Shown here piece after piece: positions 1 to 64,000 of a stretch of 64,000 nt of DNA (position 1 is its first letter; each line of letters opens with the position of its first letter). The notes below the pieces were generated by a model. It did no database searches and was not told the DNA's origin. It saw nothing but the letters and a program-made list of their open reading frames with translations. The stretch is from Metallumcola ferriviriculae (lineage in GTDB: Bacteria > Bacillota > JADQBR01): NCBI RefSeq assembly GCF_035573695.1, contig NZ_CP121694.1, positions 1,402,501 through 1,466,500 on the forward strand, read 5' to 3'. The position numbers were made by a program, and so were the translations under genes.

Positions 1-423
1 TTAGCTGAGGAAGCAACCTTAGGGGACAGGTTAAATGCTGAGGGTCTATCTGTTTTATCTACTGTTGCATGCACAAGAGAGGAAATCCTTTCTGCTAGTG
101 TAGGCATTACCGCGGCGGATGCTGTGGTGGCGGAAACAGGCACAATTTTTTTAGTGGAAAACGAAGGTGATTCCCGCTTTGTTTCAAATATGCCGCCTAT
201 TCATATTGCCTTGGTAGTAAAGGAGGCAATGGCAAGTACTGTGACTGAAGGTTTGAAAAAAGTGAGGCGCGCATCCCAAGAAAAGTATGGGGTGCCTTTA
301 GCCAACTATGTTACTGCTATATCCGGGCCCAGCCGGACGGCAGACATTGAGTTTAAGATGGCCTTTGGGATGCACGGTCCCAAGGAGGTCCATGTGATTC
401 TGCTTGAGGGAGATATATACTGA
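1..423 (+). CDS. LUD-domain (LutC/DUF162-like) protein, 3' end only
   Basis: The gene is cut by the left edge; 140 codons remain and the frame is open from base 1. The visible part contains the stretch AADAVVAETGTIFLVENEGD and, near the end, SGPSRTADIEF, the two most recognisable motifs of the LUD family (LutB C-terminal part and LutC). LutABC-type proteins oxidise L-lactate to pyruvate with an iron-sulfur partner. The short C-terminus without cysteine clusters fits a LutC-like protein better than LutB. Its partners would lie left of the window. A terminator at 511-556 follows and closes the operon. Family assignment is firm; substrate is inferred. Confidence 0.85.
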   Translation, partial: LAEEATLGDRLNAEGLSVLSTVACTREEILSASVGITAADAVVAETGTIFLVENEGDSRFVSNMPPIHIALVVKEAMASTVTEGLKKVRRASQEKYGVPLANYVTAISGPSRTADIEFKMAFGMHGPKEVHVILLEGDIY

Positions 424-510
424 TATTCGTTTGAATTTCTCAATAGGCGAACATCCCTCAGCCATTTGCCCGTCAAGTGCTCGAAAGGTCGCAGTATATT
501 AGGCAATTAT

Positions 511-556
511 AAAAGCAGCTGTCTTGTTTAGTCACAAGAACGCTGCTTTTTATTTT
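511..556 (+). terminator. Rho-independent terminator after LUD gene
   Basis: The arms AAAAGCAG (511-518) and CTGCTTTT (543-550) are exact complements and are followed by TATTTT. The rest of the 424-776 gap is AT-rich and shows no convincing ORF. A promoter for the next operon is expected there but no clear -35/-10 pair was found. Confidence 0.7.
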
Positions 557-776
557 AGGTGCACTTATATATAATTAACTGCGGACTTGCTTTGGTCATG
601 CAATTATTCACAAACTATTAATATTATAAATAGAGGAAAGCAGAAAGATAATGGCCAATTAATTTAAGTGAAACAAATAATACTTTTAATTTGGATCAGA
701 AAAGCGTATAAATACAGCTTGGCTTAATAAAATGAAGTGATGTAGTAGGGCACTACTTTGAATGGGGGTGGCATTA

Positions 777-2546
777 ATGGAAAACGAAATTAAAGTCCTG
801 CAGGAACAAGTAACTGAACTTAGTAGAACGGTGGAGGATTTACAGAGCCGTCTGGAACTTATAGAAGATAGAAAAAAGGCTAATCTAGCTTTGGGCACGA
901 AACCAGAGCCTCGACCGCTAGCCGAAAAGACCATTGGTACCCTTAAGGAAAAGAGAAAAGAACTTCAAACCAAGGCTAAACGACCCCGAGTAAATCTGGA
1001 ACTGCGCTTAGGCCAGATGCTAAACCGCTTAGGTGTGGTGGCGCTGATTGTTGGTTTGGCGATCTTCTTAAAGTATTCTTTTGACAACCAGTGGATTGGT
1101 CCAACTGGACGAATTATTCTCGGCATGCTGCTGGGGGTAGGATTATGGGCGGGCGGTGAATATACTAAGAAGAAGTATCCCCGTTATGCTCAAGGTTTGC
1201 TGGGCGGCGGCAGTTTAGCCATGTTTTTTTCAATCTACGCCGGCTATAGCTTCTATGACCTCTTTTCCCAGGTAGCCACATTTATTGTGCTAGTGGTAAT
1301 TATGGCGCTGACAGTGGTGATGGCCGTCCGACATGATGCTATGGTCATTGGTGTGCTGGGTATAATCGGTGGTTATCTAACGCCATTCATGGTGGGAAGC
1401 AATGACCCGAACCCGTGGGTACTATTTACATACCTGACCATTCTCACTGCAGGGGTTCTTGGCGTGTCCTCCTCCCGCAAGTGGATATTATTTAACTACC
1501 TGAGTTTTTTCTTTAACCAGGCAATCATCCTGTTTTGGATGTTCGCTGAGTTTGATTTAGGGTATCTGACGCCGACAATGCTATTTCTTGTTGTTACATT
1601 CGTTCTTTACGTAGGTATTACCACTGCCTATAATATCAGGCAGCGAAAGCTTTCAACTACCGCAGAGACTATTTTGATGGGGCTCAATGCCTTCCTGTTT
1701 TTTGCCTGGAGCGCAACGGCCTTAGAGGGTACAATTATCGATGGTTACATGGGCTTTTACGCCATATTTTTAGCCTGCTGCTATATCTATCTTGGCAGGA
1801 CCGTTTATACGGTTTACAAGGATGATAAGAAGCAGCTCTTTGTCCTCTTTGGTACGGCACTTGTCTTAATTACCATTGCCATGCCGCTGCAGCTTAAAGA
1901 GCACTACTTATCTATTGCCTGGCTGACAGAGGCCTTAAGCGTGATTTTTATTAGTTTTAAACTTAGCAGCAAGAAACTACGTTTTGGTGGTCTTATCATC
2001 TTAGCAATAGCGTTGATGAGTACCTGGGAATTTGTAGATAGCTGGTGGATGAATAAGGAAATGTTCCTTTTGAATTATCGAACCCTGGTTGGGCTTTATG
2101 CAATTGTCGTCACCGGGTTAGTCGCATGGCTTTATGCCCAAAATGCCGGAGAAGATGAAAAGCCATTAGCTTTTATCTTGCAAGGTGTGGTACTAATGGA
2201 GGTTTTTATATTCCTTACAATGCAGAACAGTCATTTCTTCTCTATGAAGGATTATGACTTTCTCTTGTCACCTGAGCAGTTGAGCCTTAGTGGTATATGG
2301 ATGCTTTATGCTATTGTCTTGTTTACTTTGGGATTAAAGAAAAATAATCGTTATCTCAGGTTCGGGGGCCTTGGACTTATCGGTATTGTAATAGCAAAGG
2401 CATTTTTCGTTGACCTTGACGATCTAGCAACAATCTACAAAATAGTATTGTTTATTATACTGGGGTTGTGTTTACTGGGTGTTTCTTTTGTATATCAAAA
2501 GAAAAAAGATATCATAATCGGCGAAGACAGCGAGGAGGAAATGTAA
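777..2546 (+). CDS. DUF2339 multi-pass membrane protein
   Basis: A 589-residue protein. The first ~85 residues are charged and heptad-like (a coiled coil rich in E, K, Q and L) and the rest is an almost continuous series of hydrophobic helices with short loops, the layout of DUF2339 proteins. ATG 777 is preferred over ATG 762 because GGGGGTGG (763-770) sits at proper spacing before it. The function of the family is unknown. The gene overlaps the next start by one base (TAATG), so it is translationally coupled to a DUF3999 protein, its usual partner. A role in the cell envelope is inference. Confidence 0.85.
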   Translation: MENEIKVLQEQVTELSRTVEDLQSRLELIEDRKKANLALGTKPEPRPLAEKTIGTLKEKRKELQTKAKRPRVNLELRLGQMLNRLGVVALIVGLAIFLKYSFDNQWIGPTGRIILGMLLGVGLWAGGEYTKKKYPRYAQGLLGGGSLAMFFSIYAGYSFYDLFSQVATFIVLVVIMALTVVMAVRHDAMVIGVLGIIGGYLTPFMVGSNDPNPWVLFTYLTILTAGVLGVSSSRKWILFNYLSFFFNQAIILFWMFAEFDLGYLTPTMLFLVVTFVLYVGITTAYNIRQRKLSTTAETILMGLNAFLFFAWSATALEGTIIDGYMGFYAIFLACCYIYLGRTVYTVYKDDKKQLFVLFGTALVLITIAMPLQLKEHYLSIAWLTEALSVIFISFKLSSKKLRFGGLIILAIALMSTWEFVDSWWMNKEMFLLNYRTLVGLYAIVVTGLVAWLYAQNAGEDEKPLAFILQGVVLMEVFIFLTMQNSHFFSMKDYDFLLSPEQLSLSGIWMLYAIVLFTLGLKKNNRYLRFGGLGLIGIVIAKAFFVDLDDLATIYKIVLFIILGLCLLGVSFVYQKKKDIIIGEDSEEEM

Positions 2547-3766
2547 TGAGGCGGACTTTATTCCTAGTGATTTTTCTTCTTATCTTTCAATCTATTGCTT
2601 GGGGTGCTGAAGGCACGAATCATTTCAAATATCAAGGCAGCCTATCAGCTCAGGGCTTAGAGGAGGATTTCTTTATTTTGGAACTCGGCCCCAGCGTGCT
2701 AGAAGTTGCCGACCCATCTTTTAAAGATTTAAGGATATACAGTTCAGATAATGAGTTGAGTTACCAGGTGCTGCGAGAGGTAGATAGACATAACACAGTA
2801 ACTGAAAAGATGGAAGTGTTTAACAAGGGCGTTAATGACAATAAGTATTCTTTTTTCATTGCTCCGCCCGGTAAGTTAGATGATGAAGAACTGGAATATA
2901 CCGTGAAGTTAAGCGCAGCGGAATACCTAGTCAAAGCGGATATTTATGGCAGTAATGATAGGAATAAATGGAAATTCCTTAAAAAACAGACACTTTACGG
3001 TGTCGATAACGCTTTTAATAGTTTTGCTTTAAACAATGTGGCCTATGACTTTATTAAAATCGAGTATGAACTGCCAAAGGAAGGTCTTCTTGAAGTTAAG
3101 ACTGTGGACTACAGTCGTGTAAGGCAGGTTGTCAAAGAAAGGGAACCCAAATATGTTTCCTATGGTATCACCAATGAAAATAAGAAGACCCAGGTAACAA
3201 TTGATAATCAGTATACAAACTTTCATTCCAAAAGGGTCGTTATAGAAACTCCGGACGATAACTTCTATAGACAGGTAACGCTTGAGGGAAAGAATGATGG
3301 TGATGGTGAATGGCAGCTAATAGCTGAAGACATCATTTTTAGGGACAGTACCGGCGAAAAATTAGATGTACAGTACGGTCCTGTCAACTATCGTCATTTA
3401 CGTCTAGCTATTAATGATGAAGATAACTCCCCCTTATCCATAGAGGCGATGAAGGTGCAGCAGGTTCCTACTTATCTTTTGGTTAATGCGACCAATGAGC
3501 CTGAGGGATTTATTGCTGATGTTTACTGGGGCGACCAGTTGCTGGATGCACCGAATTACGATATAAATAACTTGAAACTTTCCCGTAACCCGGGTGACTA
3601 CCAGCAGTTTTATCTTGATAACGTGGAGGAGAACCCAAACTTCTCGGAGATTGATAGTAGAATGCCGCTTACCGAACGGATGCCTTGGCTGATGCCGCTA
3701 AGTTTACTGGTATTGGCGTTAGGGGCAGGAGTTTTTCTCTATAGGACAGTTAAGCAGGTTGGGTAA
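2546..3766 (+). CDS. DUF3999-like secreted or membrane-anchored protein
   Basis: A 406-residue protein with an N-terminal signal peptide (MRR followed by a hydrophobic stretch ending near AWG, ~22 residues), a large beta-rich outside domain and one C-terminal membrane helix (~residues 380-400) with a short basic tail, so it is probably anchored with the bulk outside. ATG 2546 is chosen because it overlaps the TAA of the DUF2339 gene and GAGGAGG precedes it; the longer open frame upstream lies inside the preceding gene. DUF3999 is commonly encoded beside DUF2339. Function unknown; together they may form an envelope complex (inference). Confidence 0.75.
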   Translation: MRRTLFLVIFLLIFQSIAWGAEGTNHFKYQGSLSAQGLEEDFFILELGPSVLEVADPSFKDLRIYSSDNELSYQVLREVDRHNTVTEKMEVFNKGVNDNKYSFFIAPPGKLDDEELEYTVKLSAAEYLVKADIYGSNDRNKWKFLKKQTLYGVDNAFNSFALNNVAYDFIKIEYELPKEGLLEVKTVDYSRVRQVVKEREPKYVSYGITNENKKTQVTIDNQYTNFHSKRVVIETPDDNFYRQVTLEGKNDGDGEWQLIAEDIIFRDSTGEKLDVQYGPVNYRHLRLAINDEDNSPLSIEAMKVQQVPTYLLVNATNEPEGFIADVYWGDQLLDAPNYDINNLKLSRNPGDYQQFYLDNVEENPNFSEIDSRMPLTERMPWLMPLSLLVLALGAGVFLYRTVKQVG

Positions 3767-3767
3767 T

Positions 3768-4349
3768 TTAATGATTTAAAGACATGTTTCTATGAGAAAT
3801 GTTTCTATGATCGGACATCTTGGTTTTCAAGGTGTCCAATTTATTTTTGAAGGAACTTATCTTTTTTTCAAATTCTTCGCGAGTCTCTCCTTGAACCAGC
3901 TTCAGGTCATCCACTGCCAGGAGGATATTACCTTCACAGCAGGCGCTTAATAGGAGGAGACTTACTTCCACATCTTTTTCTACCATTGCATGGCATTGAT
4001 GTCGCAAATCTAGACACTTACTGATGATGGGTAAGCATTGACCGGCCACATTTAGTGGGCTTTCAATGGCCTTTATTTTAGCGTTTTCATCCTTTTGTAA
4101 CGCATCGGTGAAGACTTCCATATCCCGTTGTCCCAACTCTAAGAATGTCTCGGACAGTCTATCTAATTCTAATGTGAGCTCATGAAATCCATCAATTTTC
4201 ACATGTTTTAAAGTAAGCTCGCAGGCCATCCCCAGCAACGACACCCCCAACGCACCGGTAATAGCAAGGGTCGAGCCTGCGTTGGCCGATGTTTTGCCCG
4301 AATTCAGCTCATTGAGATAGCTGCTTATAGAAATGTGTGTTAAGTCCAT
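3768..4349 (-). CDS. fchA: Cyclodeaminase/cyclohydrolase family protein (FchA-like)
   Basis: A 193-residue protein with the all-helical FTCD_C fold pattern. The N-terminal stretch TSANAGSTLAITGALGVSLL matches the folate-binding region of formimidoyl-THF cyclodeaminase and clostridial methenyl-THF cyclohydrolase FchA, which acts in the methyl branch of the Wood-Ljungdahl pathway. Length fits stand-alone FchA. The very C-terminus carries a small in-frame duplication (HRNISHRNMS). It is convergent with the DUF3999 gene with one base between stops. The exact reaction (cyclohydrolase or cyclodeaminase) cannot be decided from sequence alone. Confidence 0.75.
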   Translation of the reverse strand: MDLTHISISSYLNELNSGKTSANAGSTLAITGALGVSLLGMACELTLKHVKIDGFHELTLELDRLSETFLELGQRDMEVFTDALQKDENAKIKAIESPLNVAGQCLPIISKCLDLRHQCHAMVEKDVEVSLLLLSACCEGNILLAVDDLKLVQGETREEFEKKISSFKNKLDTLKTKMSDHRNISHRNMSLNH

Positions 4350-4419
4350 TTAGAAAGCCCCCATAAAGAAATTAATTCGCTTATTATCTAGCTATACCCT
4401 AAAGTAAGCTTTCATTTGT

Positions 4420-4475
4420 AAATAAGTGACACTTTGGAACCCTTTTGGTGCCTGACACCGAGGTGTCACTTATTT
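4420..4475. repeat. Palindromic repeat copy 1 (imperfect)
   Basis: Outer arms AAATAAGTGACAC and GTGTCACTTATTT flank the core GGTGCCTGACACC. This is a diverged copy of the 49-bp palindrome found intact at 15753 and 18915. It lies between the divergent fchA and IclR genes. The whole can fold into a long hairpin. Confidence 0.85.
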
Positions 4476-4570
4476 ATTAGGCTCATTTGGCGATTTAGCA
4501 GCCGTTTATGCTTTTTTTTATTTTTTAGAAGGAAAACGATAAAGAAGGGCGAATAATATAATACAGAAAT

Positions 4571-4583
4571 GAACACGATGTTC
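4571..4583. promoter_or_regulatory. Candidate IclR auto-operator
   Basis: GAACACGATGTTC has exact 5-bp arms GAACA/TGTTC around CGA, and a further GAACA occurs at 4591. It lies just after a TATAAT hexamer (4557-4562) and just before the regulator start, as expected for autorepression. No binding data; prediction only. Confidence 0.4.
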
Positions 4584-4607
4584 ACAATGCGAACAGGGGT
4601 GGCCGTC

Positions 4608-5390
4608 ATGGAGAAAGACATGTTAGATAGAGAAAAAGATTACCTGGTAAAGGCCTTGTCTAAAGGGTTAACCATCTTGGAAATTTTCGACTCTGCAAAC
4701 ACCGAGTACAGTGTGCAGGAAATTAGTAAAAAACTAAAAATTAATCGAACAACTGCATTTCGTTTAGTAAAGACACTGGCAGCAAAAGGATTTTTAGAGG
4801 AAAATAACTCAAAGTATCAGTTAGGTCTAAAATTGCTAGAACTGGGCAATCTGGTTAACTATAATATGGACTTGAGGCAAAACGCATCTCCCTTGTTGGC
4901 AAAGCTCGCACAAAAATTATCATTGACTGTGCACCTAGTTGTTAAGGAAGGTAACGAAGCAATTTATATTGATAAAGAGGATCCGCTAGATGCTGTTATT
5001 ACCTATTCTCGGGTTGGTAAAAGGTTGCCTCTTTATTGTACTGCAGTCGGTAAAGTGCTTCTGTGTGACCTCAGCTCGGACGAAATAAAACAAGTCTTTT
5101 TGGGGGTAGAGTTTTCCCGGTTTACTGCTAATACCATAACTAGTGTTGATAGTCTGACATCGGAAATTAAATTAGCAAAAGAAAGCGGCTATGCATCGGA
5201 TAATGAGGAATTACAAGAAGGTATGATATGTATTGCCGCCCCCGTAAGAAATCATCGAAATGAAGTTATAGCAGCCTGCAGTGTTACTGGTATTGATAAA
5301 CAGTTTAGTAACTTGGACCAGGATAAAGTGATACACGAACTTTTAGATACGGCCAACAAGATATCTGGGAGAATGGGGTGGCAAGGCTAG
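4608..5390 (+). CDS. IclR family transcriptional regulator
   Basis: A 260-residue protein with an N-terminal winged helix-turn-helix (~residues 15-75; YSVQEISKKLKINRTTAFRL) and a C-terminal IclR effector domain (~90-255) with typical GKRLPLYCTAVGKVLL and SVTG motifs. ATG 4608 is chosen over ATG 4569 because AGGGGTGG lies at good distance upstream and the earlier ATG falls within the putative operator. IclR proteins usually sense small carboxylic acids. Gene order suggests it controls the next gene, panB, or the hydroxyacid cluster further right; this is inference. Confidence 0.9.
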   Translation: MEKDMLDREKDYLVKALSKGLTILEIFDSANTEYSVQEISKKLKINRTTAFRLVKTLAAKGFLEENNSKYQLGLKLLELGNLVNYNMDLRQNASPLLAKLAQKLSLTVHLVVKEGNEAIYIDKEDPLDAVITYSRVGKRLPLYCTAVGKVLLCDLSSDEIKQVFLGVEFSRFTANTITSVDSLTSEIKLAKESGYASDNEELQEGMICIAAPVRNHRNEVIAACSVTGIDKQFSNLDQDKVIHELLDTANKISGRMGWQG

Positions 5391-5444
5391 GATTCACACC
5401 ATTTATATAGTACTAATCAAAATAGTTAAAGGAGGCAATATCTT

Positions 5445-6299
5445 ATGACGGAAAGAAAGAAAATCACCATTCACACTCTTAATCAAATGAAGGAGAAAGG
5501 TGAGCCTATCACGATGCTTACCGCCTATGATTATCCTGTGGCTCTTCTTGAAGAGAAAGCAGGAGTTGAAATAATCTTGGTGGGCGACTCCTTGGGTATG
5601 ACCGTATACGGCATGGATGGTACACTCCCGGTCACCTTGGACATGATGATCAACCATGCTACCGCTGTCCGTAAAGGCGCACCTACTGCATTTCTAGTAG
5701 GGGATATGCCTTATATGACCTATCAAATAAGCAAGGAAGAAGCTATCCGTAATGCCGGCCGGATGATGGCAGAAACTAACTGTGACATAGTAAAACTTGA
5801 AGGCGGCGTGGAAATGGCAGAAACTGTAGCGGCGATGGTTAAAGCGACAATTCCTGTCATGGGTCACATTGGTTTAACCCCGCAATCCACAGCACAAATG
5901 GGCGGATTTAAGGCTCAAGGCCGAACAGCCGAGGAAGCTGTAAAGCTGATAGAGGATGCCAAAGCTTTAGAAGCAGCCGGTATTTCTTTATTATTAGTGG
6001 AAGCTGTCCCCCCGGCAGTGCTTACTGAAATTACTAAGGCTCTTTCAATACCGGTTATCAGCTTGGGCGCCGGAGCAGATGCTGCAGGCCAATTGCTAAT
6101 TGTACACGATATCTTAGGTTTCTTTGATCGGTTTGTTCCCAAGTTTGTTAAGAAGTATGCTAACTTAAATGAGACTATCCATAGTGGTTTAAGTGATTAT
6201 GTAAATGAAGTGAAAACAGGCAAGTTTCCCGAAGAGAAATATACTTACGGTATGAAAGAAGAAGAAGTGAAGAAGTTGAAAGATTTGTTAAGGAATTAA
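5445..6299 (+). CDS. panB: 3-methyl-2-oxobutanoate hydroxymethyltransferase
   Basis: A 284-residue protein, normal for PanB, which transfers a hydroxymethyl group from 5,10-methylene-THF to 2-oxoisovalerate to give ketopantoate in coenzyme A synthesis. Metal ligands are visible as D48 (GDSLG), D87 (VGDMPY) and E119 (KLEGG), and the catalytic base as E186 (VEAVPP). AAAGGAGG precedes ATG 5445. It is not followed by panC or panD as in many Firmicutes but sits alone between an IclR regulator and a terminator, so it may be a second copy or separately regulated. Enzyme family is certain; its physiological role here is less so. Confidence 0.92.
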   Translation: MTERKKITIHTLNQMKEKGEPITMLTAYDYPVALLEEKAGVEIILVGDSLGMTVYGMDGTLPVTLDMMINHATAVRKGAPTAFLVGDMPYMTYQISKEEAIRNAGRMMAETNCDIVKLEGGVEMAETVAAMVKATIPVMGHIGLTPQSTAQMGGFKAQGRTAEEAVKLIEDAKALEAAGISLLLVEAVPPAVLTEITKALSIPVISLGAGADAAGQLLIVHDILGFFDRFVPKFVKKYANLNETIHSGLSDYVNEVKTGKFPEEKYTYGMKEEEVKKLKDLLRN

Positions 6300-6349
6300 G
6301 TTTGATGTTTACTTTAGCTTAGGACCTCCTCAAATTAAATAGATGATTG

Positions 6350-6394
6350 CAACAAAGGAGGAGGCAACCAGTTAGTTGACCTCCTCCTTTGTTG
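6350..6394. terminator. Bidirectional terminator between panB and GntR gene
   Basis: CAACAAAGGAGGAGG (from 6350) and CCTCCTCCTTTGTTG (to 6394) are exact 15-base complements around a loop. A-rich and T-rich flanks allow use from both convergent genes. Confidence 0.85.
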
Positions 6395-6431
6395 ATTTAT
6401 AGTAAAATAGAATTTCTTAATAGGGCGTGCC

Positions 6432-7118
6432 TTAAGAATTTGAATCCATACATTTCTTTAATGCTTCCATCATTAATGCTTTTGTGCTAAGCAAATGTCG
6501 ATAATTACTCTCATAGGCTTCTAATAGTTCCTCTTTATTTATAAACTCTAGTGTCTTTTTATGTTCTTGAAGAGCCGTGGTTAATCGGTTATTTTCTTTT
6601 AGGGTTTCTAAAGCAATTCTACTGATTTTGTCGCCCAGAGATTGATATAGATTGACCAGAATAGTGTTATCACTATAATTTACTATGCATTGGTGGAAGT
6701 TACTGTCCATTTCCCAGAATTTATTTCGTTCATTATTTTGGGCAGAAGTTTCTTGGCCAGCAATTATTTCTTCTAACTTTTGGCGCACGTGACCTGCTGC
6801 TCTAGATTGGTGATTATTGACCAGCTTTTTGATACAAAATCCCTCTATAGCTTCTCTGGCTTCGAATACCTCTTCAATTTCCTTTTCTGAAATTGTCTTT
6901 GCAGTAAATCCTTTGTAAGGGACAACTTTTACAAACCCTTCATGCTTAAGCTGCTGTACTGCTTCTCTAACAGGGGTGCGGCTTACGCCTAGCTGCCCGG
7001 CTACCCATTGGTCAGAATATAGCTTTCCCAATTCAAACTCATTATTTAAAAGTGCTTGCTTCAAGTAGTTATACACTTGTTCTTTTAAGCTAGGAACCTT
7101 TTTTATGTTTTGTTTCAA
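6432..7118 (-). CDS. GntR family regulator, FCD subfamily
   Basis: A 228-residue protein with an N-terminal winged helix (~residues 10-75; SDQWVAGQLGVSRTPVREAV is the recognition region) and a helical FCD ligand domain (~85-215) with the metal/ligand residues expected for the family (D and H in MDSNFHQCIVNYS). FCD regulators commonly respond to lactate, glycolate or other organic acids. It is divergent from the TRAP-dehydrogenase cluster, with palindromic sites in between, so it very likely regulates that cluster and itself. Confidence 0.92.
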   Translation of the reverse strand: MKQNIKKVPSLKEQVYNYLKQALLNNEFELGKLYSDQWVAGQLGVSRTPVREAVQQLKHEGFVKVVPYKGFTAKTISEKEIEEVFEAREAIEGFCIKKLVNNHQSRAAGHVRQKLEEIIAGQETSAQNNERNKFWEMDSNFHQCIVNYSDNTILVNLYQSLGDKISRIALETLKENNRLTTALQEHKKTLEFINKEELLEAYESNYRHLLSTKALMMEALKKCMDSNS

Positions 7119-7153
7119 AGTTCGACACCCTTTCTTAAAAACATCTTGGCAAC

Positions 7154-7202
7154 TAATATGTTACATGGTATACTTGTGGTGCTCCGAGCGGCTAACATGT
7201 TA
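7154..7202. promoter_or_regulatory. Putative GntR operator pair
   Basis: TAACATGTTA (7193-7202) is a perfect palindrome followed by CAT; TAATATGTTACAT (7154-7166) is a close second copy 39 bases away, and a weaker half (GATGTTACC) occurs near 7222. They lie in the 353-base gap between the divergent regulator and dctP, the expected place for FCD-GntR operators. Prediction only. Confidence 0.5.
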
Positions 7203-7270
7203 CATATCAAGAACTACTTAAGATGTTACCAAGAGTTGTGCGTAAAAGCAATAGATATTAGTTTAATTTT

Positions 7271-7300
7271 TTGAAAATACAACCTTTATCTAAATATAAA
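7271..7300 (+). promoter_or_regulatory. Candidate promoter of the TRAP operon
   Basis: TTGAAA (7271-7276) and TATAAA (7295-7300) are separated by 18 bases, a sigma-A-like arrangement. It is about 170 bases upstream of dctP, leaving a long leader that shows no recognised riboswitch. Confidence 0.4.
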
Positions 7301-7471
7301 ATGTTTGGTTACTTAACTTAATCCCTTAAACGTGTAGAATTTCTTTGTTTAAGGTTTTTGTTAATCGAAGGGGGGCATGCCGTTGAAAAGTAATTATCAG
7401 TAATTATTTTGTTACGGTTTATTGGTTCTGGGGTACGCAATTTTTTATCTAAATAGGGAGGGCTATAATTA

Positions 7472-8506
7472 ATGCTAAAAAGTAGAAAAACATATGCTTT
7501 AATTATCGTACTAATGTTAAGTTTAGTGGTAGCAGCAGGATGCGGTGGAGGAGAAGCTCCATCAAATGATGAATCTGCCAATGGTGCTAATGCTGATAAA
7601 GCAATCAATATTAAAATAGGTCATGTTTTGGCCCCGACCCATCCGTATCAAACTGGATTAGAAGAGTTCGCAAAACTGGTTGAAGAAAAAACTGAAGGTC
7701 AGGTTACCGTTGATGTATTCCATAGTTCCCAACTAGGCAATGAAAGAGAAATGATCGAGGCACTGCAGATGGGTACATTGGATATGGCCTTAGTTTCAAC
7801 AGCTCCTTTAGCCGGCTTTTCTAATGAGTTTTTAGTATTTGATTTGCCCTTTATTTTCGATAACAGGGATAATGCGTATAAAGTGCTAGATGGTGAAATC
7901 GGATCCGGTATTTTGTCCACTTTAGAAAGCAAAGGCATAAAGGGTCTTGGGTACTGGGAGAATGGGTTTAGAAATGTTACTAACTCGCAGCGCCCTGTAA
8001 TCCACCCTGAAGATATGCAAGGTTTAAAAATACGTACAATGGAAAATAAAATTCATATGGCTTCTTTTAGGACTATTGGTGCTGATCCTACAGCGATGGC
8101 ATTTGGTGAACTATTTACTGCATTGCAGCAGCAAACTGTTGACGCTCAAGAAAACCCATTGCCAATTATTTTTACTTCCAACTTTTTTGAAGTACAGGAT
8201 AACCTTGCAATGACTGGTCATTTTTATGCAGCTGCACCGATGTTAATCAGTAAGCAGCTATGGGATGGTTTTAGCCCCGAAATCCAAAACGCAATTCAAG
8301 AAGCTGCCACTGAAGCAAGAGACTTCGAACGTGAGACTGTTGCCAGTATGGATTCGGAGCTTCTTGGTACTTTGAAAGACAAAGGAATGCAGGTTACAGA
8401 AGTTGATAAAGCGGAATGGCGTGAGGCCATGCAGCCTGTTTACGAAGAATTTGAAAAAGAAATTGGAGCAGACGTAATCCAAAAAGTGTTGGATGCTCAG
8501 AAGTAA
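7472..8506 (+). CDS. dctP: TRAP transporter solute-binding lipoprotein DctP
   Basis: A 344-residue protein with a lipoprotein signal peptide (hydrophobic stretch then VAAGC, Cys ~25) and a DctP-fold domain: KIGHVLAPTHPY near the start, PLIFD-like strand (DLPFIFDN), and LKIRTMENKIHM with the conserved Arg that binds the substrate carboxylate. It would capture an organic acid outside the membrane and deliver it to DctQM. GGGAGGG precedes the ATG. A terminator right after it suggests that this protein is made in excess over the membrane parts. Confidence 0.95.
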   Translation: MLKSRKTYALIIVLMLSLVVAAGCGGGEAPSNDESANGANADKAINIKIGHVLAPTHPYQTGLEEFAKLVEEKTEGQVTVDVFHSSQLGNEREMIEALQMGTLDMALVSTAPLAGFSNEFLVFDLPFIFDNRDNAYKVLDGEIGSGILSTLESKGIKGLGYWENGFRNVTNSQRPVIHPEDMQGLKIRTMENKIHMASFRTIGADPTAMAFGELFTALQQQTVDAQENPLPIIFTSNFFEVQDNLAMTGHFYAAAPMLISKQLWDGFSPEIQNAIQEAATEARDFERETVASMDSELLGTLKDKGMQVTEVDKAEWREAMQPVYEEFEKEIGADVIQKVLDAQK

Positions 8507-8519
8507 CTGGTAAAATATG

Positions 8520-8551
8520 GGGCTGGCAGGGTTACACTTGCTGGCCCTTTT
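8520..8551 (+). terminator. Intercistronic hairpin between dctP and dctQ
   Basis: GGGCTGGCA (8520-8528) pairs over 9 positions, two of them G-U, with TGCTGGCCC (8539-8547), followed by TTTT. It probably works as a partial terminator or mRNA stabiliser that raises dctP levels relative to dctQM. Confidence 0.6.
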
Positions 8552-8600
8552 AAAAATTAACGGTTGAATTAGTTGTTTATTGAGAATGGAGGGGAATGAT

Positions 8601-9098
8601 TTGGCGGAAAAAAAGCAGAGCAAGTTTTCTGATATGCTTGGCAAATTGGAAACCGGCTTAATTACAGTGCTTTTAGGCGGAATGACTATTGTTGTGTTCC
8701 TGCAGGTTTTTTTCCGTTTTGTAGTAAAGGGGTCGCTTCCTTGGTCAGAGGAGTTGGCTAGGTACTTAATGGTTTGGGCAGTGTTTATTGGCGCCAGTAT
8801 CGGGGCCCGGGAGGGAGCACATATTGGCGTAGAGGCAGTCGTAAATGTTTTGCCTAAAAGATTGAAGAGAGGAAGCATTGTTGTTTCAGGACTGCTATCT
8901 GTAATTTTTTCAATTGTTGTAATGGTGTTATCTTTTCAAGTTATTGCCGTCCTAGTTAGCACGGGACAAAAATCTCCTGCCATGCAGATGCCTATGTACT
9001 GGGCATATCTAGCGATTCCAGTTGGTTCTATCTTTATGGCAATTCGATTTTTCCAAGCTATGGTGGAAAAATTCCAGGCGCCGAGGGGAGAGGGGTAA
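8601..9098 (+). CDS. dctQ: TRAP transporter small permease DctQ
   Basis: A 165-residue protein with four hydrophobic helices and the DctQ motif RYLMVWAVFIGAS in the second. TTG 8601 is chosen because GGAGGGG (8588-8594) lies at good spacing; the open frame extends to another TTG at 8580 that lacks a ribosome site. It forms the membrane complex with DctM. Four bases separate its stop from the dctM start, so the two are co-translated. Confidence 0.92.
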   Translation: MAEKKQSKFSDMLGKLETGLITVLLGGMTIVVFLQVFFRFVVKGSLPWSEELARYLMVWAVFIGASIGAREGAHIGVEAVVNVLPKRLKRGSIVVSGLLSVIFSIVVMVLSFQVIAVLVSTGQKSPAMQMPMYWAYLAIPVGSIFMAIRFFQAMVEKFQAPRGEG

Positions 9099-9102
9099 AC
9101 AT

Positions 9103-10377
9103 ATGAGTCTAATTCTTTTTGGAGTATTTGCACTGTTAATCATTTTAAATATTCCGGTTGCAGTCAGCTTGGGTCTAGCTACCCTGATAACTATTGCGGC
9201 AACTGACACAGTGCCTTTGATGGTGGTAGCACAGAAAATGTTTACAGCAACAGATTCTTTTCCTCTGATGGCCATTCCCTTTTTTATGATTGCTGGAAGT
9301 CTGATGGAAAAAGGCGGTATATCTCGAAGGCTGATAAAGTTCGCCAATACATTGATAGGTTCTTTTCATGGTGGACTGGCATTGGTGACGGTCATGGCTT
9401 CAATGTTCTTTGCTGCTATTTCCGGTTCATCTCCAGCCACGGTTGCTGCTATTGGGTCAATTATGATTCCTGCGATGGTAAAGCAGGGTTATTCACATGA
9501 CTTTGCGACTGCGACTCAAGCAAGTTCGGGCTACATTGGGGTGATTATTCCACCTAGCATTCCTATGGTTACCTATGGAGTTGTCACTGGAGCATCCATC
9601 GGTTCCCTATTTATGGCGGGTTTTCTACCCGGTATGTTAATAGGTGCTTCGTTAATGTTGGTGGCGTATTTAATTTCTAGAAAACAAGGGTATGCCGGTG
9701 ACAGTAGAGCTACCTCAAGAGAGGTATTCGCAGCCTTTATAGATGCCATACTTGCTTTGTTGATGCCCATTATTATTCTTGGTGGCATTTATGGCGGCAT
9801 ATTTACGCCCACTGAAGCGGCAAACGTGGCAGTAGTTTACGGGTTTATTATTGGCTTTTTTGTCTACAAAGAATTGAAATGGAAAGATATTCCCGGGGTA
9901 CTGCGTGCTTCCGCTATCAGTAGTTCCATGGTGATGCTGATAATTGCCACTGCAACTGCTTTTGGGTTGTTGTTGACTAGAGAAATGATACCTGCAAAGA
10001 TAGCAAGCTTTTTTATCAGCTTTACTGACAGTACACTGGTGCTGCTGATTCTAATCAACATTATGTTACTTGTTGTAGGTACATTTTTGGAAACGAATGC
10101 CGCAATTATTATTCTAGCGCCCATTTTCTACCCGGTAATAGTACAAATGGGTATTGATCCTGTGCATTTTGGTGTAATTATGGTGATTAACCTGGCAATA
10201 GGTATGATTACTCCTCCCTTGGGGGTGAACCTTTTTGTGGCATGTGGCATCACAAAACTATCCATAGAACGTGTCATTAAGGCCAATTGGTTATATCTCC
10301 TAATATCTTTGGTAGCGCTTGGAGTAATAACCTATATTCCCGCGATTTCCTTATGGTTACCGACGCTATTACAGTAA
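9103..10377 (+). CDS. dctM: TRAP transporter large permease DctM
   Basis: A 424-residue integral membrane protein with about 12 hydrophobic helices and DctM motifs: AISGSSPATVAAIGS, GVIIPPSIPMVTYG and MITPPLGVNLFV. It is the ion-coupled translocating subunit that works with DctQ and the DctP binding protein. ATG 9103 follows GAGGGGAGAGGGG; the longer frame to 9022 overlaps dctQ and is not used. The next gene starts 12 bases after its stop, tying transport to the dehydrogenase subunits. Confidence 0.95.
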   Translation: MSLILFGVFALLIILNIPVAVSLGLATLITIAATDTVPLMVVAQKMFTATDSFPLMAIPFFMIAGSLMEKGGISRRLIKFANTLIGSFHGGLALVTVMASMFFAAISGSSPATVAAIGSIMIPAMVKQGYSHDFATATQASSGYIGVIIPPSIPMVTYGVVTGASIGSLFMAGFLPGMLIGASLMLVAYLISRKQGYAGDSRATSREVFAAFIDAILALLMPIIILGGIYGGIFTPTEAANVAVVYGFIIGFFVYKELKWKDIPGVLRASAISSSMVMLIIATATAFGLLLTREMIPAKIASFFISFTDSTLVLLILINIMLLVVGTFLETNAAIIILAPIFYPVIVQMGIDPVHFGVIMVINLAIGMITPPLGVNLFVACGITKLSIERVIKANWLYLLISLVALGVITYIPAISLWLPTLLQ

Positions 10378-10389
10378 GGGTGATGTTTA

Positions 10390-11766
10390 ATGCAGCAAAG
10401 TGTTATCAGTAAACTAAAAAGTATAGTAGGGAAAGAGGATATTCTTACTTCCAAGATTTCCAGAGAGGTTTATTCCTATGATTCATCTCCTTTTATCTTT
10501 GAACCTGACGTAGTGTTGTTCCCGGAAAGTTTAGAAGAAGTTGTAGAAATATTACAAATTGCAGAGAAGGATGCTGTCCCGGTTGTACCTAGGGGTGCGG
10601 GAACCTGTCTCAGCGGTGGGGCTGTTCCTCTCAACGGCGGTATCTCTCTGGTGTTAACAAAGATGACTAAGATACTGGAAGTTGATACGGTTAACGAAAC
10701 TGCGCTGGTCGAAGCAGGGGTACCGAACCTTACCCTTCAGAAAGAATTGCAGCCCGTAGGTTTTATGTTTGCTCCAGACCCTGCCAGTCAAAAGGTGGCA
10801 ACCATTGGCGGTAATGTGGCAGAGTGTGCTGGTGGTATCAAAGGAGTTAAATATGGAGTTACCAAAGACCATGTCCTTGGTCTGGAGATAGTTCTTGCCG
10901 GAGGAACGGTTATCCATACTGGCGCTTTAGCTCCCGCAGAGCGATTTACACCCGACTTGACCGGAATTTTTAGCGGCTCGGAAGGCACTTTTGGTGTAAT
11001 TACTAAATGCTTGGTTAAGCTGACCAAAAACCCGGAAGCAGTTAGAACGATGATGGCGGTTTTTGGTAGTTTGGATCAGGCCGGAGAAGCAGTGTCTACC
11101 ATTATCGCTCGGGGAATAATACCGACCACGCTAGAAATTATGGACAAGAATCAATTGCGGGCAGTGGATGATTTTCTTCATCTAGGTTTTCCTCGGGAGG
11201 CAGAGGCGGTCCTGCTGCTGGAGGTTGATGGCTATGAGGTAGAAATAGATAGACAGGTAGATACTATCTCAGGAATCTTTCAAGAAAAGCAGGCATCTAG
11301 CGTGCAGAGAGCACGCGATGATGCTGAGCGGGAAAAGCTCTGGCTGGCCAGGCGTTCAGGAAATGGGGCTTTAGGACGCATTAAACCGGCCTATATGGTC
11401 CAGGATGTAACAGTACCTAGGCATAAACTGCCTGAAATGCTGCGCTTTGTCAGTGAGATGAGTAATAAGTATAACATCATTATTACCCAAATGGCGCATG
11501 CGGGAGACGGCAATCTACATCCCCATCTTTTGTACGAACCGAACGATACCGAGGAGTATGAACGAGTAGAAAAAGCAAGTCGTGAAATATTCCAGAAAGC
11601 TATTGATATGGAAGGAACTCTAACAGGGGAACATGGGATTGGTCTTGAAAAACTGCCATTTATGAAGATGCAGTTCACTCAGGCGGATTTAAACTTTATG
11701 GAAAAGGTTAAGAGAGCGTTGGATCCTAACTTAAGTTTAAATAGGGGTAAGGTGTTAGAACTTTAA
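10390..11766 (+). CDS. glcD: FAD-linked 2-hydroxyacid dehydrogenase, GlcD-type subunit
   Basis: A 458-residue protein, usual for GlcD. The PCMH FAD-binding domain spans ~35-215 (PRGAGTCLSGGAVPLNGG binds the FAD diphosphate; CAGGIKGVKYGVTKDHVLG follows), and the C-terminal cap includes HAGDGNLHPHLLY and TGEHGIGLEKL, with the conserved histidines of the D-lactate/glycolate dehydrogenase family. It oxidises a 2-hydroxy acid to the 2-oxo acid. With GlcE and GlcF homologues next in the operon, electrons probably go to the quinone pool or another carrier. The substrate (glycolate, D-lactate or other) cannot be fixed. Confidence 0.93.
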   Translation: MQQSVISKLKSIVGKEDILTSKISREVYSYDSSPFIFEPDVVLFPESLEEVVEILQIAEKDAVPVVPRGAGTCLSGGAVPLNGGISLVLTKMTKILEVDTVNETALVEAGVPNLTLQKELQPVGFMFAPDPASQKVATIGGNVAECAGGIKGVKYGVTKDHVLGLEIVLAGGTVIHTGALAPAERFTPDLTGIFSGSEGTFGVITKCLVKLTKNPEAVRTMMAVFGSLDQAGEAVSTIIARGIIPTTLEIMDKNQLRAVDDFLHLGFPREAEAVLLLEVDGYEVEIDRQVDTISGIFQEKQASSVQRARDDAEREKLWLARRSGNGALGRIKPAYMVQDVTVPRHKLPEMLRFVSEMSNKYNIIITQMAHAGDGNLHPHLLYEPNDTEEYERVEKASREIFQKAIDMEGTLTGEHGIGLEKLPFMKMQFTQADLNFMEKVKRALDPNLSLNRGKVLEL

Positions 11767-11789
11767 GCCTTTGAAAGGTTGGGTATTAC

Positions 11790-12941
11790 ATGAATAAGGC
11801 GCAAAAGATTATTGCAAAGAATGCTGAGGAAATTGTGGAGACAGTATTGGATGCTAATGAGAAAGGGTTCGCCCTGGTGCCTTGCGGGAAGGGCAGTATC
11901 GTCAAAAGAATAATCAACCTTTCCGACAAGAAACCCCCGGCTTTTCTGTCCATGGAAGCAATGAACACAGTGGAAGAATTTGAAAGGAATAACCTTTCTA
12001 TTACGGTTCAGGCCGGCATAACACTAAAAGAATTACAGGATAGATTAGAAGGGGACAATCTATTTTTACCGGTTACTACAGAAAATTATGGGCATAGGAC
12101 AGTGGGAAGTTTAGTTGTTGAAAACGCCGCGGGTTACGAGCAGTATGCTTATGGCACAATTCAAGACTATATTCTGGGATTAAGATTTGTGACACCCTAT
12201 GGGGAGCTGGTGAAAACCGGTGGAAAGACAGTTAAAAATGTGAGTGGTTACGATTTCACCAGGTTATTTGCCCGTTCTTGGGGCACCTTGGGAATTATCA
12301 CCTCCGTGACTTTCAAATTAAGGCCGCTGCCGGAAAAAAGGACAGCAGTGATTTTCGATGTCACCTCTTTGGAGCAAGCAATTGAAATTATCAACGAAAT
12401 CATTGCCAACAAAGTTTCCGCTGCGACCCTAAGAGCTTATAATCATGAAGGGTGGAAGCTAGTGGTAGGATTAGCGGGTTTCCACGAAACTGTAGATGAC
12501 CATTCGGAAAGAATCCGGCAGATTGCGCAGAGAACCACAATGACAAAACTCGAATGTACTAAGGTAAATGAGTTTTGGCAGAATTACTTTGCTGACTGCC
12601 CTCAGTCCAGATTCGCCATTATAGGTAAAGGTGATAAGAGGGTTTTAACCGATATGGCTGTTTCTCTAGATAGGGAAGGACTTTTGAAAAACGCTGGTTT
12701 TAGTGAAGTTGACTTTGGTGCAGGGCGGTTACTCATAAATGCATCACCGCCAAATAAATTAAATATCCAACAATTCATCGAATCACATATTGTTTCACAA
12801 CAACCTGAAAAATTTATTTTCAATTTCCAAGAGAAACAACCGGGATTGGTTTATCAGCGGCTTAAAAGTGCCCTTGATCCCAATCGGATAATGTTTCCCA
12901 ACAACAGACTTATAAGTGGTGATAGCCATGCTTGCCAATGA
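11790..12941 (+). CDS. glcE: FAD-binding oxidase subunit, GlcE-like
   Basis: A 383-residue protein with a PCMH-type FAD domain (~residues 20-200; motifs VPCGKGS, GHRTVGSLVVENAAG and TGGKTVKNVSGYDFTRLF) and a shortened C-terminal region. GlcE is the second flavoprotein subunit of glycolate oxidase and lacks the full catalytic cap of GlcD, as here. It lies between glcD and glcF and overlaps the glcF start by 14 bases, indicating tight coupling. Confidence 0.85.
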   Translation: MNKAQKIIAKNAEEIVETVLDANEKGFALVPCGKGSIVKRIINLSDKKPPAFLSMEAMNTVEEFERNNLSITVQAGITLKELQDRLEGDNLFLPVTTENYGHRTVGSLVVENAAGYEQYAYGTIQDYILGLRFVTPYGELVKTGGKTVKNVSGYDFTRLFARSWGTLGIITSVTFKLRPLPEKRTAVIFDVTSLEQAIEIINEIIANKVSAATLRAYNHEGWKLVVGLAGFHETVDDHSERIRQIAQRTTMTKLECTKVNEFWQNYFADCPQSRFAIIGKGDKRVLTDMAVSLDREGLLKNAGFSEVDFGAGRLLINASPPNKLNIQQFIESHIVSQQPEKFIFNFQEKQPGLVYQRLKSALDPNRIMFPNNRLISGDSHACQ

Positions 12942-14193
12942 ACTAGAAAAAAAAATTCGCAGCTGTAATCGCTGTGGCTTCTGCCAAGACGTGTGCCCTA
13001 CGTACCGTTATACTAAAAATGAAGCAGCTTTGGCCAGAGGCCGAGTGCGGTTAGCACGGACGGTTTTAGAGGGTAAGTACAATTGGGGAGAAGAAAAAGA
13101 GATTACAGAACATATTAAAACCTGCTTGCTCTGTAAAGCTTGTGTTACTAATTGTCCTTCTTCGGTTGCTACAGACGAAATAGTCATGGAAGCCCGCAAA
13201 GAAATAAACTATGCCGCTGGGTTAAACCTTTTTCATAAGCTTGTGTACAGGGGACTACTATCAGACCAAAAAAGGCTAAAAGCGGCCGGGTCATTGGCCA
13301 GATTTTATGATAACAGCGGTACGCGTTGGTTGGTCAAAAACAGCGGCCTGTTGAATTCGGTAAAGAAGTTGAAGCACATGGAAAATATTTTACCCATGGG
13401 CTTGAAGTCAACATTACGAAGTAGACTACCGCGAATAATGATAGAAGTTAAGAAACCCAAACTGAGAGTGGGATATTTTGCAGGATGTGCCACTAACACC
13501 TTTTTTGGAGATATCGGTGAAGCTGCAGTATTATACTTACAGAAGCACGGGTGTGAGGTAGAAGTACCGCCAATTCAGTGCTGCGGCGGCCCTCACCAAA
13601 GTGCGGGCGACTTTGAGGAAGCGCAAAGATTGGCTCGGGAAAACATCCATACTTTTCTAGAAAAAGATTACGATTTTATTATTAGCGACTGTGCTACATG
13701 TACCGGTACTCTGAAAGAGTATGAAAAAATATTTGCTAACGATGAAAATATGCAGCATAAGGCCAAGCAGTTTAGTGACCTAGTGATGGATTTAAATGCA
13801 TTTGTCGTTAAGAATGAGCTGATTGGTAAAAGTGCCGGAGACATAAATAAAAAAGTTACTTACCATGACCCTTGTCATGCGATCAGGGGGATGGGGGTAA
13901 AAGACGAACCCAGGGAAATTTTATCCGGTATCTCCGGTCTGGATTTTGTGGAAATGAAGGAAGCTGACGTGTGCTGCGGCGGCGCAGGCTCATACTGTTT
14001 TGTTCACCAAGAAGTATCATCAGGAATACTTGAGGCCAAAATCGAAAATTTCATACAGACGGGTGCAGATATTCTGGCTACATCCTGTCCCGCGTGTACG
14101 ATGCAGTTATATTCTGGGTTAAGAAAGAGTGGCGTAGCAGCACAAATAAAACATCCAATACAGTTGTTGGCTGAGAGCGAAGGATTGTTATAA
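12928..14193 (+). CDS. glcF: Iron-sulfur subunit, GlcF-type
   Basis: A 421-residue protein with two N-terminal 4Fe-4S ferredoxin motifs (CNRCGFCQDVCP ~12-23; CLLCKACVTNCP ~70-81) and two CCG domains (CCGGPHQSAG ~218; CCGGAGSYC ~350), the layout of GlcF/HdrD-like subunits. It should carry electrons from the GlcD/GlcE flavins to a membrane or soluble acceptor. ATG 12928 is chosen because AGTGGTG precedes it; GTG 12916 is an alternative. No dedicated membrane anchor or EtfAB is encoded nearby. Confidence 0.92.
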   Translation: MLANELEKKIRSCNRCGFCQDVCPTYRYTKNEAALARGRVRLARTVLEGKYNWGEEKEITEHIKTCLLCKACVTNCPSSVATDEIVMEARKEINYAAGLNLFHKLVYRGLLSDQKRLKAAGSLARFYDNSGTRWLVKNSGLLNSVKKLKHMENILPMGLKSTLRSRLPRIMIEVKKPKLRVGYFAGCATNTFFGDIGEAAVLYLQKHGCEVEVPPIQCCGGPHQSAGDFEEAQRLARENIHTFLEKDYDFIISDCATCTGTLKEYEKIFANDENMQHKAKQFSDLVMDLNAFVVKNELIGKSAGDINKKVTYHDPCHAIRGMGVKDEPREILSGISGLDFVEMKEADVCCGGAGSYCFVHQEVSSGILEAKIENFIQTGADILATSCPACTMQLYSGLRKSGVAAQIKHPIQLLAESEGLL

Positions 14194-14211
14194 CGATTGA
14201 GGGTGATAAAT

Positions 14212-15462
14212 ATGAGTATTTTTCCAAAGATGGTTAAGGTAAAGCTACATTATAAAACGCCGGAGCTAGATGATATAAGCGCTGAGTTAAAAAGACAGCT
14301 GCAAGAAAGCACTGTAAATATAAAAAGTGGTGCCAAAATAGGAATTGCCGTAGGCAGCCGCGGGATTTATAAAACGCATGAATTTGTGAAAACATTGATT
14401 GCCTTTTTAAAAGAGAAGGGCGCTCAGCCTGTAATTATTCCGGCCATGGGCAGCCACGGCGGGGCTAATTCGGATGGACAGAAAGAAGTTCTTGCCGGGT
14501 ACGGTATTTCCGAAGAAGAGATGGGAGTGCCGGTACAAGCTTCTATGACAACAATTTATGTAGGTACCATTGACGAGGATGTTCCCGTATACTTTGATAA
14601 GATTGCCTCCACCCTGGATGGTATAATCCTTTTAAATAGGGTTAAACCGCACACGGATTTCCATGCTGAATATGAAAGCGGCTTAATGAAGCAGATGGTG
14701 ATAGGATTGGGTAACCATAAGGGGGCGCAAAACGTTCACAGTTACGGTATTTACGGCTTAAAGGAATTAATTCCTCAGTCGGCCCGACTCATCCTAGAAA
14801 AAATGCCCATTTTAATGGGTGTTGCCATTATCGAGAATGCTAAAGATCACACTGCAGAAATTCATGTTGTTGAAGCTGAAGAAATCCCCAAAACGGAGCC
14901 GATGCTTCTTGAGAAAGCAAAGGACCTGATGCCATACCTTCCTTTTAAGCACATCGATTTACTAGTTGTCCAGGAAGTTGGCAAAAATATAAGTGGTGTT
15001 GGGATAGACCCTAACATTACTGGCAGGACTTTTATTCGGTTTGCTGAGAGCGAACAGAACTTTATCAACCGGATTGTATGCCTCGACCTGACCCCTGAAA
15101 GTCATGGGAATGCATTGGGCATAGGCATTGCAGATGTAGTCCCCCAAAGAATCTATGACAAAATAGACTTTAAGGCGACTTATGCTAATGTAATCACCAG
15201 CGGCTTCTTGGAAAGGGGATTTATCCCTATAGTACAGGGCAATGACTACAAGGCTTTAAAAGTGGCATTAAAATGCTGTGGACGAAAGGTTACGCCTGAA
15301 AACGCTAAGGTAGTACAAATTAAGAATACACTACAATTGGAAGAAATCTATATCTCTGAAGCACTTTTAAAGGAGATTAAAAGTGAAATAACTTGGGATA
15401 TTGAGGAGAAATTTTCCTACAAGTTTTCCGATAAAGGTGACCTTTTACATCTATTGAGGTAA
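14212..15462 (+). CDS. LarA-family (DUF2088) protein, lactate racemase-like
   Basis: A 416-residue protein of the nickel-dependent lactate racemase family. The N-terminal domain has the IGIAVGSRGI and PAMGSHGGA motifs (His near the nickel site), followed by KPHTDFHAEYESGLMKQMVIGLGNHKGA with the conserved Lys and His residues. LarA uses a nickel-pincer nucleotide and racemises or epimerises 2-hydroxy acids. No larB, larC or larE cofactor genes occur in the window. Following glcDEF by 18 bases, it may convert the imported acid into the enantiomer used by GlcD; that role is inference. GAGGGTG precedes ATG 14212. Confidence 0.8.
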   Translation: MSIFPKMVKVKLHYKTPELDDISAELKRQLQESTVNIKSGAKIGIAVGSRGIYKTHEFVKTLIAFLKEKGAQPVIIPAMGSHGGANSDGQKEVLAGYGISEEEMGVPVQASMTTIYVGTIDEDVPVYFDKIASTLDGIILLNRVKPHTDFHAEYESGLMKQMVIGLGNHKGAQNVHSYGIYGLKELIPQSARLILEKMPILMGVAIIENAKDHTAEIHVVEAEEIPKTEPMLLEKAKDLMPYLPFKHIDLLVVQEVGKNISGVGIDPNITGRTFIRFAESEQNFINRIVCLDLTPESHGNALGIGIADVVPQRIYDKIDFKATYANVITSGFLERGFIPIVQGNDYKALKVALKCCGRKVTPENAKVVQIKNTLQLEEIYISEALLKEIKSEITWDIEEKFSYKFSDKGDLLHLLR

Positions 15463-15469
15463 ATATCTT

Positions 15470-15535
15470 AAATAAGTGACAGTTGGGGCAGTTGGGGGCA
15501 GTTGGTGCCTGACACCAAGAATAAGTGACACCAAG
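15470..15535. repeat. Palindromic repeat copy 2 (rearranged)
   Basis: AAATAAGTGACA starts at 15470, then short direct repeats of GGGGCAGTTG-like units, the core GGTGCCTGACACC and a further ATAAGTGACACC. The second outer arm is in direct, not inverted, orientation, so this copy cannot form the full palindrome. It appears to be a decayed or partly duplicated copy. Confidence 0.75.
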
Positions 15536-15690
15536 AAAAACGCTTTAGTGCAGTATGTGACCGAAGAACTTAGCACAGCAGGAAAACTAACTTTGGAGCA
15601 GCCCAAGGCGCCATGATGTCAATTACAAAGGGACAGATAACTGGGGCAGAGATAAACCAAATATTAAAGGATGAATACCTTGGTAGATAA
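15536..15690 (+). pseudogene. Remnant resembling a GatB/YqeY-type C-terminal tail
   Basis: One frame encodes ALVQYVTEELSTAGKLTLEQ and stops; an overlapping shifted frame encodes FGAAQGAMMSITKGQITGAE, continues INQILKDEYLGR and ends at TAA 15690. The pattern of small residue, M-x-x-TKGQ, then N-x-x-LK is reminiscent of the extreme C-terminus of GatB/YqeY-domain proteins. There is no ribosome site and no full-length ORF, and repeat copies lie on both sides, so it looks like the tail of a gene destroyed by deletion. Weak similarity by eye only. Confidence 0.3.
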
Positions 15691-15706
15691 TATACATTCT
15701 CAATTT

Positions 15707-15732
15707 AAGCACCCAACCGGGTGCTTTTTTGT
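15707..15732 (+). terminator. Rho-independent terminator
   Basis: AAGCACCC (15707-15714) and GGGTGCTT (15719-15726) flank AACC and are followed by a T run. It directly follows the gene remnant, supporting the idea that a real gene once ended here. Confidence 0.8.
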
Positions 15733-15752
15733 TTGCCCGGCGAGCTTATCTT

Positions 15753-15801
15753 AAATAAGTGACACCTCTTGGTGCCTGACACCAAGAGGTGTCACTTATT
15801 T
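15753..15801. repeat. 49-bp perfect palindromic repeat, copy 3
   Basis: Two exact 22-base inverted arms, beginning AAATAAGTGACACC and ending TTGGTG, around the 5-base loop CCTGA. It is identical to the copy at 18915-18963. The MerR gene promoter follows 60 bases later. The two identical copies flank the MerR/VIT-VWA gene pair. Confidence 0.95.
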
Positions 15802-15864
15802 AAAAAATATAATCAGCAGCACCAAAAAAGGAACGAATGCAATTCCCAGTAACTCAACACTAAC

Positions 15865-15896
15865 TTGACACCGATGCGTAACGGTGTTAAGATAAT
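15865..15896 (+). promoter_or_regulatory. MerR-type promoter/operator
   Basis: TTGACA (15865-15870) is followed 20 bases later by GATAAT (15891-15896); TAAGAT at 15888 would give 17. The inverted repeat ACACCG/CGGTGT (15868-15887) lies within this spacer. An operator inside an overlong spacer is the hallmark of promoters activated by MerR proteins through DNA distortion, and the next gene is a MerR regulator. Confidence 0.65.
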
Positions 15897-15926
15897 GTTA
15901 CCAAATTTGGAAAGAGGAGGGTAGAA

Positions 15927-16388
15927 ATGGATGATAAATATAAAATCGGCGAGTTAGCAGAAAAGGCAGGGGTTACCCGGAGGACTATTCACTACTATAT
16001 CGGCAAGGGATTGCTCCCCCCTGCTGAAGGTGCCGGGGTAAACAGCCACTATAATGAGGAGCATTTGGCACGAATTGAGTTGATTAAGCTGATGCAGCAG
16101 AAATATTTGCCTTTAGACAGGATTAAAAAGGGTCTTGCGCAGCTTTCTTTTGCTGAAGTAAAGGAAAAGATCGCTTCTTTAAAAGCGGAACGTCACGTGA
16201 TGATAAGCGAGGCAGTACCCCCACAAGAGGTGCCTAAACCTAAACCCCCGGAAGCTTTACGGTATTTGAAGTTGGAGCCCGGATTAGGGATTGAAATAAG
16301 TATACCAGAAGAGGTTTATCAGGATTACCCTGAGCTGGTAAAGAGTATTAACATCCACGTCCGTAAGCTAATTGTGGAAGAGAAATAA
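15927..16388 (+). CDS. MerR family transcriptional regulator
   Basis: A 153-residue protein with an N-terminal MerR winged helix (~residues 4-70; IGELAEKAGVTRRTIHYYI), a short helical linker and a Pro-rich stretch (PPQEVPKPKPP ~92-104), ending in a small domain without the metal-binding cysteines of metal sensors. AGAGGAGGG precedes the ATG. The VIT/VWA gene starts 14 bases after its stop, so the two form an operon and the protein probably controls it. The signal sensed is unknown. Confidence 0.9.
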   Translation: MDDKYKIGELAEKAGVTRRTIHYYIGKGLLPPAEGAGVNSHYNEEHLARIELIKLMQQKYLPLDRIKKGLAQLSFAEVKEKIASLKAERHVMISEAVPPQEVPKPKPPEALRYLKLEPGLGIEISIPEEVYQDYPELVKSINIHVRKLIVEEK

Positions 16389-16402
16389 AAGGAGGGGATG
16401 GT

Positions 16403-18895
16403 ATGGTCTTGAAAAGAGAGAATGTAAAAAATGAACTCCCGCTGCAAGCGGTGAAACTTGAGGGCGATGTGTCAGGAATGGTGGGGGAGTTTTCTGTTAC
16501 TCAGGTTTATGAAAACAAGGGTAATCGGGACCTAGAAGTTATTTACACTTTTCCATTGCCGGATAATGCTGTGGTGACAGGTTTTGAGGCAACGGTTGGG
16601 GATGCAGAGATAAAGTCTGAGATCAGGGAGAAGGCAGAGGCGTTTAAAGTTTATAATGATGCCGTACGCAGGGGAGATTCGGCGTTATTGGTAGAACAGT
16701 ATCGCCCCAATATCTTTCAAATTTCCCTAGGGCAGGTGCAGCCCGGTGATAAGATCACAGTGACTTTAGCCTATCTCCAAGAGCTTAGCTTTGTTGACCG
16801 GGAGATAAGGATGACTATTCCAACTGTTGTGGCACCACGTTATATTCCGGGTGTACCGGCAGGTAAGCGTCAGGGGTTGGGTACTGTCCCGCCGACAGAC
16901 AGGGTCCCCAATGCAGATTTTATTACGCCGCCAATAGGCGATGTGGATTATACCCTGGATATTGCAATATTGATAGATCCGCCTAAACCGTTGGACGAAG
17001 TGATATCACCTTCTCATGAGATCGAAGTGGAAGAAAGCGAAGGGGATAAAGTTAAGGTGTATCTATCCCAAGGGCACTGCGCCTTGGACAGGGATATTAT
17101 AATAGCATGCCAATGCACTGAAGAAAGTTCTGCCAAAGGCATGGTTTACCAAAAAGATGACTCAGGATATATTTTACTTAGCTTTGTACCTGACTTAGCA
17201 GTACCTCAAGAAGAAGTAGGGAAGGATTATATTTTTCTTATCGACATATCTGGTTCTATGGCGGGGGTTAAACTCCAGCAGGCTAAGGATGCACTGAATT
17301 TGTGTTTGCGCAACCTTTCTGATTTGGATAGTTTCAACATTATCGCCTTCGATGATCAGTACCGGTGTTTCTCCCGGGATGGGAGTGTGTCTTTTAACCA
17401 AAAGAGCTTAGATCGGGCGAGCCACTGGATCAACAACCTGCAGTGCCTGGGTGGTACGGAGATTTTTGAACCCATCAGATACGCATTGTCAAACAGTGCC
17501 CGGGAAGGGTCCCATATTCTCCTACTCACTGACGGGCAAGTGGGCAATGAAAAGGAAATATTGGGCTATGTCAAAAAGCAGCGGGGCAGAAACACCATCT
17601 TTACCTTTGGCGTCGACACTGCAGTCAACGAATTTTTTATCAATGAACTGGCCCGGGTGGCCGGCGGTAAACCTGAGTTTATCTTCCCGGGTGAGCGCAT
17701 AGAAGATAAGGTTCTGCGCCAGTTTGCCCGGGTTAATTCTCCCATTGTCGAAGATGTAGAAATTGACTGGGGAGAGCTTGTGGTTTCTGATGTCTACCCG
17801 GATACACTTCCCAGGCTATTTGATATGGAGCCGCTGCTAGTTACCGCCAAGTACCAGGGTAAATTGACTGGTGATATCTCCATTAAGGGGAAAGTGCAGG
17901 GAGAAGAGTGTAGAACCTTGGTGAATTTAAGTGAAGTATCACAGGATATTCGTTTTAGCTATTTAGAAAAGTTTTGGGCAGCGGGAAAGATTAAATTCTT
18001 GGAAGATACCCTGCTCCACGTCAATCCCCGCCGGGAGGATACAGTCAAGCAAGAAATCATTGATCTTTCTATTGATTGCGGTATCGGCTCCTCGCTGACT
18101 TCATTTGTGGCGGTACATGAACGCAAGACTAAAGCTAAGGGGTTTCCGGAAACAGTGGTGATGCCGGTAGCTGCCCCTAGAGGTTGGGGAATGTTTGATG
18201 ATAGTTATGGTGAGGTATCATTGGATAAAGTAATGTGTGAAGATACAAGCTTTAACGAAGTTATTTATCAGTGTGTTTCGCCTTCAATTTCAGAAAGAAG
18301 TGTACCAGAATTTGATACGGAAATATATGAAGATATTGAAAGAAATGAGTCCGGTATAGAGGATACTTTACGTAAGCTTGCCTTAAGCCAGCGGGCAGAC
18401 GGAAGTTTTATTGACGGAGAGGACGACGATGACCTTAAAAAGGTAGGAACCACGGCCCTGGCAGTGGCAGCGTTGGTGATATCTACTAATAAGGGGCTTT
18501 ACAAACGGCAGCTGCGTAAGGCAGTTAAATATCTGCTGAAGGTTGCGGAGACCGCATGGGATAGAAAAGAGCAAGAGCATCTCAAGACCTATGCAATGAC
18601 GCTTTTTGCATTGAGATCTACAGCTGTTTATGGGGTCTTGGCCAACGAAATAAATAGTGTCATACGCAGCAAGGTACTTGAAGTTGGCTCTGATTACTTA
18701 CAGAATATGATTGATTCCGAAGAAGTGAAGTACATTGAAGGAGAAGAAATCAAAGTTCAATTGCTCCCTGATACTGCCTATGCATTTTTCAGTAAAATGT
18801 CTCTACCTGATTATGACAGCAAATTGTGCTCGGGGCTGGCATGGCAATACATTGATCTGGTAAAGCAAAAGCTGCCGGAACGGATAGGCAGCTGA
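16403..18895 (+). CDS. VIT and von Willebrand factor A domain protein
   Basis: An 830-residue protein. The N-terminal VIT domain (~10-135) resembles that of inter-alpha-trypsin inhibitor heavy chains, with the EKAEAFKVYNDAVRRGD and QVQPGD motifs. A VWA domain follows (~270-440) with an intact MIDAS start DISGSMAG (~280) and LLTDGQVGN. After a beta-rich linker, a helical region (~640-825) looks like a separate module. No signal peptide or membrane helix is visible, so it is probably cytoplasmic. VWA/MIDAS domains bind proteins through a divalent metal. It is paired with a MerR regulator. Function unknown. Confidence 0.88.
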   Translation: MVLKRENVKNELPLQAVKLEGDVSGMVGEFSVTQVYENKGNRDLEVIYTFPLPDNAVVTGFEATVGDAEIKSEIREKAEAFKVYNDAVRRGDSALLVEQYRPNIFQISLGQVQPGDKITVTLAYLQELSFVDREIRMTIPTVVAPRYIPGVPAGKRQGLGTVPPTDRVPNADFITPPIGDVDYTLDIAILIDPPKPLDEVISPSHEIEVEESEGDKVKVYLSQGHCALDRDIIIACQCTEESSAKGMVYQKDDSGYILLSFVPDLAVPQEEVGKDYIFLIDISGSMAGVKLQQAKDALNLCLRNLSDLDSFNIIAFDDQYRCFSRDGSVSFNQKSLDRASHWINNLQCLGGTEIFEPIRYALSNSAREGSHILLLTDGQVGNEKEILGYVKKQRGRNTIFTFGVDTAVNEFFINELARVAGGKPEFIFPGERIEDKVLRQFARVNSPIVEDVEIDWGELVVSDVYPDTLPRLFDMEPLLVTAKYQGKLTGDISIKGKVQGEECRTLVNLSEVSQDIRFSYLEKFWAAGKIKFLEDTLLHVNPRREDTVKQEIIDLSIDCGIGSSLTSFVAVHERKTKAKGFPETVVMPVAAPRGWGMFDDSYGEVSLDKVMCEDTSFNEVIYQCVSPSISERSVPEFDTEIYEDIERNESGIEDTLRKLALSQRADGSFIDGEDDDDLKKVGTTALAVAALVISTNKGLYKRQLRKAVKYLLKVAETAWDRKEQEHLKTYAMTLFALRSTAVYGVLANEINSVIRSKVLEVGSDYLQNMIDSEEVKYIEGEEIKVQLLPDTAYAFFSKMSLPDYDSKLCSGLAWQYIDLVKQKLPERIGS

Positions 18896-18914
18896 GAATG
18901 TTTGATGGGACGAC

Positions 18915-18963
18915 AAATAAGTGACACCTCTTGGTGCCTGACACCAAGAGGTGTCACTTATTT
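18915..18963. repeat. 49-bp perfect palindromic repeat, copy 4
   Basis: Base-for-base the same as the copy at 15753-15801: 22-base arms around CCTGA. It sits 20 bases after the VIT/VWA stop, so it may also serve as a transcript-end hairpin. Confidence 0.95.
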
Positions 18964-19027
18964 GTATAAAGCAAAAAGTACTTACTAATGCTAACAGCAG
19001 AGGATATATCAAAAGGAGGTAATCGCA

Positions 19028-19225
19028 ATGGATGATAATAAGCGTAAAAGGTTGGAGGCCCAGGGGATACCCGGGGAAGAATTAGTTCCCGGGTCGGAGG
19101 AGCCTGTTTATACGCTCCATGATGGTGAAGAAGGGCCACTGAGTTTTGACCAGAATATAAGTCAACTTTCTGCGGGAAAAAGGGAATACATTGAAGAAAA
19201 GGAAAGGCAACATTTTAAAGATTAA
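19028..19225 (+). CDS. Small hypothetical protein (65 aa)
   Basis: AAAGGAGG (19012-19019) lies at ideal distance before ATG 19028 and a terminator follows the stop, so the gene is probably real. The product is highly charged and acidic in the middle, rich in Glu, Gly and Pro, with a basic N-terminus and a helical C-terminal part (SAGKREYIEEKERQHF). No membrane helix, cysteine or known motif was seen. Family not recognised. Confidence 0.7.
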   Translation: MDDNKRKRLEAQGIPGEELVPGSEEPVYTLHDGEEGPLSFDQNISQLSAGKREYIEEKERQHFKD

Positions 19226-19245
19226 TGTTCATATAGCTTTCGCTG

Positions 19246-19273
19246 CCCCCCGAATTAATTTCGGGGTTTTTTT
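19246..19273 (+). terminator. Rho-independent terminator
   Basis: CCCCGAA (19247-19253) and TTCGGGG (19260-19266) flank an AT loop and are followed by seven T. It separates the 65-residue ORF from the convergent degV gene. Confidence 0.85.
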
Positions 19274-19290
19274 GTGTCTTTCTGACTGCT

Positions 19291-20142
19291 CTACTCGTAC
19301 TGAACTGCGGCACCAACTGTACCGGGGCCGGCGTGGGTACCTACCACTGAGCCAACTTCGGTAAAGATAGTGGTCTTAACGCCAAATAAATTCTCCAAGG
19401 ATTCTCTTAGTTTAACGGCGGAATCTGCTGCCCGGGCGTGGCCGACCGCTATTCTTACTGCCTTTGTCTTTCTTTCATGAGAAAATTCTTTAAAACTTTT
19501 AACCATGCTGTCCAGTGCTTTTCTTTGACTCCGAGCTTTTAAGAAGGGGGCGAGATTGCCGTCTTCACTGATGCGCCCAATAGGCTTTATATTTAGGATT
19601 GAACCTGCCAAACCGGAAAGTTTCCCTACCCTTCCTCCTTTGGTAAGGTATTTCAATGTGTCTAAAGCAAAAAGCACCTCGGTATTTTGCCTTGCCTTAG
19701 ATATTCTTTTTATGATGGTCGGGGCATCCAGGCCGTCCTTAATACATTGAACCGCTTCAGCAATCTGCAGCCCAATGCCCAGGGTTACTGATGCAGAATC
19801 GACAATATGGATTTTTGCTTGTAGCTTTTCCTTTGCTGCTAGGGCGCTATTGATGGTGCCGCTAAGGTTACTGGAGACATGGATTGAAATGATGTCTGAG
19901 TATTTTTTTAATAAAGATTCGTATACTGCAGCAAACTGTGACGGCGATGGTTGGGAAGATTGAGGCAATATCGGCGATGTTTCCAGTTTGCTAAAAAATT
20001 GGTCGGGCGTAAGGTCTACGCCATCAAGATACGCTTCTTGACCAAACAATATTTTCAACGGTACTACATTAATGTTAAGACGTGAAGCATAATCTTTGGG
20101 TAAATCAGCTGTACTGTCGGTAACCAATGCGATTTTATTCAT
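19291..20142 (-). CDS. DegV family fatty-acid binding protein, paralogue 1
   Basis: A 283-residue protein. The N-terminal VTDSTADLP motif, SSQPSPSQF and SLSGTINSA in the first domain, and C-terminal VGTHAGPGTVGAAVQYE are typical of DegV proteins, which bind fatty acids and in Firmicutes act as FakB, presenting them to the FakA kinase. No fakA is seen in the window. A paralogue with the same length and motifs lies at 36878-37723. GGAGCTT precedes ATG. Single gene, convergent with the preceding ORF. Confidence 0.92.
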   Translation of the reverse strand: MNKIALVTDSTADLPKDYASRLNINVVPLKILFGQEAYLDGVDLTPDQFFSKLETSPILPQSSQPSPSQFAAVYESLLKKYSDIISIHVSSNLSGTINSALAAKEKLQAKIHIVDSASVTLGIGLQIAEAVQCIKDGLDAPTIIKRISKARQNTEVLFALDTLKYLTKGGRVGKLSGLAGSILNIKPIGRISEDGNLAPFLKARSQRKALDSMVKSFKEFSHERKTKAVRIAVGHARAADSAVKLRESLENLFGVKTTIFTEVGSVVGTHAGPGTVGAAVQYE

Positions 20143-20168
20143 AGATAAGCTCCTTATTAGTAGTTAAA

Positions 20169-20182
20169 TTATTTATAACATA
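20169..20182 (-). promoter_or_regulatory. Element shared by both degV upstream regions
   Basis: Read on the minus strand, TATGTTATAAATAA occurs 27 bases upstream of this degV and again upstream of the second degV (37757-37770). TTATAA could be the -10 box of a shared promoter type. The remainder of the 20143-20396 gap is AT-rich, with several ATATTTC words and no ORF. Confidence 0.4.
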
Positions 20183-20396
20183 TTTCGCCCAACAGTTGAA
20201 GGTAAAATATTTCAGGTACGTATATTTCGCACATAGGAAAAGAAAAATATTATACTCACACTATATTTCTATGCAGTAAGGGCAAAAGTATCAATCATAA
20301 ATTATGTCACATAATAAAAGGTGAATAACAAAAAAATTAGAAATACAATATGTAATAATTCCATAATTACTGGATAGAAAAGGGGATGACAGCTTA

Positions 20397-21218
20397 GTGG
20401 AAAACTTGAAAAGTATCTGGTTAAACGAACTAACCTGGGAGGATGTGGAGGAATATTTAAAAGAAGATGATATCGCGATATTCCCCGTGGGAAGCCTCGA
20501 ACAGCACGGCCCGGCCGGGCCCTTAGGGGTAGATAGCTATGCCGCTATTGCTTTGGCAGAAGATACTGCTAAACGTACCAATGTTTTAAGTACGCCGCCG
20601 TTATGGTTTGGTGATTCGGTGCATCATCTGGCTTTTCCGGGTACTGTATCCTTAAGTACGGAGACTTTGATTAACGTGGTCAAAGATGTGATTCGTAGCC
20701 TAGCGAGACACGGCTTTAAAAAAGTGTTGATCATTAACGGCCACAAAGGTGCTAACTTGGCCGCGCTGGAAACCGCTTGTAAGAATATTCGTGAGTTTGA
20801 ACTGCCTGAGGTGATTTTGGCGATTGCCGACCCGATGCATATAGCCAAGGGGATAGCAGGAGAAATCAAAGATTTCAAAGAACATCATGCTGGTGAGCTG
20901 GAGATTTCTCACGTTATGCATAAGTTCCCTGGTTTAGTCAAGGAGGATAAACTTACTGAAGAGGTAGTAGACCTGGCATCAATATTTTCACCGTTGGTGG
21001 CGGAAGATCTGCTTGGTCCATCAGGGGATACAATTAATATGCCCTGGAACAGCTACGAGCAGAAAAAATTTGCGCCGTCAGGATCATTTTCCCCTTCAAT
21101 GAAGGCATCAACGAAAAAGGGTAAAAAATATCATGATTACATGGTTGACAGACTCGTTGATTTCATCAATCACCTGAAGAATTATCAAGGGCCTATTGGC
21201 AATACAGCCAAAAAATAG
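20397..21218 (+). CDS. Creatininase-family (creatinine amidohydrolase-like) protein
   Basis: A 273-residue protein with metal-binding motifs of the creatininase fold: FPVGSLEQHGPAGPLGVDS (Glu, His and Asp ligands, ~27-45), INGHKGAN (~115) and HAGELEISHVM (~163). The family includes creatininase, ArfB/MftE-like hydrolases and formamide hydrolases, all acting on amide bonds with two metal ions. GTG 20397 is preceded by AAAAGGGGATGA. It stands alone between divergent degV and a DUF1657 gene, so its substrate cannot be guessed. Confidence 0.88.
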   Translation: MENLKSIWLNELTWEDVEEYLKEDDIAIFPVGSLEQHGPAGPLGVDSYAAIALAEDTAKRTNVLSTPPLWFGDSVHHLAFPGTVSLSTETLINVVKDVIRSLARHGFKKVLIINGHKGANLAALETACKNIREFELPEVILAIADPMHIAKGIAGEIKDFKEHHAGELEISHVMHKFPGLVKEDKLTEEVVDLASIFSPLVAEDLLGPSGDTINMPWNSYEQKKFAPSGSFSPSMKASTKKGKKYHDYMVDRLVDFINHLKNYQGPIGNTAKK

Positions 21219-21469
21219 CATGTGAGCAAAGTAAGGGGGTACAACGGCGGTGCACCTCCTACCTTTTTTAAAAATATTTAACATAAAAACATCCTAAAAT
21301 CTACCTAGACGCGATAAAACATTAGTTTATCGTTTAAGCAATCAATTTAATTTTTGGTGATATCTTCAATTAATGTCTAATACTTAATCGGGTAAATGCT
21401 TGGTTCTGAGAGAAGAATAGAAAATGTAAGCGCATAAACCTTAAATTTTGAAAGGAGGTAGAAAATTAA

Positions 21470-21718
21470 ATGACTGTTGGAACTAAAATGCACACCGCTT
21501 TGTCTAGCATTGAAAGTGCCAAAGCTAGTCTTGATACCTTCGCTCTGGAAACCCAAGACAAAAACGCCAAACAGGAATTTGCTAACCTTTCACAGCAGCT
21601 GGGTGGTATTGCCCAAAGCCTCAGCGGCAGAATAAATTATGTTGAGCAGCAAGAACCCTCTTATAAAATGCAACAGCAGCAACAACAGCAACAGCCGCAA
21701 CAACTAACAAAAAAATAG
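21470..21718 (+). CDS. DUF1657 small protein with poly-Gln tail
   Basis: An 82-residue helical protein; ~residues 1-65 match DUF1657 (TKMHTALSSIESAKASLDTF, then NLSQQLGGIAQSL). The last 15 residues are mostly glutamine encoded by CAG/CAA repeats. DUF1657 proteins are found in endospore formers, often beside spoVA genes, which points to a spore-related role, but no spoVA genes are near. GAAAGGAGG precedes ATG. Confidence 0.8.
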   Translation: MTVGTKMHTALSSIESAKASLDTFALETQDKNAKQEFANLSQQLGGIAQSLSGRINYVEQQEPSYKMQQQQQQQQPQQLTKK

Positions 21719-21729
21719 TGGTAAAACCA

Positions 21730-21761
21730 GCTGAACGCATCGTTCTCACGGTGCGTTCAGC
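21730..21761. terminator. Hairpin between DUF1657 gene and metA
   Basis: GCTGAACGCA (21730-21739) and TGCGTTCAGC (21752-21761) are exact complements. There is no strong T run on the plus side; on the minus side TGGTTTTA follows. It may end transcripts from both convergent genes. Confidence 0.55.
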
Positions 21762-21790
21762 ATTAACTGGTTAAAAAAGTTATCATCCGG

Positions 21791-22708
21791 CTAAATATCT
21801 TCCAAATTATACGGCGTTTCCTGATAGACGAAGTAGTTAAGCCAGTTGGCATAAAGCAGATTGGCGTGAGAACGCCAGCTTACCCAGGGCTCTTTTTTTG
21901 GGTTGTTCTCGGGAAAATAATTTTCGGGTACATTAATTTTCTTCCCTTGGGAAATATCCCTTTCGTATTCTTTTCTCAGTGAGTATGGGTCGTATTCTGG
22001 GTGACCGGTTTGAAATACCAGCCTCCTGTTTTTAGTTGCCATCAAGTAGACACCTGCCCTTTCGGACTCGGCAAGGATTTCTAATTCCGGGACTTTTTCG
22101 ATATCTTCACGCCGCACTTCGGTATATCTTGAATGAGGTACATGGAAAAGATCATCAAAACCTCTGGTTAATGGGTGCTGTTGATTACATACCCGATGAG
22201 GAAAGACCCCAAACATTTTTTCCGGCAGTTCATATTTAGGAATGCCAAAGTGGAAATAAAGAGCTGCCTGGGCTGCCCAGCAAATGTGCAGGGTGGAATA
22301 CACGTTTTTAGCCGCAAAATCCATCACTTTTTCAAGCTCCTGCCAATATTTCACTTCGTCAAAATCAAGATGCTCTACCGGGGCACCTGTGATTATCATC
22401 CCGTCATATTTTTTATTATCTACCTCTTCAAAATTTGTATAAAAGTTTTCCAGATGACCTTTGGGCGCGTGTGTTGATTTATAGGTTTTAGTGGCTAAAA
22501 GGTCAATTTCTATTTGAATGGGAAAATTGGACAACAGGCGCAGCAGCTGGGTTTCCGTCTGTATTTTTGTCGGCATTAGGTTCAGAATCGCTAATTTTAG
22601 AGGGCGAATATCCTGATGAACCGCCCGGCTTTCATTCATAATAAAAATGTTTTCCTGTTCTAATATTTTTCCTGCTGGTAAGGTTTGAGGTATAATAATT
22701 GGCACCAT
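21791..22708 (-). CDS. metA: Homoserine O-acyltransferase MetA
   Basis: A 305-residue protein, standard for the MetA amidotransferase-like family, which activates homoserine for methionine synthesis. The catalytic nucleophile is C143 (HICWAAQ), with H236 and E238 in TGHPEYD. In [12 protein letters not shown]112 aligns with the acyl-specificity position (Gly in succinyl-CoA enzymes, Glu in acetyl-CoA enzymes such as the Bacillus cereus one), so acetyl-CoA is the likely donor. No SAM riboswitch or T-box was recognised upstream. It is a single gene, divergent from recQ. Confidence 0.93.
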
Positions 22709-22964
22709 ACTCCCCTCCTGAAGCGTTTTTTAAATACTATTATATATGGAATGCAATGATTTTACTACTAATTATCATTTGTACCCCGTTTAAAATGTTA
22801 AACAGCAGGGGGACACAAATTTTTCATAAAGGGTTTTGGGTTTCTAACGGTGAACAAAATATGTGTACCATTTTTACTTATCTAAAGTGGTAGGCCGCTC
22901 TAGACGGAGGGGAATGATTAAAATACATGCTGCTACATAGGGCGCAATCACGGGGGAATAGCAA

Positions 22965-24746
22965 TTGTTGGATAAAGCAAAGCAAATTTTACGGAAACAC
23001 TATGGATTTGAGACATTTAAAGAAGGACAGGAAGAAATAATTAAAAGTATTCTTGATGGTAAAGATACTTTTGCCATTATGCCTACCGGTGCCGGAAAAT
23101 CTGTCTGCTTTCAGGTGCCGGCGCAGCTTCTTCCGGGAGTCACGTTGGTGATTTCTCCGTTAATATCACTGATGAAAGACCAGGTAGACAGCTTGAATGA
23201 AGCCGGGATATCGGCTGCATATATTAACAGCTCTCTTAACTATGGGCAGATTGAAGAACGGTTACAAAAAGCCAGAGAGGGATACTTTAAACTTATTTAT
23301 GTCGCACCAGAAAGACTGGAGTCCCAACGTTTTCGGGAGTTATTACAATCTGTGCAACTCTCGTTATTAGCTGTGGACGAAGCTCACTGTGTTTCTCAAT
23401 GGGGGCATGATTTTCGTCCAAGTTACCGGGCAATTTCTTCCGTTATTAGGGAACAATTACCCCGACCGGTTATTGCCGCCTTTACTGCCACGGCTACTAA
23501 AGAAGTAAAGGAAGATGCAATCAAGCTTTTATTGTTAAGGCAGCCTGACATATTCATTACGGGCTTTGACCGTAAAAATTTAAGTTTCTCGGTGATGAAA
23601 GGCGTTAGTAAAAGGGACTTTGTCTTAAATCATATGCAGGATAACATAGGGAAATCGGGGATCATTTATGCAGCCACCCGCAAGGAAGTGGATGGACTAT
23701 GGCGGGAACTTACAAGACGCGGCTATCGTGCAGGAAGGTATCATGCCGGACTTTCCGATATTGAAAGAGAAGAGAGCCAAGAAGCTTTTCTTTATGATGA
23801 TATCCACGTTATGGTAGCAACCAACGCTTTTGGCATGGGGATTGATAAGTCCAATGTACGATACGTTATTCACTACAATATGCCTAAAAACATGGAGGCA
23901 TATTATCAGGAAGCGGGTCGTGCAGGAAGAGATGGTGAGCCCAGCGCGTGTATTCTACTCTTTGAGCCACGGGATGTTTCTATCCAGAAGTTTCTTATCG
24001 AACAGAATACCAGGGCCGAAGAAAGGCAGAATAACGAATATCAAAAACTGCAGTCTATGGTTGATTATTGCCATAGCCAACGCTGTTTACGTAAATACAT
24101 CTTAAACTATTTTGGTGAGAGGGATGCCCCCCCAAGTTGTGATAACTGCAGTAATTGTAACGATGAAACCGATTATGTGGATATTACTTTAGATGCTCAA
24201 AAAATAATCTCTTGTGTAGTGCGAATGCGTGAGAGATTCGGCACCACTTTAGTGGCTCAGGTTTTAAAAGGGTCAAAAAACCGAAAAGTACTGCAATCTG
24301 GGTTTGATAAACTGACGACATACGGCATAATGCGGTCATATACAGAAAAAGAGATCAAAAACATGATTAATGTAATGGTGGCGGAAGGATACCTTACTAT
24401 GACCGGGGGGCAGTATCCTGTACTCAGACTGCGCCAGGAGTCTCTTGCGGTGCTGAAAAATGAAGAAAAGGTGTACCGGCGGGTACCTAAGAAGAAAGCG
24501 ACAAGAGAGGTGGATAATAACTTATTTGAGATATTGCGCAGCCTGCGTAAAGAATTATCCACCAAAGAAAAGGTACCGCCTTATGTAGTTTTTCCTGATG
24601 GTGCCCTGCGGGAAATGAGTGAAAAGTGTCCTCAGGATTTGCATAGCCTAGCAGGCATCAAAGGGGTGGGGGAGTATAAGCTGGAAAAGTATGGTGCACA
24701 ATTTGTCCAAGCAATCAATAGTTACTTGGCTGGGGATGAAAACTAG
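22965..24746 (+). CDS. recQ: ATP-dependent DNA helicase RecQ
   Basis: A 593-residue protein with superfamily 2 motifs: Walker A TGAGKS (41-46), DEAH (138-141) with the RecQ-specific HCVSQWGHDFRPSY, motif VI QEAGRAGRDG (~312), a zinc site with four cysteines (CLRKY and CDNCSNC, ~370-395), a winged-helix RQC region and a C-terminal HRDC-like domain (~515-590). It unwinds 3'-tailed and forked DNA in recombination repair. The TTG start follows CGGGGG. Complete and of normal length. Confidence 0.95.
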   Translation: MLDKAKQILRKHYGFETFKEGQEEIIKSILDGKDTFAIMPTGAGKSVCFQVPAQLLPGVTLVISPLISLMKDQVDSLNEAGISAAYINSSLNYGQIEERLQKAREGYFKLIYVAPERLESQRFRELLQSVQLSLLAVDEAHCVSQWGHDFRPSYRAISSVIREQLPRPVIAAFTATATKEVKEDAIKLLLLRQPDIFITGFDRKNLSFSVMKGVSKRDFVLNHMQDNIGKSGIIYAATRKEVDGLWRELTRRGYRAGRYHAGLSDIEREESQEAFLYDDIHVMVATNAFGMGIDKSNVRYVIHYNMPKNMEAYYQEAGRAGRDGEPSACILLFEPRDVSIQKFLIEQNTRAEERQNNEYQKLQSMVDYCHSQRCLRKYILNYFGERDAPPSCDNCSNCNDETDYVDITLDAQKIISCVVRMRERFGTTLVAQVLKGSKNRKVLQSGFDKLTTYGIMRSYTEKEIKNMINVMVAEGYLTMTGGQYPVLRLRQESLAVLKNEEKVYRRVPKKKATREVDNNLFEILRSLRKELSTKEKVPPYVVFPDGALREMSEKCPQDLHSLAGIKGVGEYKLEKYGAQFVQAINSYLAGDEN

Positions 24747-24812
24747 GGGAGAATGCATACATTACCAGCAGGAAGCAATGCAAACTTGAATCGGAAATTT
24801 AGGGGGAAGAAT

Positions 24813-25673
24813 ATGCTTAAAACTAACCAAACAAAAGTGGTGATCCAGTCAGTACAAGGCAGTATCCAGCATCCACTTTCCGGATACCCATATCGTATCA
24901 GTCATGAAGGTATACCTTATGTGTTGCCGGCAACCGGCGGCATTACCTATAATGTAAAGCTGGGTGATCCAGCATTTGGCTGGGCCGGGGACCATATTGA
25001 GCCGGGGGTCACAATGCGCAATTCTAATGATAAGGAAAATGCAGCATTGCACCTTCTTTCCTGTATAGGTAATGAGGCTAGGGTAATCTCTGGTGATGCC
25101 AAAGGTGCCAAGGGGTTTGTTACCGGCGGTCATGGTGGTGTTGAGCATGTCTTAGTATATTTTAAGCAGGCCGATATGGAGATGATGTCTGTCGGGGACA
25201 AGATATTAATTAAAGCCTGTGGCCAAGGCTTAGAGCTCAGTGACCACTCTGAGGTAAAGGTGATGAATATTGACCCGGACTTGCTTTTAAAGATAGGAAT
25301 TACCGAACAGGGCAGTAAAATTCGGGTGCCTGTGGCGGCTACAGCTCCGGCTCATCTGATGGGTTCCGGTATTGGAGCGCCCAGCGCCTACAAAGGCGAT
25401 TACGATATCATGACCGGTGATAAAGAAGAAGTGAAGAAATATGGATTGGACCAGTTGAAGTTTGGGGACTTAGTATTACTGCAGGATTGTGATAACAGTT
25501 TTGGTCGGGGCTTCTTAAAAGGTGCAGTGTCTATAGGCGTAGTTGTTCATAGCGATTGTGTTAAAATGGGTCATGGTCCCGGAATTACTACCATTATGAC
25601 TTGTAAGAAGGCTGGCGTTATTGACGGAGTGAATGATGAAAACGCAAATATTGCAAAGTACTTAAATATTTAA
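24813..25673 (+). CDS. DUF4438 protein
   Basis: A 286-residue protein rich in Gly and His with the motifs YNVKLGDPAFGWAGDH, IGNEARVISGDAKGAKG and HGGVEHVLVYF, and a late segment VVHSDCVKMGHGPGITTIM. I recognise it as DUF4438, a family of unknown function found in anaerobes. No signal peptide or membrane segment. ATG 24813 is chosen because AGGGGGAAG precedes it; an open frame extends further up without a ribosome site. A terminator follows. Confidence 0.7.
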   Translation: MLKTNQTKVVIQSVQGSIQHPLSGYPYRISHEGIPYVLPATGGITYNVKLGDPAFGWAGDHIEPGVTMRNSNDKENAALHLLSCIGNEARVISGDAKGAKGFVTGGHGGVEHVLVYFKQADMEMMSVGDKILIKACGQGLELSDHSEVKVMNIDPDLLLKIGITEQGSKIRVPVAATAPAHLMGSGIGAPSAYKGDYDIMTGDKEEVKKYGLDQLKFGDLVLLQDCDNSFGRGFLKGAVSIGVVVHSDCVKMGHGPGITTIMTCKKAGVIDGVNDENANIAKYLNI

Positions 25674-25695
25674 ATTAGAAGAAATAACAAGAAGG

Positions 25696-25721
25696 TTGGC
25701 CTCCGCTGGGGCCAATTTTTT
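25696..25721 (+). terminator. Terminator after DUF4438 gene
   Basis: TTGGCC (25696-25701) and GGCCAA (25710-25715) flank an 8-base loop and are followed by six T. Confidence 0.8.
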
Positions 25722-25877
25722 AAATGGAACGCGCAAACGGAATTGCACTCCATCGATGTAGTAGCTCCGAGTCTCTTGATATGGGAGCGGCAAAAGTGAT
25801 TTTTTGTTGTTGCTTAAGGAGCTCTAAGCAGATAAAATAGTATCGTATAATTCTTTTTACATCTAGGGGGAGTAGCT

Positions 25878-26606
25878 TTGTTCGCTTTACCCAATAAGGA
25901 CAACAAAGAAAAATTTGTGCGGGACATGTTTAATTCCATTGCCCGACGTTATGATTTGATGAATACATTAATGACTTTTGGCATGGATAAATCCTGGCGC
26001 AAACTGGCAGTACGCCGTGCCGAGCTTGAAAATGGCGGGCAGGGTTTGGACATTTGCTGCGGGACAGGTATGCTTAGCATGGAACAAGCCCGGGCAGCAG
26101 GCTCTTCAGGAAAAGTAACCGGCTTGGATTTTTCTGAAAACATGCTGGCTGTGGCCCGTAAAAACATTCAGGGTTTTCAACTCAACAATATAATTGAATT
26201 TATGCAGGGGAATGCTATGGAACTGCCTTTTCCTGATAATACATTTGATTGTGCCACAGTTGGCTGGGGGCTTCGTAATGTTCCAGATATATTAACTGTA
26301 GTTAAGGAAATGAATCGGGTGGTCAAGCCCGGGGGTAAGGTTGTGTCATTGGATATGGCTCAGCCCACAGCACCGGTGTTCAAGCAGGCATATTGGCTCT
26401 TTTTTGACAAGGTGATTCCGGCGATGGGTAAACTTTGGGGCGGAAATAAAGGCGCTTATGATTATCTGCACGATTCTGCTAAAATTTTTCCGCCTCAGTG
26501 GGAGCTGGTGGAAATATTCCGTAAGGCAGGCCTTGTGGAAACGGGCTATAAGAACCTGGCCGGTGGCGTGGTGGCGCTGGTGGAAGGCAGGAAACCTAAC
26601 CAATAA
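25878..26606 (+). CDS. menG: Demethylmenaquinone methyltransferase (UbiE/MenG)
   Basis: A 242-residue class I SAM-dependent methyltransferase. The N-terminus FNSIARRYDLMNTLMTFGMD is a UbiE/MenG signature, the SAM-binding motif I is LDICCGTGM (~54-62), and the C-terminal NLAGGVVALVEG is also diagnostic. It catalyses the last step of menaquinone synthesis, implying a quinone pool that could accept electrons from the GlcDEF-like complex. The TTG start follows AGGGGGAG. It stands alone; other men genes are not in the window. Confidence 0.93.
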   Translation: MFALPNKDNKEKFVRDMFNSIARRYDLMNTLMTFGMDKSWRKLAVRRAELENGGQGLDICCGTGMLSMEQARAAGSSGKVTGLDFSENMLAVARKNIQGFQLNNIIEFMQGNAMELPFPDNTFDCATVGWGLRNVPDILTVVKEMNRVVKPGGKVVSLDMAQPTAPVFKQAYWLFFDKVIPAMGKLWGGNKGAYDYLHDSAKIFPPQWELVEIFRKAGLVETGYKNLAGGVVALVEGRKPNQ

Positions 26607-26639
26607 GAGGGTGAGAGTAATGCGGGTAAGGAAAAGACG

Positions 26640-26684
26640 AACACCGCTTTTGAGCTGGATGGCTCTGAAGCGGTGTTTCTTTTA
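26640..26684 (+). terminator. Terminator after menG
   Basis: AACACCGCTT (26640-26649) and AAGCGGTGTT (26668-26677) are exact 10-base complements, followed by TCTTTT. An ATG with a short frame reads through it but is not considered a gene. Confidence 0.75.
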
Positions 26685-26765
26685 GCCGCCTTGGGATAGC
26701 ACTAGGGCACAAGAGTGAATAAGCAACTGGTAGGCTTCCCTGAAGCAAAATTTGTGTAAAAACAA

Positions 26766-26792
26766 GTCTTGAGACAAATACTATGTCAAGAC
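26766..26792. promoter_or_regulatory. Inverted repeat upstream of msrA
   Basis: GTCTTGA (26766-26772) and TCAAGAC (26786-26792) are exact 7-base complements separated by 13 bases and end 25 bases before the msrA start. The spacing resembles a regulator operator, perhaps for an oxidative-stress or selenium response; this is a guess. Confidence 0.4.
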
Positions 26793-26817
26793 ATAAATCA
26801 AAGAAAGAGGTAATTAA

Positions 26818-27525
26818 ATGACGCACATTAACAGAAACGAAGGTAAATGCGGCATGTCGCTGCCCCCTATTGATAGAGCTATCCCTGATAACTTGAAAAC
26901 CGCGACCTTTGCTTTGGGCTGATTTTGGGGGCCTGACGCCCGGTTCGGGCTGATAAGCGGCATTTATCGTACTCGTGTTGGCTATGCAGGCGGTACAAAA
27001 GCAAATCCCACCTACCACAGGATGGGTGACCATACAGAAACGCTGGAAGTTGATTTTGACCCCGGACAAGTATCCTATAAGGAATTGCTGGAAGTTTTTT
27101 GGCGCAGCCATAATCCATCTCGGCAGCCATGGTCCAGGCAGTATATGTCCATAGTGTTTTATCACAGCGAGAAGCAGTTACAAGATATAGAAGCTGATAA
27201 AGTATTTTTGGAACAACAAAAGGGTAAAGTTGTAAAAACAAAGATTAGAGCCGCTGGAGAATTTTACCGTGCAGAGGCCTATCATCAAAAGTACTATTTA
27301 CAGCTAATCAGGGATTTAATGAAGGAGTTTAGCAAGTTTTACCCTCGAGTAGATGACTTTATTAATTCCACTGCTGCGGCCCGGATCAATGGTTATGTAA
27401 AAGGTACCGGTTCCTTTGAGAAATTGCGGGGAGAGGTGGATAGTTATGGCCTAACCCCTCAGGGTAAAGAAAAACTTCTAAATATTGTGGCCGGTTATAA
27501 AAACCAAGTTTTGCAGAGATTATAA
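26818..27525 (+). CDS. msrA: Selenoprotein methionine sulfoxide reductase A (Sec at in-frame TGA)
   Basis: A frame of 235 codons runs from ATG 26818 (AAAGAGG upstream) through a TGA at 26920-26922 to the stop at 27525. Before the TGA it reads TATFALG and after it FWGPDARFGLISGIYRTRVG, so TGA occupies exactly the catalytic Cys of the MsrA motif G-C/U-FWG (residue 35). Downstream motifs GYAGGT, YHRMGDHTETLEV and AEAYHQKYY are typical MsrA. A SECIS-like hairpin follows the TGA. MsrA reduces methionine-S-sulfoxide. The only cysteine is C11, so the C-terminal resolving cysteines of many MsrA enzymes are absent. The tail (~residues 170-235) is longer than the core family. A naive call would start at 27022 and lose the active site. 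Confidence 0.92.
26920..26961 (+). promoter_or_regulatory. Bacterial SECIS-like element
   Basis: It starts at the Sec codon TGA (26920-26922). A hairpin GCCC (26938-26941), loop GGTTC (26942-26946), GGGC (26947-26950) places the loop's first G 20 bases after the TGA, within the distance used by bacterial SECIS elements bound by SelB, and a G at the start of the apical loop is expected. An outer GCC/GGC pairing (26931-26933 with 26959-26961) may extend it. Confidence 0.75.
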
Positions 27526-27577
27526 AAATTAGCGGTATATAAGAACTTAAACTGTTTACTTAAACTGTAAGGACTTA

Positions 27578-27613
27578 GACGGGCTGTCCCTTATTTGCGG
27601 GCAGCCCGTCTTT
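27578..27613 (+). terminator. Terminator after msrA
   Basis: GACGGGCTG (27578-27586) and CAGCCCGTC (27602-27610) are exact complements followed by TTT. The 27526-27868 gap also holds a second terminator and the untranslated leader of the next operon; no further gene was accepted in it. Confidence 0.8.
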
Positions 27614-27662
27614 GGTAACTGAAATCTACATAGGTCACTTTTGACGGCCCGCTGAGCTTAAG

Positions 27663-27689
27663 GCATTCTGATTCCAGAATGCTTTTTTT
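27663..27689 (+). terminator. Second terminator in the msrA-tctC gap
   Basis: GCATTCTG (27663-27670), ATTC, CAGAATGC (27675-27682) followed by seven T. Confidence 0.85.
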
Positions 27690-27868
27690 CACCTCTATTT
27701 GCTCTTATTGCTAATATTTGCCACAAACGATAACCCGATCACTCTCACGTTAGTAAAAAAAATATGTGATCCTTTTGTCACAGGTTTATTGATGGTGAAT
27801 ATTATTATTCTATGTGGAGGATGTGCATCGTTCGGTTACCACAAAAATCTTATTATAGGGGGATATTT

Positions 27869-28888
27869 ATGCGGCAAGTGAAATGCTTATCGGTTTTATT
27901 CGTACTGCTGTTAGCCATGGTGATGGTAGTTGGCTGCGGCGGTGAGCAGGTGGCGGATGAAAAGAAGAGTGTGGCAGACAAAGTAACCGAGGAGGACCAA
28001 AAACCGGACTTTCCTACTAGACCGGTCACTTATATTATCCCGTTTAATCCGGGTGGACAGTCGGATGTAGAGGCACGGCGACAGCAGCCCTTACTTGAGG
28101 AGTTTTTGAGCACTTCCATTGTAATTCAGTATAAGCCTGGTGGCGGTGGTGCACTGGGTTGGACAGAACTGATGCATGCTAAGGCCGACGGTTATACCAT
28201 CAGCGGTATTAACATTCCGCACATAATTCTCCAGCCCATTGCCAGAGATAATGCCGGTTATACTACTGAGCAGATTAAACCAATCGCAATTTTCCAGGGT
28301 ACGCCTATTGGCTTGGCGGTGCTTAAGGACAGTCCATTTGATACTTTAGAGGACTTGGTTAACTATGCTAAAGAGCATCCCGGTAAGGTGACTGTAGGCG
28401 GCTCCGGTAAATGGAGCGGTCACCATATTGCCCTGCTGCAGCTAGAGGCCTTGGCGGGTATTGAGTTTAATTATGTGCCATCCACCGGAGCGGCTCCTTC
28501 GGTAAGCCAATTTCTGGGCGGGCATACTGATGCTCTCTTTGCCAATTCCAATGACTTAGTGACTCATAAGGATAGGATAAAGGTTCTGGGTCTTGGCTCC
28601 GATGAGCGTTTTGAGGCTTTAGCGGATGTGCCTACTTTTATTGAACTGGGCTATAGTATGACACCCAGTATTGACCGTGGTGCTGCGGTACCGCCGGAAA
28701 CTCCGGATGAAGTTAAGAAAGTTTTGGAGGACGCATTTGTCAGGGTTATGAACAATGAAAGTGTTCGTAAGCAAATGATAGAGCAGGGCTTTGTACCGCT
28801 GCGGCTGGACGCAGTGGCAGCTCAGGAGCATATTAATAAGAAGCAGCTGGAATATACCAAGCTGTTAAAGGAACTTAACCTGCCTTAA
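27869..28888 (+). CDS. tctC: Tripartite tricarboxylate transporter substrate-binding lipoprotein (TctC-like)
   Basis: A 339-residue protein with a lipoprotein signal peptide (MVMVVGC, Cys ~25) and a Bug/TctC fold: RPVTYIIPFNPGGQSDVEAR near the start, ADGYTI, and GGHTDALFANSND. These periplasmic-type binding proteins capture carboxylates for TctAB. ATG 27869 follows TAGGGGG; the frame is open further upstream but without a ribosome site. First gene of a three-gene transporter operon. Confidence 0.92.
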   Translation: MRQVKCLSVLFVLLLAMVMVVGCGGEQVADEKKSVADKVTEEDQKPDFPTRPVTYIIPFNPGGQSDVEARRQQPLLEEFLSTSIVIQYKPGGGGALGWTELMHAKADGYTISGINIPHIILQPIARDNAGYTTEQIKPIAIFQGTPIGLAVLKDSPFDTLEDLVNYAKEHPGKVTVGGSGKWSGHHIALLQLEALAGIEFNYVPSTGAAPSVSQFLGGHTDALFANSNDLVTHKDRIKVLGLGSDERFEALADVPTFIELGYSMTPSIDRGAAVPPETPDEVKKVLEDAFVRVMNNESVRKQMIEQGFVPLRLDAVAAQEHINKKQLEYTKLLKELNLP

Positions 28889-28984
28889 TAATCACATCAA
28901 CTGCAGGAATGAGGCCTTGCACTTCAATGCGCATAGCTTTGAGCTGTTCGTTAATTGACTTTTTGAAAAAGGGAGAGAGCCATT

Positions 28985-30538
28985 GTGGTTGAAAACTTTG
29001 CCGGAGCACTGGGGCACATATTCAATTTATATAATTTCATGTTGATGACCCTGGGGGTAGCGGTGGGCATCGTGGTGGGAGCATTACCGGGCCTCACTGC
29101 TACCATGGCTCTGGCAGTACTTGTTCCCTTTACTTTTATTATGGACCCGGCCACAGGGTTGATGACACTTGGTGGTATTTATGTTGGGGCAATCTATGGC
29201 GGCTGTATTTCTGCCATTCTTATTAACACGCCGGGCACCCCCTCGGCAATTGCTACCACCTTTGACGGCTACCCACTCGCGCAAAAAGGAAAAGGAGAGC
29301 ATGCTTTAGTTGCTGCCGCTTTTAGTTCTGGCGTAGGTGGTGTAATCGGTGCTTTAGTGTTGATATTTCTGGCACCATTATTGGTAGAGGTTGCTCTTAA
29401 ATTTGGCCCGCCCGAGTATTTTTGGCTGGCTATATTTGGTCTAACCATAATTTCAACATTAGCGGCCAAATCCATCTTAAAAGGCCTAATCGGTGGTGCC
29501 TTGGGCCTGCTTGTATCCACCGTTGGTTTAGCGCCAATCGGCGGCGAAATGCGCTATACCTTTGGCTTTTACCAGCTGCAGGGTGGGATTGAATTGATTG
29601 TGGCATTGATTGGCTTTTTCTGCATTCCGGAAATTCTCAATATGATAGCCGATAAAAAAATCGGCAGCGGGCAAGTGGGCAAATTGCAATCCCGCACGGG
29701 GGTTGCCGGCAGTGTAATGATGGCACTGATAAAACAACCGGTGCTCCTTATCCGTTCTGCCATCATCGGTGCTTTTGTAGGGATCGTTCCCGGAGCTGGT
29801 GGCAATGTGGCAGGTCTGGTTTCCTATAATGAGGCAGTAAGATGGTCTAAAGATTCAGAGAAATTCGGTACCGGGATGTTAGAAGGAGTGGCGGCATCAG
29901 AAGCAGCTAATAATTCTGAAGTGGGTGGTTCCTTAGTGCCGCTGCTTACCCTTGGTATCCCGGGGGCGCCACCGGCAGCTGTGATTATGGGAGCATTATT
30001 GCTGCATGGGCTGCGCCCGGGGCCGGACTTGTTTATCCAGCATGGCGCAATTACCTATACATTCCTGCTATCTTTAGTGGTGGCCAATGTGGTGATGTTT
30101 GTGCTGGGATTTTTCGGTGCAAAGCATATCGCCAGGATGATTAATTTGCCTGCCAATTATCTAGCCCCGCTAATTGCCTTTATGACGGTCATTGGGTCTT
30201 ATGCCATTAGAAACAACATGTTAGATGTGGTTATTATGGTGACCATGGGCTTGGCTGGCTACATTCTACGGCGATTAGATTTTCACCCGGGACCCATTGT
30301 GCTGGGTATGATCTTAGGACCCATTGCTGAGAAGGGATTAGTACAGTCCCTAATGCTGGCTCGGTCACAAGAAAGCATTGCAGTGGTATTTTTCACCAGA
30401 CCTATCTCCTTAGTGCTGATAATCTTATGCATTATCTCTGCGGCATGGCCTGTGGTTGCTGGTTTTCGCAAAAAGCACAGTGAGCGCCTACGAGAACAGA
30501 CTGTGGATGGAACCCGGGAGGTGACCGCTGATGGTTAA
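28985..30538 (+). CDS. tctA: Tripartite tricarboxylate transporter large permease (TctA-like)
   Basis: A 517-residue integral membrane protein with about 12 helices and TctA motifs: GVAVGIVVGALPGLTATMAL, INTPGTPSAIATTFDGYPLA and TLGIPGAPPAAVIMGALLLHG. It is the translocating subunit. The GTG start follows GGGAGAG. Its end overlaps the tctB start by 8 bases. A 96-base spacer after tctC may allow different expression of the binding protein. Confidence 0.94.
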   Translation: MVENFAGALGHIFNLYNFMLMTLGVAVGIVVGALPGLTATMALAVLVPFTFIMDPATGLMTLGGIYVGAIYGGCISAILINTPGTPSAIATTFDGYPLAQKGKGEHALVAAAFSSGVGGVIGALVLIFLAPLLVEVALKFGPPEYFWLAIFGLTIISTLAAKSILKGLIGGALGLLVSTVGLAPIGGEMRYTFGFYQLQGGIELIVALIGFFCIPEILNMIADKKIGSGQVGKLQSRTGVAGSVMMALIKQPVLLIRSAIIGAFVGIVPGAGGNVAGLVSYNEAVRWSKDSEKFGTGMLEGVAASEAANNSEVGGSLVPLLTLGIPGAPPAAVIMGALLLHGLRPGPDLFIQHGAITYTFLLSLVVANVVMFVLGFFGAKHIARMINLPANYLAPLIAFMTVIGSYAIRNNMLDVVIMVTMGLAGYILRRLDFHPGPIVLGMILGPIAEKGLVQSLMLARSQESIAVVFFTRPISLVLIILCIISAAWPVVAGFRKKHSERLREQTVDGTREVTADG

Positions 30539-30986
30539 TAGAAACACTATTTTTTCTTTGCTAATAATCATCTTTGCTATTGGCGCTATTTTTGAGGTGC
30601 AGGAGCTGGGAACTGACAGCAGGATATTTCCTCAGGTAATTAGTGTTATTCTGATTATCCTCTCGTTACTTCATTTGGTTAAACATGCCCGAATTAAACC
30701 GATACAAGGTTTCTTTGGCGATGCCGTTATCAGTCGTCTCATAATAATGGCTTTGGGGATGATTTTTTACGTTTTTGGTGTTAAATATCTGGGTTTTACA
30801 GCAGCTAGCGTAATATTCTTAAGTTTTTTCATGTGGTATTTCCATATCCGACGTAAAGTCGGCGGCATGAGGATATTATTGTTTAGCGTGATATTGTCCG
30901 TGGTGATTACCCTTACTTTTTATGGTATTTTCCAGTACTTGTTTTTAATTCCCTTACCCCAAGGAGTTATTTTTGCTATAAACTAA
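30531..30986 (+). CDS. tctB: Tripartite tricarboxylate transporter small permease (TctB-like)
   Basis: A 151-residue protein with four hydrophobic helices, the size and layout of TctB. GGGAGGTGA precedes ATG inside the end of tctA. The order is C-A-B rather than the more common C-B-A. A terminator ends the operon. Confidence 0.85.
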   Translation: MVNRNTIFSLLIIIFAIGAIFEVQELGTDSRIFPQVISVILIILSLLHLVKHARIKPIQGFFGDAVISRLIIMALGMIFYVFGVKYLGFTAASVIFLSFFMWYFHIRRKVGGMRILLFSVILSVVITLTFYGIFQYLFLIPLPQGVIFAIN

Positions 30987-31007
30987 TACAGTACTCGTCA
31001 ATGCAAT

Positions 31008-31040
31008 GCCTTCCTTCAGGGAGGCTCTTTTTCTTTTTTT
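31008..31040 (+). terminator. Terminator after tctB
   Basis: GCCTTCC (31008-31014), TTCA, GGGAGGC (31019-31025), with one G-U pair, followed by a T-rich run. Confidence 0.75.
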
Positions 31041-31122
31041 AGAAACGTCAGAAATTGACAAAAATTCTACGGCGGTATAAGATTACCCTAATGTGTTAAT
31101 TTAAATATAGGGGGTAGATGAT

Positions 31123-32094
31123 TTGACGGAGGAAATATTTCCCGGGCTTTTTAGGATAAGGGTACCGCTTCCGAAAAACCCTTTGAAAGCCATAAATTCT
31201 TATGTTATTAAGTCAACTGACAGGAATTTAATTGTAGATACAGGATTAAATCAAGAAGAATGCTTAGCCGCCATGCAGGAAGGCTTAAAAGCATTGGGTG
31301 TAGATATTGACAAAACTGACTTTTTTATTACCCATCTTCACGCGGACCACGTGGGCTTACTTGGTGCTCTAGCCGGCGAAAAGAATCGTATCTATTGCGG
31401 TGATCCAGATGCTTTTGTGGTTAGGAGTGGGGTAGATTGGGGGCAGTTTTTGGATTTTGCCAGGCAAAATGGGATTCCGGAGACTGAAGTGCAGGCCGCA
31501 TCTTCATTACCGGGATATGACTATGGAGCAGGCAGTGGTCTGAATGTTATTTCCGTTAAGGAAGGCGACCTTATCAACGCAGGGGAATATTCCTTTCGGT
31601 GCGTACATACTCCGGGTCATACCGAGGGGCATATGTGCCTCTATGACGAAGATAAACAGATTATTTTAGCCGGAGACCACCTTTTAGCTGAGATTACTCC
31701 TAACATTTCACTTTGGGGCGGCAATGATCAAGACCCTATTCGTGATTATTTCAACAGTCTTGATAAAGTCGCCCAAATGGAGATTCAATGCGTCCTGCCG
31801 GGCCATAGAGATCCTTTCAGCAATTATCGTCAGCGGGTGGATGAGCTAAAAGCTCATCACCGAGAACGCTTCCAAGAGATAATGGAAATACTTAAGCCAG
31901 GAAGCGCAACCGCCTATCAGGTGGCCTCTCTGATGCATTGGGATATGAGTTATGACAGGTGGGAACAGTTTCCTGTGGCCCAGAAATGGTTTGCTACGGC
32001 AGAGGCCAATGCCCATCTTAAATACCTCGAACAAGAAGGACTGCTGAAGGTAGAAGTAAAAGATGGTAAAATTATATATCAGGCGAAAATTTAA
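31123..32094 (+). CDS. MBL-fold metallo-hydrolase
   Basis: A 323-residue protein with the metallo-beta-lactamase zinc motif THLHADHVG (~69-77), later HTPGHTEGH (~165) and DH in AGDHLL (~185), and PGHRD (~227). A winged-helix-like C-terminal tail (~245-320) follows. This arrangement occurs in hydrolases acting on acyl or thioester substrates and lactonase-like proteins. TTG 31123 follows AGGGGGTAGA. It is a single gene between two terminators; the substrate is unknown. Confidence 0.88.
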   Translation: MTEEIFPGLFRIRVPLPKNPLKAINSYVIKSTDRNLIVDTGLNQEECLAAMQEGLKALGVDIDKTDFFITHLHADHVGLLGALAGEKNRIYCGDPDAFVVRSGVDWGQFLDFARQNGIPETEVQAASSLPGYDYGAGSGLNVISVKEGDLINAGEYSFRCVHTPGHTEGHMCLYDEDKQIILAGDHLLAEITPNISLWGGNDQDPIRDYFNSLDKVAQMEIQCVLPGHRDPFSNYRQRVDELKAHHRERFQEIMEILKPGSATAYQVASLMHWDMSYDRWEQFPVAQKWFATAEANAHLKYLEQEGLLKVEVKDGKIIYQAKI

Positions 32095-32118
32095 CGGGCT
32101 ATCGGGCCTGTTTTTTTT
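32093..32118 (+). terminator. Terminator after MBL gene
   Basis: AACGGGC (32093-32099) pairs with GCCTGTT (32106-32112) with one G-U pair, followed by further T residues. Confidence 0.65.
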
Positions 32119-32245
32119 GCTCGCTCAGCCGCGTTACTGGTACTACACGGGTGTTTAGATAAATAAGGTGTACAGCGAAATAATGTCGCGTATATAATAG
32201 GGATATAGATGGCTATCAAAAACAGTTAAACTAGGGGGCGCTATA

Positions 32246-34729
32246 ATGGATGAGATGATTTTAAAATTGGATGAAATAAATCCCCGTCATCAATTGTATT
32301 TTGGTAGTAAGGCTGCAAATTTGGGGGTGATTGCCAGGAACTGTCAGACCGCTCCTGGTTTTTGCCTCAGCAGCAGAGTATATTATAATGCTTTAAGGTC
32401 CGCCGGAGTGCTGAAGGAAGTTATTAAGGTGGCATGTAAGGCGGAAGGCGGCAGTATTGACACTATCACCGCAGCGTCTCGTAGGATAAAAGAAATTATC
32501 AAGGGAGTTAATCTTCCTGAGAATGTTGAACAGATGCTTGAAGCAGCTTTTCGGCAGTTAATGGGCGAAGGAGAGGGCATTAAAGTCGCCGTACGTTCTT
32601 CGGCCACTGCTGAGGACCTTCCGTCCGCCTCTTTTGCCGGGCAATTAGAGAGTTTTTTGAATATCCAGAGTTTTGAAAAGGTAAAAGAAGCGGTAATAAA
32701 TTGCTGGTGTTCCCTTTGGGAACCGCGGGTAATCCATTACCGTTTTCAAAAGGGAATTGAGCAGGCTAATTCCGGTATGGCCGTAATTATCCAGGAGATG
32801 GTTCCTGCCGAGGTCGCAGGAGTGATGTTTACTGCCAATCCCCTCAATAATTCCCGGGAAGAAATCTGCATCGAGGCGGTAAAAGGTCTGGGTGAAGGTT
32901 TGGTACAGGGAACTACTAGTGGTGACCGTTATTTGGTTAAAAAAGACGGACTTTATATTACACACCGGGAGATGGTTGGGGGAAGTCCATACTTGACCGA
33001 TTTTCATATTCGCTGGCTGGCGGATGAGGGAGCGAAGTTAGAAGCACTCTTTGATGCACCGCAGGATATAGAGTGGGCATACAACTGGGGTGATATTTAC
33101 ATTTTGCAGGCAAGGCCTATTACTACTTTGGCAGATGAAGAGGCAGAGATTCCTGATCCGGAAGATATGACTGTAATTCAGCGGGAAGTATGGACCACCA
33201 TTAATGAACGTTTCCCCGAACCGGTGCTGCCATTGGATAGTGTGATTGTGAAGACCTATTTTCTCAGCTTGTTCCTGGCCTACAAAGATCTAGGGTTTAG
33301 TGTGCCGCTGGTGGATTGGAACCGGGTGGAAAAAGGTGTTTTCCCCGATTTCTTTGTGCCGCCTGCTATCAGAATGGGGCCTAAAAGACTAATTAAGATT
33401 TTTAAAATGGTCAGACTGGATATAGCTAAAGAATGGCAGATTAATGAAAATATCTTTAATAAATATCTTGATTTACTTAAACGTGATACTCTGAAAACAT
33501 TTCCGATGGAAGTAATCCATCAGTACCTTGAGGAGGCTCTGAAAGATTTCCAAAGGGCCAATATGTTTCGCTATCTAATGTATATCCAATACGGGACTAT
33601 TTACGGGGCTTTATCTAAACTGCTGAGTTTTTTATACGGGGATGAAGGTAAGGAACTATTCCAGGATGTTATTATCGGCCATCCTCAAATTACTATGGAG
33701 CTAAATGTCAGATTGGAAGAATTGGCTGGGGAGATTAACAAAAATCCCCAGGCTGCGGGTATTGTAATTAAGCAGGAGACCGATGAAATTGAGGCATGTC
33801 TTCGGGAAGTTCCTGCCGGCGAAAAAGCGATAGAAGAATTTAATTCTTTTCTTGAAAAATACGGCAGCAGGGAAGTTTCACAAGGCCTGGGGGGTGTGGC
33901 AGCGGACACCTGGCAAGAGAGGCCGGAGGTTGTTTGGGGTATGCTAAAAGGAGTTTTATTGCAGCAGGATGGTGTGGTCGATTATCACCAGCGACAGTTA
34001 GAACGCAGGGAACGGGCGGAAAAACGCCTGGCACAGTTGACGAGTCGGGGTGCGGGCCGGGTGCTGCCACTTAAACGGTGGATAGATAGGCTTGTGGTAT
34101 ATGCTCGGAAATATACGGCGTTTCGCGAAGACAGTCATTTCTACTTAACTCAAGTAATGCCGGTATTTAGGAGCTTGTTTTTGGAAATTGGCAGACAGCT
34201 GGTTTCCCGGGGTGTGCTTAAAGATAAGCAGGAAGTAATGTATTTCAACTACTGGGAATTGGTGGAGCTGTTAGATGACGTCTATAACTATAAAAAGGTA
34301 AGTCCAAAAGAAATTAAGGAAACATTGGCAGAGAGGAAAGCCAATCTGGAACGGCGGCGTAAACTATGGCTGTCCCGAAACTTAGTAGTAGAGGGCGATA
34401 ATGCTTCCATTTTGAATGGAATAGGTGCCAGCAGCGGCAAAGCATCGGGAATTTGCCGGGTGGTCCTTGACCCAAGGGATCTATCAAAATTAAAACCAGG
34501 GGACATTCTGGTGGCACAGTATACTAACCCATCTTGGACGCCGGTATTTTCATTTATTGATGGTTTGGTGGTGGAGTACGGCAGTGCTTTGTCCCATGCG
34601 GCCATCATCGCCCGGGAATATGGAGTGCCTGCCGTAATGGGTGTTAAAGGTGTCACGAGACTGATTAAAGACGGTGATCGGATAACTATTGATGGTAGTC
34701 AGGGATTGGTTCACCAGGAAGGTAAATAA
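32246..34729 (+). CDS. PEP synthase / rifampin phosphotransferase-like dikinase
   Basis: An 827-residue protein of three parts: an N-terminal ATP-grasp PEP/pyruvate-binding domain (~1-310, GSKAANLG, RSSATAEDLPSASFAGQ, IEWAYNWGDIYILQARPIT), a middle helical domain (~330-730) and a C-terminal swivelling phosphohistidine domain (~735-827) with catalytic His in YGSALSHAAIIAREYGVPAV. It lacks the C-terminal TIM barrel of true PEP synthase and PPDK, so its layout and length match rifampin phosphotransferase-type enzymes, which move the beta-phosphate of ATP onto an acceptor. The acceptor is not known. GGGGG precedes ATG 32246. Convergent with the AOR operon. Confidence 0.82.
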   Translation: MDEMILKLDEINPRHQLYFGSKAANLGVIARNCQTAPGFCLSSRVYYNALRSAGVLKEVIKVACKAEGGSIDTITAASRRIKEIIKGVNLPENVEQMLEAAFRQLMGEGEGIKVAVRSSATAEDLPSASFAGQLESFLNIQSFEKVKEAVINCWCSLWEPRVIHYRFQKGIEQANSGMAVIIQEMVPAEVAGVMFTANPLNNSREEICIEAVKGLGEGLVQGTTSGDRYLVKKDGLYITHREMVGGSPYLTDFHIRWLADEGAKLEALFDAPQDIEWAYNWGDIYILQARPITTLADEEAEIPDPEDMTVIQREVWTTINERFPEPVLPLDSVIVKTYFLSLFLAYKDLGFSVPLVDWNRVEKGVFPDFFVPPAIRMGPKRLIKIFKMVRLDIAKEWQINENIFNKYLDLLKRDTLKTFPMEVIHQYLEEALKDFQRANMFRYLMYIQYGTIYGALSKLLSFLYGDEGKELFQDVIIGHPQITMELNVRLEELAGEINKNPQAAGIVIKQETDEIEACLREVPAGEKAIEEFNSFLEKYGSREVSQGLGGVAADTWQERPEVVWGMLKGVLLQQDGVVDYHQRQLERRERAEKRLAQLTSRGAGRVLPLKRWIDRLVVYARKYTAFREDSHFYLTQVMPVFRSLFLEIGRQLVSRGVLKDKQEVMYFNYWELVELLDDVYNYKKVSPKEIKETLAERKANLERRRKLWLSRNLVVEGDNASILNGIGASSGKASGICRVVLDPRDLSKLKPGDILVAQYTNPSWTPVFSFIDGLVVEYGSALSHAAIIAREYGVPAVMGVKGVTRLIKDGDRITIDGSQGLVHQEGK

Positions 34730-34758
34730 AGGGGTAACGCCCATGCGTTACCCCTTTA
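34728..34758. terminator. Bidirectional terminator
   Basis: GGGGTAACGC (34731-34740), CCAT, GCGTTACCCC (34745-34754) with A-rich and T-rich flanks, between convergent genes. Confidence 0.9.
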
Positions 34759-34760
34759 TT

Positions 34761-34997
34761 TTACCCGCCGCCAACCGGTGGGAAAATGCCCACCCTGTCG
34801 CCGTCTTTTAAGGTGGTTTCCTCAAATTGCCGGCGCCCGTTAACCATGATAATTAATGGTAAATCCCGGGTAATATCAAGTTTTTCAATTAATTCTGCTA
34901 CGGTACTGTCTACCGGCAAATCTACTGTCAGAACCCCTTTAGATTCTTTGGGGAACTGGTCTCGTAAGTTAGCAAATACTCTTACTTCAAGTTTCAT
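34761..34997 (-). CDS. MoaD/ThiS-family sulfur carrier for AOR cofactor
   Basis: A 78-residue beta-grasp protein ending in Gly-Gly-Gly, where sulfur carriers are activated as a C-terminal thiocarboxylate. VRVFANLRD near the start and DGDRVGIFPPVGGG at the end match MoaD. Starting from ATG 34997; an upstream TTG at 35006 is possible. It follows the tungsten enzyme gene by a few bases on the same strand, so it probably supplies dithiolene sulfur for its pyranopterin cofactor. No MoaE or MoeB is encoded next to it. Confidence 0.88.
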   Translation of the reverse strand: MKLEVRVFANLRDQFPKESKGVLTVDLPVDSTVAELIEKLDITRDLPLIIMVNGRRQFEETTLKDGDRVGIFPPVGGG

Positions 34998-35011
34998 CAG
35001 ACCCAACCTTC

Positions 35012-36736
35012 CTAGAAGTCAAATACCTGATCTAATTCTTCATTGGGAATGTCAAATACTGCTCCGTGCGGGGTAAGCTCTTCTTTAAAGAATTCCGGCA
35101 GGCGATCATGGGCTTCATTGAGACCCGCCGTAACATTGAAATTTCGCTCATTTTTAAGTACTTCTTTACCCAAGGCGGTGACATCGTCGGTGGTTAGATT
35201 AAAACCATATTGTGCATTAAGCATATCTACAATCCGGTCTAATGCCTTGGGTTCATCCAATACGGAGAAAGCTACAAATAAGCAAAGCCCGGTACTGTCT
35301 ATGGCTGCGGTAGCAATTTGCAAAGTTCTTGATAGATCCACTTGTCCTTCTTTCTTTAGTGGGTCAATGTGTCCGCCAACTTTAAGGATGTTTGCAGTGA
35401 CGCTATATCCGGCGGTATGGTCTGCACCCATGGGCGTGGTAGCATAAGTGACACCAATTCCTTTAACTGCTCTTGGGTCGTAAGCGGGAATACTTTGGTT
35501 TTTCACCACTGGTACTCGCGTAACGCCGAAGGCCTTACCGGTGAAGCCGGCGCCATTGCCGATGATTCGACCCATCTGGGTGCCTTCGCCGATTTGTTCC
35601 AATAGATTTATTGCTCCGTCCGCATCGCCAAATTCCACTACGCCGGCTTCCATGGCGACTCCTACGGTGACTCCCATTTCGATGGTATCTACACCAATGT
35701 CGTCGCAAAGATAATCCATTTTTGCAATCGCATCCAAGTCATCAATGGTACAGTTGGCACCGAATGCCCAGATAGTTTCGTATTCAAAACCAGCGGTAAG
35801 ATATTTACCTTCTTTGTCGTGATAAACTTGCGAGCAGCGAATGACACAACCCCGATGGCACCCATGGGTGGGTTCGCCTTTCCGTTCCTTGATTGTGTCA
35901 TGCATCATTTCTCCACTGATCTTCTCTGCAAAGTCAAAACGTCCGTGTCGGAAGTTCTTTGTGGGTAGACCACCCGCTTCGTTAAGGATATTTATTAAAA
36001 CTGCGGTGCCATACATAGGTAGTCCTTGGCCGCTGACAGGGTGTTCGGTGAGCATTTTGCTGAAATCCCGGGCTGCTTCTTTGAATTTTTCTTTGTTTTT
36101 TATTTCTACTCCTGGTGCATTAATGTCGTCAATCACTATGGCCTTGATACCTTTAGAGCCAAATACGGCGCCGCCGCCGCCTCGGCCTGCATGTCTCACT
36201 GGTCTACCTTCGGGGTCTGCTACGGCCACGGATGCTGCGGTCAGCCTGTATTCACCAGCAGGACCGATACACATCACCCCCACATCTTCGCCATGTTTAG
36301 CTTGTAAGGTTTGGATGGTTTCGTAATTGCGTTTACCGCTAAGTTCATCACCTGGCAGTATCTCCACGCCATCGGTTGATACCTTTAAAGTATAGAAGGT
36401 TTCTTCCTTGGGGAGACCTTCGATAATAATAGCCTTAATGCCTAGTTTTGCTAACTTTTGGGCTGCTGTGCCGCCGGCATTGCTTTCTTTAATACCACCG
36501 GTAAGAGGGCTTTTAAAGCCGACGGACAGGCGGCCAGAACTTGGAGCGCTGGTACCGGATAACAGCCCCGGCGCGATTACTATCTTATTCAAGTGTCCTA
36601 AAGGGTGGCAGGTGGGTTCTACTTCTTCGGCGATAACTGCAGAGGTAAGTGCTCTACCCCCTAAGGTCTGCAGCTTTTCGGGCGTGTCTTCGGAAGTTAC
36701 CTGTTGATTTGACATGTTTACTCTAAAGATTTTCAT
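35012..36736 (-). CDS. aor: Tungsten-dependent aldehyde:ferredoxin oxidoreductase
   Basis: A 574-residue protein. Domain 1 (~1-205) has the AOR pterin-binding pattern (TLGGRALTS, SSGRLSVGFKSPLTGGIKES, RHAGRGGGGAVFGSKGIKAI). The 4Fe-4S ligands are CHRGCVIRC (~295-303) and a fourth Cys in TGLCLF (~480). These enzymes oxidise aldehydes to acids, or reduce acids, with ferredoxin, using W-bispyranopterin; they are oxygen sensitive, which indicates anaerobic life. GGGAGG precedes the ATG. A MoaD-like gene follows on the same strand. Confidence 0.93.
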   Translation of the reverse strand: MKIFRVNMSNQQVTSEDTPEKLQTLGGRALTSAVIAEEVEPTCHPLGHLNKIVIAPGLLSGTSAPSSGRLSVGFKSPLTGGIKESNAGGTAAQKLAKLGIKAIIIEGLPKEETFYTLKVSTDGVEILPGDELSGKRNYETIQTLQAKHGEDVGVMCIGPAGEYRLTAASVAVADPEGRPVRHAGRGGGGAVFGSKGIKAIVIDDINAPGVEIKNKEKFKEAARDFSKMLTEHPVSGQGLPMYGTAVLINILNEAGGLPTKNFRHGRFDFAEKISGEMMHDTIKERKGEPTHGCHRGCVIRCSQVYHDKEGKYLTAGFEYETIWAFGANCTIDDLDAIAKMDYLCDDIGVDTIEMGVTVGVAMEAGVVEFGDADGAINLLEQIGEGTQMGRIIGNGAGFTGKAFGVTRVPVVKNQSIPAYDPRAVKGIGVTYATTPMGADHTAGYSVTANILKVGGHIDPLKKEGQVDLSRTLQIATAAIDSTGLCLFVAFSVLDEPKALDRIVDMLNAQYGFNLTTDDVTALGKEVLKNERNFNVTAGLNEAHDRLPEFFKEELTPHGAVFDIPNEELDQVFDF

Positions 36737-36840
36737 AATGTTTACCTCCCGTTTATTAACTTGTATTAGTATCCAAAGTTTTAGAAAAAAGTATACTAGT
36801 AATGTCAGATAGCCCAGAAGTGCTATGGGGGTTTCTGCAT

Positions 36841-36862
36841 CAAAAAAGACCCTTGCGGGTCC
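36841..36862 (-). terminator. Terminator after second degV
   Basis: On the minus strand GACCC, GCAA, GGGTC (36848-36861) is followed by six T. It isolates degV from the AOR gene. Confidence 0.8.
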
Positions 36863-36877
36863 TTAAGATACTATCAC

Positions 36878-37723
36878 TTATTCGTATTGTACCGCAGCGC
36901 CAATGGTACCCGGGCCGGTATGTACACCTATTACTGGCCCCACTTGGGTAAAGAGAGAGGCCTTAATGCCAAGGGCATTTTCCAAAGAGTCCTTCAGTCG
37001 TGCTGCTGCTTCCGATGCAGCACCGTGTGCCACCGCAAGTTTTACCGGTTTACGGCCGTTGGCTAGCTTTTCAAAACCCTGTTCCAGGGTTTTTAAGGCC
37101 TTATTTTGACTGCGGGCCTTGCCAAAGGGTACATAAATGCCTTCATCATTGACCCTAACAATGGGCTTGATGTTTAGCATTGAACCCAACATACCTGAAA
37201 CTTTGCCGATACGGCCGCCCTTGCTTAAATATTCTAACGTGTTTAAGGTAAACAAGGTCTCCGAGTTTTCCCTCACATAGGAAATTTTATCCATGGTATC
37301 CTTCACATTTAGCCCTTCTTTAATGCATTTCGCGGCTTCCGCTACCATCAAACCAATGCCTAAACTAATTGATTTAGAATCCACAATGTGAATCTTTGCT
37401 TTCAGCTTTTCCTTGGCCAACTGGGCTGAATTAATGGTGCCGCTCAAGCTAGAGGAAAGATGGATGGATATAATTTCTGAATAGTGTTCCAGTAAATCTT
37501 TGTAAAGAGTGGTGAAGTCAGCTGGAGACGGTTGGGAAGAACGGGGTAGTTCCTTACTCTTTTGCAGTTTGTCGTAGAATTCATCCGACTGGATGTCTAC
37601 TCCGTCCAAATATTCTTTGTCGCCAAACAATATGGTCAGGGGCATCACCTGGATATTATCTTTGGCGGCAACCTGTCGAGGAATATCTGCAGTACTGTCG
37701 GTAACCAAGGCAATTTTTCGCAT
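36878..37723 (-). CDS. DegV family fatty-acid binding protein, paralogue 2
   Basis: A 281-residue protein closely similar throughout to the DegV at 19291-20142: VTDSTADIP, SSQPSPADF, SLSGTINSA, KYLSKGGRIGK-like EYLSKGGRIGK and GVHTGPGTIGAAVQYE. It probably carries a different range of fatty acids for a FakA-type kinase not seen here. GAGAAGGAGC precedes ATG and its upstream region shares a 14-base word with the other copy, suggesting a duplication that included the promoter. Confidence 0.92.
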   Translation of the reverse strand: MRKIALVTDSTADIPRQVAAKDNIQVMPLTILFGDKEYLDGVDIQSDEFYDKLQKSKELPRSSQPSPADFTTLYKDLLEHYSEIISIHLSSSLSGTINSAQLAKEKLKAKIHIVDSKSISLGIGLMVAEAAKCIKEGLNVKDTMDKISYVRENSETLFTLNTLEYLSKGGRIGKVSGMLGSMLNIKPIVRVNDEGIYVPFGKARSQNKALKTLEQGFEKLANGRKPVKLAVAHGAASEAAARLKDSLENALGIKASLFTQVGPVIGVHTGPGTIGAAVQYE

Positions 37724-37756
37724 AAAAAAGCTCCTTCTCGAATCTGGTTTATTAGC

Positions 37757-37770
37757 TTATTTATAACATA
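37757..37770 (-). promoter_or_regulatory. Element shared by both degV upstream regions (second site)
   Basis: Minus-strand TATGTTATAAATAA, identical to 20169-20182, 34 bases upstream of the degV start. Confidence 0.4.
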
Positions 37771-37832
37771 CTCGGGCCTAAAAGTACAAATATTTCTTTA
37801 ATTGGCAAATAGTATCCATTATCCATTTTCAC

Positions 37833-37916
37833 GGCAGGGCAGCTAAGGGGTCAGCGCTCACGTAGAGTGAGCGAACGTTGTTCGACTGAAGGCAGCAAAG
37901 CTGTTAAGTCCCTGCC
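37833..37916. other. Cloverleaf-like structured element, not identified
   Basis: GGCAGGG (37833-37839) and CCCTGCC (37910-37916) could form a 7-bp closing stem. Inside lie GCTCAC/GTGAGC (37856-37872), CGAAC/GTTCG (37872-37884) and CAGC/GCTG (37893-37903). The layout resembles a class II tRNA, but U33, a T-loop and a TTCRA motif are missing, so it is not called a tRNA. It sits between divergently read degV and the 3' end of the AEC gene. It could be an RNA, a mobile palindrome or a tRNA relic. Confidence 0.4.
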
Positions 37917-37951
37917 TGCGCCGGGGGGAGTGGTGCCATTTCCCTTAGTGT

Positions 37952-38848
37952 TCAAGTGATTAGATTAAGCAGGATACTTAGAGTGATTATGCTGAGAAGT
38001 GTACTAACAAAGGTGATTGAAGAGACCAGCTGGGGTTCACTATCGTACTGGAGGGCGTACATGGTTGTGATAGCTGCAGAAGGCATGGCCGCTTCCACGA
38101 TCATTACGCTGCCCAATAACGGCTCCACCGGAAGCATTAATACTATCAACCAGGCAATAGCCGGTGATAAGAGAAGGCGAAAGAGTAAAGCCACAGCACT
38201 CTTTTCCCAGTGAAAATTAGCTAACTTAATCTCTGCCAATTGCAATCCCAGTACCAGCATGATGGTAGGTATAGCCGCGTCGCCCACCATTTTAATAGCT
38301 TTAAAGATGTTTGCCGGCAGGGGCAGTGCCCAGTACTGCCAGGCCAGCCCGGCAACGGCGGCATGGACGATGGGCATTTTCAGGACTGACAGCAGGGAAG
38401 TTTTAATATCAGATTTGCCCTTGGCGGCGTAATAGATGCCAAGGGTGCTCATGATAATGGTATGAAAGACCATAATTGCTACCGCATACTGAAAACCCTG
38501 TTCACCGAAGGCAAAAAGAACTATCGGGGCCCCCATGTTGCCGTTATTCATAAAGGCAGAAGATAATATCAATGCGCTGGTGGCTGCAGCATCATAATGC
38601 TTTAAGCGGGCGAACAGTTTTACCAATACAATTAGGGACACGGATAGAAGTGTACCGTAAATGACTATATGCAAATATGTGCTGCCTAATTGGGTCTCAT
38701 AAAAAGTACGAAAAATCAGTGCTGGGGTCATTAGATAAAGTGCGGCTGTAGAAATAGATTTTATATCCAGCTTAAAGGATTTTTGTGCCGTATAGCCCGC
38801 AAGAAACACCAGAAATACCGGTAGTACTACTTGAAACAATATTGACAT
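37952..38848 (-). CDS. AEC (auxin efflux carrier) family transporter
   Basis: A 298-residue membrane protein with ten hydrophobic segments in two halves. NNGNMGAPIVLFAFGEQG (~90-107) is the conserved crossover motif of the first half, and EAAMPSAAITTMYALQY that of the second. Bacterial AEC members export or import carboxylates such as malate or malonate; the substrate here is unknown. GAGGAGC precedes ATG. A hairpin at 38881-38901 separates it from osmC. Confidence 0.88.
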   Translation of the reverse strand: MSILFQVVLPVFLVFLAGYTAQKSFKLDIKSISTAALYLMTPALIFRTFYETQLGSTYLHIVIYGTLLSVSLIVLVKLFARLKHYDAAATSALILSSAFMNNGNMGAPIVLFAFGEQGFQYAVAIMVFHTIIMSTLGIYYAAKGKSDIKTSLLSVLKMPIVHAAVAGLAWQYWALPLPANIFKAIKMVGDAAIPTIMLVLGLQLAEIKLANFHWEKSAVALLFRLLLSPAIAWLIVLMLPVEPLLGSVMIVEAAMPSAAITTMYALQYDSEPQLVSSITFVSTLLSIITLSILLNLIT

Positions 38849-38880
38849 ATTAAGTTGCTCCTCTTCCCAAAACTAATAAC

Positions 38881-38901
38881 CGACCCGGACAGGCCGGGTC
38901 G
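38881..38901 (-). terminator. Hairpin after osmC
   Basis: CGACCCGG and CCGGGTCG (38881-38901) are exact complements around a short loop. The T run on the minus side is weak, so termination may be partial. Confidence 0.55.
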
Positions 38902-38908
38902 AATGAAA

Positions 38909-39322
38909 TCAAGGATTAATCTGATACGAGTATTCAACTGACGCCGTTTTATTAAGCATATGCAGGACACTGCAGTATTTTTCCTGGGTTAAGTCCACAG
39001 CTCGCTTCACCCGGTCTTCAGATAGGTTTTCGCCCCAAACTCGATAAACCATTTTGATTTTGTTATATACTTTAGGATGTTCATCTGCTCGGGCAGCTTC
39101 AATTTCTATTTTAAAATCTGTTACGTCTAAGCGCATTTTTTCAAATATAGACACCACATCTATTCCAGAACATCCACCTAAAGCTACCAATACCACTTCC
39201 ATGGGGGAAGGGCCTTTTGCTTGATATTCTTCATTTAATGTGGGGTCTAGGAGAATTTTATGCCCTGAAGGAGTCTTGCCTTCGAAGGCCATATTACCTT
39301 TCCATTGTACTGTTGTTGTCAA
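38909..39322 (-). CDS. OsmC family peroxiredoxin-like protein
   Basis: A 137-residue protein with the two conserved OsmC cysteines, in LGGCSGIDVV and KYCSVLHML. OsmC/Ohr proteins reduce organic hydroperoxides through this pair. TTG 39322 is preferred since AGAGAGGA lies 8-9 bases upstream; ATG 39331 is too close to it. It overlaps the end of the preceding thiE-like gene by 29 bases, so it is translated with the thiamine operon, an unusual linkage that could relate to protecting sulfur intermediates (speculation). Confidence 0.85.
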   Translation of the reverse strand: MTTTVQWKGNMAFEGKTPSGHKILLDPTLNEEYQAKGPSPMEVVLVALGGCSGIDVVSIFEKMRLDVTDFKIEIEAARADEHPKVYNKIKMVYRVWGENLSEDRVKRAVDLTQEKYCSVLHMLNKTASVEYSYQINP

Positions 39323-39944
39323 GAAGATCATTCCTCTCTGATAGGGGTTTTAAGCGCTGTTTTAGCGCCCCGGCTGCTTGGCCTGGATTAGGGGCTGTTA
39401 AGATATAGGACATTGCTGCGATTCCATCGGCACCTGCTTCCAACAACTCTTCAACATTATCTGGCATTATTCCTCCTATCGCAACCACCGGAATATCCAC
39501 CCTGGCCTTAATTTCTTTTATTAACTGAAGACCTTTAGGAGATAGTCCGGGTTTACTGGCGGTGTGGTAGATATGGCCTGCCAAGAGGTAGTCAGCACCG
39601 TTAGCCGCGGCAAACTCCGCCTCGGAGGCTGAATGTACTGAGACGCCTAACTTCTCTGAGAAGTTACGGCATTCTTGGGTAAACTGAGCAAAATGATGAA
39701 AGCCGTCATGATACCCTGCGGCCCCCGTCTGCTTGGCCACAAGCAAATTGCCGTTGACGATTAAAGGTATGTTTAGTTTACCCAAGCGATACTGTAATAT
39801 TTTTGCCAGCGCTAGTAGTTCTGCGTCCGGCAGGTCTTTTTCTCGCAGTATCACCGCATCAACGCCGCCTGCTGCGGCGTCCAAAATGCAGTCAAGAAAA
39901 TTTCTGTTTTGCACTAACAAGCGGTTGGTCACCAGGTAAAGCAT
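39294..39944 (-). CDS. thiE: Second ThiE/TenI-like protein
   Basis: A 216-residue TIM-barrel protein of the thiamine phosphate synthase superfamily: LREKDL (~33-38), SVHSASEAEFA and AIGGIMPDNVEELLEAGADG. ThiE joins the pyrimidine diphosphate and thiazole phosphate; TenI, a close relative, is a thiazole tautomerase. Since the operon already contains a ThiE domain at 41429-42448, this copy may act as TenI. It starts two bases after thiC ends on the minus strand. Confidence 0.82.
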   Translation of the reverse strand: MLYLVTNRLLVQNRNFLDCILDAAAGGVDAVILREKDLPDAELLALAKILQYRLGKLNIPLIVNGNLLVAKQTGAAGYHDGFHHFAQFTQECRNFSEKLGVSVHSASEAEFAAANGADYLLAGHIYHTASKPGLSPKGLQLIKEIKARVDIPVVAIGGIMPDNVEELLEAGADGIAAMSYILTAPNPGQAAGALKQRLKPLSERNDLLDNNSTMER

Positions 39945-39945
39945 G

Positions 39946-41259
39946 CTAAGTATCTTCCCTAAGAATATTTACATTTTTCCCCTGCATAACCTTATTCATA
40001 TTACGCATAGAGCACATTTTACCGCACATGGTACAGCTGTCTTCATGCTCCGGTGCAGATTCAGCCCGGTAACGGCGAGGCTTTTCAGGGTCGATGGCCA
40101 ACTGAAACATTTTATCCCAGTTTAGTTCCTGCCGGGCCTGACTCATTTGATAGTCCCACTCCTTGGCACCCTTGATACCTTTTGCAATATCCGCTGCATG
40201 GGCGGCAATTTTAGTGGCAATGATACCTTCTTTCATATCATCAAGGGTAGGCAGGCGCAGGTGTTCTGCCGGGGTGACGTAACACAAAAAATCTGCTCCG
40301 TGGCTGGCAGCGATTGCCCCGCCGATGGCGCTGGTGATATGGTCATACCCCGGAGCTACATCGGTAACCACTGGGCCTAATACGTAAAAGGGGGCACCGT
40401 GGCAGAGCTTTTTCTCCAGCAGCATATTGGCCTGGATTTCTTTTAAATCCATGTGGCCAGGACCTTCGATAATTACCTGGACGTTTCTTTTCCACGCTCT
40501 GAGTGCTAGCTCACCTAACACCATCAATTCTTTAACTTGACTGGCATCGGTGGCATCATTAATGCTCCCCGGTCGGCAGGCATCCCCTAAGCTTAGTGTC
40601 ACATCGTATTTTTCACAGATGTCCAGCAGGTCATCAAAGTACTCAAAGAAAGGATTCTCCCGGTTGTTTAATTCCATCCACGCATATAATAATGACCCGC
40701 CCCGGGAGACGATGTGGTTAAGCCGCTTGTTTCTCTTGAACACTTCAACAGTTTCCCTGTTTAGCCCGGCGTGGACGGTCATAAAATCGACGCCGTCTTG
40801 GGCGTGTTTTTCCACTACTTTGAGAAACTCCTCTACAGTAATATCCTGAAGTTCCTTGTCATAAAAGCCTACCGCATCATAGACCGGCACCGTACCAATG
40901 ACCGCCGGGGACATTTCTACCAGCCGCTGTCTAAACTCTTCTGTCTTGCCGAAAGAGCTTAAATCCATGATAGATTCCACCTGCATGGACAGAGCAGTAC
41001 GAACCTTTTCCAGTTCTACTTCAATATTGCAGCAGTCTTTAGAAATACCCAAGTTCACATTAACTTTGGTGCGTAGACCTTGGCCTACGCCGTGGGGGTC
41101 TAGGCTATGGTGATTGATATTTGCGGGGATAGCAATTTTACCTTCTGCTATTAAATCTTTTAGAGCTTCTTTGTTCATGTTTTCTTTTTCGGCCACAATG
41201 GCCATTTGCTTAGTGATAATTCCTTTTCTAGCAGCATCCATTTGAGTAGTATAATGCAT
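39946..41259 (-). CDS. thiC: Phosphomethylpyrimidine synthase ThiC
   Basis: A 437-residue radical-SAM enzyme (short bacterial/archaeal-length form without the long N-terminal extension) that converts aminoimidazole ribotide to HMP-phosphate. Motifs: [37 protein letters not shown] and a C-terminal iron-sulfur site CTMCGKMC, here spaced CX2CX3C. AGGGAGACG precedes ATG. A block of palindromic repeats separates it from the upstream thiD2E gene, which may affect message levels. Confidence 0.95.
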
Positions 41260-41339
41260 TTCATCGTCTCCCTTATTATGGTCTCACTTCTGAAAAACGT
41301 GATAACGTGGCGCTGACACGGCGTAGCGTCGGTACGCAC

Positions 41340-41430
41340 AGAGGTGTCACTTATTTAACATTGTGGTGCCTGACACCAAGGATACCAAGTGTCACTTATT
41401 GTGGTGCCTGACACCACGTGTCACTTATTT
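41340..41430. repeat. Palindromic repeats, tandem copies 5 and 6
   Basis: Two cores GGTGCCTGACACC (41364-41376 and 41402-41414) alternate with three outer arms GTGTCACTTATT (ending 41356, 41400 and 41430). The family is the same as at 15753. They lie in the 170-base gap between thiD2E and thiC and end inside the last codons of thiD2E, so the repeat has supplied the terminal bases of that gene. Further palindromic bases (GCGCTGACACGGCGTAGCG, ~41310) lie beside them. Confidence 0.85.
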
Positions 41431-42448
41431 ATTCTAGCGCACTGTGAAGGGCAGCCACCTTTTGCTCAATTGAGTGGGCGCCTGCCAGTTCTGATATAAT
41501 GGCGAAACATTTACCGCCGTGCTTTTTTACCTGGGCGATATTTTCTTCCTTGATTCCGCCGATGGCTACATGGGGAATACTGATATTTTCTGCTACCCAT
41601 TCCAGATATTTCAGACCGCCTGATTTTTCTAAGTTTTTCTTGGTGTTAGTGGAGAATATGGGACCAACGCCAATGTAGTCTGCACCGTCTGATACTGCTG
41701 CCTTAGCCTGGTCGGGGTTGTGGGTGGATACCCCTATGATCATATTGCCTGCGATTTGTCGCACTTTTTTTAGCGGTAGATCATCCTGCCCGATGTGTAT
41801 ACCGTCAGCAGTCACTGCCAGGGCAATATCCAAGTCATCGTTGACAATAAAAGTGGTACCAGCTTCTAGTGTCAGGCGGCGTATGGTCTGACACTGGTGA
41901 TATTTTTCCAGCTTGGATTTTTCTTTTTCTCGGTATTGGATGACTGTGATTCCAGCAGCAATCATTTCCTTTGCTAAATCTACATTGGTTTTTCCGGTGG
42001 CAAAAGTCTCACCTGTGATACCGTAGATACCATCAAAGACTACTCTCTTTAAAGGAAAGTTTTTTTCCAGTTGATAAGCGCTGAAGCGGAGAGTTTCGTA
42101 GACTTTGGATTGCTGGTTATATCCCAAGATTTTCAAGTGTTCTTCGATACTTCTAATACCCTCTTGGATACGCTTAAAATTTCCTGTCACTAAATCACTG
42201 ATATTTCCTTTATTGTCCCAGGTGGTGGCAGCAGATACACTTAATCCTATATCCCCGGCAGCATTCCGATAATTTGCCAGGCGGGGATGGCTAAAACTCT
42301 TGCGTATCCGGTGTCGCAGTTCTCTCAGGGAATTAGTGGTGTCAGGATTTTCAATAATAAACCGGGAGATATCCTCTAAAACTCTAACACCTTCCGCTAC
42401 CCTGTTGATATTGGCATCAATAATTCGGTAATAATTCAGTTTACACAC
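41429..42448 (-). CDS. ThiD2-ThiE fusion: HMP-P kinase / thiamine phosphate synthase
   Basis: A 339-residue two-domain protein. The helical N-terminal part (~1-130; DANINRVAEGVRVLEDISRF, LRELRHRIRKSF) matches the ThiD2 family, a single-function HMP-phosphate kinase. The C-terminal part (~135-339) is ThiE, with QYREKEK, VNDDLDIALAV, GQDDLPL, GVSTH and GIGGIKEEN-like AIGGIKEEN. It phosphorylates HMP-P and couples it with thiazole phosphate. No separate thiD is seen in the operon. The start follows GAGGTG. Its last codons overlap the repeat block. Confidence 0.88.
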   Translation of the reverse strand: MCKLNYYRIIDANINRVAEGVRVLEDISRFIIENPDTTNSLRELRHRIRKSFSHPRLANYRNAAGDIGLSVSAATTWDNKGNISDLVTGNFKRIQEGIRSIEEHLKILGYNQQSKVYETLRFSAYQLEKNFPLKRVVFDGIYGITGETFATGKTNVDLAKEMIAAGITVIQYREKEKSKLEKYHQCQTIRRLTLEAGTTFIVNDDLDIALAVTADGIHIGQDDLPLKKVRQIAGNMIIGVSTHNPDQAKAAVSDGADYIGVGPIFSTNTKKNLEKSGGLKYLEWVAENISIPHVAIGGIKEENIAQVKKHGGKCFAIISELAGAHSIEQKVAALHSALE

Positions 42449-42472
42449 CTCGCTTAATTCGGCTAGGTTTTA

Positions 42473-43576
42473 CTAAAAACTCATCCAATCCTTAGAAACG
42501 GGTTGATAACCCTTGGCCAGTATGGCTTGTTTCATTTTTGCAACATTTCTATTATCAGCTATTTCAAACTGTCCTTCACCCTTATCTTCGGAACTATGTC
42601 CGCCTACTTCCGTGCTTACCCCGGCGGACATTTTAGTAACGCCCAGAGGTATTAAATGGTCTCGGTATTCCTGCCGTTCCCTGGTGGAAATGGTTATACC
42701 GGTGTAGGGAAGAAAGATGCGCAGGGCAAGCATAATTTGTACCAAGCTTTTATCATTGACCGGGAAGATATCTTGGAAAGTTCCCGCATGAGGACGGATG
42801 CGGGGCAGTGAGACACTTACTGCTACATCGGGATATTTATTTTGTAGGTAATCGGCATGGAGGCCGGTGAAAAAGGCTTCTTTACACCACTCATTTAATC
42901 CCAGCAGTGCCCCGATATTTACCGAGCGTATTTTTGCCCGGCATGCTCGTTCCGGAGCATCTAGTCTAAAGCTGTAGTTTCGTTTGGGTCCCGCCAGGTG
43001 TACCTTATCGTAGATACCTTCGTCGTACACTTCTTGATAGACGGTTAAACTATCCACACCGGCATCGATTACCTGGCTGTATTCCTGTTCTGTTAGAGGA
43101 TAGATTTCGATGCCCACGGAGTGGAAATGTTTTTTTAATATCCCGGCAGCCTTTGCTATGTAGGAAACCGGTGATTGAGCTGGGGACTCTCCTGTTAAAA
43201 AGAGGATATGTCTTAATCCAGTAGCGGCAATGGCTTTGGCTTCCTGTTCTATTTCTTCCGCGGTGAGTTTTTTTCTTTTAATACGGTTGCCTACATTAAA
43301 ACCACAGTAAGCACATTTATTGATACAATGGTTAGCAATGTACATGGGTGTAAATAGGAGAATTGCCTTGCCGAAATGCTGCAGGGAAAGCTTTTGTGCC
43401 TTCTCTGCCATGGATTCCAGGTGCTTCTCCGCCTGAGGAGAGAGTAGTGATAAAAAGTCATAGGCATTTATTTTATCCTTGGCGAGTATCCGCTCAATAT
43501 CTGTTGTTGTGATACTACTGAAGAAAGAATTAAAATCAAAGTCCTTGTGTGCCAAATAATATTGATAAAAGCTCAT
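42473..43576 (-). CDS. thiH: Tyrosine lyase ThiH (2-iminoacetate synthase)
   Basis: A 367-residue radical-SAM enzyme with the cluster motif CINKCAYC (CX3CX2C, ~83-90) and ThiH motifs GESPAQSPVSYI and SVSLPRIRPHAG. It splits tyrosine into p-cresol and dehydroglycine for thiazole formation, the anaerobic route (aerobes use ThiO). It overlaps the thiG stop by one base and works with ThiG. Confidence 0.95.
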   Translation of the reverse strand: MSFYQYYLAHKDFDFNSFFSSITTTDIERILAKDKINAYDFLSLLSPQAEKHLESMAEKAQKLSLQHFGKAILLFTPMYIANHCINKCAYCGFNVGNRIKRKKLTAEEIEQEAKAIAATGLRHILFLTGESPAQSPVSYIAKAAGILKKHFHSVGIEIYPLTEQEYSQVIDAGVDSLTVYQEVYDEGIYDKVHLAGPKRNYSFRLDAPERACRAKIRSVNIGALLGLNEWCKEAFFTGLHADYLQNKYPDVAVSVSLPRIRPHAGTFQDIFPVNDKSLVQIMLALRIFLPYTGITISTRERQEYRDHLIPLGVTKMSAGVSTEVGGHSSEDKGEGQFEIADNRNVAKMKQAILAKGYQPVSKDWMSF

Positions 43577-44352
43577 TATTTGTCACCTTCGAAGAGAAAA
43601 CCGGTTAGGGGAGAGGAGGCTTGGGCGTATCGAGTTTTTGCGCCCATCTTTGCGAGATAACCCATACGACCAGCTTTAACTGCTAAAGAAAAAGCTTGGG
43701 CCATCTTTACCGGGTCAGCAGAAGTGGCAATGGCAGTATTGACCAACACCGCTGAAGCACCCATTTCCATGGCCTCTGCTGCGTCTGACGGTTTGCCCAG
43801 CCCAGCATCGATAATAACCGGCACCTCAATTTCATCGATAAGAATGCGTATCAGTTCCTTGGTCTTTATGCCGCGATTGGTACCAATGGGTGCACCTAGC
43901 GGCATTACCGCTGCTGCACCCGCTTCTACCATTCTTTTTGCTGCCATTAAATCAGGACTCATGTAAGGCAGTACTTTAAACCCTTCTTTAGCGAGAATTT
44001 CCGTAGCTTTGATGGTTTCTTGGTTGTCAGGCAGCAGGTACTTATTATCGGAAATAACTTCGATTTTCACCCAATTTCCCGCCCCCAATGCCCTGGCTAA
44101 GCGGGCGATCCTTACCGCTTCATCGGCATCCCGAGCACCAGAAGTGTTGGGAAGGAGAATACATCCCTTGGGGATATATTCAAGAATATTGTCCTCATCA
44201 GCACCGATGTCCACTCTGCGCAGTGCCATGGTGACAATCTGGGTTTCACAGGCATTAATTACTTTAGGTATAATCTGCTTACTGGGAAATTTACCTGTGC
44301 CGATTAATAGACGGCTGTTTAATTCTACGCCCCCGATAGAAAGAGGGTCCAT
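43576..44352 (-). CDS. thiG: Thiazole synthase ThiG
   Basis: A 258-residue TIM-barrel protein. Motifs: [13 protein letters not shown] near the N-terminus, the Schiff-base region [27 protein letters not shown] and [14 protein letters not shown]. It builds the thiazole phosphate from deoxyxylulose phosphate, dehydroglycine and ThiS thiocarboxylate. AAAGGAG precedes ATG. Second gene of the operon. Confidence 0.96.
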
Positions 44353-44452
44353 ATGATCAACTCCTTTTTATAACAGTCAAAAAGCCTTAACTAAAAAAAG
44401 CGTTAACTTTGGGGAAGGCATCAACTCAATAAGGTTTATGCCCGAAATTGAC

Positions 44453-44647
44453 CTAGCCTCCTCCTACAAAACTGATAATTTCTATTTTGTCTTCGGCATC
44501 AAGAATTACTTTCTCAAAGCGTTGTGCAGAGATAATTTCCTGGTTTACTTGTACTACAACCCGTTCCGCATTTATCTTGAGTTTTTTTAACAGGGCGGAG
44601 ATAGTGGTACCTGACGGAATATTCATTTCCTTACCATTGACTATCAT
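44453..44647 (-). CDS. thiS: Sulfur carrier protein ThiS
   Basis: A 64-residue beta-grasp protein starting MIVNGKEMNIPSG and ending FVGGG, the C-terminal glycines being the site of thiocarboxylate formation (usual ThiS ends in Gly-Gly). GGAGGT precedes ATG. First gene after the TPP riboswitch. The ThiF adenylyltransferase that charges it is not encoded in this window. Confidence 0.94.
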   Translation of the reverse strand: MIVNGKEMNIPSGTTISALLKKLKINAERVVVQVNQEIISAQRFEKVILDAEDKIEIISFVGGG

Positions 44648-44725
44648 ACTATACCTCCTTTGCTTAAAATGAGTTGCACCCTCCTGCGTCAGAGCAATAT
44701 TTAATACAGGTTGTTAAAATGCGAT

Positions 44726-44760
44726 AAAAAAAGAAAAAACCTGCTGTAGAAAAGCAGGTA
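44726..44760 (-). terminator. Expression-platform terminator of TPP riboswitch
   Basis: Minus strand ACCTGC, loop, GCAGGT (44739-44759) followed by six T and further T-rich sequence, between the aptamer and thiS. Thiamine pyrophosphate would favour this terminator and stop thi transcription. Confidence 0.85.
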
Positions 44761-44771
44761 TAAAAGATTTC

Positions 44772-44857
44772 AAGCTTCCCTACGGTAGTACTAACTACAT
44801 CAGGTTAAAGGGTTAGGAAATATTTCCTTCTCAGCCAAAGGGCACCCCCAGCGGTAG
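44772..44857 (-). promoter_or_regulatory. TPP riboswitch (THI element)
   Basis: Read on the minus strand it contains GCTGGGGGTGCC, GGCTGAGA, AACCTGATGTAGTTAGTAC and CGTAGGGAAGC in the correct order, the hallmark conserved bases of the thiamine pyrophosphate aptamer. It precedes the thiS-thiG-thiH-thiD2E-thiC operon. Confidence 0.96.
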
Positions 44858-44967
44858 TATTTAATTTTATTAAATTATATCCTGAAAGTAAGGGGCTTGT
44901 AAAGAAAGTTAGTTAACTGGCAGGAAAATTTTAGTTTGTGTTGAATTTTCATTTAAAGTTTAATAAG

Positions 44968-45131
44968 ACTTATTGGTGCCCGTCATGGGAGAATAGGGAA
45001 GTTCGGCCTAATATTTAGGTAAAGGACGCGGTCCCGCCGCTGTAGTAGGGTTACGAAAGCTCCGAAACCACTGGTTTTGCCGGGAAGGGGAGTGATTAGG
45101 CAGCCCTGAGTCAGAAGACCTGCCAATAAGT
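44968..45131 (+). promoter_or_regulatory. Cobalamin riboswitch
   Basis: A P1 helix can form from ACTTATTGG (44968-44976) and CCAATAAGT (45123-45131). Inside are GGGAAGTTCGG, GACGCGGTCCCGCCGCTGT and the B12 box AGCCCTGAGTCAGAAGACCTG. It lies upstream of cblT-cblS and would switch them off when adenosylcobalamin is plentiful. Confidence 0.95.
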
Positions 45132-45182
45132 GAGATTTTAAGCCCCCGCGGAAAGGGGTGATGGAGTTTAGGATGATGGAAA

Positions 45183-45218
45183 AGTCCTTGGGAAACCAGG
45201 GGCTTTTTAATTTTTTTA
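45183..45218 (+). terminator. Cobalamin riboswitch terminator
   Basis: AAGTCCTTGG (45183-45192), GAAA, CCAGGGGCTT (~45197-45206; G-U pairs allowed) followed by a T-rich run, just before the cblT ribosome site AACGAAGGGGG. Confidence 0.85.
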
Positions 45219-45236
45219 AAACGAAGGGGGATTTAT

Positions 45237-45716
45237 ATGTTAACCAAAACCGTCACTCGTGTTGGTATTTTTGTAGCATTAAGTGTTGTAGGTGCGTTTT
45301 TAAAGGTTCCCAGCCCTACTGGAACCGTGGCATTTGATTCTGCGCCGGGGTATTTTGCCGCTGCAGCCTTCGGCGGTGCTGAAGCAGCACTGATTATATC
45401 CATCGGTCATCTAGTATCATCTGCTTTAGTGGGCTTCCCGTTGTCATTACCGATTCATTTCCTTATTGCCGTACAGATGGCGCTGTTTGCCTATCTTTTT
45501 GGGTTTTTAGTACGTAAAGTGAACGGTTATGCAGCGATAACTTTGACCACGCTGGCCAATGGAATCCTGGCGCCTCTTTCTTTGGTACCTATGAACGGGT
45601 GGCCTTTTTTCGTGGCCATGCTGCCCCCCCTGTTGGCAGCTTCCTTTGCGAATGTTTTGTTGGCGTACATTATTTATAAGTCCGTGCGGAAAGCTGGTAT
45701 AGACGTTGCCGGATAA
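45237..45716 (+). CDS. cblT: ECF transporter S component, predicted alpha-ribazole transporter CblT
   Basis: A 159-residue membrane protein with five or six helices, typical for substrate-binding S components of energy-coupling factor transporters. Motifs: AFLKVPSPTGTVAFDSAPGY and GFPLSLPIHFLIAVQ. The cobalamin riboswitch before it and the CblS-like gene after it (overlapping by 11 bases) identify it as CblT, which brings in alpha-ribazole, a lower-ligand precursor of vitamin B12. The shared ECF module (EcfA, EcfT) is not in the window. Confidence 0.88.
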   Translation: MLTKTVTRVGIFVALSVVGAFLKVPSPTGTVAFDSAPGYFAAAAFGGAEAALIISIGHLVSSALVGFPLSLPIHFLIAVQMALFAYLFGFLVRKVNGYAAITLTTLANGILAPLSLVPMNGWPFFVAMLPPLLAASFANVLLAYIIYKSVRKAGIDVAG

Positions 45717-46461
45717 TAAGCGGGTGCGTGATTTAACCCTGGTGGATTTGGGTCAGCAGACTTTGATAATAGGATGTGATTCTACCGGGGCTGTAGGCCC
45801 AAAATCCGGTGATCAGCTGCAGGTGAGCGGGGAACTGCTGGGAAGAATGATAGCTGTTGTTCCTATAATGGAAGTAATGGCCAGCGGTGCTTTACCTGTG
45901 GCTATTATAGACACGTTGAGCGTGGAGATGCATCCTACCGGGGAAAATATCCTTAATGGCATCAAGAAAAGTATTGAGGAAGCTGGGCTGCCGCTATCAC
46001 TTATTAATGGCAGTACGGAAGAAAACTTTCCTACCAGTCAGACCGGTATGGGTGTAACGGTGGTGGGCGTTGCCGAGCGGAATGATTTGAGAATCGGTTC
46101 TTCAGTGGATGGGGATATAGTTTACTTAGTGGGTAAACCTTTGGTGGGTGCGGAAGTGCTTGATAAGCCGCGTCTTGTCGCCGGTATCAAGACCCTGCGT
46201 TATTTACTGGAAGTTACAGAAATACATGAAATCCTGCCGGTAGGTTCTAAAGGTGTTGATTATGAACTTAAACTGTTGGCGATAACCGCCGGATTATCTT
46301 TTGAATATCTTCTTGGCGCCGATAAGGTAGACATGCAAAAGTCTGCCGGCCCGGCAACATGTGTGCTTGCTACCGGAGAAAGGGAGGCTGAAAGGTATTT
46401 AAAGGAATTACATTTACCGGTAACCCCCATTGCAATACTTAAACCCGATATAACGTTTTAA
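45706..46461 (+). CDS. cblS: Alpha-ribazole kinase CblS
   Basis: A 251-residue protein of the AIR-synthase/PurM-like fold (IIGCDSTGAVGPKSGD near the N-terminus is the ATP-side motif; QTGMGVTVVGVA and DIVYLVGKPLVG follow). In Geobacillus and relatives CblS phosphorylates alpha-ribazole taken up by CblT, bypassing CobT in cobalamin assembly. The TTG start lies inside the end of cblT. A terminator ends the two-gene operon. Confidence 0.86.
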   Translation: MPDNKRVRDLTLVDLGQQTLIIGCDSTGAVGPKSGDQLQVSGELLGRMIAVVPIMEVMASGALPVAIIDTLSVEMHPTGENILNGIKKSIEEAGLPLSLINGSTEENFPTSQTGMGVTVVGVAERNDLRIGSSVDGDIVYLVGKPLVGAEVLDKPRLVAGIKTLRYLLEVTEIHEILPVGSKGVDYELKLLAITAGLSFEYLLGADKVDMQKSAGPATCVLATGEREAERYLKELHLPVTPIAILKPDITF

Positions 46462-46462
46462 A

Positions 46463-46493
46463 TGAAAGGCCGTTATTGATTTGCGGCCTTTCA
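46463..46493 (+). terminator. Terminator after cblS
   Basis: TGAAAGGCC (46463-46471) and GGCCTTTCA (46484-46492) are complementary; a short AT-rich tail follows. Confidence 0.75.
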
Positions 46494-46586
46494 TAATTGT
46501 TAAAGACTATTGGGAAATGGTATTATAATGGTAATTAATGATTTGTAAAATAAAATTCAAGTTTTAAGTGTTTTAGGAGGAGACTA

Positions 46587-46832
46587 ATGCAATTTGACCG
46601 GGAAATTGACCTTAAAGGTGAAGAATGCCCAATGCCATTTGTGAGGAGTAAACTGGAACTTGAAGAGATGGAGCTGGGGCAGGTGCTGCGGGTAATTGTG
46701 GATTATTCGCCGGCAGTGGATAATGTGCCTAAGAGCCTAGAAATTCAGGGGGAAAAGGTGTTAAGTGTAAATAAGATCAATGATACTGATTGGGAGATTA
46801 TAGTGAAGAAGACGTATGAACCTGGTAATTAA
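46587..46832 (+). CDS. TusA/SirA-family sulfurtransferase-like protein
   Basis: An 81-residue protein with the TusA signature DLKGEECPMPFVRSK, whose Cys (~14) carries persulfide sulfur. TusA family proteins pass sulfur to tRNA thiolation, molybdenum/tungsten cofactor or selenium pathways. AGGAGGAG precedes ATG. It lies upstream of a DUF362 gene. Given the AOR and the Sec-MsrA in the window, a link to cofactor sulfur or selenium is possible but not shown. Confidence 0.88.
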   Translation: MQFDREIDLKGEECPMPFVRSKLELEEMELGQVLRVIVDYSPAVDNVPKSLEIQGEKVLSVNKINDTDWEIIVKKTYEPGN

Positions 46833-46952
46833 TATGGGATTTTTTAATGTACGGGAAATTATGGGGTATGGATAATTTTCTATTAGATGCCGAGAGGCAT
46901 GAAATGTTTTTGTTCAGAGGGGGTGTTGCGTATTTTACGGGGAGGAGCATGG

Positions 46953-48074
46953 ATGGATAAACTTTACGTGATGTATGGGGATCAAGCCGAAGAAATGGCC
47001 GTTAAAATTATGTCTGCTCTAGATGTTCAGCAGGATATTGCCCAGCTTGGCAGGCAGAATCCCCTGATCGGTATCAAACCTAATCTGGTGGTTTCTCAAC
47101 CGGCACACTGGGGTGCTACTACCTCGCCGGAGTTAGTACGGGGTGTAATAAAGTACTTACATGAATATGGCTACAAAAATATAATTATTTTGGAAAGTGC
47201 ATGGGTGGGAGATAATACTGAGGACGCTTTTCGGGTTTGCGGCTACAAGGATATCAGCGAGGATTTTGGGGTGGAACTGATCGACCTGAAAAAAGATAAA
47301 GCCCAAGAACTTGACGTAGAGGGTATGAAAATAAATGTATGCGGTAAGGCTTTAGGAGTAGACTACCTTATTAATATGCCGGTGCTTAAAGCACACTGCC
47401 AGACAAAAATGACCTGTGCATTGAAAAACCTAAAAGGCTGCATCCCGGATAAAGAAAAGAGACGCTTTCACACCATGGGACTTCACCGACCTATTGCTGC
47501 ATTGAATAAGGTTATAAAGACAAATTTGGTAGTGGTAGATGGCATTGTGGGCGACCTCACTTATGAAGGGGGTGGTAACCCGGTGCAGATGAACCGGGTA
47601 ATTGCCGGTACGGACCCGGTGATGGTGGATACATATGCAGCGGAATTGATAGGCTACCAGGTTGATGACATTCCTTATATAGGTATGGCGGAAGAATTAG
47701 GTGTAGGTTCTGCGCAATTAGTTAGGGAAGATATTGATGAATTGAATTGCCTTGGTGATGCGCCGGCAGTAGGAGAAATTTTGGCCAGCCAAGAGGCGGA
47801 CCGATTAGCTTACTGGGTTTTGGAGCAAAAGGCCTGCTCAGCTTGTTACAGCAGCTTAATTCACGCATTGCAGCGTCTTAAAGATAAAGGCAACCTGGAA
47901 CAGTTAACAGAAAAGGTTTACGTCGGTCAGGGATTTAAGGGGAAGGAAAAGAGTGGTATCGGTGTGGGTACATGTACAGGAAAGTTGACTAAAAATGTGA
48001 CCGGATGTCCGCCTACTGCTAAAAATATTGTTTCTTTTTTGGAAGCATATTTAATGGCAGGGAACCAAAGTTAG
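46953..48074 (+). CDS. DUF362 domain protein
   Basis: A 373-residue protein with the DUF362 pattern: IGIKPNLVV near the N-terminus, INMPVLKAHCQTKMTCALKN, VDGIVGDLTYEGGGNPV and a later segment with cysteines (CSACYSS, GTCTGKLTKNVTGCPP) that may hold an iron-sulfur cluster. Function of the family is not established. ATG 46953 follows ACGGGGAGGAG; a longer open frame starting at 46887 has no ribosome site. Confidence 0.82.
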   Translation: MDKLYVMYGDQAEEMAVKIMSALDVQQDIAQLGRQNPLIGIKPNLVVSQPAHWGATTSPELVRGVIKYLHEYGYKNIIILESAWVGDNTEDAFRVCGYKDISEDFGVELIDLKKDKAQELDVEGMKINVCGKALGVDYLINMPVLKAHCQTKMTCALKNLKGCIPDKEKRRFHTMGLHRPIAALNKVIKTNLVVVDGIVGDLTYEGGGNPVQMNRVIAGTDPVMVDTYAAELIGYQVDDIPYIGMAEELGVGSAQLVREDIDELNCLGDAPAVGEILASQEADRLAYWVLEQKACSACYSSLIHALQRLKDKGNLEQLTEKVYVGQGFKGKEKSGIGVGTCTGKLTKNVTGCPPTAKNIVSFLEAYLMAGNQS

Positions 48075-48129
48075 GTAAAAATATTTAAAGGATTTATTAT
48101 TCTTATCAAGAATATGGGGCTAGTGGGAG

Positions 48130-48474
48130 GTGAATATCATTAGTTTAGACACGAAAGCAAAGGAATTTGCACAGGCAGTTAAGGAAACAGAAGAGTATTC
48201 CAACCTAAATGCGGCTCAAGCTCGAATTAAGCTGGACCCGGTGGCCCAGGAATTGATAAATGAACTGGAAGAAAGCCAGCGGCGCATCCAAGAGGGTCAA
48301 GCCCAAGGACAACAGGTGAATAGTGAGGTGCAGAGTTTCCAACTTCTGCAGCAGAAAGCTATGGCCAATGAGACGCTAAAGCGTTTTTTCCAGGCTCAAC
48401 AGGATTTTAGTAAGGTGATGGAAGAAGCTAACCAGATCATCACCAACGAACTATTTGGTCAAATTAGTTCTTAA
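48130..48474 (+). CDS. YlbF family protein
   Basis: A 114-residue helical protein: FAQAVKETEEYSNLNAAQAR, followed by a Gln-rich helix and FFQAQQDFSKVMEEANQII. This matches the YlbF/YmcA family that, in Bacillus, forms the Y-complex with YaaT and affects RNase Y and the phosphorelay to Spo0A. The GTG start follows GGGAG. A terminator follows its stop. Confidence 0.85.
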   Translation: MNIISLDTKAKEFAQAVKETEEYSNLNAAQARIKLDPVAQELINELEESQRRIQEGQAQGQQVNSEVQSFQLLQQKAMANETLKRFFQAQQDFSKVMEEANQIITNELFGQISS

Positions 48475-48484
48475 TTTATTCAAT

Positions 48485-48527
48485 AAAAAAACCGCGTCCC
48501 TTTAGTTAGGGCACGCGGTTTTTTTAA
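48485..48527. terminator. Bidirectional terminator
   Basis: AAAAAACCGCGT and ACGCGGTTTTTT flank an inner stem GTCCC/GGGC, with A-run and T-run, between the convergent YlbF and SHOCT genes. Confidence 0.88.
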
Positions 48528-48556
48528 ACCAAAAAATATAATTTTGGTAGGGCGGG

Positions 48557-48808
48557 CTATTTCTTTTTGAGGTTGCTGCGGATTGTATTAAGTTCTTCGT
48601 CAGAGATTTCTCCCCGAGCATATCTCTCTTCGGCAATTTCTATCGCGCCCATATGACCGGTCTTTTGCTGTACGCCGCCGGATTGGACAGCGGCCCGAAC
48701 AGCCCAGTAGATGATCAATCCGATTATTAGCAAAGGTACTAACATATAGAAAATGCCTAATAAACCCGCACCGTAGCCCATACCGTAGCCACCCATCATA
48801 TCAATCAC
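48557..48808 (-). CDS. SHOCT-domain small membrane protein
   Basis: An 83-residue protein: a Gly/Tyr/Met-rich start, one hydrophobic helix (~14-37) and a C-terminal SHOCT motif (ERYARGEISDEELNTIRSNL). SHOCT domains are short oligomerisation modules. GGGGAG lies upstream of ATG. Function unknown. Confidence 0.82.
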   Translation of the reverse strand: MIDMMGGYGMGYGAGLLGIFYMLVPLLIIGLIIYWAVRAAVQSGGVQQKTGHMGAIEIAEERYARGEISDEELNTIRSNLKKK

Positions 48809-48969
48809 TCCCCTTAGATTTTCTATTATAGTAATTAGTCTATCAACAACTTGTGATAAAAATGTGGAGTTTATTTGATTAAATTATGTAGTTTGCTCAA
48901 GTTAACTGCTTGAGTAAAGCATCTATTTGGTATACTATGGAAAAAAAGTTTGGTAGTAACGAGGTAATT

Positions 48970-51819
48970 ATGGACCGAAGTAAGATTAAAAAATTTGCCT
49001 ATAAGGCGAAAAGAAGAATATTGGCGCATACTGACCGGGGCATAGCTTTGCGATGGTATACCTACTTTACTGTGTGGTATTTCATAAGAACAAACGGTTA
49101 TCTTCCCGGCAAGGTGGATTTTTTGCCTAGGCAAATTCCTGTGGAGGAATTTATTGCTGATTGTTCCCGACTAGAGGGCCTCTTCCCCAGGTTGTTTACC
49201 GGACAGAGGGAAGCACTGGCTTCATTTCCTCAAGCATTGCTGAGCGCACAAGGTTGTTTAATGGATCTGGCAGGGGAGTTAGAGGAAACTGATTGGAATA
49301 GTGTGGAAACAATCGGCTGGTTTTACCAGTTTTTTATGGCGGATAGGCAAAAAGAGCTGTTAGGTATCAATAAGGGCCCGGTTAAGAAAGCTGATTTACC
49401 CGTAGCCACTCAGCTATTTACTCCTGATTGGCTAGTAAGATATATGGTAGAAAATTCGGTAGGGCGGCTCTGGTTAGCGGGGAACCCCCGCCACCCATTG
49501 AGAAGCAAATGGCTTTACTTGATTGAACCGTTACAGGGCAGCCAAGGCTTCTTTTCAGAGGGCAGATTACTGCCGGAAAATATTAGAATACTTGATCCTG
49601 CCTGTGGCTGTGGACATATTCTGGTATATGCTTTTGACGTACTTTATGACATTTACCTTGCTGATGGTTATGCTGCTGAAAATATTCCCCGATTAATCCT
49701 AAAAAATAATCTATCCGGCATGGACATTGATGAGCATGCCGTATCGCTGGCGAGTTTTGCCCTGTCAATCAAGGCAGCTGAAAAAAAGGCCCGGAATTTG
49801 GAGGAAGAATTAAAGCCCGATGTATATGCTTTTCAAGAACCTGGTGGGCTAGGTGATGAAGATATCCGAAAATTTTCGGGTGCCGGCGGGGACGGGCCGC
49901 TGCAAAAGGTAAAGGATTTATTGGATGTGTTTAGTAATGCTAAAGGGTACGGGTCTATGCTCGATGTGGCTCAGATGGATATTCCCTTTCTCGTCCGGCG
50001 GTTGGCGGTAACGGATCCTGTCGTGGCAAGTAAATTTGCGCCTTTGGTGAAGCAGGCTGAAATATTGGCAAGTCAATACCATGCTGTAATTACCAATCCC
50101 CCCTACCTGAACCGTAAAGCGATGGATAAAGACATGAAACAGTTTGTCAGCACAAATTGGTATGATGTCCAGGCAGATCTGTTTGCAGTGTTTATGAAAA
50201 AATGTTGTCTGATGACTGTTGCAGGCGGTTATACGGCTATGATGGCACCTTTCGTATGGATGTTCATCAAATCTTATGAAAAACTTCGTCGCTTCTTAAT
50301 TGATGAACATAACATTAGCAGTTTGGTCCAATTGGAGTATTCGGCATTTGAAGAGGCCACTGTCCCAATTTGTGCTTTCGTTATTCATAATCAACCGGGC
50401 CATACCCAAGGGACCTATATCAGATTGGCAGACTTTAAAGGTGCGCCGCTTCAGCAGGTGAAAACTTTAGCAGCGACCAAAAATTCTGCAGTGTCCTATC
50501 GTTATACAGCTGACACCAGCAAATTTAAAAAAATCCCCGGCTGCCCCATTGCCTACTGGGTGTCGGACAAAATTGGGGCAGTTTTTAAGACGGCGCCGCC
50601 CCTGGAGCAGACAGTGCCCCCCCGACAGGGTTTGGCTACCGGTGATAACGATACTTTTTTGCGTTATTGGTGGGAAGTAAGCCGGGACGAAATTGCCTTT
50701 GGCTGTCGTGACAGCCAAGATGCAAGGGACAGTGAAAAAGAATGGTTTCCTTATAATAAAGGCGGCTCATATCGCAAATGGTACGGCAACAATTATCACG
50801 TCATTAACTGGCATAATAACGGTCAAGAACTAAAAGAGTCACCCCGATCGGTAATTCGTAATGAGGCCTTTTATTTTCAACCGGGAATTACCTGGTCTTT
50901 TGTCAGCTCAGCTAGGTTTGCTGCCCGGGCATCGGATACTGGTTTCCTCTTTGATGTGGGCGGTTCGTCAGTTTTTCCAGGGGTGGAGGATGCATATTAT
51001 CTCTTGGCATTTTTAAATTCCACGGTTGCGGCTGAATTTCTGCAAATTCTCAATCCAACCCTTAATTTTCAAGTTGGTAACATTGCAAAGCTGCCATTAA
51101 TAGTGAGCACGAACAAAAGAAAGAAAGAAAGAATCAACCAGCTGGTACGTGATAATATAGCAATAGTTAAAGTGGACTGGGATTCTATGGAGGTGTCTTG
51201 GGACTTTCAAGGGCATCCGTTGATAATTGCAGGAGATAAAGAGACCGCCATTGAAGAGAAATACCATGACCGGGTAAAGCATATCATTAACCAGTTAAAT
51301 CGTCTGAGGCAAAATGAACAGGAGCTTAATGAATTGTTTCTAGATATTTACCGTATACCGGGGCGAATGCGGCATGAAATTGCGAAACAAGAAATTTGCT
51401 TGGCTGCGCCGGATAAATTAAAAGAGGTTAAGTCATTATGCTCCTATGCAGTGGGCTGTATTTTAGGACGGTTCGCATTGCCGGCGCGAAATAGCTATAA
51501 TGCGGCGGATTTTTCCGTGACTGACGGGCAGGTCTCGCTAATGGGTAAGACGAATGGTCTCACTGATATGATGGCAGGGTTCGATGTTTTTCTGTCAGCT
51601 GTTTTCGGTAGAAGCACTTTGAATAGGAATCTTGACTTTATTGGCAGGACATTAGGAATTGATGAGGGGGAAAGTTCCAGGCAGCGAATTCGGCGATATT
51701 TTGTAAAAGAATTTTACCCTGAGCACTTTTCACTTTATCGAAAGCGTCCGATTTATCATTTATCCCGCGACAGAAATGATGCGGTGCTGACCTACCGGGG
51801 AGGAAAAATAAGGAACTAA
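48970..51819 (+). CDS. PglX-like N6-adenine DNA methyltransferase, orphan
   Basis: A 949-residue protein with an N-terminal helical region (~1-150), the ATQLFTPDWLVRYMVENSVG segment typical of BREX PglX and Eco57I-type methylases (~160), SAM motif I LDPACGCGHILVYAFD (~205-220), catalytic NPPYLNR (~376-382) and a C-terminal target-recognition region. The brxA, brxB, brxC, pglZ, brxL and restriction nuclease genes of a BREX or R-M locus are absent within 10 kb on either side. ATG 48970 follows ACGAGG; the longer frame from 48910 lacks a site. Specificity is unknown. Confidence 0.85.
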   Translation: MDRSKIKKFAYKAKRRILAHTDRGIALRWYTYFTVWYFIRTNGYLPGKVDFLPRQIPVEEFIADCSRLEGLFPRLFTGQREALASFPQALLSAQGCLMDLAGELEETDWNSVETIGWFYQFFMADRQKELLGINKGPVKKADLPVATQLFTPDWLVRYMVENSVGRLWLAGNPRHPLRSKWLYLIEPLQGSQGFFSEGRLLPENIRILDPACGCGHILVYAFDVLYDIYLADGYAAENIPRLILKNNLSGMDIDEHAVSLASFALSIKAAEKKARNLEEELKPDVYAFQEPGGLGDEDIRKFSGAGGDGPLQKVKDLLDVFSNAKGYGSMLDVAQMDIPFLVRRLAVTDPVVASKFAPLVKQAEILASQYHAVITNPPYLNRKAMDKDMKQFVSTNWYDVQADLFAVFMKKCCLMTVAGGYTAMMAPFVWMFIKSYEKLRRFLIDEHNISSLVQLEYSAFEEATVPICAFVIHNQPGHTQGTYIRLADFKGAPLQQVKTLAATKNSAVSYRYTADTSKFKKIPGCPIAYWVSDKIGAVFKTAPPLEQTVPPRQGLATGDNDTFLRYWWEVSRDEIAFGCRDSQDARDSEKEWFPYNKGGSYRKWYGNNYHVINWHNNGQELKESPRSVIRNEAFYFQPGITWSFVSSARFAARASDTGFLFDVGGSSVFPGVEDAYYLLAFLNSTVAAEFLQILNPTLNFQVGNIAKLPLIVSTNKRKKERINQLVRDNIAIVKVDWDSMEVSWDFQGHPLIIAGDKETAIEEKYHDRVKHIINQLNRLRQNEQELNELFLDIYRIPGRMRHEIAKQEICLAAPDKLKEVKSLCSYAVGCILGRFALPARNSYNAADFSVTDGQVSLMGKTNGLTDMMAGFDVFLSAVFGRSTLNRNLDFIGRTLGIDEGESSRQRIRRYFVKEFYPEHFSLYRKRPIYHLSRDRNDAVLTYRGGKIRN

Positions 51820-51986
51820 GCTAAAAAGGCTCTTCATGTTATTATAAATAAATGAGAGACAGAAAATAAATGGAATAAAGAAAAAAATTTCCGAAAGAGG
51901 CAGGAAATGGCGTGACAATGGAGAATGATATGGTAATAAAAGGGAACATATGTACGGAAAGTAAATTTTGAACAGGAGGTAATTAG

Positions 51987-52424
51987 ATGCTTAACAAGGT
52001 AATTCTCATCGGCAGACTAACTCGGGACCCGGAATTGAGGTATACCCAAAGCGGAGTGGCATTGGCAACGTTTACTTTAGCGGTGGACCGCCCCTTTACC
52101 AGCAATAGCGGGGAACGTGAGGCAGATTTTATTCGTGTGGTCACCTGGAGAAAGCTTGCTGAGGTATGTGCAAATAACCTTGGTAAAGGACGATTGGTTG
52201 CAGTAGAAGGAAGAATTCAGGTACGTTCTTATCAAGACCAGGAAGGTCAGAATAAGATTATGACTGAGGTTGTAGGTGAAAATGTACGTTTCTTGGATTG
52301 GCCTAAAGATGGCCAACAGAACCAGCAAAACCAACAGAACCAGCAGCAAGGCCCGGGGGAGCAGAAGTCCAATGATGAACCCGACTGGGGACAGCAGGTC
52401 CCGCCGGATGATGTACCTTTCTAA
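51987..52424 (+). CDS. ssb: Single-stranded DNA-binding protein
   Basis: A 145-residue protein with an OB fold (~1-105; MLNKVILIGRLTRDPELRY start), a Gln/Asn-rich linker and the acidic C-terminal tip DDVPF that binds partner proteins. ACAGGAGGT precedes ATG. In most Firmicutes ssb sits between rpsF and rpsR; this copy is alone after a methylase, so it may be a secondary paralogue. Confidence 0.95.
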   Translation: MLNKVILIGRLTRDPELRYTQSGVALATFTLAVDRPFTSNSGEREADFIRVVTWRKLAEVCANNLGKGRLVAVEGRIQVRSYQDQEGQNKIMTEVVGENVRFLDWPKDGQQNQQNQQNQQQGPGEQKSNDEPDWGQQVPPDDVPF

Positions 52425-52446
52425 AACGAATTAATAAATAAGAAAA

Positions 52447-52484
52447 ACCCGCGGGCTTGTTGCAAGCTGCGCGGGTACTTTTTG
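52447..52484 (+). terminator. Terminator after ssb
   Basis: ACCCGCG (52447-52453) and CGCGGGT (52470-52476), with an inner GCTTG/CAAGC stem, followed by ACTTTTT. Confidence 0.8.
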
Positions 52485-52598
52485 TTCAGAAGCTGAGCTA
52501 ATATATAATGCGATTTTTATAGCTTTGTTAAGCTGTTGAGCCTGCGCACTAATCGCCACGGGGCAGGAAAACCGCACGCCGGGTAATGCGGCTCATAG

Positions 52599-53480
52599 TC
52601 ACTCTCTGTTTTTTAAGATTCTGCTTTCAAAATATGATACTGCTTGATACATAAGAGTAGCACAAATAGCAATGATGAAAAGACTGACAAACACCAGTGT
52701 CAGGTTAAATACCTGGAAGCCGTAAATGATTAGATAGCCAAGGCCTTGTTTCGATACCAGGAATTCACCTACGATAACACCCACCCAGGCTAAACCCACG
52801 TTAACCTTCAAAGTTGAAACGATAGTTGGGAAAGAGGCCGGGAGGACGATTTTACTGAATATCTGTTTCTTTACCGCTCCGAAAGAACGGGCTAACCTAA
52901 TGAGATTACTATCCACTTCCTTAAAGCTGCTGTAAACTACAATGGTGGTAATAATTATGGAGATGGCCACGGCCATGGCCAGAATTCCGCCGTAGCCGCC
53001 ACCAAATGCTACGATAAATGTCGGCCCTAAAGCCACTTTAGGCATGCCATTGAGTATCACAAGATATGGGTCTAATACTTTGGACAGAAAAGGTGACCAC
53101 CAGATAATAATGGCGAGAAGGGTGCCGGAAAGGGTACCCAAGATGAAGCCGGCAAAGGTCTCAGTTACTGTGACTATGATATGCTGATGCAGTTGGCCGG
53201 TCATTAGCATTTTATAAAACGTTACCCATATCTTTGAGGGCTTACTAAATAAGAGCGGGTCAATCCACCCTTGGCTTGCCCCTACTTCCCAGAACCCAAC
53301 AAACGCTATAAGAATTGCCAACTGAGTGAGCCGGACCAACAATTGTTCAACCCGATACTTCTTTAAAAATTCCGCATGGGCGGTGGACTTGGCGCCACGG
53401 GTTAGTAGGCGCTGAAGTAAGTTGTTATTTCCTTGGAGAGATGAGGAGCTGCATTTATCCGTTCTCTTGTTCATGCTCAT
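52599..53480 (-). CDS. ABC transporter permease (SsuC/TauC/ThiX-type)
   Basis: A 293-residue membrane protein with about six helices and the EAA loop near VDSNLIRLARSFGAVKKQIF. It belongs to the nitrate/sulfonate/taurine/pyrimidine-precursor permease group. It overlaps the ATPase gene by 26 bases, and all three genes share a strand. The substrate cannot be decided. Confidence 0.9.
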   Translation of the reverse strand: MSMNKRTDKCSSSSLQGNNNLLQRLLTRGAKSTAHAEFLKKYRVEQLLVRLTQLAILIAFVGFWEVGASQGWIDPLLFSKPSKIWVTFYKMLMTGQLHQHIIVTVTETFAGFILGTLSGTLLAIIIWWSPFLSKVLDPYLVILNGMPKVALGPTFIVAFGGGYGGILAMAVAISIIITTIVVYSSFKEVDSNLIRLARSFGAVKKQIFSKIVLPASFPTIVSTLKVNVGLAWVGVIVGEFLVSKQGLGYLIIYGFQVFNLTLVFVSLFIIAICATLMYQAVSYFESRILKNRE

Positions 53481-54240
53481 TCATCTCCTTCCAAATGGCC
53501 TGGAAATATTTTTGGAAATGCGGTACATCTCTTGAAGCGAATGGTAGCGGATCGCGCAGTGGTACTGGAATTTCTATTATATTTTTTATACGGCCCGGAC
53601 TGCTTGCCATAACAATGATACGGTCAGCCATGGCAATTGCCTCTGCTATATCGTGGGTGACCAGTATTGCCGTCTTTTGTCTGCGGCGTAAGGTGTCTAA
53701 TACTAGGTCCTCCAAGCGTAACCGAGTAGTATAATCCAAAGCGGAAAATGGCTCATCTAAAAGTAAAATAAAGGGCTTGGCGGCGAGGGTGCGCACCAGC
53801 GCTACCCTCTGCCGCATCCCTCCGGATAGTTGATTGGGGTAATGGTCTTTGTAATTTGAGAGTTCCATTTCGTCCAGCATTTCCAGGGCATATCGCTGAC
53901 TTTCTTTATTTAACTGCCTGCGTATTTCCAAGCCCAGCATAATATTCTGCTCAATGGTGCGCCATTTCAGCAGATAATCCTGCTGCAGCATATAGCCAAC
54001 CTTACGGGAAGGTGATGTTATTTCCTTACCCAAAATGCTGAGAGAGCCAGTTGTAGGGGGGAATAGTCCCGCCAGTAGTGACAGAATTGTGGTCTTGCCG
54101 CAGCCGCTGGGACCTAGAATGGCGACGAATTCTCCTTCTTTTATGGAGAATGAGACATTTTTTAATGCTTCCGTTTCTCCTTCCATGGTGACATAGGTCT
54201 TGCAGACTTCTGAGAATTTGATTACCTCTCTCGCTTCCAC
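53455..54240 (-). CDS. ABC transporter ATP-binding protein (SsuB/TauB-type)
   Basis: A 261-residue ATPase with Walker A GPSGCGKTT (~45-53), Q-loop MLQQDYLLKW, signature LSGGMRQRVAL (~140), Walker B ILLLDEPFSALD and H-loop VTHDIAEA. GTG 54240 is chosen because AGGAGGTG lies just upstream; the frame is open to an ATG at 54258. It couples ATP hydrolysis to the permease next door. Confidence 0.93.
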   Translation of the reverse strand: MEAREVIKFSEVCKTYVTMEGETEALKNVSFSIKEGEFVAILGPSGCGKTTILSLLAGLFPPTTGSLSILGKEITSPSRKVGYMLQQDYLLKWRTIEQNIMLGLEIRRQLNKESQRYALEMLDEMELSNYKDHYPNQLSGGMRQRVALVRTLAAKPFILLLDEPFSALDYTTRLRLEDLVLDTLRRRQKTAILVTHDIAEAIAMADRIIVMASSPGRIKNIIEIPVPLRDPLPFASRDVPHFQKYFQAIWKEMNEHEQENG

Positions 54241-54300
54241 AACTACACCTCCTACCATCAGATTATGCTTTGGGTAAGGTATAATTGCTTGGTCGGGCGG

Positions 54301-55311
54301 TTATTTATTCATGGCTTTTCTGGCAAATTCGGTATTAACAACTTTTTCATAGGGTACTTTATTAGTTAATTCTCCGGCATATTCCATTACCGCTTCTAGG
54401 TTGTGATATTCTTCCTCATCCAAGATGGGGTCAGTGGCCCAAGTATCCTGCTCTTTGTAACGATTTAATACCATTAACATGGTTTCCCGGTCAGTGTCAC
54501 TAAAATGAGGCTGAATTGCATCAGCGATTTCTGCGATGGAATGGGAATTCACCCACTGTTGGGCTTCGTAGACGGCATCGGTAAACTTTTGAATGGTTTC
54601 TGGTTGGTCGTCGATGATACTTTCCTTGGTGATGTACACAGTGTAAGGAAGCTTACCGCTTTCTTTACCCATAGAGGCAATTACATAACCTTTTCCTGCA
54701 ATCTCCATAGCCGATGCTACCGGTTCAAACAACTGTACAAAATCCCCGGTGCCGGAAGCAAAAGCGGGGCCTAAGTTTTGGAATTCCACGTTTTGAATGA
54801 TTTCCACATCTTTGTGGGGCTCCAGCCCGTTTAAGTACTGCACATATTCACTGACCATTTCCGGCATGCCGCCTTTACGTTGACCCAGCAGTACCTTGCC
54901 CTTCAGCATATCCCAGGAAAAGTTTTCGATGGGCTGCCGAGACACCAAGAAGGAACCGTCTCTTTGGGTCAACTGAGCGAAGTTAACTGCTAAATCGTTA
55001 GCATCTTGATTGGCTACATACATGGTTGCTTCCGAACCCATTAGGATGACATCGGCACTGTCACTTAGCAGCGCAGTCATGGTTTTGTCGCCGCCAAATG
55101 CAGCTGCCAGTTCCACGTCTAGCCCATGCTTTTCAAATATGCCTTGAGTCAAGGCGACATACTGGGGTGCGTAGAAAATAGAATGTGTGACTTCAGCAAG
55201 GCGTACCTTAGTGCTTTCCTGACCGGTGTCAGCCCCTTGGCCGCAGCCTGCGGACACCAGCAAGGCGGCAATAATGCCAGCTACCAACAAAAACCGAATC
55301 AATTTAGACAC
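54301..55311 (-). CDS. ABC transporter substrate-binding lipoprotein (SsuA/NMT1-like)
   Basis: A 336-residue protein with a lipoprotein signal peptide ending ALLVSAGC (Cys ~23) and an NMT1/THI5-like domain (EVTHSIFYAPQYVALTQGIF, AAFGGDKTMTALLSDSADV, GSEATMYVA). Members bind sulfonates, nitrate, taurine or the thiamine pyrimidine precursor. GTG 55311 follows GGAGG at good spacing; the open frame reaches ATG 55326. First gene of the minus-strand operon. The thi operon is 10 kb away, so HMP uptake is only one option. Confidence 0.9.
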   Translation of the reverse strand: MSKLIRFLLVAGIIAALLVSAGCGQGADTGQESTKVRLAEVTHSIFYAPQYVALTQGIFEKHGLDVELAAAFGGDKTMTALLSDSADVILMGSEATMYVANQDANDLAVNFAQLTQRDGSFLVSRQPIENFSWDMLKGKVLLGQRKGGMPEMVSEYVQYLNGLEPHKDVEIIQNVEFQNLGPAFASGTGDFVQLFEPVASAMEIAGKGYVIASMGKESGKLPYTVYITKESIIDDQPETIQKFTDAVYEAQQWVNSHSIAEIADAIQPHFSDTDRETMLMVLNRYKEQDTWATDPILDEEEYHNLEAVMEYAGELTNKVPYEKVVNTEFARKAMNK

Positions 55312-55455
55312 AGTATCAACCTCCAAAAATTTTAGAAATTTTTCTTGCCCTCATAATATATTCATTGCGAGTCAAAAGGTGAAAAACATGATGTTATGTG
55401 TTTTATTTGATAATCATTCGCCGGACTAATATAATGATTAAAAGGAGGAATTAAT

Positions 55456-55572
55456 TTGACAAAGGAAATTGGTCTTATGGAAAAAGCAGAAGAATTTTAT
55501 GGCCAGCTGCGCGGAAGGCAGTATCGCTTTTCTTTTCTCGTATTTATACCGTTGACAGCGTCACGGAATTAA
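55456..55572 (+). CDS. Possible 38-residue leader peptide
   Basis: AAAGGAGG (55441-55448) lies at ideal distance before TTG 55456 and the frame runs to TAA 55572. The first half is a charged amphipathic helix, the second half more hydrophobic. The -35 box of the next gene's promoter lies inside the frame, so it may be a decayed gene, a small regulatory ORF or chance. No similarity recognised. Confidence 0.3.
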   Translation: MTKEIGLMEKAEEFYGQLRGRQYRFSFLVFIPLTASRN

Positions 55573-55580
55573 ACTATAAT
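55552..55580 (+). promoter_or_regulatory. Strong sigma-A promoter
   Basis: TTGACA (55552-55557) and TATAAT (55575-55580), both perfect consensus, with 17 bases between. It leads directly into the amino-acid binding protein gene at 55623. Confidence 0.9.
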
Positions 55581-55622
55581 AAAAAACCAATCAACATACT
55601 TGGTAATAGGGAGGGTAATTTT

Positions 55623-56453
55623 ATGAAGAAGTTTACAATATTAATAGCGTTGATGTTGGTGCTGGTGCTCGCCGTAGGTTGCGGCCAGGGTGGTCAGGAG
55701 CAGTCTGCGCCGGATAAGGAACCCAAGGACGATGGTACCCAGAATGCAGCCACTTTACTGGACAATATCAAGGAACGTGGAACCATTAAAGTGGGTACGG
55801 AAGGGACATACCCCCCATTCACTTTTATGGATGAGAGCGGCAACATTACGGGGTACGACGTCGAAGTAATTACGGAAGTAGCCAAGCGCATTGGTGTGGA
55901 AGCTGAGTTTGTGCCCACCGAGTGGAAAGCCGTGTTTGCGGGCCTTGATTCTAAAAGGTTTGATCTAATTGCCAACCAGGTTGGCATTAATGAAGACAGG
56001 AAGAAAAAGTACGACTTTTCCGAGCCTTACACCGTTTCTGGAGCCCAACTGATTGTACACAAGGATACTGATGATATCAGCAGTGTGGAAGACCTTGCCG
56101 GTAAAAAAGTTGGCGCTAGTCAGGGTAGTAATTACGCCGAAATTGCCGAAGAAGCAGGTGGGGAAATGGCCTTTTATCCGGGAGCCAACGAATATCTGGC
56201 TGACCTGGCTGCCAAGAGAGTTGACGCCGCACTTAACGACCGTCTGTTTGTAATGGAATACATTATGAATCATCCAAACCAAAACCTCAAAGTTGCCGGT
56301 GAGCCTTTTAATCGTTCGGAAATGGCTTTCACTTTTAGAAAAGGTTCAGAAGAATTGGTTGACGCTGTTAATCTGGCGCTGGAGGAAATGCGTGCCGACG
56401 GTACTTTAGCAGAAATTTCTCAGAAATGGTTTGGTGAAGATGTCAGTAAGTAG
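55623..56453 (+). CDS. Amino-acid ABC transporter substrate-binding lipoprotein
   Basis: A 276-residue protein with a lipoprotein signal peptide (VLVLAVGC, Cys ~20) and a type II periplasmic-binding fold: GTIKVGTEGTYPPFTFMDE, GYDVEVITEVAKRIG and FDLIANQVGI, as in cystine and polar amino-acid binding proteins. GGGAGG precedes ATG and a consensus promoter lies upstream, so it should be strongly expressed. It overlaps the permease gene. Confidence 0.93.
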   Translation: MKKFTILIALMLVLVLAVGCGQGGQEQSAPDKEPKDDGTQNAATLLDNIKERGTIKVGTEGTYPPFTFMDESGNITGYDVEVITEVAKRIGVEAEFVPTEWKAVFAGLDSKRFDLIANQVGINEDRKKKYDFSEPYTVSGAQLIVHKDTDDISSVEDLAGKKVGASQGSNYAEIAEEAGGEMAFYPGANEYLADLAAKRVDAALNDRLFVMEYIMNHPNQNLKVAGEPFNRSEMAFTFRKGSEELVDAVNLALEEMRADGTLAEISQKWFGEDVSK

Positions 56454-57099
56454 TGAATGGCAATATGTAATAAGCTCCCTGCCTATTTTGGTACAGGGAG
56501 CTTATGTCACATTATATTTAAGCCTTGGTTCCATGGTAGGAGCCTTGGTTTTAGGCTTATTGGTCGCCTTAATGCGCATTTCAAAATTCCGGCTGATAAA
56601 GGGGGTAGCTAGGTTTTATGTATCATTTTTCCGCGGCACCCCATTATTGGTTCAACTGCTGCTGTTTTATTATGGTTTAACCAGCTACAATATTGTATTA
56701 GACCCATTGCCTGCTGCATATTTGGGTTTAATTCTTCACTTTGGAGCATATATTTCGGAAACATTTCGTGCCACTATTCTATCAATCAAGAAAGGTCAGT
56801 GGGAAGCAGCTTTCTCACTAGGCATGAACTACCTTCATACCTTTTGGCATGTTATTCTACCCCAGGCGGTAAGGATATCAATTCCTCCTTTATGGAACAG
56901 TTTTATTGATATTCTCAAATCATCGTCCTTGGCATCGGTAGTTATGGTAGGAGAAATTACTCGTATCGTCACGGAGCAAAGTGCCGCAAAGTTCATTTTC
57001 ATGCCTTATTTCATGGCACTCGCACTCTTTTATTGGATAGTGGTGATTGCTATGGGACGAGTGCAGGAGTGGTTGGAACAGAGGTTATCCATACCTTAA
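56440..57099 (+). CDS. Amino-acid ABC transporter permease
   Basis: A 219-residue membrane protein with about five helices and the HAAT family pattern: FFRGTPLLVQLLLFYYG and the EAA loop QWEAAFSLGMNYLHTFWHVILPQA. ATG 56440 overlaps the end of the binding-protein gene by 14 bases. The usual GlnQ/TcyC-type ATPase gene is missing; a terminator follows directly, so an ATPase from elsewhere must serve it. Confidence 0.92.
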   Translation: MSVSSEWQYVISSLPILVQGAYVTLYLSLGSMVGALVLGLLVALMRISKFRLIKGVARFYVSFFRGTPLLVQLLLFYYGLTSYNIVLDPLPAAYLGLILHFGAYISETFRATILSIKKGQWEAAFSLGMNYLHTFWHVILPQAVRISIPPLWNSFIDILKSSSLASVVMVGEITRIVTEQSAAKFIFMPYFMALALFYWIVVIAMGRVQEWLEQRLSIP

Positions 57100-57115
57100 T
57101 ATAAGAATTTTTATT

Positions 57116-57136
57116 GCCGCGTTCGCGGCTTTTTTT
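57116..57136 (+). terminator. Terminator after permease
   Basis: GCCGCG (57116-57121), TT, CGCGGC (57124-57129), followed by seven T. Confidence 0.9.
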
Positions 57137-57305
57137 ATGCTTTTGTTCTGCTTTTGCCCGCTGCAAAAACGCGATTAACTTAAGACCGCCAAAGGCAATG
57201 AAATCGCTTTTCTTCTTGTCTGGTTATAGATAAGACAAGTCGGGAAGGTGATTCGCTGGCGGATGTGGAAATGGTGGTAGAGAAAATTTCGAGGAGGAGA
57301 GTGTT

Positions 57306-58658
57306 GTGGCCAGGAAGGTACGGTTTATTCATAGCGCGGACTTACATATGGGCAGCCCTTTACGGAATGTGGGTCAGGTCTTTCCAGGACCCAGAAGCAT
57401 TCTTCAGGAGGCGGTCTATACAGCTTTTAAAAGAATTGTTGATGCGGTGCTGCGCTGCCGGGTGGATTTCCTGCTGCTTTCCGGGGATATTTATGACCAG
57501 GAAACTCGGTCAGTTTTTGCTAACCAGTTTTTAGCGGAGCAGCTAAAGCGTCTGGCTGATGAGGACATACCTGTGTACATTATACATGGTAACCATGACC
57601 CACTGGGCAGTAGTCGAGAATTTGTAGACCTTCCGGAAAATGTAAAGGTTTTTGGTTTTGCTGAAGTGGAAACAAGTGAGGTGCTCGGTGAAGGCGGTTT
57701 GACTATCGCGAGAATAATGGGCCAGTCTTACCGGACTGCGTCTGAGTCCCGTAAGATGTACCAAGTCTTTAATCCACCGGATAATGATGTGGTAAACATT
57801 GGCATGCTGCATACTGGACTCAATCCAGGCAGCAACATGTATGTACCTTGTTCCCTGTCAGATTTGAAAAGCAGGGATAATATCAATTATTGGGCCTTAG
57901 GGCATATCCACCGAACTGGGATAATGCACCGGCAGGAACCGTTGGTGGCTTACCCAGGTATCCCCCAAGGAAGGGATGTGGGGGAACCGGGCCTGGGCGG
58001 TTGCTTAATGGTGGAAGCCGAACCGGGAAACTTGCTTCAAGTGTCATTTATCCCCACGGCACCGGTAGTTTGGCAAACCATATCCGTACCGATAGATGGC
58101 CCGGGAATGGCGCTGCGTAATATAGATGATTTGCTGGAACTGATCTTGTCAAAGGGACATGAAATTTTGGAACAGGGAGTGCAGCCGCCTGATGGTTTGC
58201 CTTTAGCAGATGGAGAAACATCTACGGTGGAGGGTTATGTGGTGCGCTGGCTGATTAGTGGACGCGGTGAACTACATCAGACATTATCCGGTGAGGAAGA
58301 AGAAGCTGTCGGTGTCCTGGAAAGCAGGCTTAGAGAGCTGCTGGGCAACGGGTCGCCATTCGTTTGGACAGAAAGCGTTAAAATCCATACCGCACCACCG
58401 CTGCCTAATTTAGAAGCGCTGATGCGGGAGGATACAATTATTAGATCATTGAGCGAGATAAGCCAGGAGATGGAAAGGGACTCGATTAAGCAAGAAGAGG
58501 CAGTACGGGCTATGGGACAAATCTGGTATTGGGAAAAAGACCACGAATACAGCCAAAATGAGGCATTCCCGCTTGATAATGAACGTCTGCAGCAATTATT
58601 GAGCCGCGCCCGGGATATGGTGATTGAAAAAATTCTGGAAGGGCGTGGCGGTCAATGA
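57306..58658 (+). CDS. yhaO: Metallophosphoesterase, SbcD/YhaO-like DNA exonuclease
   Basis: A 450-residue protein with the calcineurin-like metal motifs SADLHMGSPL (~10), SGDIYD (~60), HGNHDP (~96) and GHIHRTG (~200), then a capping region. YhaO-type proteins form SbcCD/Mre11-Rad50-like complexes with YhaN. The GTG start follows GAGGAGGAG. It overlaps yhaN by 4 bases (ATGA), so the two are made together. Confidence 0.9.
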   Translation: MARKVRFIHSADLHMGSPLRNVGQVFPGPRSILQEAVYTAFKRIVDAVLRCRVDFLLLSGDIYDQETRSVFANQFLAEQLKRLADEDIPVYIIHGNHDPLGSSREFVDLPENVKVFGFAEVETSEVLGEGGLTIARIMGQSYRTASESRKMYQVFNPPDNDVVNIGMLHTGLNPGSNMYVPCSLSDLKSRDNINYWALGHIHRTGIMHRQEPLVAYPGIPQGRDVGEPGLGGCLMVEAEPGNLLQVSFIPTAPVVWQTISVPIDGPGMALRNIDDLLELILSKGHEILEQGVQPPDGLPLADGETSTVEGYVVRWLISGRGELHQTLSGEEEEAVGVLESRLRELLGNGSPFVWTESVKIHTAPPLPNLEALMREDTIIRSLSEISQEMERDSIKQEEAVRAMGQIWYWEKDHEYSQNEAFPLDNERLQQLLSRARDMVIEKILEGRGGQ

Positions 58659-61492
58659 AGATAAACCGCCTATATTTTGAAGATTTTGGTATTTTACGTA
58701 ATCAAGCCATGGAGGGTATAGCCGGATCGCCAGTGGTAATTGCCGGCCCTAACCGGGCAGGCAAGACAACCATTGCCACGGCCCTGCGTTATCTTGCTTA
58801 CGGTTTCCCCCGTCAAGGGGCGGGGCTGCCTAGTTTTGTCACACAGCATCGCGTGGAAGCGGATGTGGAGACAGCGGATAGTTTTTCGTATAACATCAGT
58901 CTGAAGGGACATGGAAGCCCCGATATAAGGCCGTTGGGGCGCAATAATTCAAGGGATTTGCCACAGTTGTATGGTGAAATCGATGCTTTTACTTACCGTC
59001 AGGTTTTTTCTATCAGTTTAGACGAATTAAAGCAGGTGCCGGAGGGTTTGGCTGACCGGGAGTTGGAAAATTTACAGGTGCTGCTGCTGGGCGGCGGCTG
59101 GAGTGATATCCTTCGCTTAGAGCAGATACGGGCCGGCCTGGAGAAGGAATATAACGTTATTGGCGGCAAACACGGCAAAATTCATGTCAAGCAATTTGGT
59201 CCTTACGGAGGTAAAGTCAGTGAGGGGCAGGATGAACTGCAGGAAGCACGTAAGGAGTTGGAATCGTTCTATCGACAAAAAGACCGCTTGATAGAAATAA
59301 ACAACAACATGCCATGTTTAGTGAATGACAAGAAGGTGCTTCAGAACAAAGTGGACCGGTTGGAAGTTATTAAAGAACATTTTCAGCATTACCGGCGGAT
59401 GCAGGAATTAGAAAAAGGACTGTCGCAGCATGAGCATCAACAATTGTTGGAGAACTTTCCTGCAAATGCTGAACAGCGGGCAGCGGAGCTCTATCGAGAA
59501 TACGAAGAGGCTCAGGCAGCATTGGAAAAGGCTAAAAAAGATTTGACTTTAGCAGCGGGATTTACTAATGACCGGGAAGCTCTACAAATAGCGCTGTTAA
59601 ACTCGGGAGCGAAACTGGATGAATTTCAGTTAAAGCTTTCCGGATGGCGGGAGAGAATAACAGCTCTTAAACGCGGTCGGGCGGAAAACAGCGGGGAAAA
59701 AAAGCAGCTTGAAGAAGCTATCAGCGAGTTAAACGCTAATTGGCAGCTGACGGAACTTGCCCAGCTAGAGGTAGACCGGGTGAATGAAAGTGAGCTGCAA
59801 AGTCAAGTGGAAGCGTACCAGGAGAAAGAAGGGGAGGCTGATAGCCTGCGTCGGGAGCTTGGCCAGCTCAAACTGCGGTTAGAACAGGCTCAAAAGATTA
59901 AAGGGCTTCAGTCGAGGTCATCGGAAGGCGTCTTAAAGCAGGTGATGCTGCTGACTGCTGCTGATTTAGTGATGACATTGGCGATATCATTGTTAATTAC
60001 TCCTTCTGTTGCCATGGTTATGGGCTTGGTTGGTGGAATGGCGGTATACATTTATTATCAACAGCGCAGCGGTGCTATAAATCAGCAGCTGAGGGAGATA
60101 AAGGATACTAAGAATGAAACTGCGGAGCTAGAAAAACAGTGTGAACTTCTGAATGATAGAATAAGTGCAATAGAGCAGGATATAAACTTAATAGGCGATG
60201 CACTGATGGAAATACGGCAGAAATTGGGCTTGCCGGATAGTGTGGCCTATCACTATTTACCGGATTTCTGTTATCGTCTACGGGATTTAAAAAGATCCTA
60301 TGGGCGTTGGCAGGAAAGGGGTAACAATTTGATTAAAGAAGAAAGAGCCTTGTTTGAAATACTGACAGAAATTGTGTCTACTTTAGATTCCCTGGGATTA
60401 GATACCGGCGATAAGGAGTTAATATCCAACGGCAATTATATTCTTGACCTTGCCGACCGGGCCAACTACTATCTACGGTTGGCGCGACAGGTTGAAGAGG
60501 CAAAATCTAAAAAGGTTGAACAAGAGCAGCGTCTACACCGGTTGCTGGAGCAGGACCCGCTCGGCGACGCGGATAAAAATGTAGAGGAAAGATTGGAAAA
60601 CTTTTTAGAGCGTGCTCAGCGTTGCCAAGTGTTACAACAGGAGCAGCTTGATTATAGAAACATCTTAAATACTCTAACTACGATGCTGGGTACTACCCGG
60701 GGAAAAAATCTCTTTACAGAAGGTGATACAGATATTATTACCGCTTTCGGGCATTCGTTAAATGAGTTTATTTCTCACCGTCAAGCTGCAGAAGCATACG
60801 AAGAAGCTGTAGAAGCGCTTCAACAGGTGGATGCCGAGTATCTGCGGACCACAAAGGAACAGACAAGCTTAGAGAATGAGATACAGCGCCTGGCCTCTGA
60901 TGAAAAGTTTAGGACGGCAAGGCAAAAGATAGATATGGCTAAGGGTGGCTTAGAACCACTGGCTGAGAAATATGCAGTACTGCGTTTGGCGGAACTGATG
61001 ACGACGAAATTAAAGGGAAGGCTAATGGAAGATTCTCAGGGGTCTATTTTTCAAGGGGCCGGGGAAATATTCCGCAGGGTCACCGGCGGTGATTACGATA
61101 CTATTTTACCTCCGGAGGATTTAAAATCTCTCGATTTCCGGGCAGCAATGGCTAGGTCGGGCGAGCATCTGGGTGTAGGCGCTCTTAGCCGGGCAACAAG
61201 AGAACAGCTATTCCTAGCAGTACGGTTAAGTCGGATTCAGGAAATAAAGCCACCCCTGCCGGTTATTTTTGATGATTCCTTTGTTAATTTTGACCCTGTG
61301 CACTGCAGCAAGGTAGTGCGCATGATTGTTGAGTTGAGTAACACTCATCAAGTGTTTGTACTGACCTGCCACCCGCAGCTGATAGACAAACTGATGGTTG
61401 AGGCGGCAGCGCCCCAGTTTTGGGCATTAGAACAAGGTAGACTTTCAGGGCCGTATCATGATTCGGCGGCAATAAAATCGGCGCTGCAGTAA
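58655..61492 (+). CDS. yhaN: YhaN-type SMC-like ATPase (Rad50/SbcC-like)
   Basis: A 945-residue protein with an N-terminal Walker A GPNRAGKTT (~32-40), long coiled coils (~190-420 and ~475-780), a pair of hydrophobic segments between them (~430-470) characteristic of YhaN, an ABC signature LSRATREQL near 845 and Walker B PLPVIFDDSFVNFD near 870. With YhaO it should process DNA ends. The hydrophobic middle might attach the complex to the membrane. The following IS element begins soon after its stop. Confidence 0.9.
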   Translation: MKINRLYFEDFGILRNQAMEGIAGSPVVIAGPNRAGKTTIATALRYLAYGFPRQGAGLPSFVTQHRVEADVETADSFSYNISLKGHGSPDIRPLGRNNSRDLPQLYGEIDAFTYRQVFSISLDELKQVPEGLADRELENLQVLLLGGGWSDILRLEQIRAGLEKEYNVIGGKHGKIHVKQFGPYGGKVSEGQDELQEARKELESFYRQKDRLIEINNNMPCLVNDKKVLQNKVDRLEVIKEHFQHYRRMQELEKGLSQHEHQQLLENFPANAEQRAAELYREYEEAQAALEKAKKDLTLAAGFTNDREALQIALLNSGAKLDEFQLKLSGWRERITALKRGRAENSGEKKQLEEAISELNANWQLTELAQLEVDRVNESELQSQVEAYQEKEGEADSLRRELGQLKLRLEQAQKIKGLQSRSSEGVLKQVMLLTAADLVMTLAISLLITPSVAMVMGLVGGMAVYIYYQQRSGAINQQLREIKDTKNETAELEKQCELLNDRISAIEQDINLIGDALMEIRQKLGLPDSVAYHYLPDFCYRLRDLKRSYGRWQERGNNLIKEERALFEILTEIVSTLDSLGLDTGDKELISNGNYILDLADRANYYLRLARQVEEAKSKKVEQEQRLHRLLEQDPLGDADKNVEERLENFLERAQRCQVLQQEQLDYRNILNTLTTMLGTTRGKNLFTEGDTDIITAFGHSLNEFISHRQAAEAYEEAVEALQQVDAEYLRTTKEQTSLENEIQRLASDEKFRTARQKIDMAKGGLEPLAEKYAVLRLAELMTTKLKGRLMEDSQGSIFQGAGEIFRRVTGGDYDTILPPEDLKSLDFRAAMARSGEHLGVGALSRATREQLFLAVRLSRIQEIKPPLPVIFDDSFVNFDPVHCSKVVRMIVELSNTHQVFVLTCHPQLIDKLMVEAAAPQFWALEQGRLSGPYHDSAAIKSALQ

Positions 61493-61555
61493 TTGGTGCG
61501 CGTAGCATAGATTTGACTTTTTAAGGAGCATTCCTGTAATCAAAAAAAATGATCT

Positions 61556-61584
61556 TTGAAAAAAGAAGTACCTCCTGCTAATAT
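61556..61584 (+). promoter_or_regulatory. Candidate transposase promoter
   Basis: TTGAAA (61556-61561) and TAATAT (61579-61584) are 17 bases apart; TATACT at 61582 is an alternative -10. A start near 61591 would begin just after the left arm of the inverted repeat. A second candidate, TTGACT (61513) and TGTAAT (61535), would include that arm. Confidence 0.5.
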
Positions 61585-61630
61585 ACTAGGTGTCACCGGT
61601 CGATGACCCTTAATTCGCAAAGGAGGTACT
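61567..61630 (+). promoter_or_regulatory. Inverted repeat that can mask the transposase ribosome site
   Basis: AGTACCTCCT (61567-61576) is the exact reverse complement of AGGAGGTACT (61621-61630), which contains the AGGAGG ribosome site of ATG 61636. In RNA entering from outside the element both arms are present and can pair, hiding the site; RNA from the promoter at 61556 lacks the left arm. Confidence 0.65.
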
Positions 61631-61635
61631 CCAAA

Positions 61636-62922
61636 ATGAAGTATAACCAAAATTTCAAGATTTCGCAAGTGACCGAAAACACCTTAGTGATTGGAGTGGA
61701 CATTGCAAAGAGCAAGCACTATGCCAGAGCATTTGATTGGCGAGGGATAGAACTGAGCAAAGTCATTAGTTTTCGAGCAGACAGAAGAGGGTTTAGGCAG
61801 TTTAGAGAGTGGGCAGAAAAGATTGCCAGGGATGAGGGCAAAAACAAAATTATCGTGGGTATGGAACCCACAGGACATTACTGGTTCACCTTTGCAGCCG
61901 ATGCAGATAGCAATCAGATGATGGTAGTGCAAGTAAACCCGTATCACGTTAAGCAGTCAAAAGAAATGGATGATAACACGCCCAGTAAAAACGACCGGAA
62001 AGACCCAAGAACCATAGCGATGCTGGTGAAAGATGGGAGATATCTGATACCATACTTTCCCAAAGGTCATTATGCAGAAATGAGAAAAGCCTATGAAATT
62101 AGGGAAAACCAATTGCAAAAGAAGTGGGCCATAAAGAACCGCGTACAAAGATGGCTTGACATTTACTTTCCCGAGTTTACCCAAGTATTTAAGAGTTGGG
62201 AAGGCAAGGCTGCATTGATGACACTAGAGAAATTCCCCACACCAACAGAGATAGTAGAACTTGGCGCAGAAAAGATACTAGCGGCCTGGAGAGAGAAAGT
62301 GAAACGCGCAGTAGGTATTAAAAAAGCAGAAGCACTTGTAAAGATGGCAGAAGAAACAGTAGGAATACAAGCTGGGCTAGAGATGGCAAAATACGAACTT
62401 GAGTGCATGCTTCAGGAATATCAGGCAATACGCAACATGTTGGAGATGACAGAACAGAAATTAGAGACATTAGCGTCCCTGATCCCTGGAATGGATAAAG
62501 TTTTGCAGATAAAAGGTGTAGGGGTCATAACCGCAGCCGGTTTCATTGCGGAGGCTGGTGATTTATCCCGTTTTAACCACCCAAAGCAAATCATAAAGCT
62601 TGCAGGACTTAACGTACGAGAAAACAGCTCCGGCAAGCATAAAGGCCAAAGTACAATTAGTAAGCGAGGCAGGAAGCGATTAAGGTCATTACTCTTCAGG
62701 GCAATACTGCCATTGGTCGCAAAGAATAAAGAGTTCAAAGAGATTCATAAGTACTACACAACAAGGCCCGTAAATCCACTGAGAAAGAAACAATCACTCA
62801 TAGTATTATGCGGGAAATTGATTAGAGTAATCTATGCTTTGCTGACCCAAGGCGTAGAATACAGTCCCGAAAAACTACTTTCGGACATTAAAAGACCAAA
62901 AGTAATGACACAAGCAGCATAA
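61636..62922 (+). CDS. IS110-family transposase
   Basis: A 428-residue protein with the N-terminal RuvC-like DEDD domain (IGVDIAKSKH, GMEPTGHYW, KNDRKDPRTIA) and the C-terminal Transposase_20 domain (IPGMDKVLQIKGVG, GDLSRFNHPKQIIKLAGLN, SSGKHKGQSTISKRGRKRL) with the conserved serine. Both domains are complete, so the gene looks intact. ATG 61636 with AGGAGG nine bases upstream is preferred over ATG 61603. Confidence 0.95.
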   Translation: MKYNQNFKISQVTENTLVIGVDIAKSKHYARAFDWRGIELSKVISFRADRRGFRQFREWAEKIARDEGKNKIIVGMEPTGHYWFTFAADADSNQMMVVQVNPYHVKQSKEMDDNTPSKNDRKDPRTIAMLVKDGRYLIPYFPKGHYAEMRKAYEIRENQLQKKWAIKNRVQRWLDIYFPEFTQVFKSWEGKAALMTLEKFPTPTEIVELGAEKILAAWREKVKRAVGIKKAEALVKMAEETVGIQAGLEMAKYELECMLQEYQAIRNMLEMTEQKLETLASLIPGMDKVLQIKGVGVITAAGFIAEAGDLSRFNHPKQIIKLAGLNVRENSSGKHKGQSTISKRGRKRLRSLLFRAILPLVAKNKEFKEIHKYYTTRPVNPLRKKQSLIVLCGKLIRVIYALLTQGVEYSPEKLLSDIKRPKVMTQAA

Positions 62923-62934
62923 AAGACTGCACCG

Positions 62935-63300
62935 CCAAGGAGAGTGTACCGCAGCCAAGAAAGCTTATCAAGGGCAAGGACTACGTCTCCGCTACGCGGA
63001 CCCTTGACAACCTTTCATGGCAGCTGGTTAGGGTAGTTAAGCGGTGCGATGGATAAGTATAAACTATTCGTTTTCAATCTTATGATTAGGAAAGACATTG
63101 ATAAAAGTGAGCCGGATAAGTCAGCAGAAATAATATCCATAGGGCATAGACCCAGCAAAGGAGCATGGCTGACGTCCACCTCATGGGCAGGCTGAACGAA
63201 GGAATTTAGGCTACGAGCCAGCGAGACATGGGAGGGTGCGCCCCCGTGAGAAACGTGGATTCCGATGGCCAAAATATGGAAAACAAGGACGTAGTGTAAT
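62935..63300 (+). ncRNA. Candidate bridge/seek RNA region of the IS110 element
   Basis: There is no ORF for ~500 bases after the transposase, but there are several stems: TCAAGGG/CCCTTGA (62968-63007, with an inner CTCCGCTACGCGGA hairpin), GGGCATAGACCC (~63142-63153) and CATGGGAGGG/CCCCCGTG (~63228-63248). IS1111-type members encode their target-guiding RNA in the right flank. Exact RNA boundaries cannot be given from the sequence. Confidence 0.4.
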
Positions 63301-63440
63301 AAGTGGCAACCCTTATATTCCATATATTTGAATATCTGTAATTTAGAGGCCTGCTTTGCGGAACAAGCTCATTTTTGAAAGAATGAATTTCTAAGAATGA
63401 GGGAGAAAAACGAAGAAATTTAAAGATTATAGAGGGAGGG

Positions 63441-64000
63441 ATGGTTATCAAACTGACTGACGGCTTACAACTTATTTTTGGAGAGAATACCGGCGGTTTT
63501 CCGTATTCTAACTCATTGCTGATTACCGGAGAAACCCGGGCATTGGTAGATGCCGGTGCCGGGGTAAATATACTAAAGGATATAGCGGAGCAGGGAATTG
63601 AAACATTAATATTATCTCATTTTCATCCGGATCATGGCCGTGATGCTTATTTATTTAAGGATTCACAGCGCTGGGTACATATTGGCGATGCGCCGGCGGT
63701 TGCTGATAGGCGCAGGTATAAGGAATTTAGGAATTATCAATTGCCGGGCAACGAAGGTTTGATGGCAATTGAAGAGGCATCACCGTTGGGCAAATATCCA
63801 CATTCGCCCGTAGCTAGGGCATTCACCGATGGTGAGGAGCTTGATTTTGGAAAAGGCGCTAGAGTAACAGTAGTGCATACCCCTGGCCATACTGCCGGAC
63901 ACTGCTGTTTCTATGAAGTTGACAGAGAGATACTCTACGCAGCAGATGTTGATGCCGGTCCTTTTGGACCGTGGTACGGCGATGAGGTTAGTGATATTGA
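63441..64000 (+). CDS. MBL-fold metallo-hydrolase, 5' part
   Basis: An open frame starts at ATG 63441 with GAGGGAGGG before it and runs past the right edge (186 codons visible). Zinc motif HFHPDH (residues 60-65), then HTPGHTAGHCC (~152-162) and ADVD (~173). This is a metallo-beta-lactamase-fold hydrolase of unknown substrate, not closely like the one at 31123. The IS element lies directly upstream and may separate it from its promoter. Confidence 0.88.
   Translation, partial: MVIKLTDGLQLIFGENTGGFPYSNSLLITGETRALVDAGAGVNILKDIAEQGIETLILSHFHPDHGRDAYLFKDSQRWVHIGDAPAVADRRRYKEFRNYQLPGNEGLMAIEEASPLGKYPHSPVARAFTDGEELDFGKGARVTVVHTPGHTAGHCCFYEVDREILYAADVDAGPFGPWYGDEVSDI

Follow-up and report, generated by a model that had tools for sequence, protein, structure and literature searches.

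A gene on the forward strand at positions 26818 to 27525 of the window (the whole 64,000-nucleotide stretch analysed) is, with a probability that we put at about 0.97, the gene of a protein-repair enzyme, a peptide-methionine (S)-S-oxide reductase (MsrA) of the Clostridium (Alkaliphilus) oremlandii type that carries selenocysteine as its catalytic residue (Sec35), with a C-terminal helical domain and with proposed SECIS-directed insertion and glutaredoxin-type recycling. Its features, all on the + strand, are as follows:

26806..26810, +, likely ribosome-binding site AGAGG, 7 nt 5' of the ATG (judged from sequence)
26818..27525, +, coding sequence of the selenoprotein MsrA, 235 residues if Sec is inserted at the TGA
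26848..26850, +, Cys11, sole cysteine of the protein, in the N-terminal extension (from translation and conservation)
26899..27303, +, catalytic MsrA domain (PMSR, PF01625), residues 28-162, E 3.2e-39
26920..26922, +, in-frame TGA for the catalytic Sec35 of the motif G-U-F-W-G; 17 further loci share this codon
26938..26950, +, SECIS-like stem-loop, GCCCG-GUU-CGGGC (-7.0 kcal/mol, 5 bp), with its loop 20 nt 3' of the TGA
27364..27474, +, C-terminal helical domain (PF20939, MsrA_helical), residues 183-219, 24.3 bits against a cut-off of 23.7

The reading frame continues through a single TGA

The frame opens with ATG 26818, runs through 34 codons to the TGA at 26920-26922 and continues for another 200 codons to the TAA at 27523-27525, the TGA being the single stop inside the 235 residues when translation is carried through it. 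In its N-terminal part the read-through protein has the sequence MTHINRNEGKCGMSLPPIDRAIPDNLKTATFALG-U-FWGPDARFG..., with G-U-FWG placed where a complete MsrA has its catalytic residue. The first-pass annotation of this DNA had described a frame open on either side of the TGA, a read-through product with the MsrA active-site motif restored, and an upstream part with its own ATG and ribosome site; each of these points is borne out here, as is its warning that a gene caller would truncate the protein and lose the active site. On the same strand and in the same frame, the standard-code list of open reading frames holds only 27022-27525 (167 aa), and the locus is a clear case of a gene reduced by a standard ORF caller to a piece without its active site. 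Taken at face value, that entry would allow a reading in which the UGA terminates translation and a separate short protein starts from ATG 27022, or else cysteine might be inserted at the UGA when selenium is low, since cysteine insertion at UGA has precedent in other systems. We consider this pair of explanations extremely improbable, given that the short frame contains no active site and that the codons flanking the TGA are conserved together, as parts of a single domain.

Scans for promoters and terminators near the MsrA gene returned no more matches than in shuffles, and a scan of the 64,000-nt window for other TGA-bridged frames, judged by eye, gave none that was convincing besides MsrA. 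Directly downstream, at window positions 27812-30986, lie TctC and TctA of a tripartite tricarboxylate transporter, followed by a small membrane protein that occupies the TctB position. Elsewhere in the window, Rfam models locate a cobalamin riboswitch (44957-45141, +) and a TPP riboswitch (44760-44859, -), close together on opposite strands.

The TGA is shared by relatives from many genera

Searches of genomes of the phylum and of GTDB recovered 17 further homologous loci, spread over many genera, in which the same codon is TGA, making 18 in all. A match at E <= 1e-30 was obtained in 19 of 398 phylum genomes, 16 of them (own genome included) with TGA and three with a Cys codon at the catalytic position, and the GTDB scan added two TGA loci; in the more distant MsrAs, which come from 60 sampled genomes, this codon is TGC or TGT. 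The alignment to Cys and Sec MsrAs that had been proposed as a check accordingly finds TGA or Cys at this codon, and the frequency of 16 in 398 sampled genomes agrees with the earlier description of Sec-MsrA as known but rare, yet the enzyme belongs to an established family with a Pfam domain of its own. When the gene is compared with the homologue L053, codon positions 1, 2 and 3 are conserved in 124, 149 and 81 of 195 cases downstream of the TGA and in 16, 23 and 13 of 33 upstream, where the contrast is weaker. Because 17 loci share the TGA and positions 1 and 2 are kept better than position 3 on both of its sides, the frame through the TGA is more than a product of chance.

A TGA lies one base from TGC or TGT and no other stop interrupts the frame, so that one could also think of a Cys MsrA in which the catalytic codon turned into TGA through decay to a pseudogene or through a sequencing error. 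That 17 other loci likewise have TGA here refutes this for practical purposes; the remaining frame is moreover intact and conserved, the genome contains a complete Sec machinery and the downstream hairpin is better conserved than the protein sequence would demand, and we regard the explanation as exceedingly remote.

In four of the relatives (L024, L063, L064 and L065) an MsrB-like domain precedes the Sec-MsrA in a fusion whose MsrA catalytic codon is TGA, and in the Cys relatives L060 and L062 the MsrB part lies at the opposite end from that in these four.

The genome encodes a complete selenocysteine machinery

The first-pass annotation had made its proposal depend on the presence of selA, selB, selC and selD. 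In the genome, which consists of one contig of 3,720,236 bases and is rated 100% complete, all four were found:

C1:335985-337337, selA, 615 bits
C1:337369-339255, selB, 388 bits
C1:344391-344483, tRNA-Sec (selC), 74.6 bits; ARAGORN tRNA-SeC, anticodon tca
G000:C1:414315-415238 (L019), selD, 390 bits, one in-frame TGA, YACAAGUAAK

The selD gene thus has an in-frame TGA of its own, situated in YACAAGUAAK, where SelD proteins usually carry their Sec, and its product is a probable selenoprotein.

An open frame through TGA would also be expected if this codon were reassigned throughout the genome, for instance to Trp or Gly, in which case the residue would not be Sec. The probability of such a reassignment is virtually nil: the Trp of GUFWG is written TGG, five of the 50 mechanically listed ORFs of at least 150 aa in the window end in TGA, a tRNA-Sec is present, and the position is that of the catalytic Cys in Cys homologues. 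We infer, rather, that selenocysteine is inserted at this codon in vivo, where SelB on the downstream hairpin would bring Sec-tRNA(Sec) to UGA 26920-26922.

A short hairpin downstream of the TGA is conserved among the Sec genes

The hairpin with a G-starting loop that had been noticed 20 bases after the TGA is formed by 26938-26942 and 26946-26950 around the loop GUU. Bacterial SECIS elements are described as having a stem of 4-16 bp, a loop of 3-9 nt with a G in its first two positions, a distance of 16-37 nt between UGA and loop, and an energy of at most -7.5 kcal/mol (PMC13188914, a 2026 review). The stem (5 bp), the loop GUU and the spacing of 20 nt conform to these rules, and the energy is borderline, with local values of -7.0 kcal/mol for the bare hairpin and -8.4 kcal/mol with neighbouring bases, which straddle the threshold of PMC13188914. 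In a fold of 26920-26962 or 26930-26960 the hairpin has a probability of 0.1-0.2 and other folds compete, and its probability rises to about 0.7-1.0 if the folded segment begins at 26932 or 26935; folding from 26932 onward would mimic a ribosome that covers the UGA and the adjoining bases.

The support for the hairpin stems from its conservation across the family and not from the statistics of a single gene. Taken alone, this gene gives no support when the 43 nt from the TGA are folded against shuffles (z = +0.92) and a P of about 0.07 in the synonymous-codon test; when the best hairpin of each gene was sought without fixing its place, the per-gene values were only weak, and Rfam at gathering thresholds gave no match at the MsrA gene. 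At one fixed place, 15 of the 18 Sec genes form at least four consecutive pairs, where synonymous codons drawn by local usage would lead one to expect 1.4; the kinship of the sequences makes the pooled P of this comparison overstated. At the same position the three Cys relatives do not keep the hairpin. The loop-closing pair alternates between A-U and G-C among the Sec genes, and in an alignment of ten sequences the number of changes on both sides was reached by one of 500 shuffles, a value inflated by kinship, and it drops in every slid register. The change of the closing pair follows in part the choice between Arg and Gln, while the third base of the matching Phe is free to vary. With this degree of family-wide conservation, the hairpin noticed in the first-pass annotation qualifies as SECIS-like, and a short SECIS hairpin retained within the conserved protein motif A-R/Q-F-G helps to annotate further members.

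Active site and probable recycling partners

The PF01625 match runs across the TGA of the read-through protein, which also scores 123.6 bits with TIGR00401 msrA (cut-off 108.1) and just exceeds the curated cut-off of PF20939. Its best matches in the PDB are MsrA structures, among them 4lwj, 4u66 and 7c13, with E about 1e-54 and an alignment free of gaps over residues 25-227. For these entries the PDB table states the molecule name alone, and we take 4lwj-4lwm, 4u66, 4w8c and 7c13 together to be the C. oremlandii enzyme (CoMsrA) from their catalytic position 16, helical domain and length. The fit of these best matches to published CoMsrA makes the comparison with Alkaliphilus drawn in the first-pass annotation apt. 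CoMsrA, which occurs naturally as a selenoprotein, is 209 residues long, with residue 16 as the catalytic one and residues 145-209 as the helical domain (PMC4479559, PMC4333827), and its active site comprises GCFWG, Tyr47, Glu55, Gln89, Tyr90, His137 and Tyr140 (PMC4333827). At an offset of +19 all of these are kept, as Sec35, Tyr66, Glu74, Gln108, Tyr109, His156 and Tyr159. Judged by its sequence, the protein classes as a probable 1-Cys-type (Sec) MsrA and as a further case of an established enzyme type.

The genome has one MsrB, without an in-frame stop, and the genome row of the MsrA search shows no second MsrA. Two glutaredoxin-family frames contain one TGA each, at the first active-site position in both (UPHC and USDC), and are probably selenoprotein genes:

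G000:C1:3257133-3257312 (L067), -, glutaredoxin-family frame, T-U-P-H-C
G000:C1:1653936-1654112 (L068), +, glutaredoxin-family frame, T-U-S-D-C

In the established chemistry of MsrA, an attack of the catalytic residue on methionine-S-sulfoxide leaves an oxidised intermediate that is resolved in a following step. Here, Sec35 would attack the sulfur of methionine-S-sulfoxide and methionine would leave; since the protein is without a conserved resolving cysteine, the selenenic acid would be resolved by an external thiol or selenol, most likely that of one of the two Sec glutaredoxin-like proteins. The C-terminal helical domain would preserve the form of the active site, a role demonstrated in CoMsrA. 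Cys11 sits in the poorly conserved N-terminal extension and the rest of the protein contains no Cys; that it acts as the resolving residue, by forming a selenenylsulfide with Sec35, is unlikely, and if true it would amount to a way of recycling that has not been described in enzymes of the CoMsrA type.

Comparison with known systems

The first reading of the locus as a Sec-MsrA is confirmed in its observations and supported in its interpretation. With CoMsrA of C. oremlandii OhILAs the protein has in common the catalytic Sec, GUFWG, the active-site residues and the helical domain, for which the match of residues 183-219 to PF20939, a domain named for selenoprotein MsrA, is just over the cut-off. 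It differs from CoMsrA in its longer N-terminal region (Sec at 35 versus 16) and in its one cysteine, Cys11; beyond this N-terminal extension no tested feature departs from the known Sec-MsrA type. CoMsrA itself has no Cys, is reduced by glutaredoxin and not by thioredoxin, and is about 20-fold more active in its Sec form than in its Cys form (PMC4479559). Cys MsrAs (TIGR00401; E. coli 1ff3) share the catalytic domain and a GCFWG/C-type motif, whereas they have Cys in place of Sec, resolving cysteines in the 2- and 3-Cys types, and no helical domain. The Sec-MsrA of Syntrophobacter fumaroxidans is likewise listed as a bacterial selenoprotein MsrA (PMC1794560).

Bacterial Sec-MsrA appears in listings from 2006 onward (PMC1794560) and has been crystallised, and such enzymes are already known from other anaerobic bacteria, so the find is ordinary in kind. 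The locus leaves the knowledge of Sec biology unchanged. C. oremlandii is reported to pair its Sec-MsrA with a Sec-Grx (title of Kim 2011, cited in PMC13188914), and a Sec glutaredoxin in the same genome is common to both organisms; with the present gene, a Sec-MsrA accompanied by probable Sec-glutaredoxins is also seen beyond the single well-studied species.
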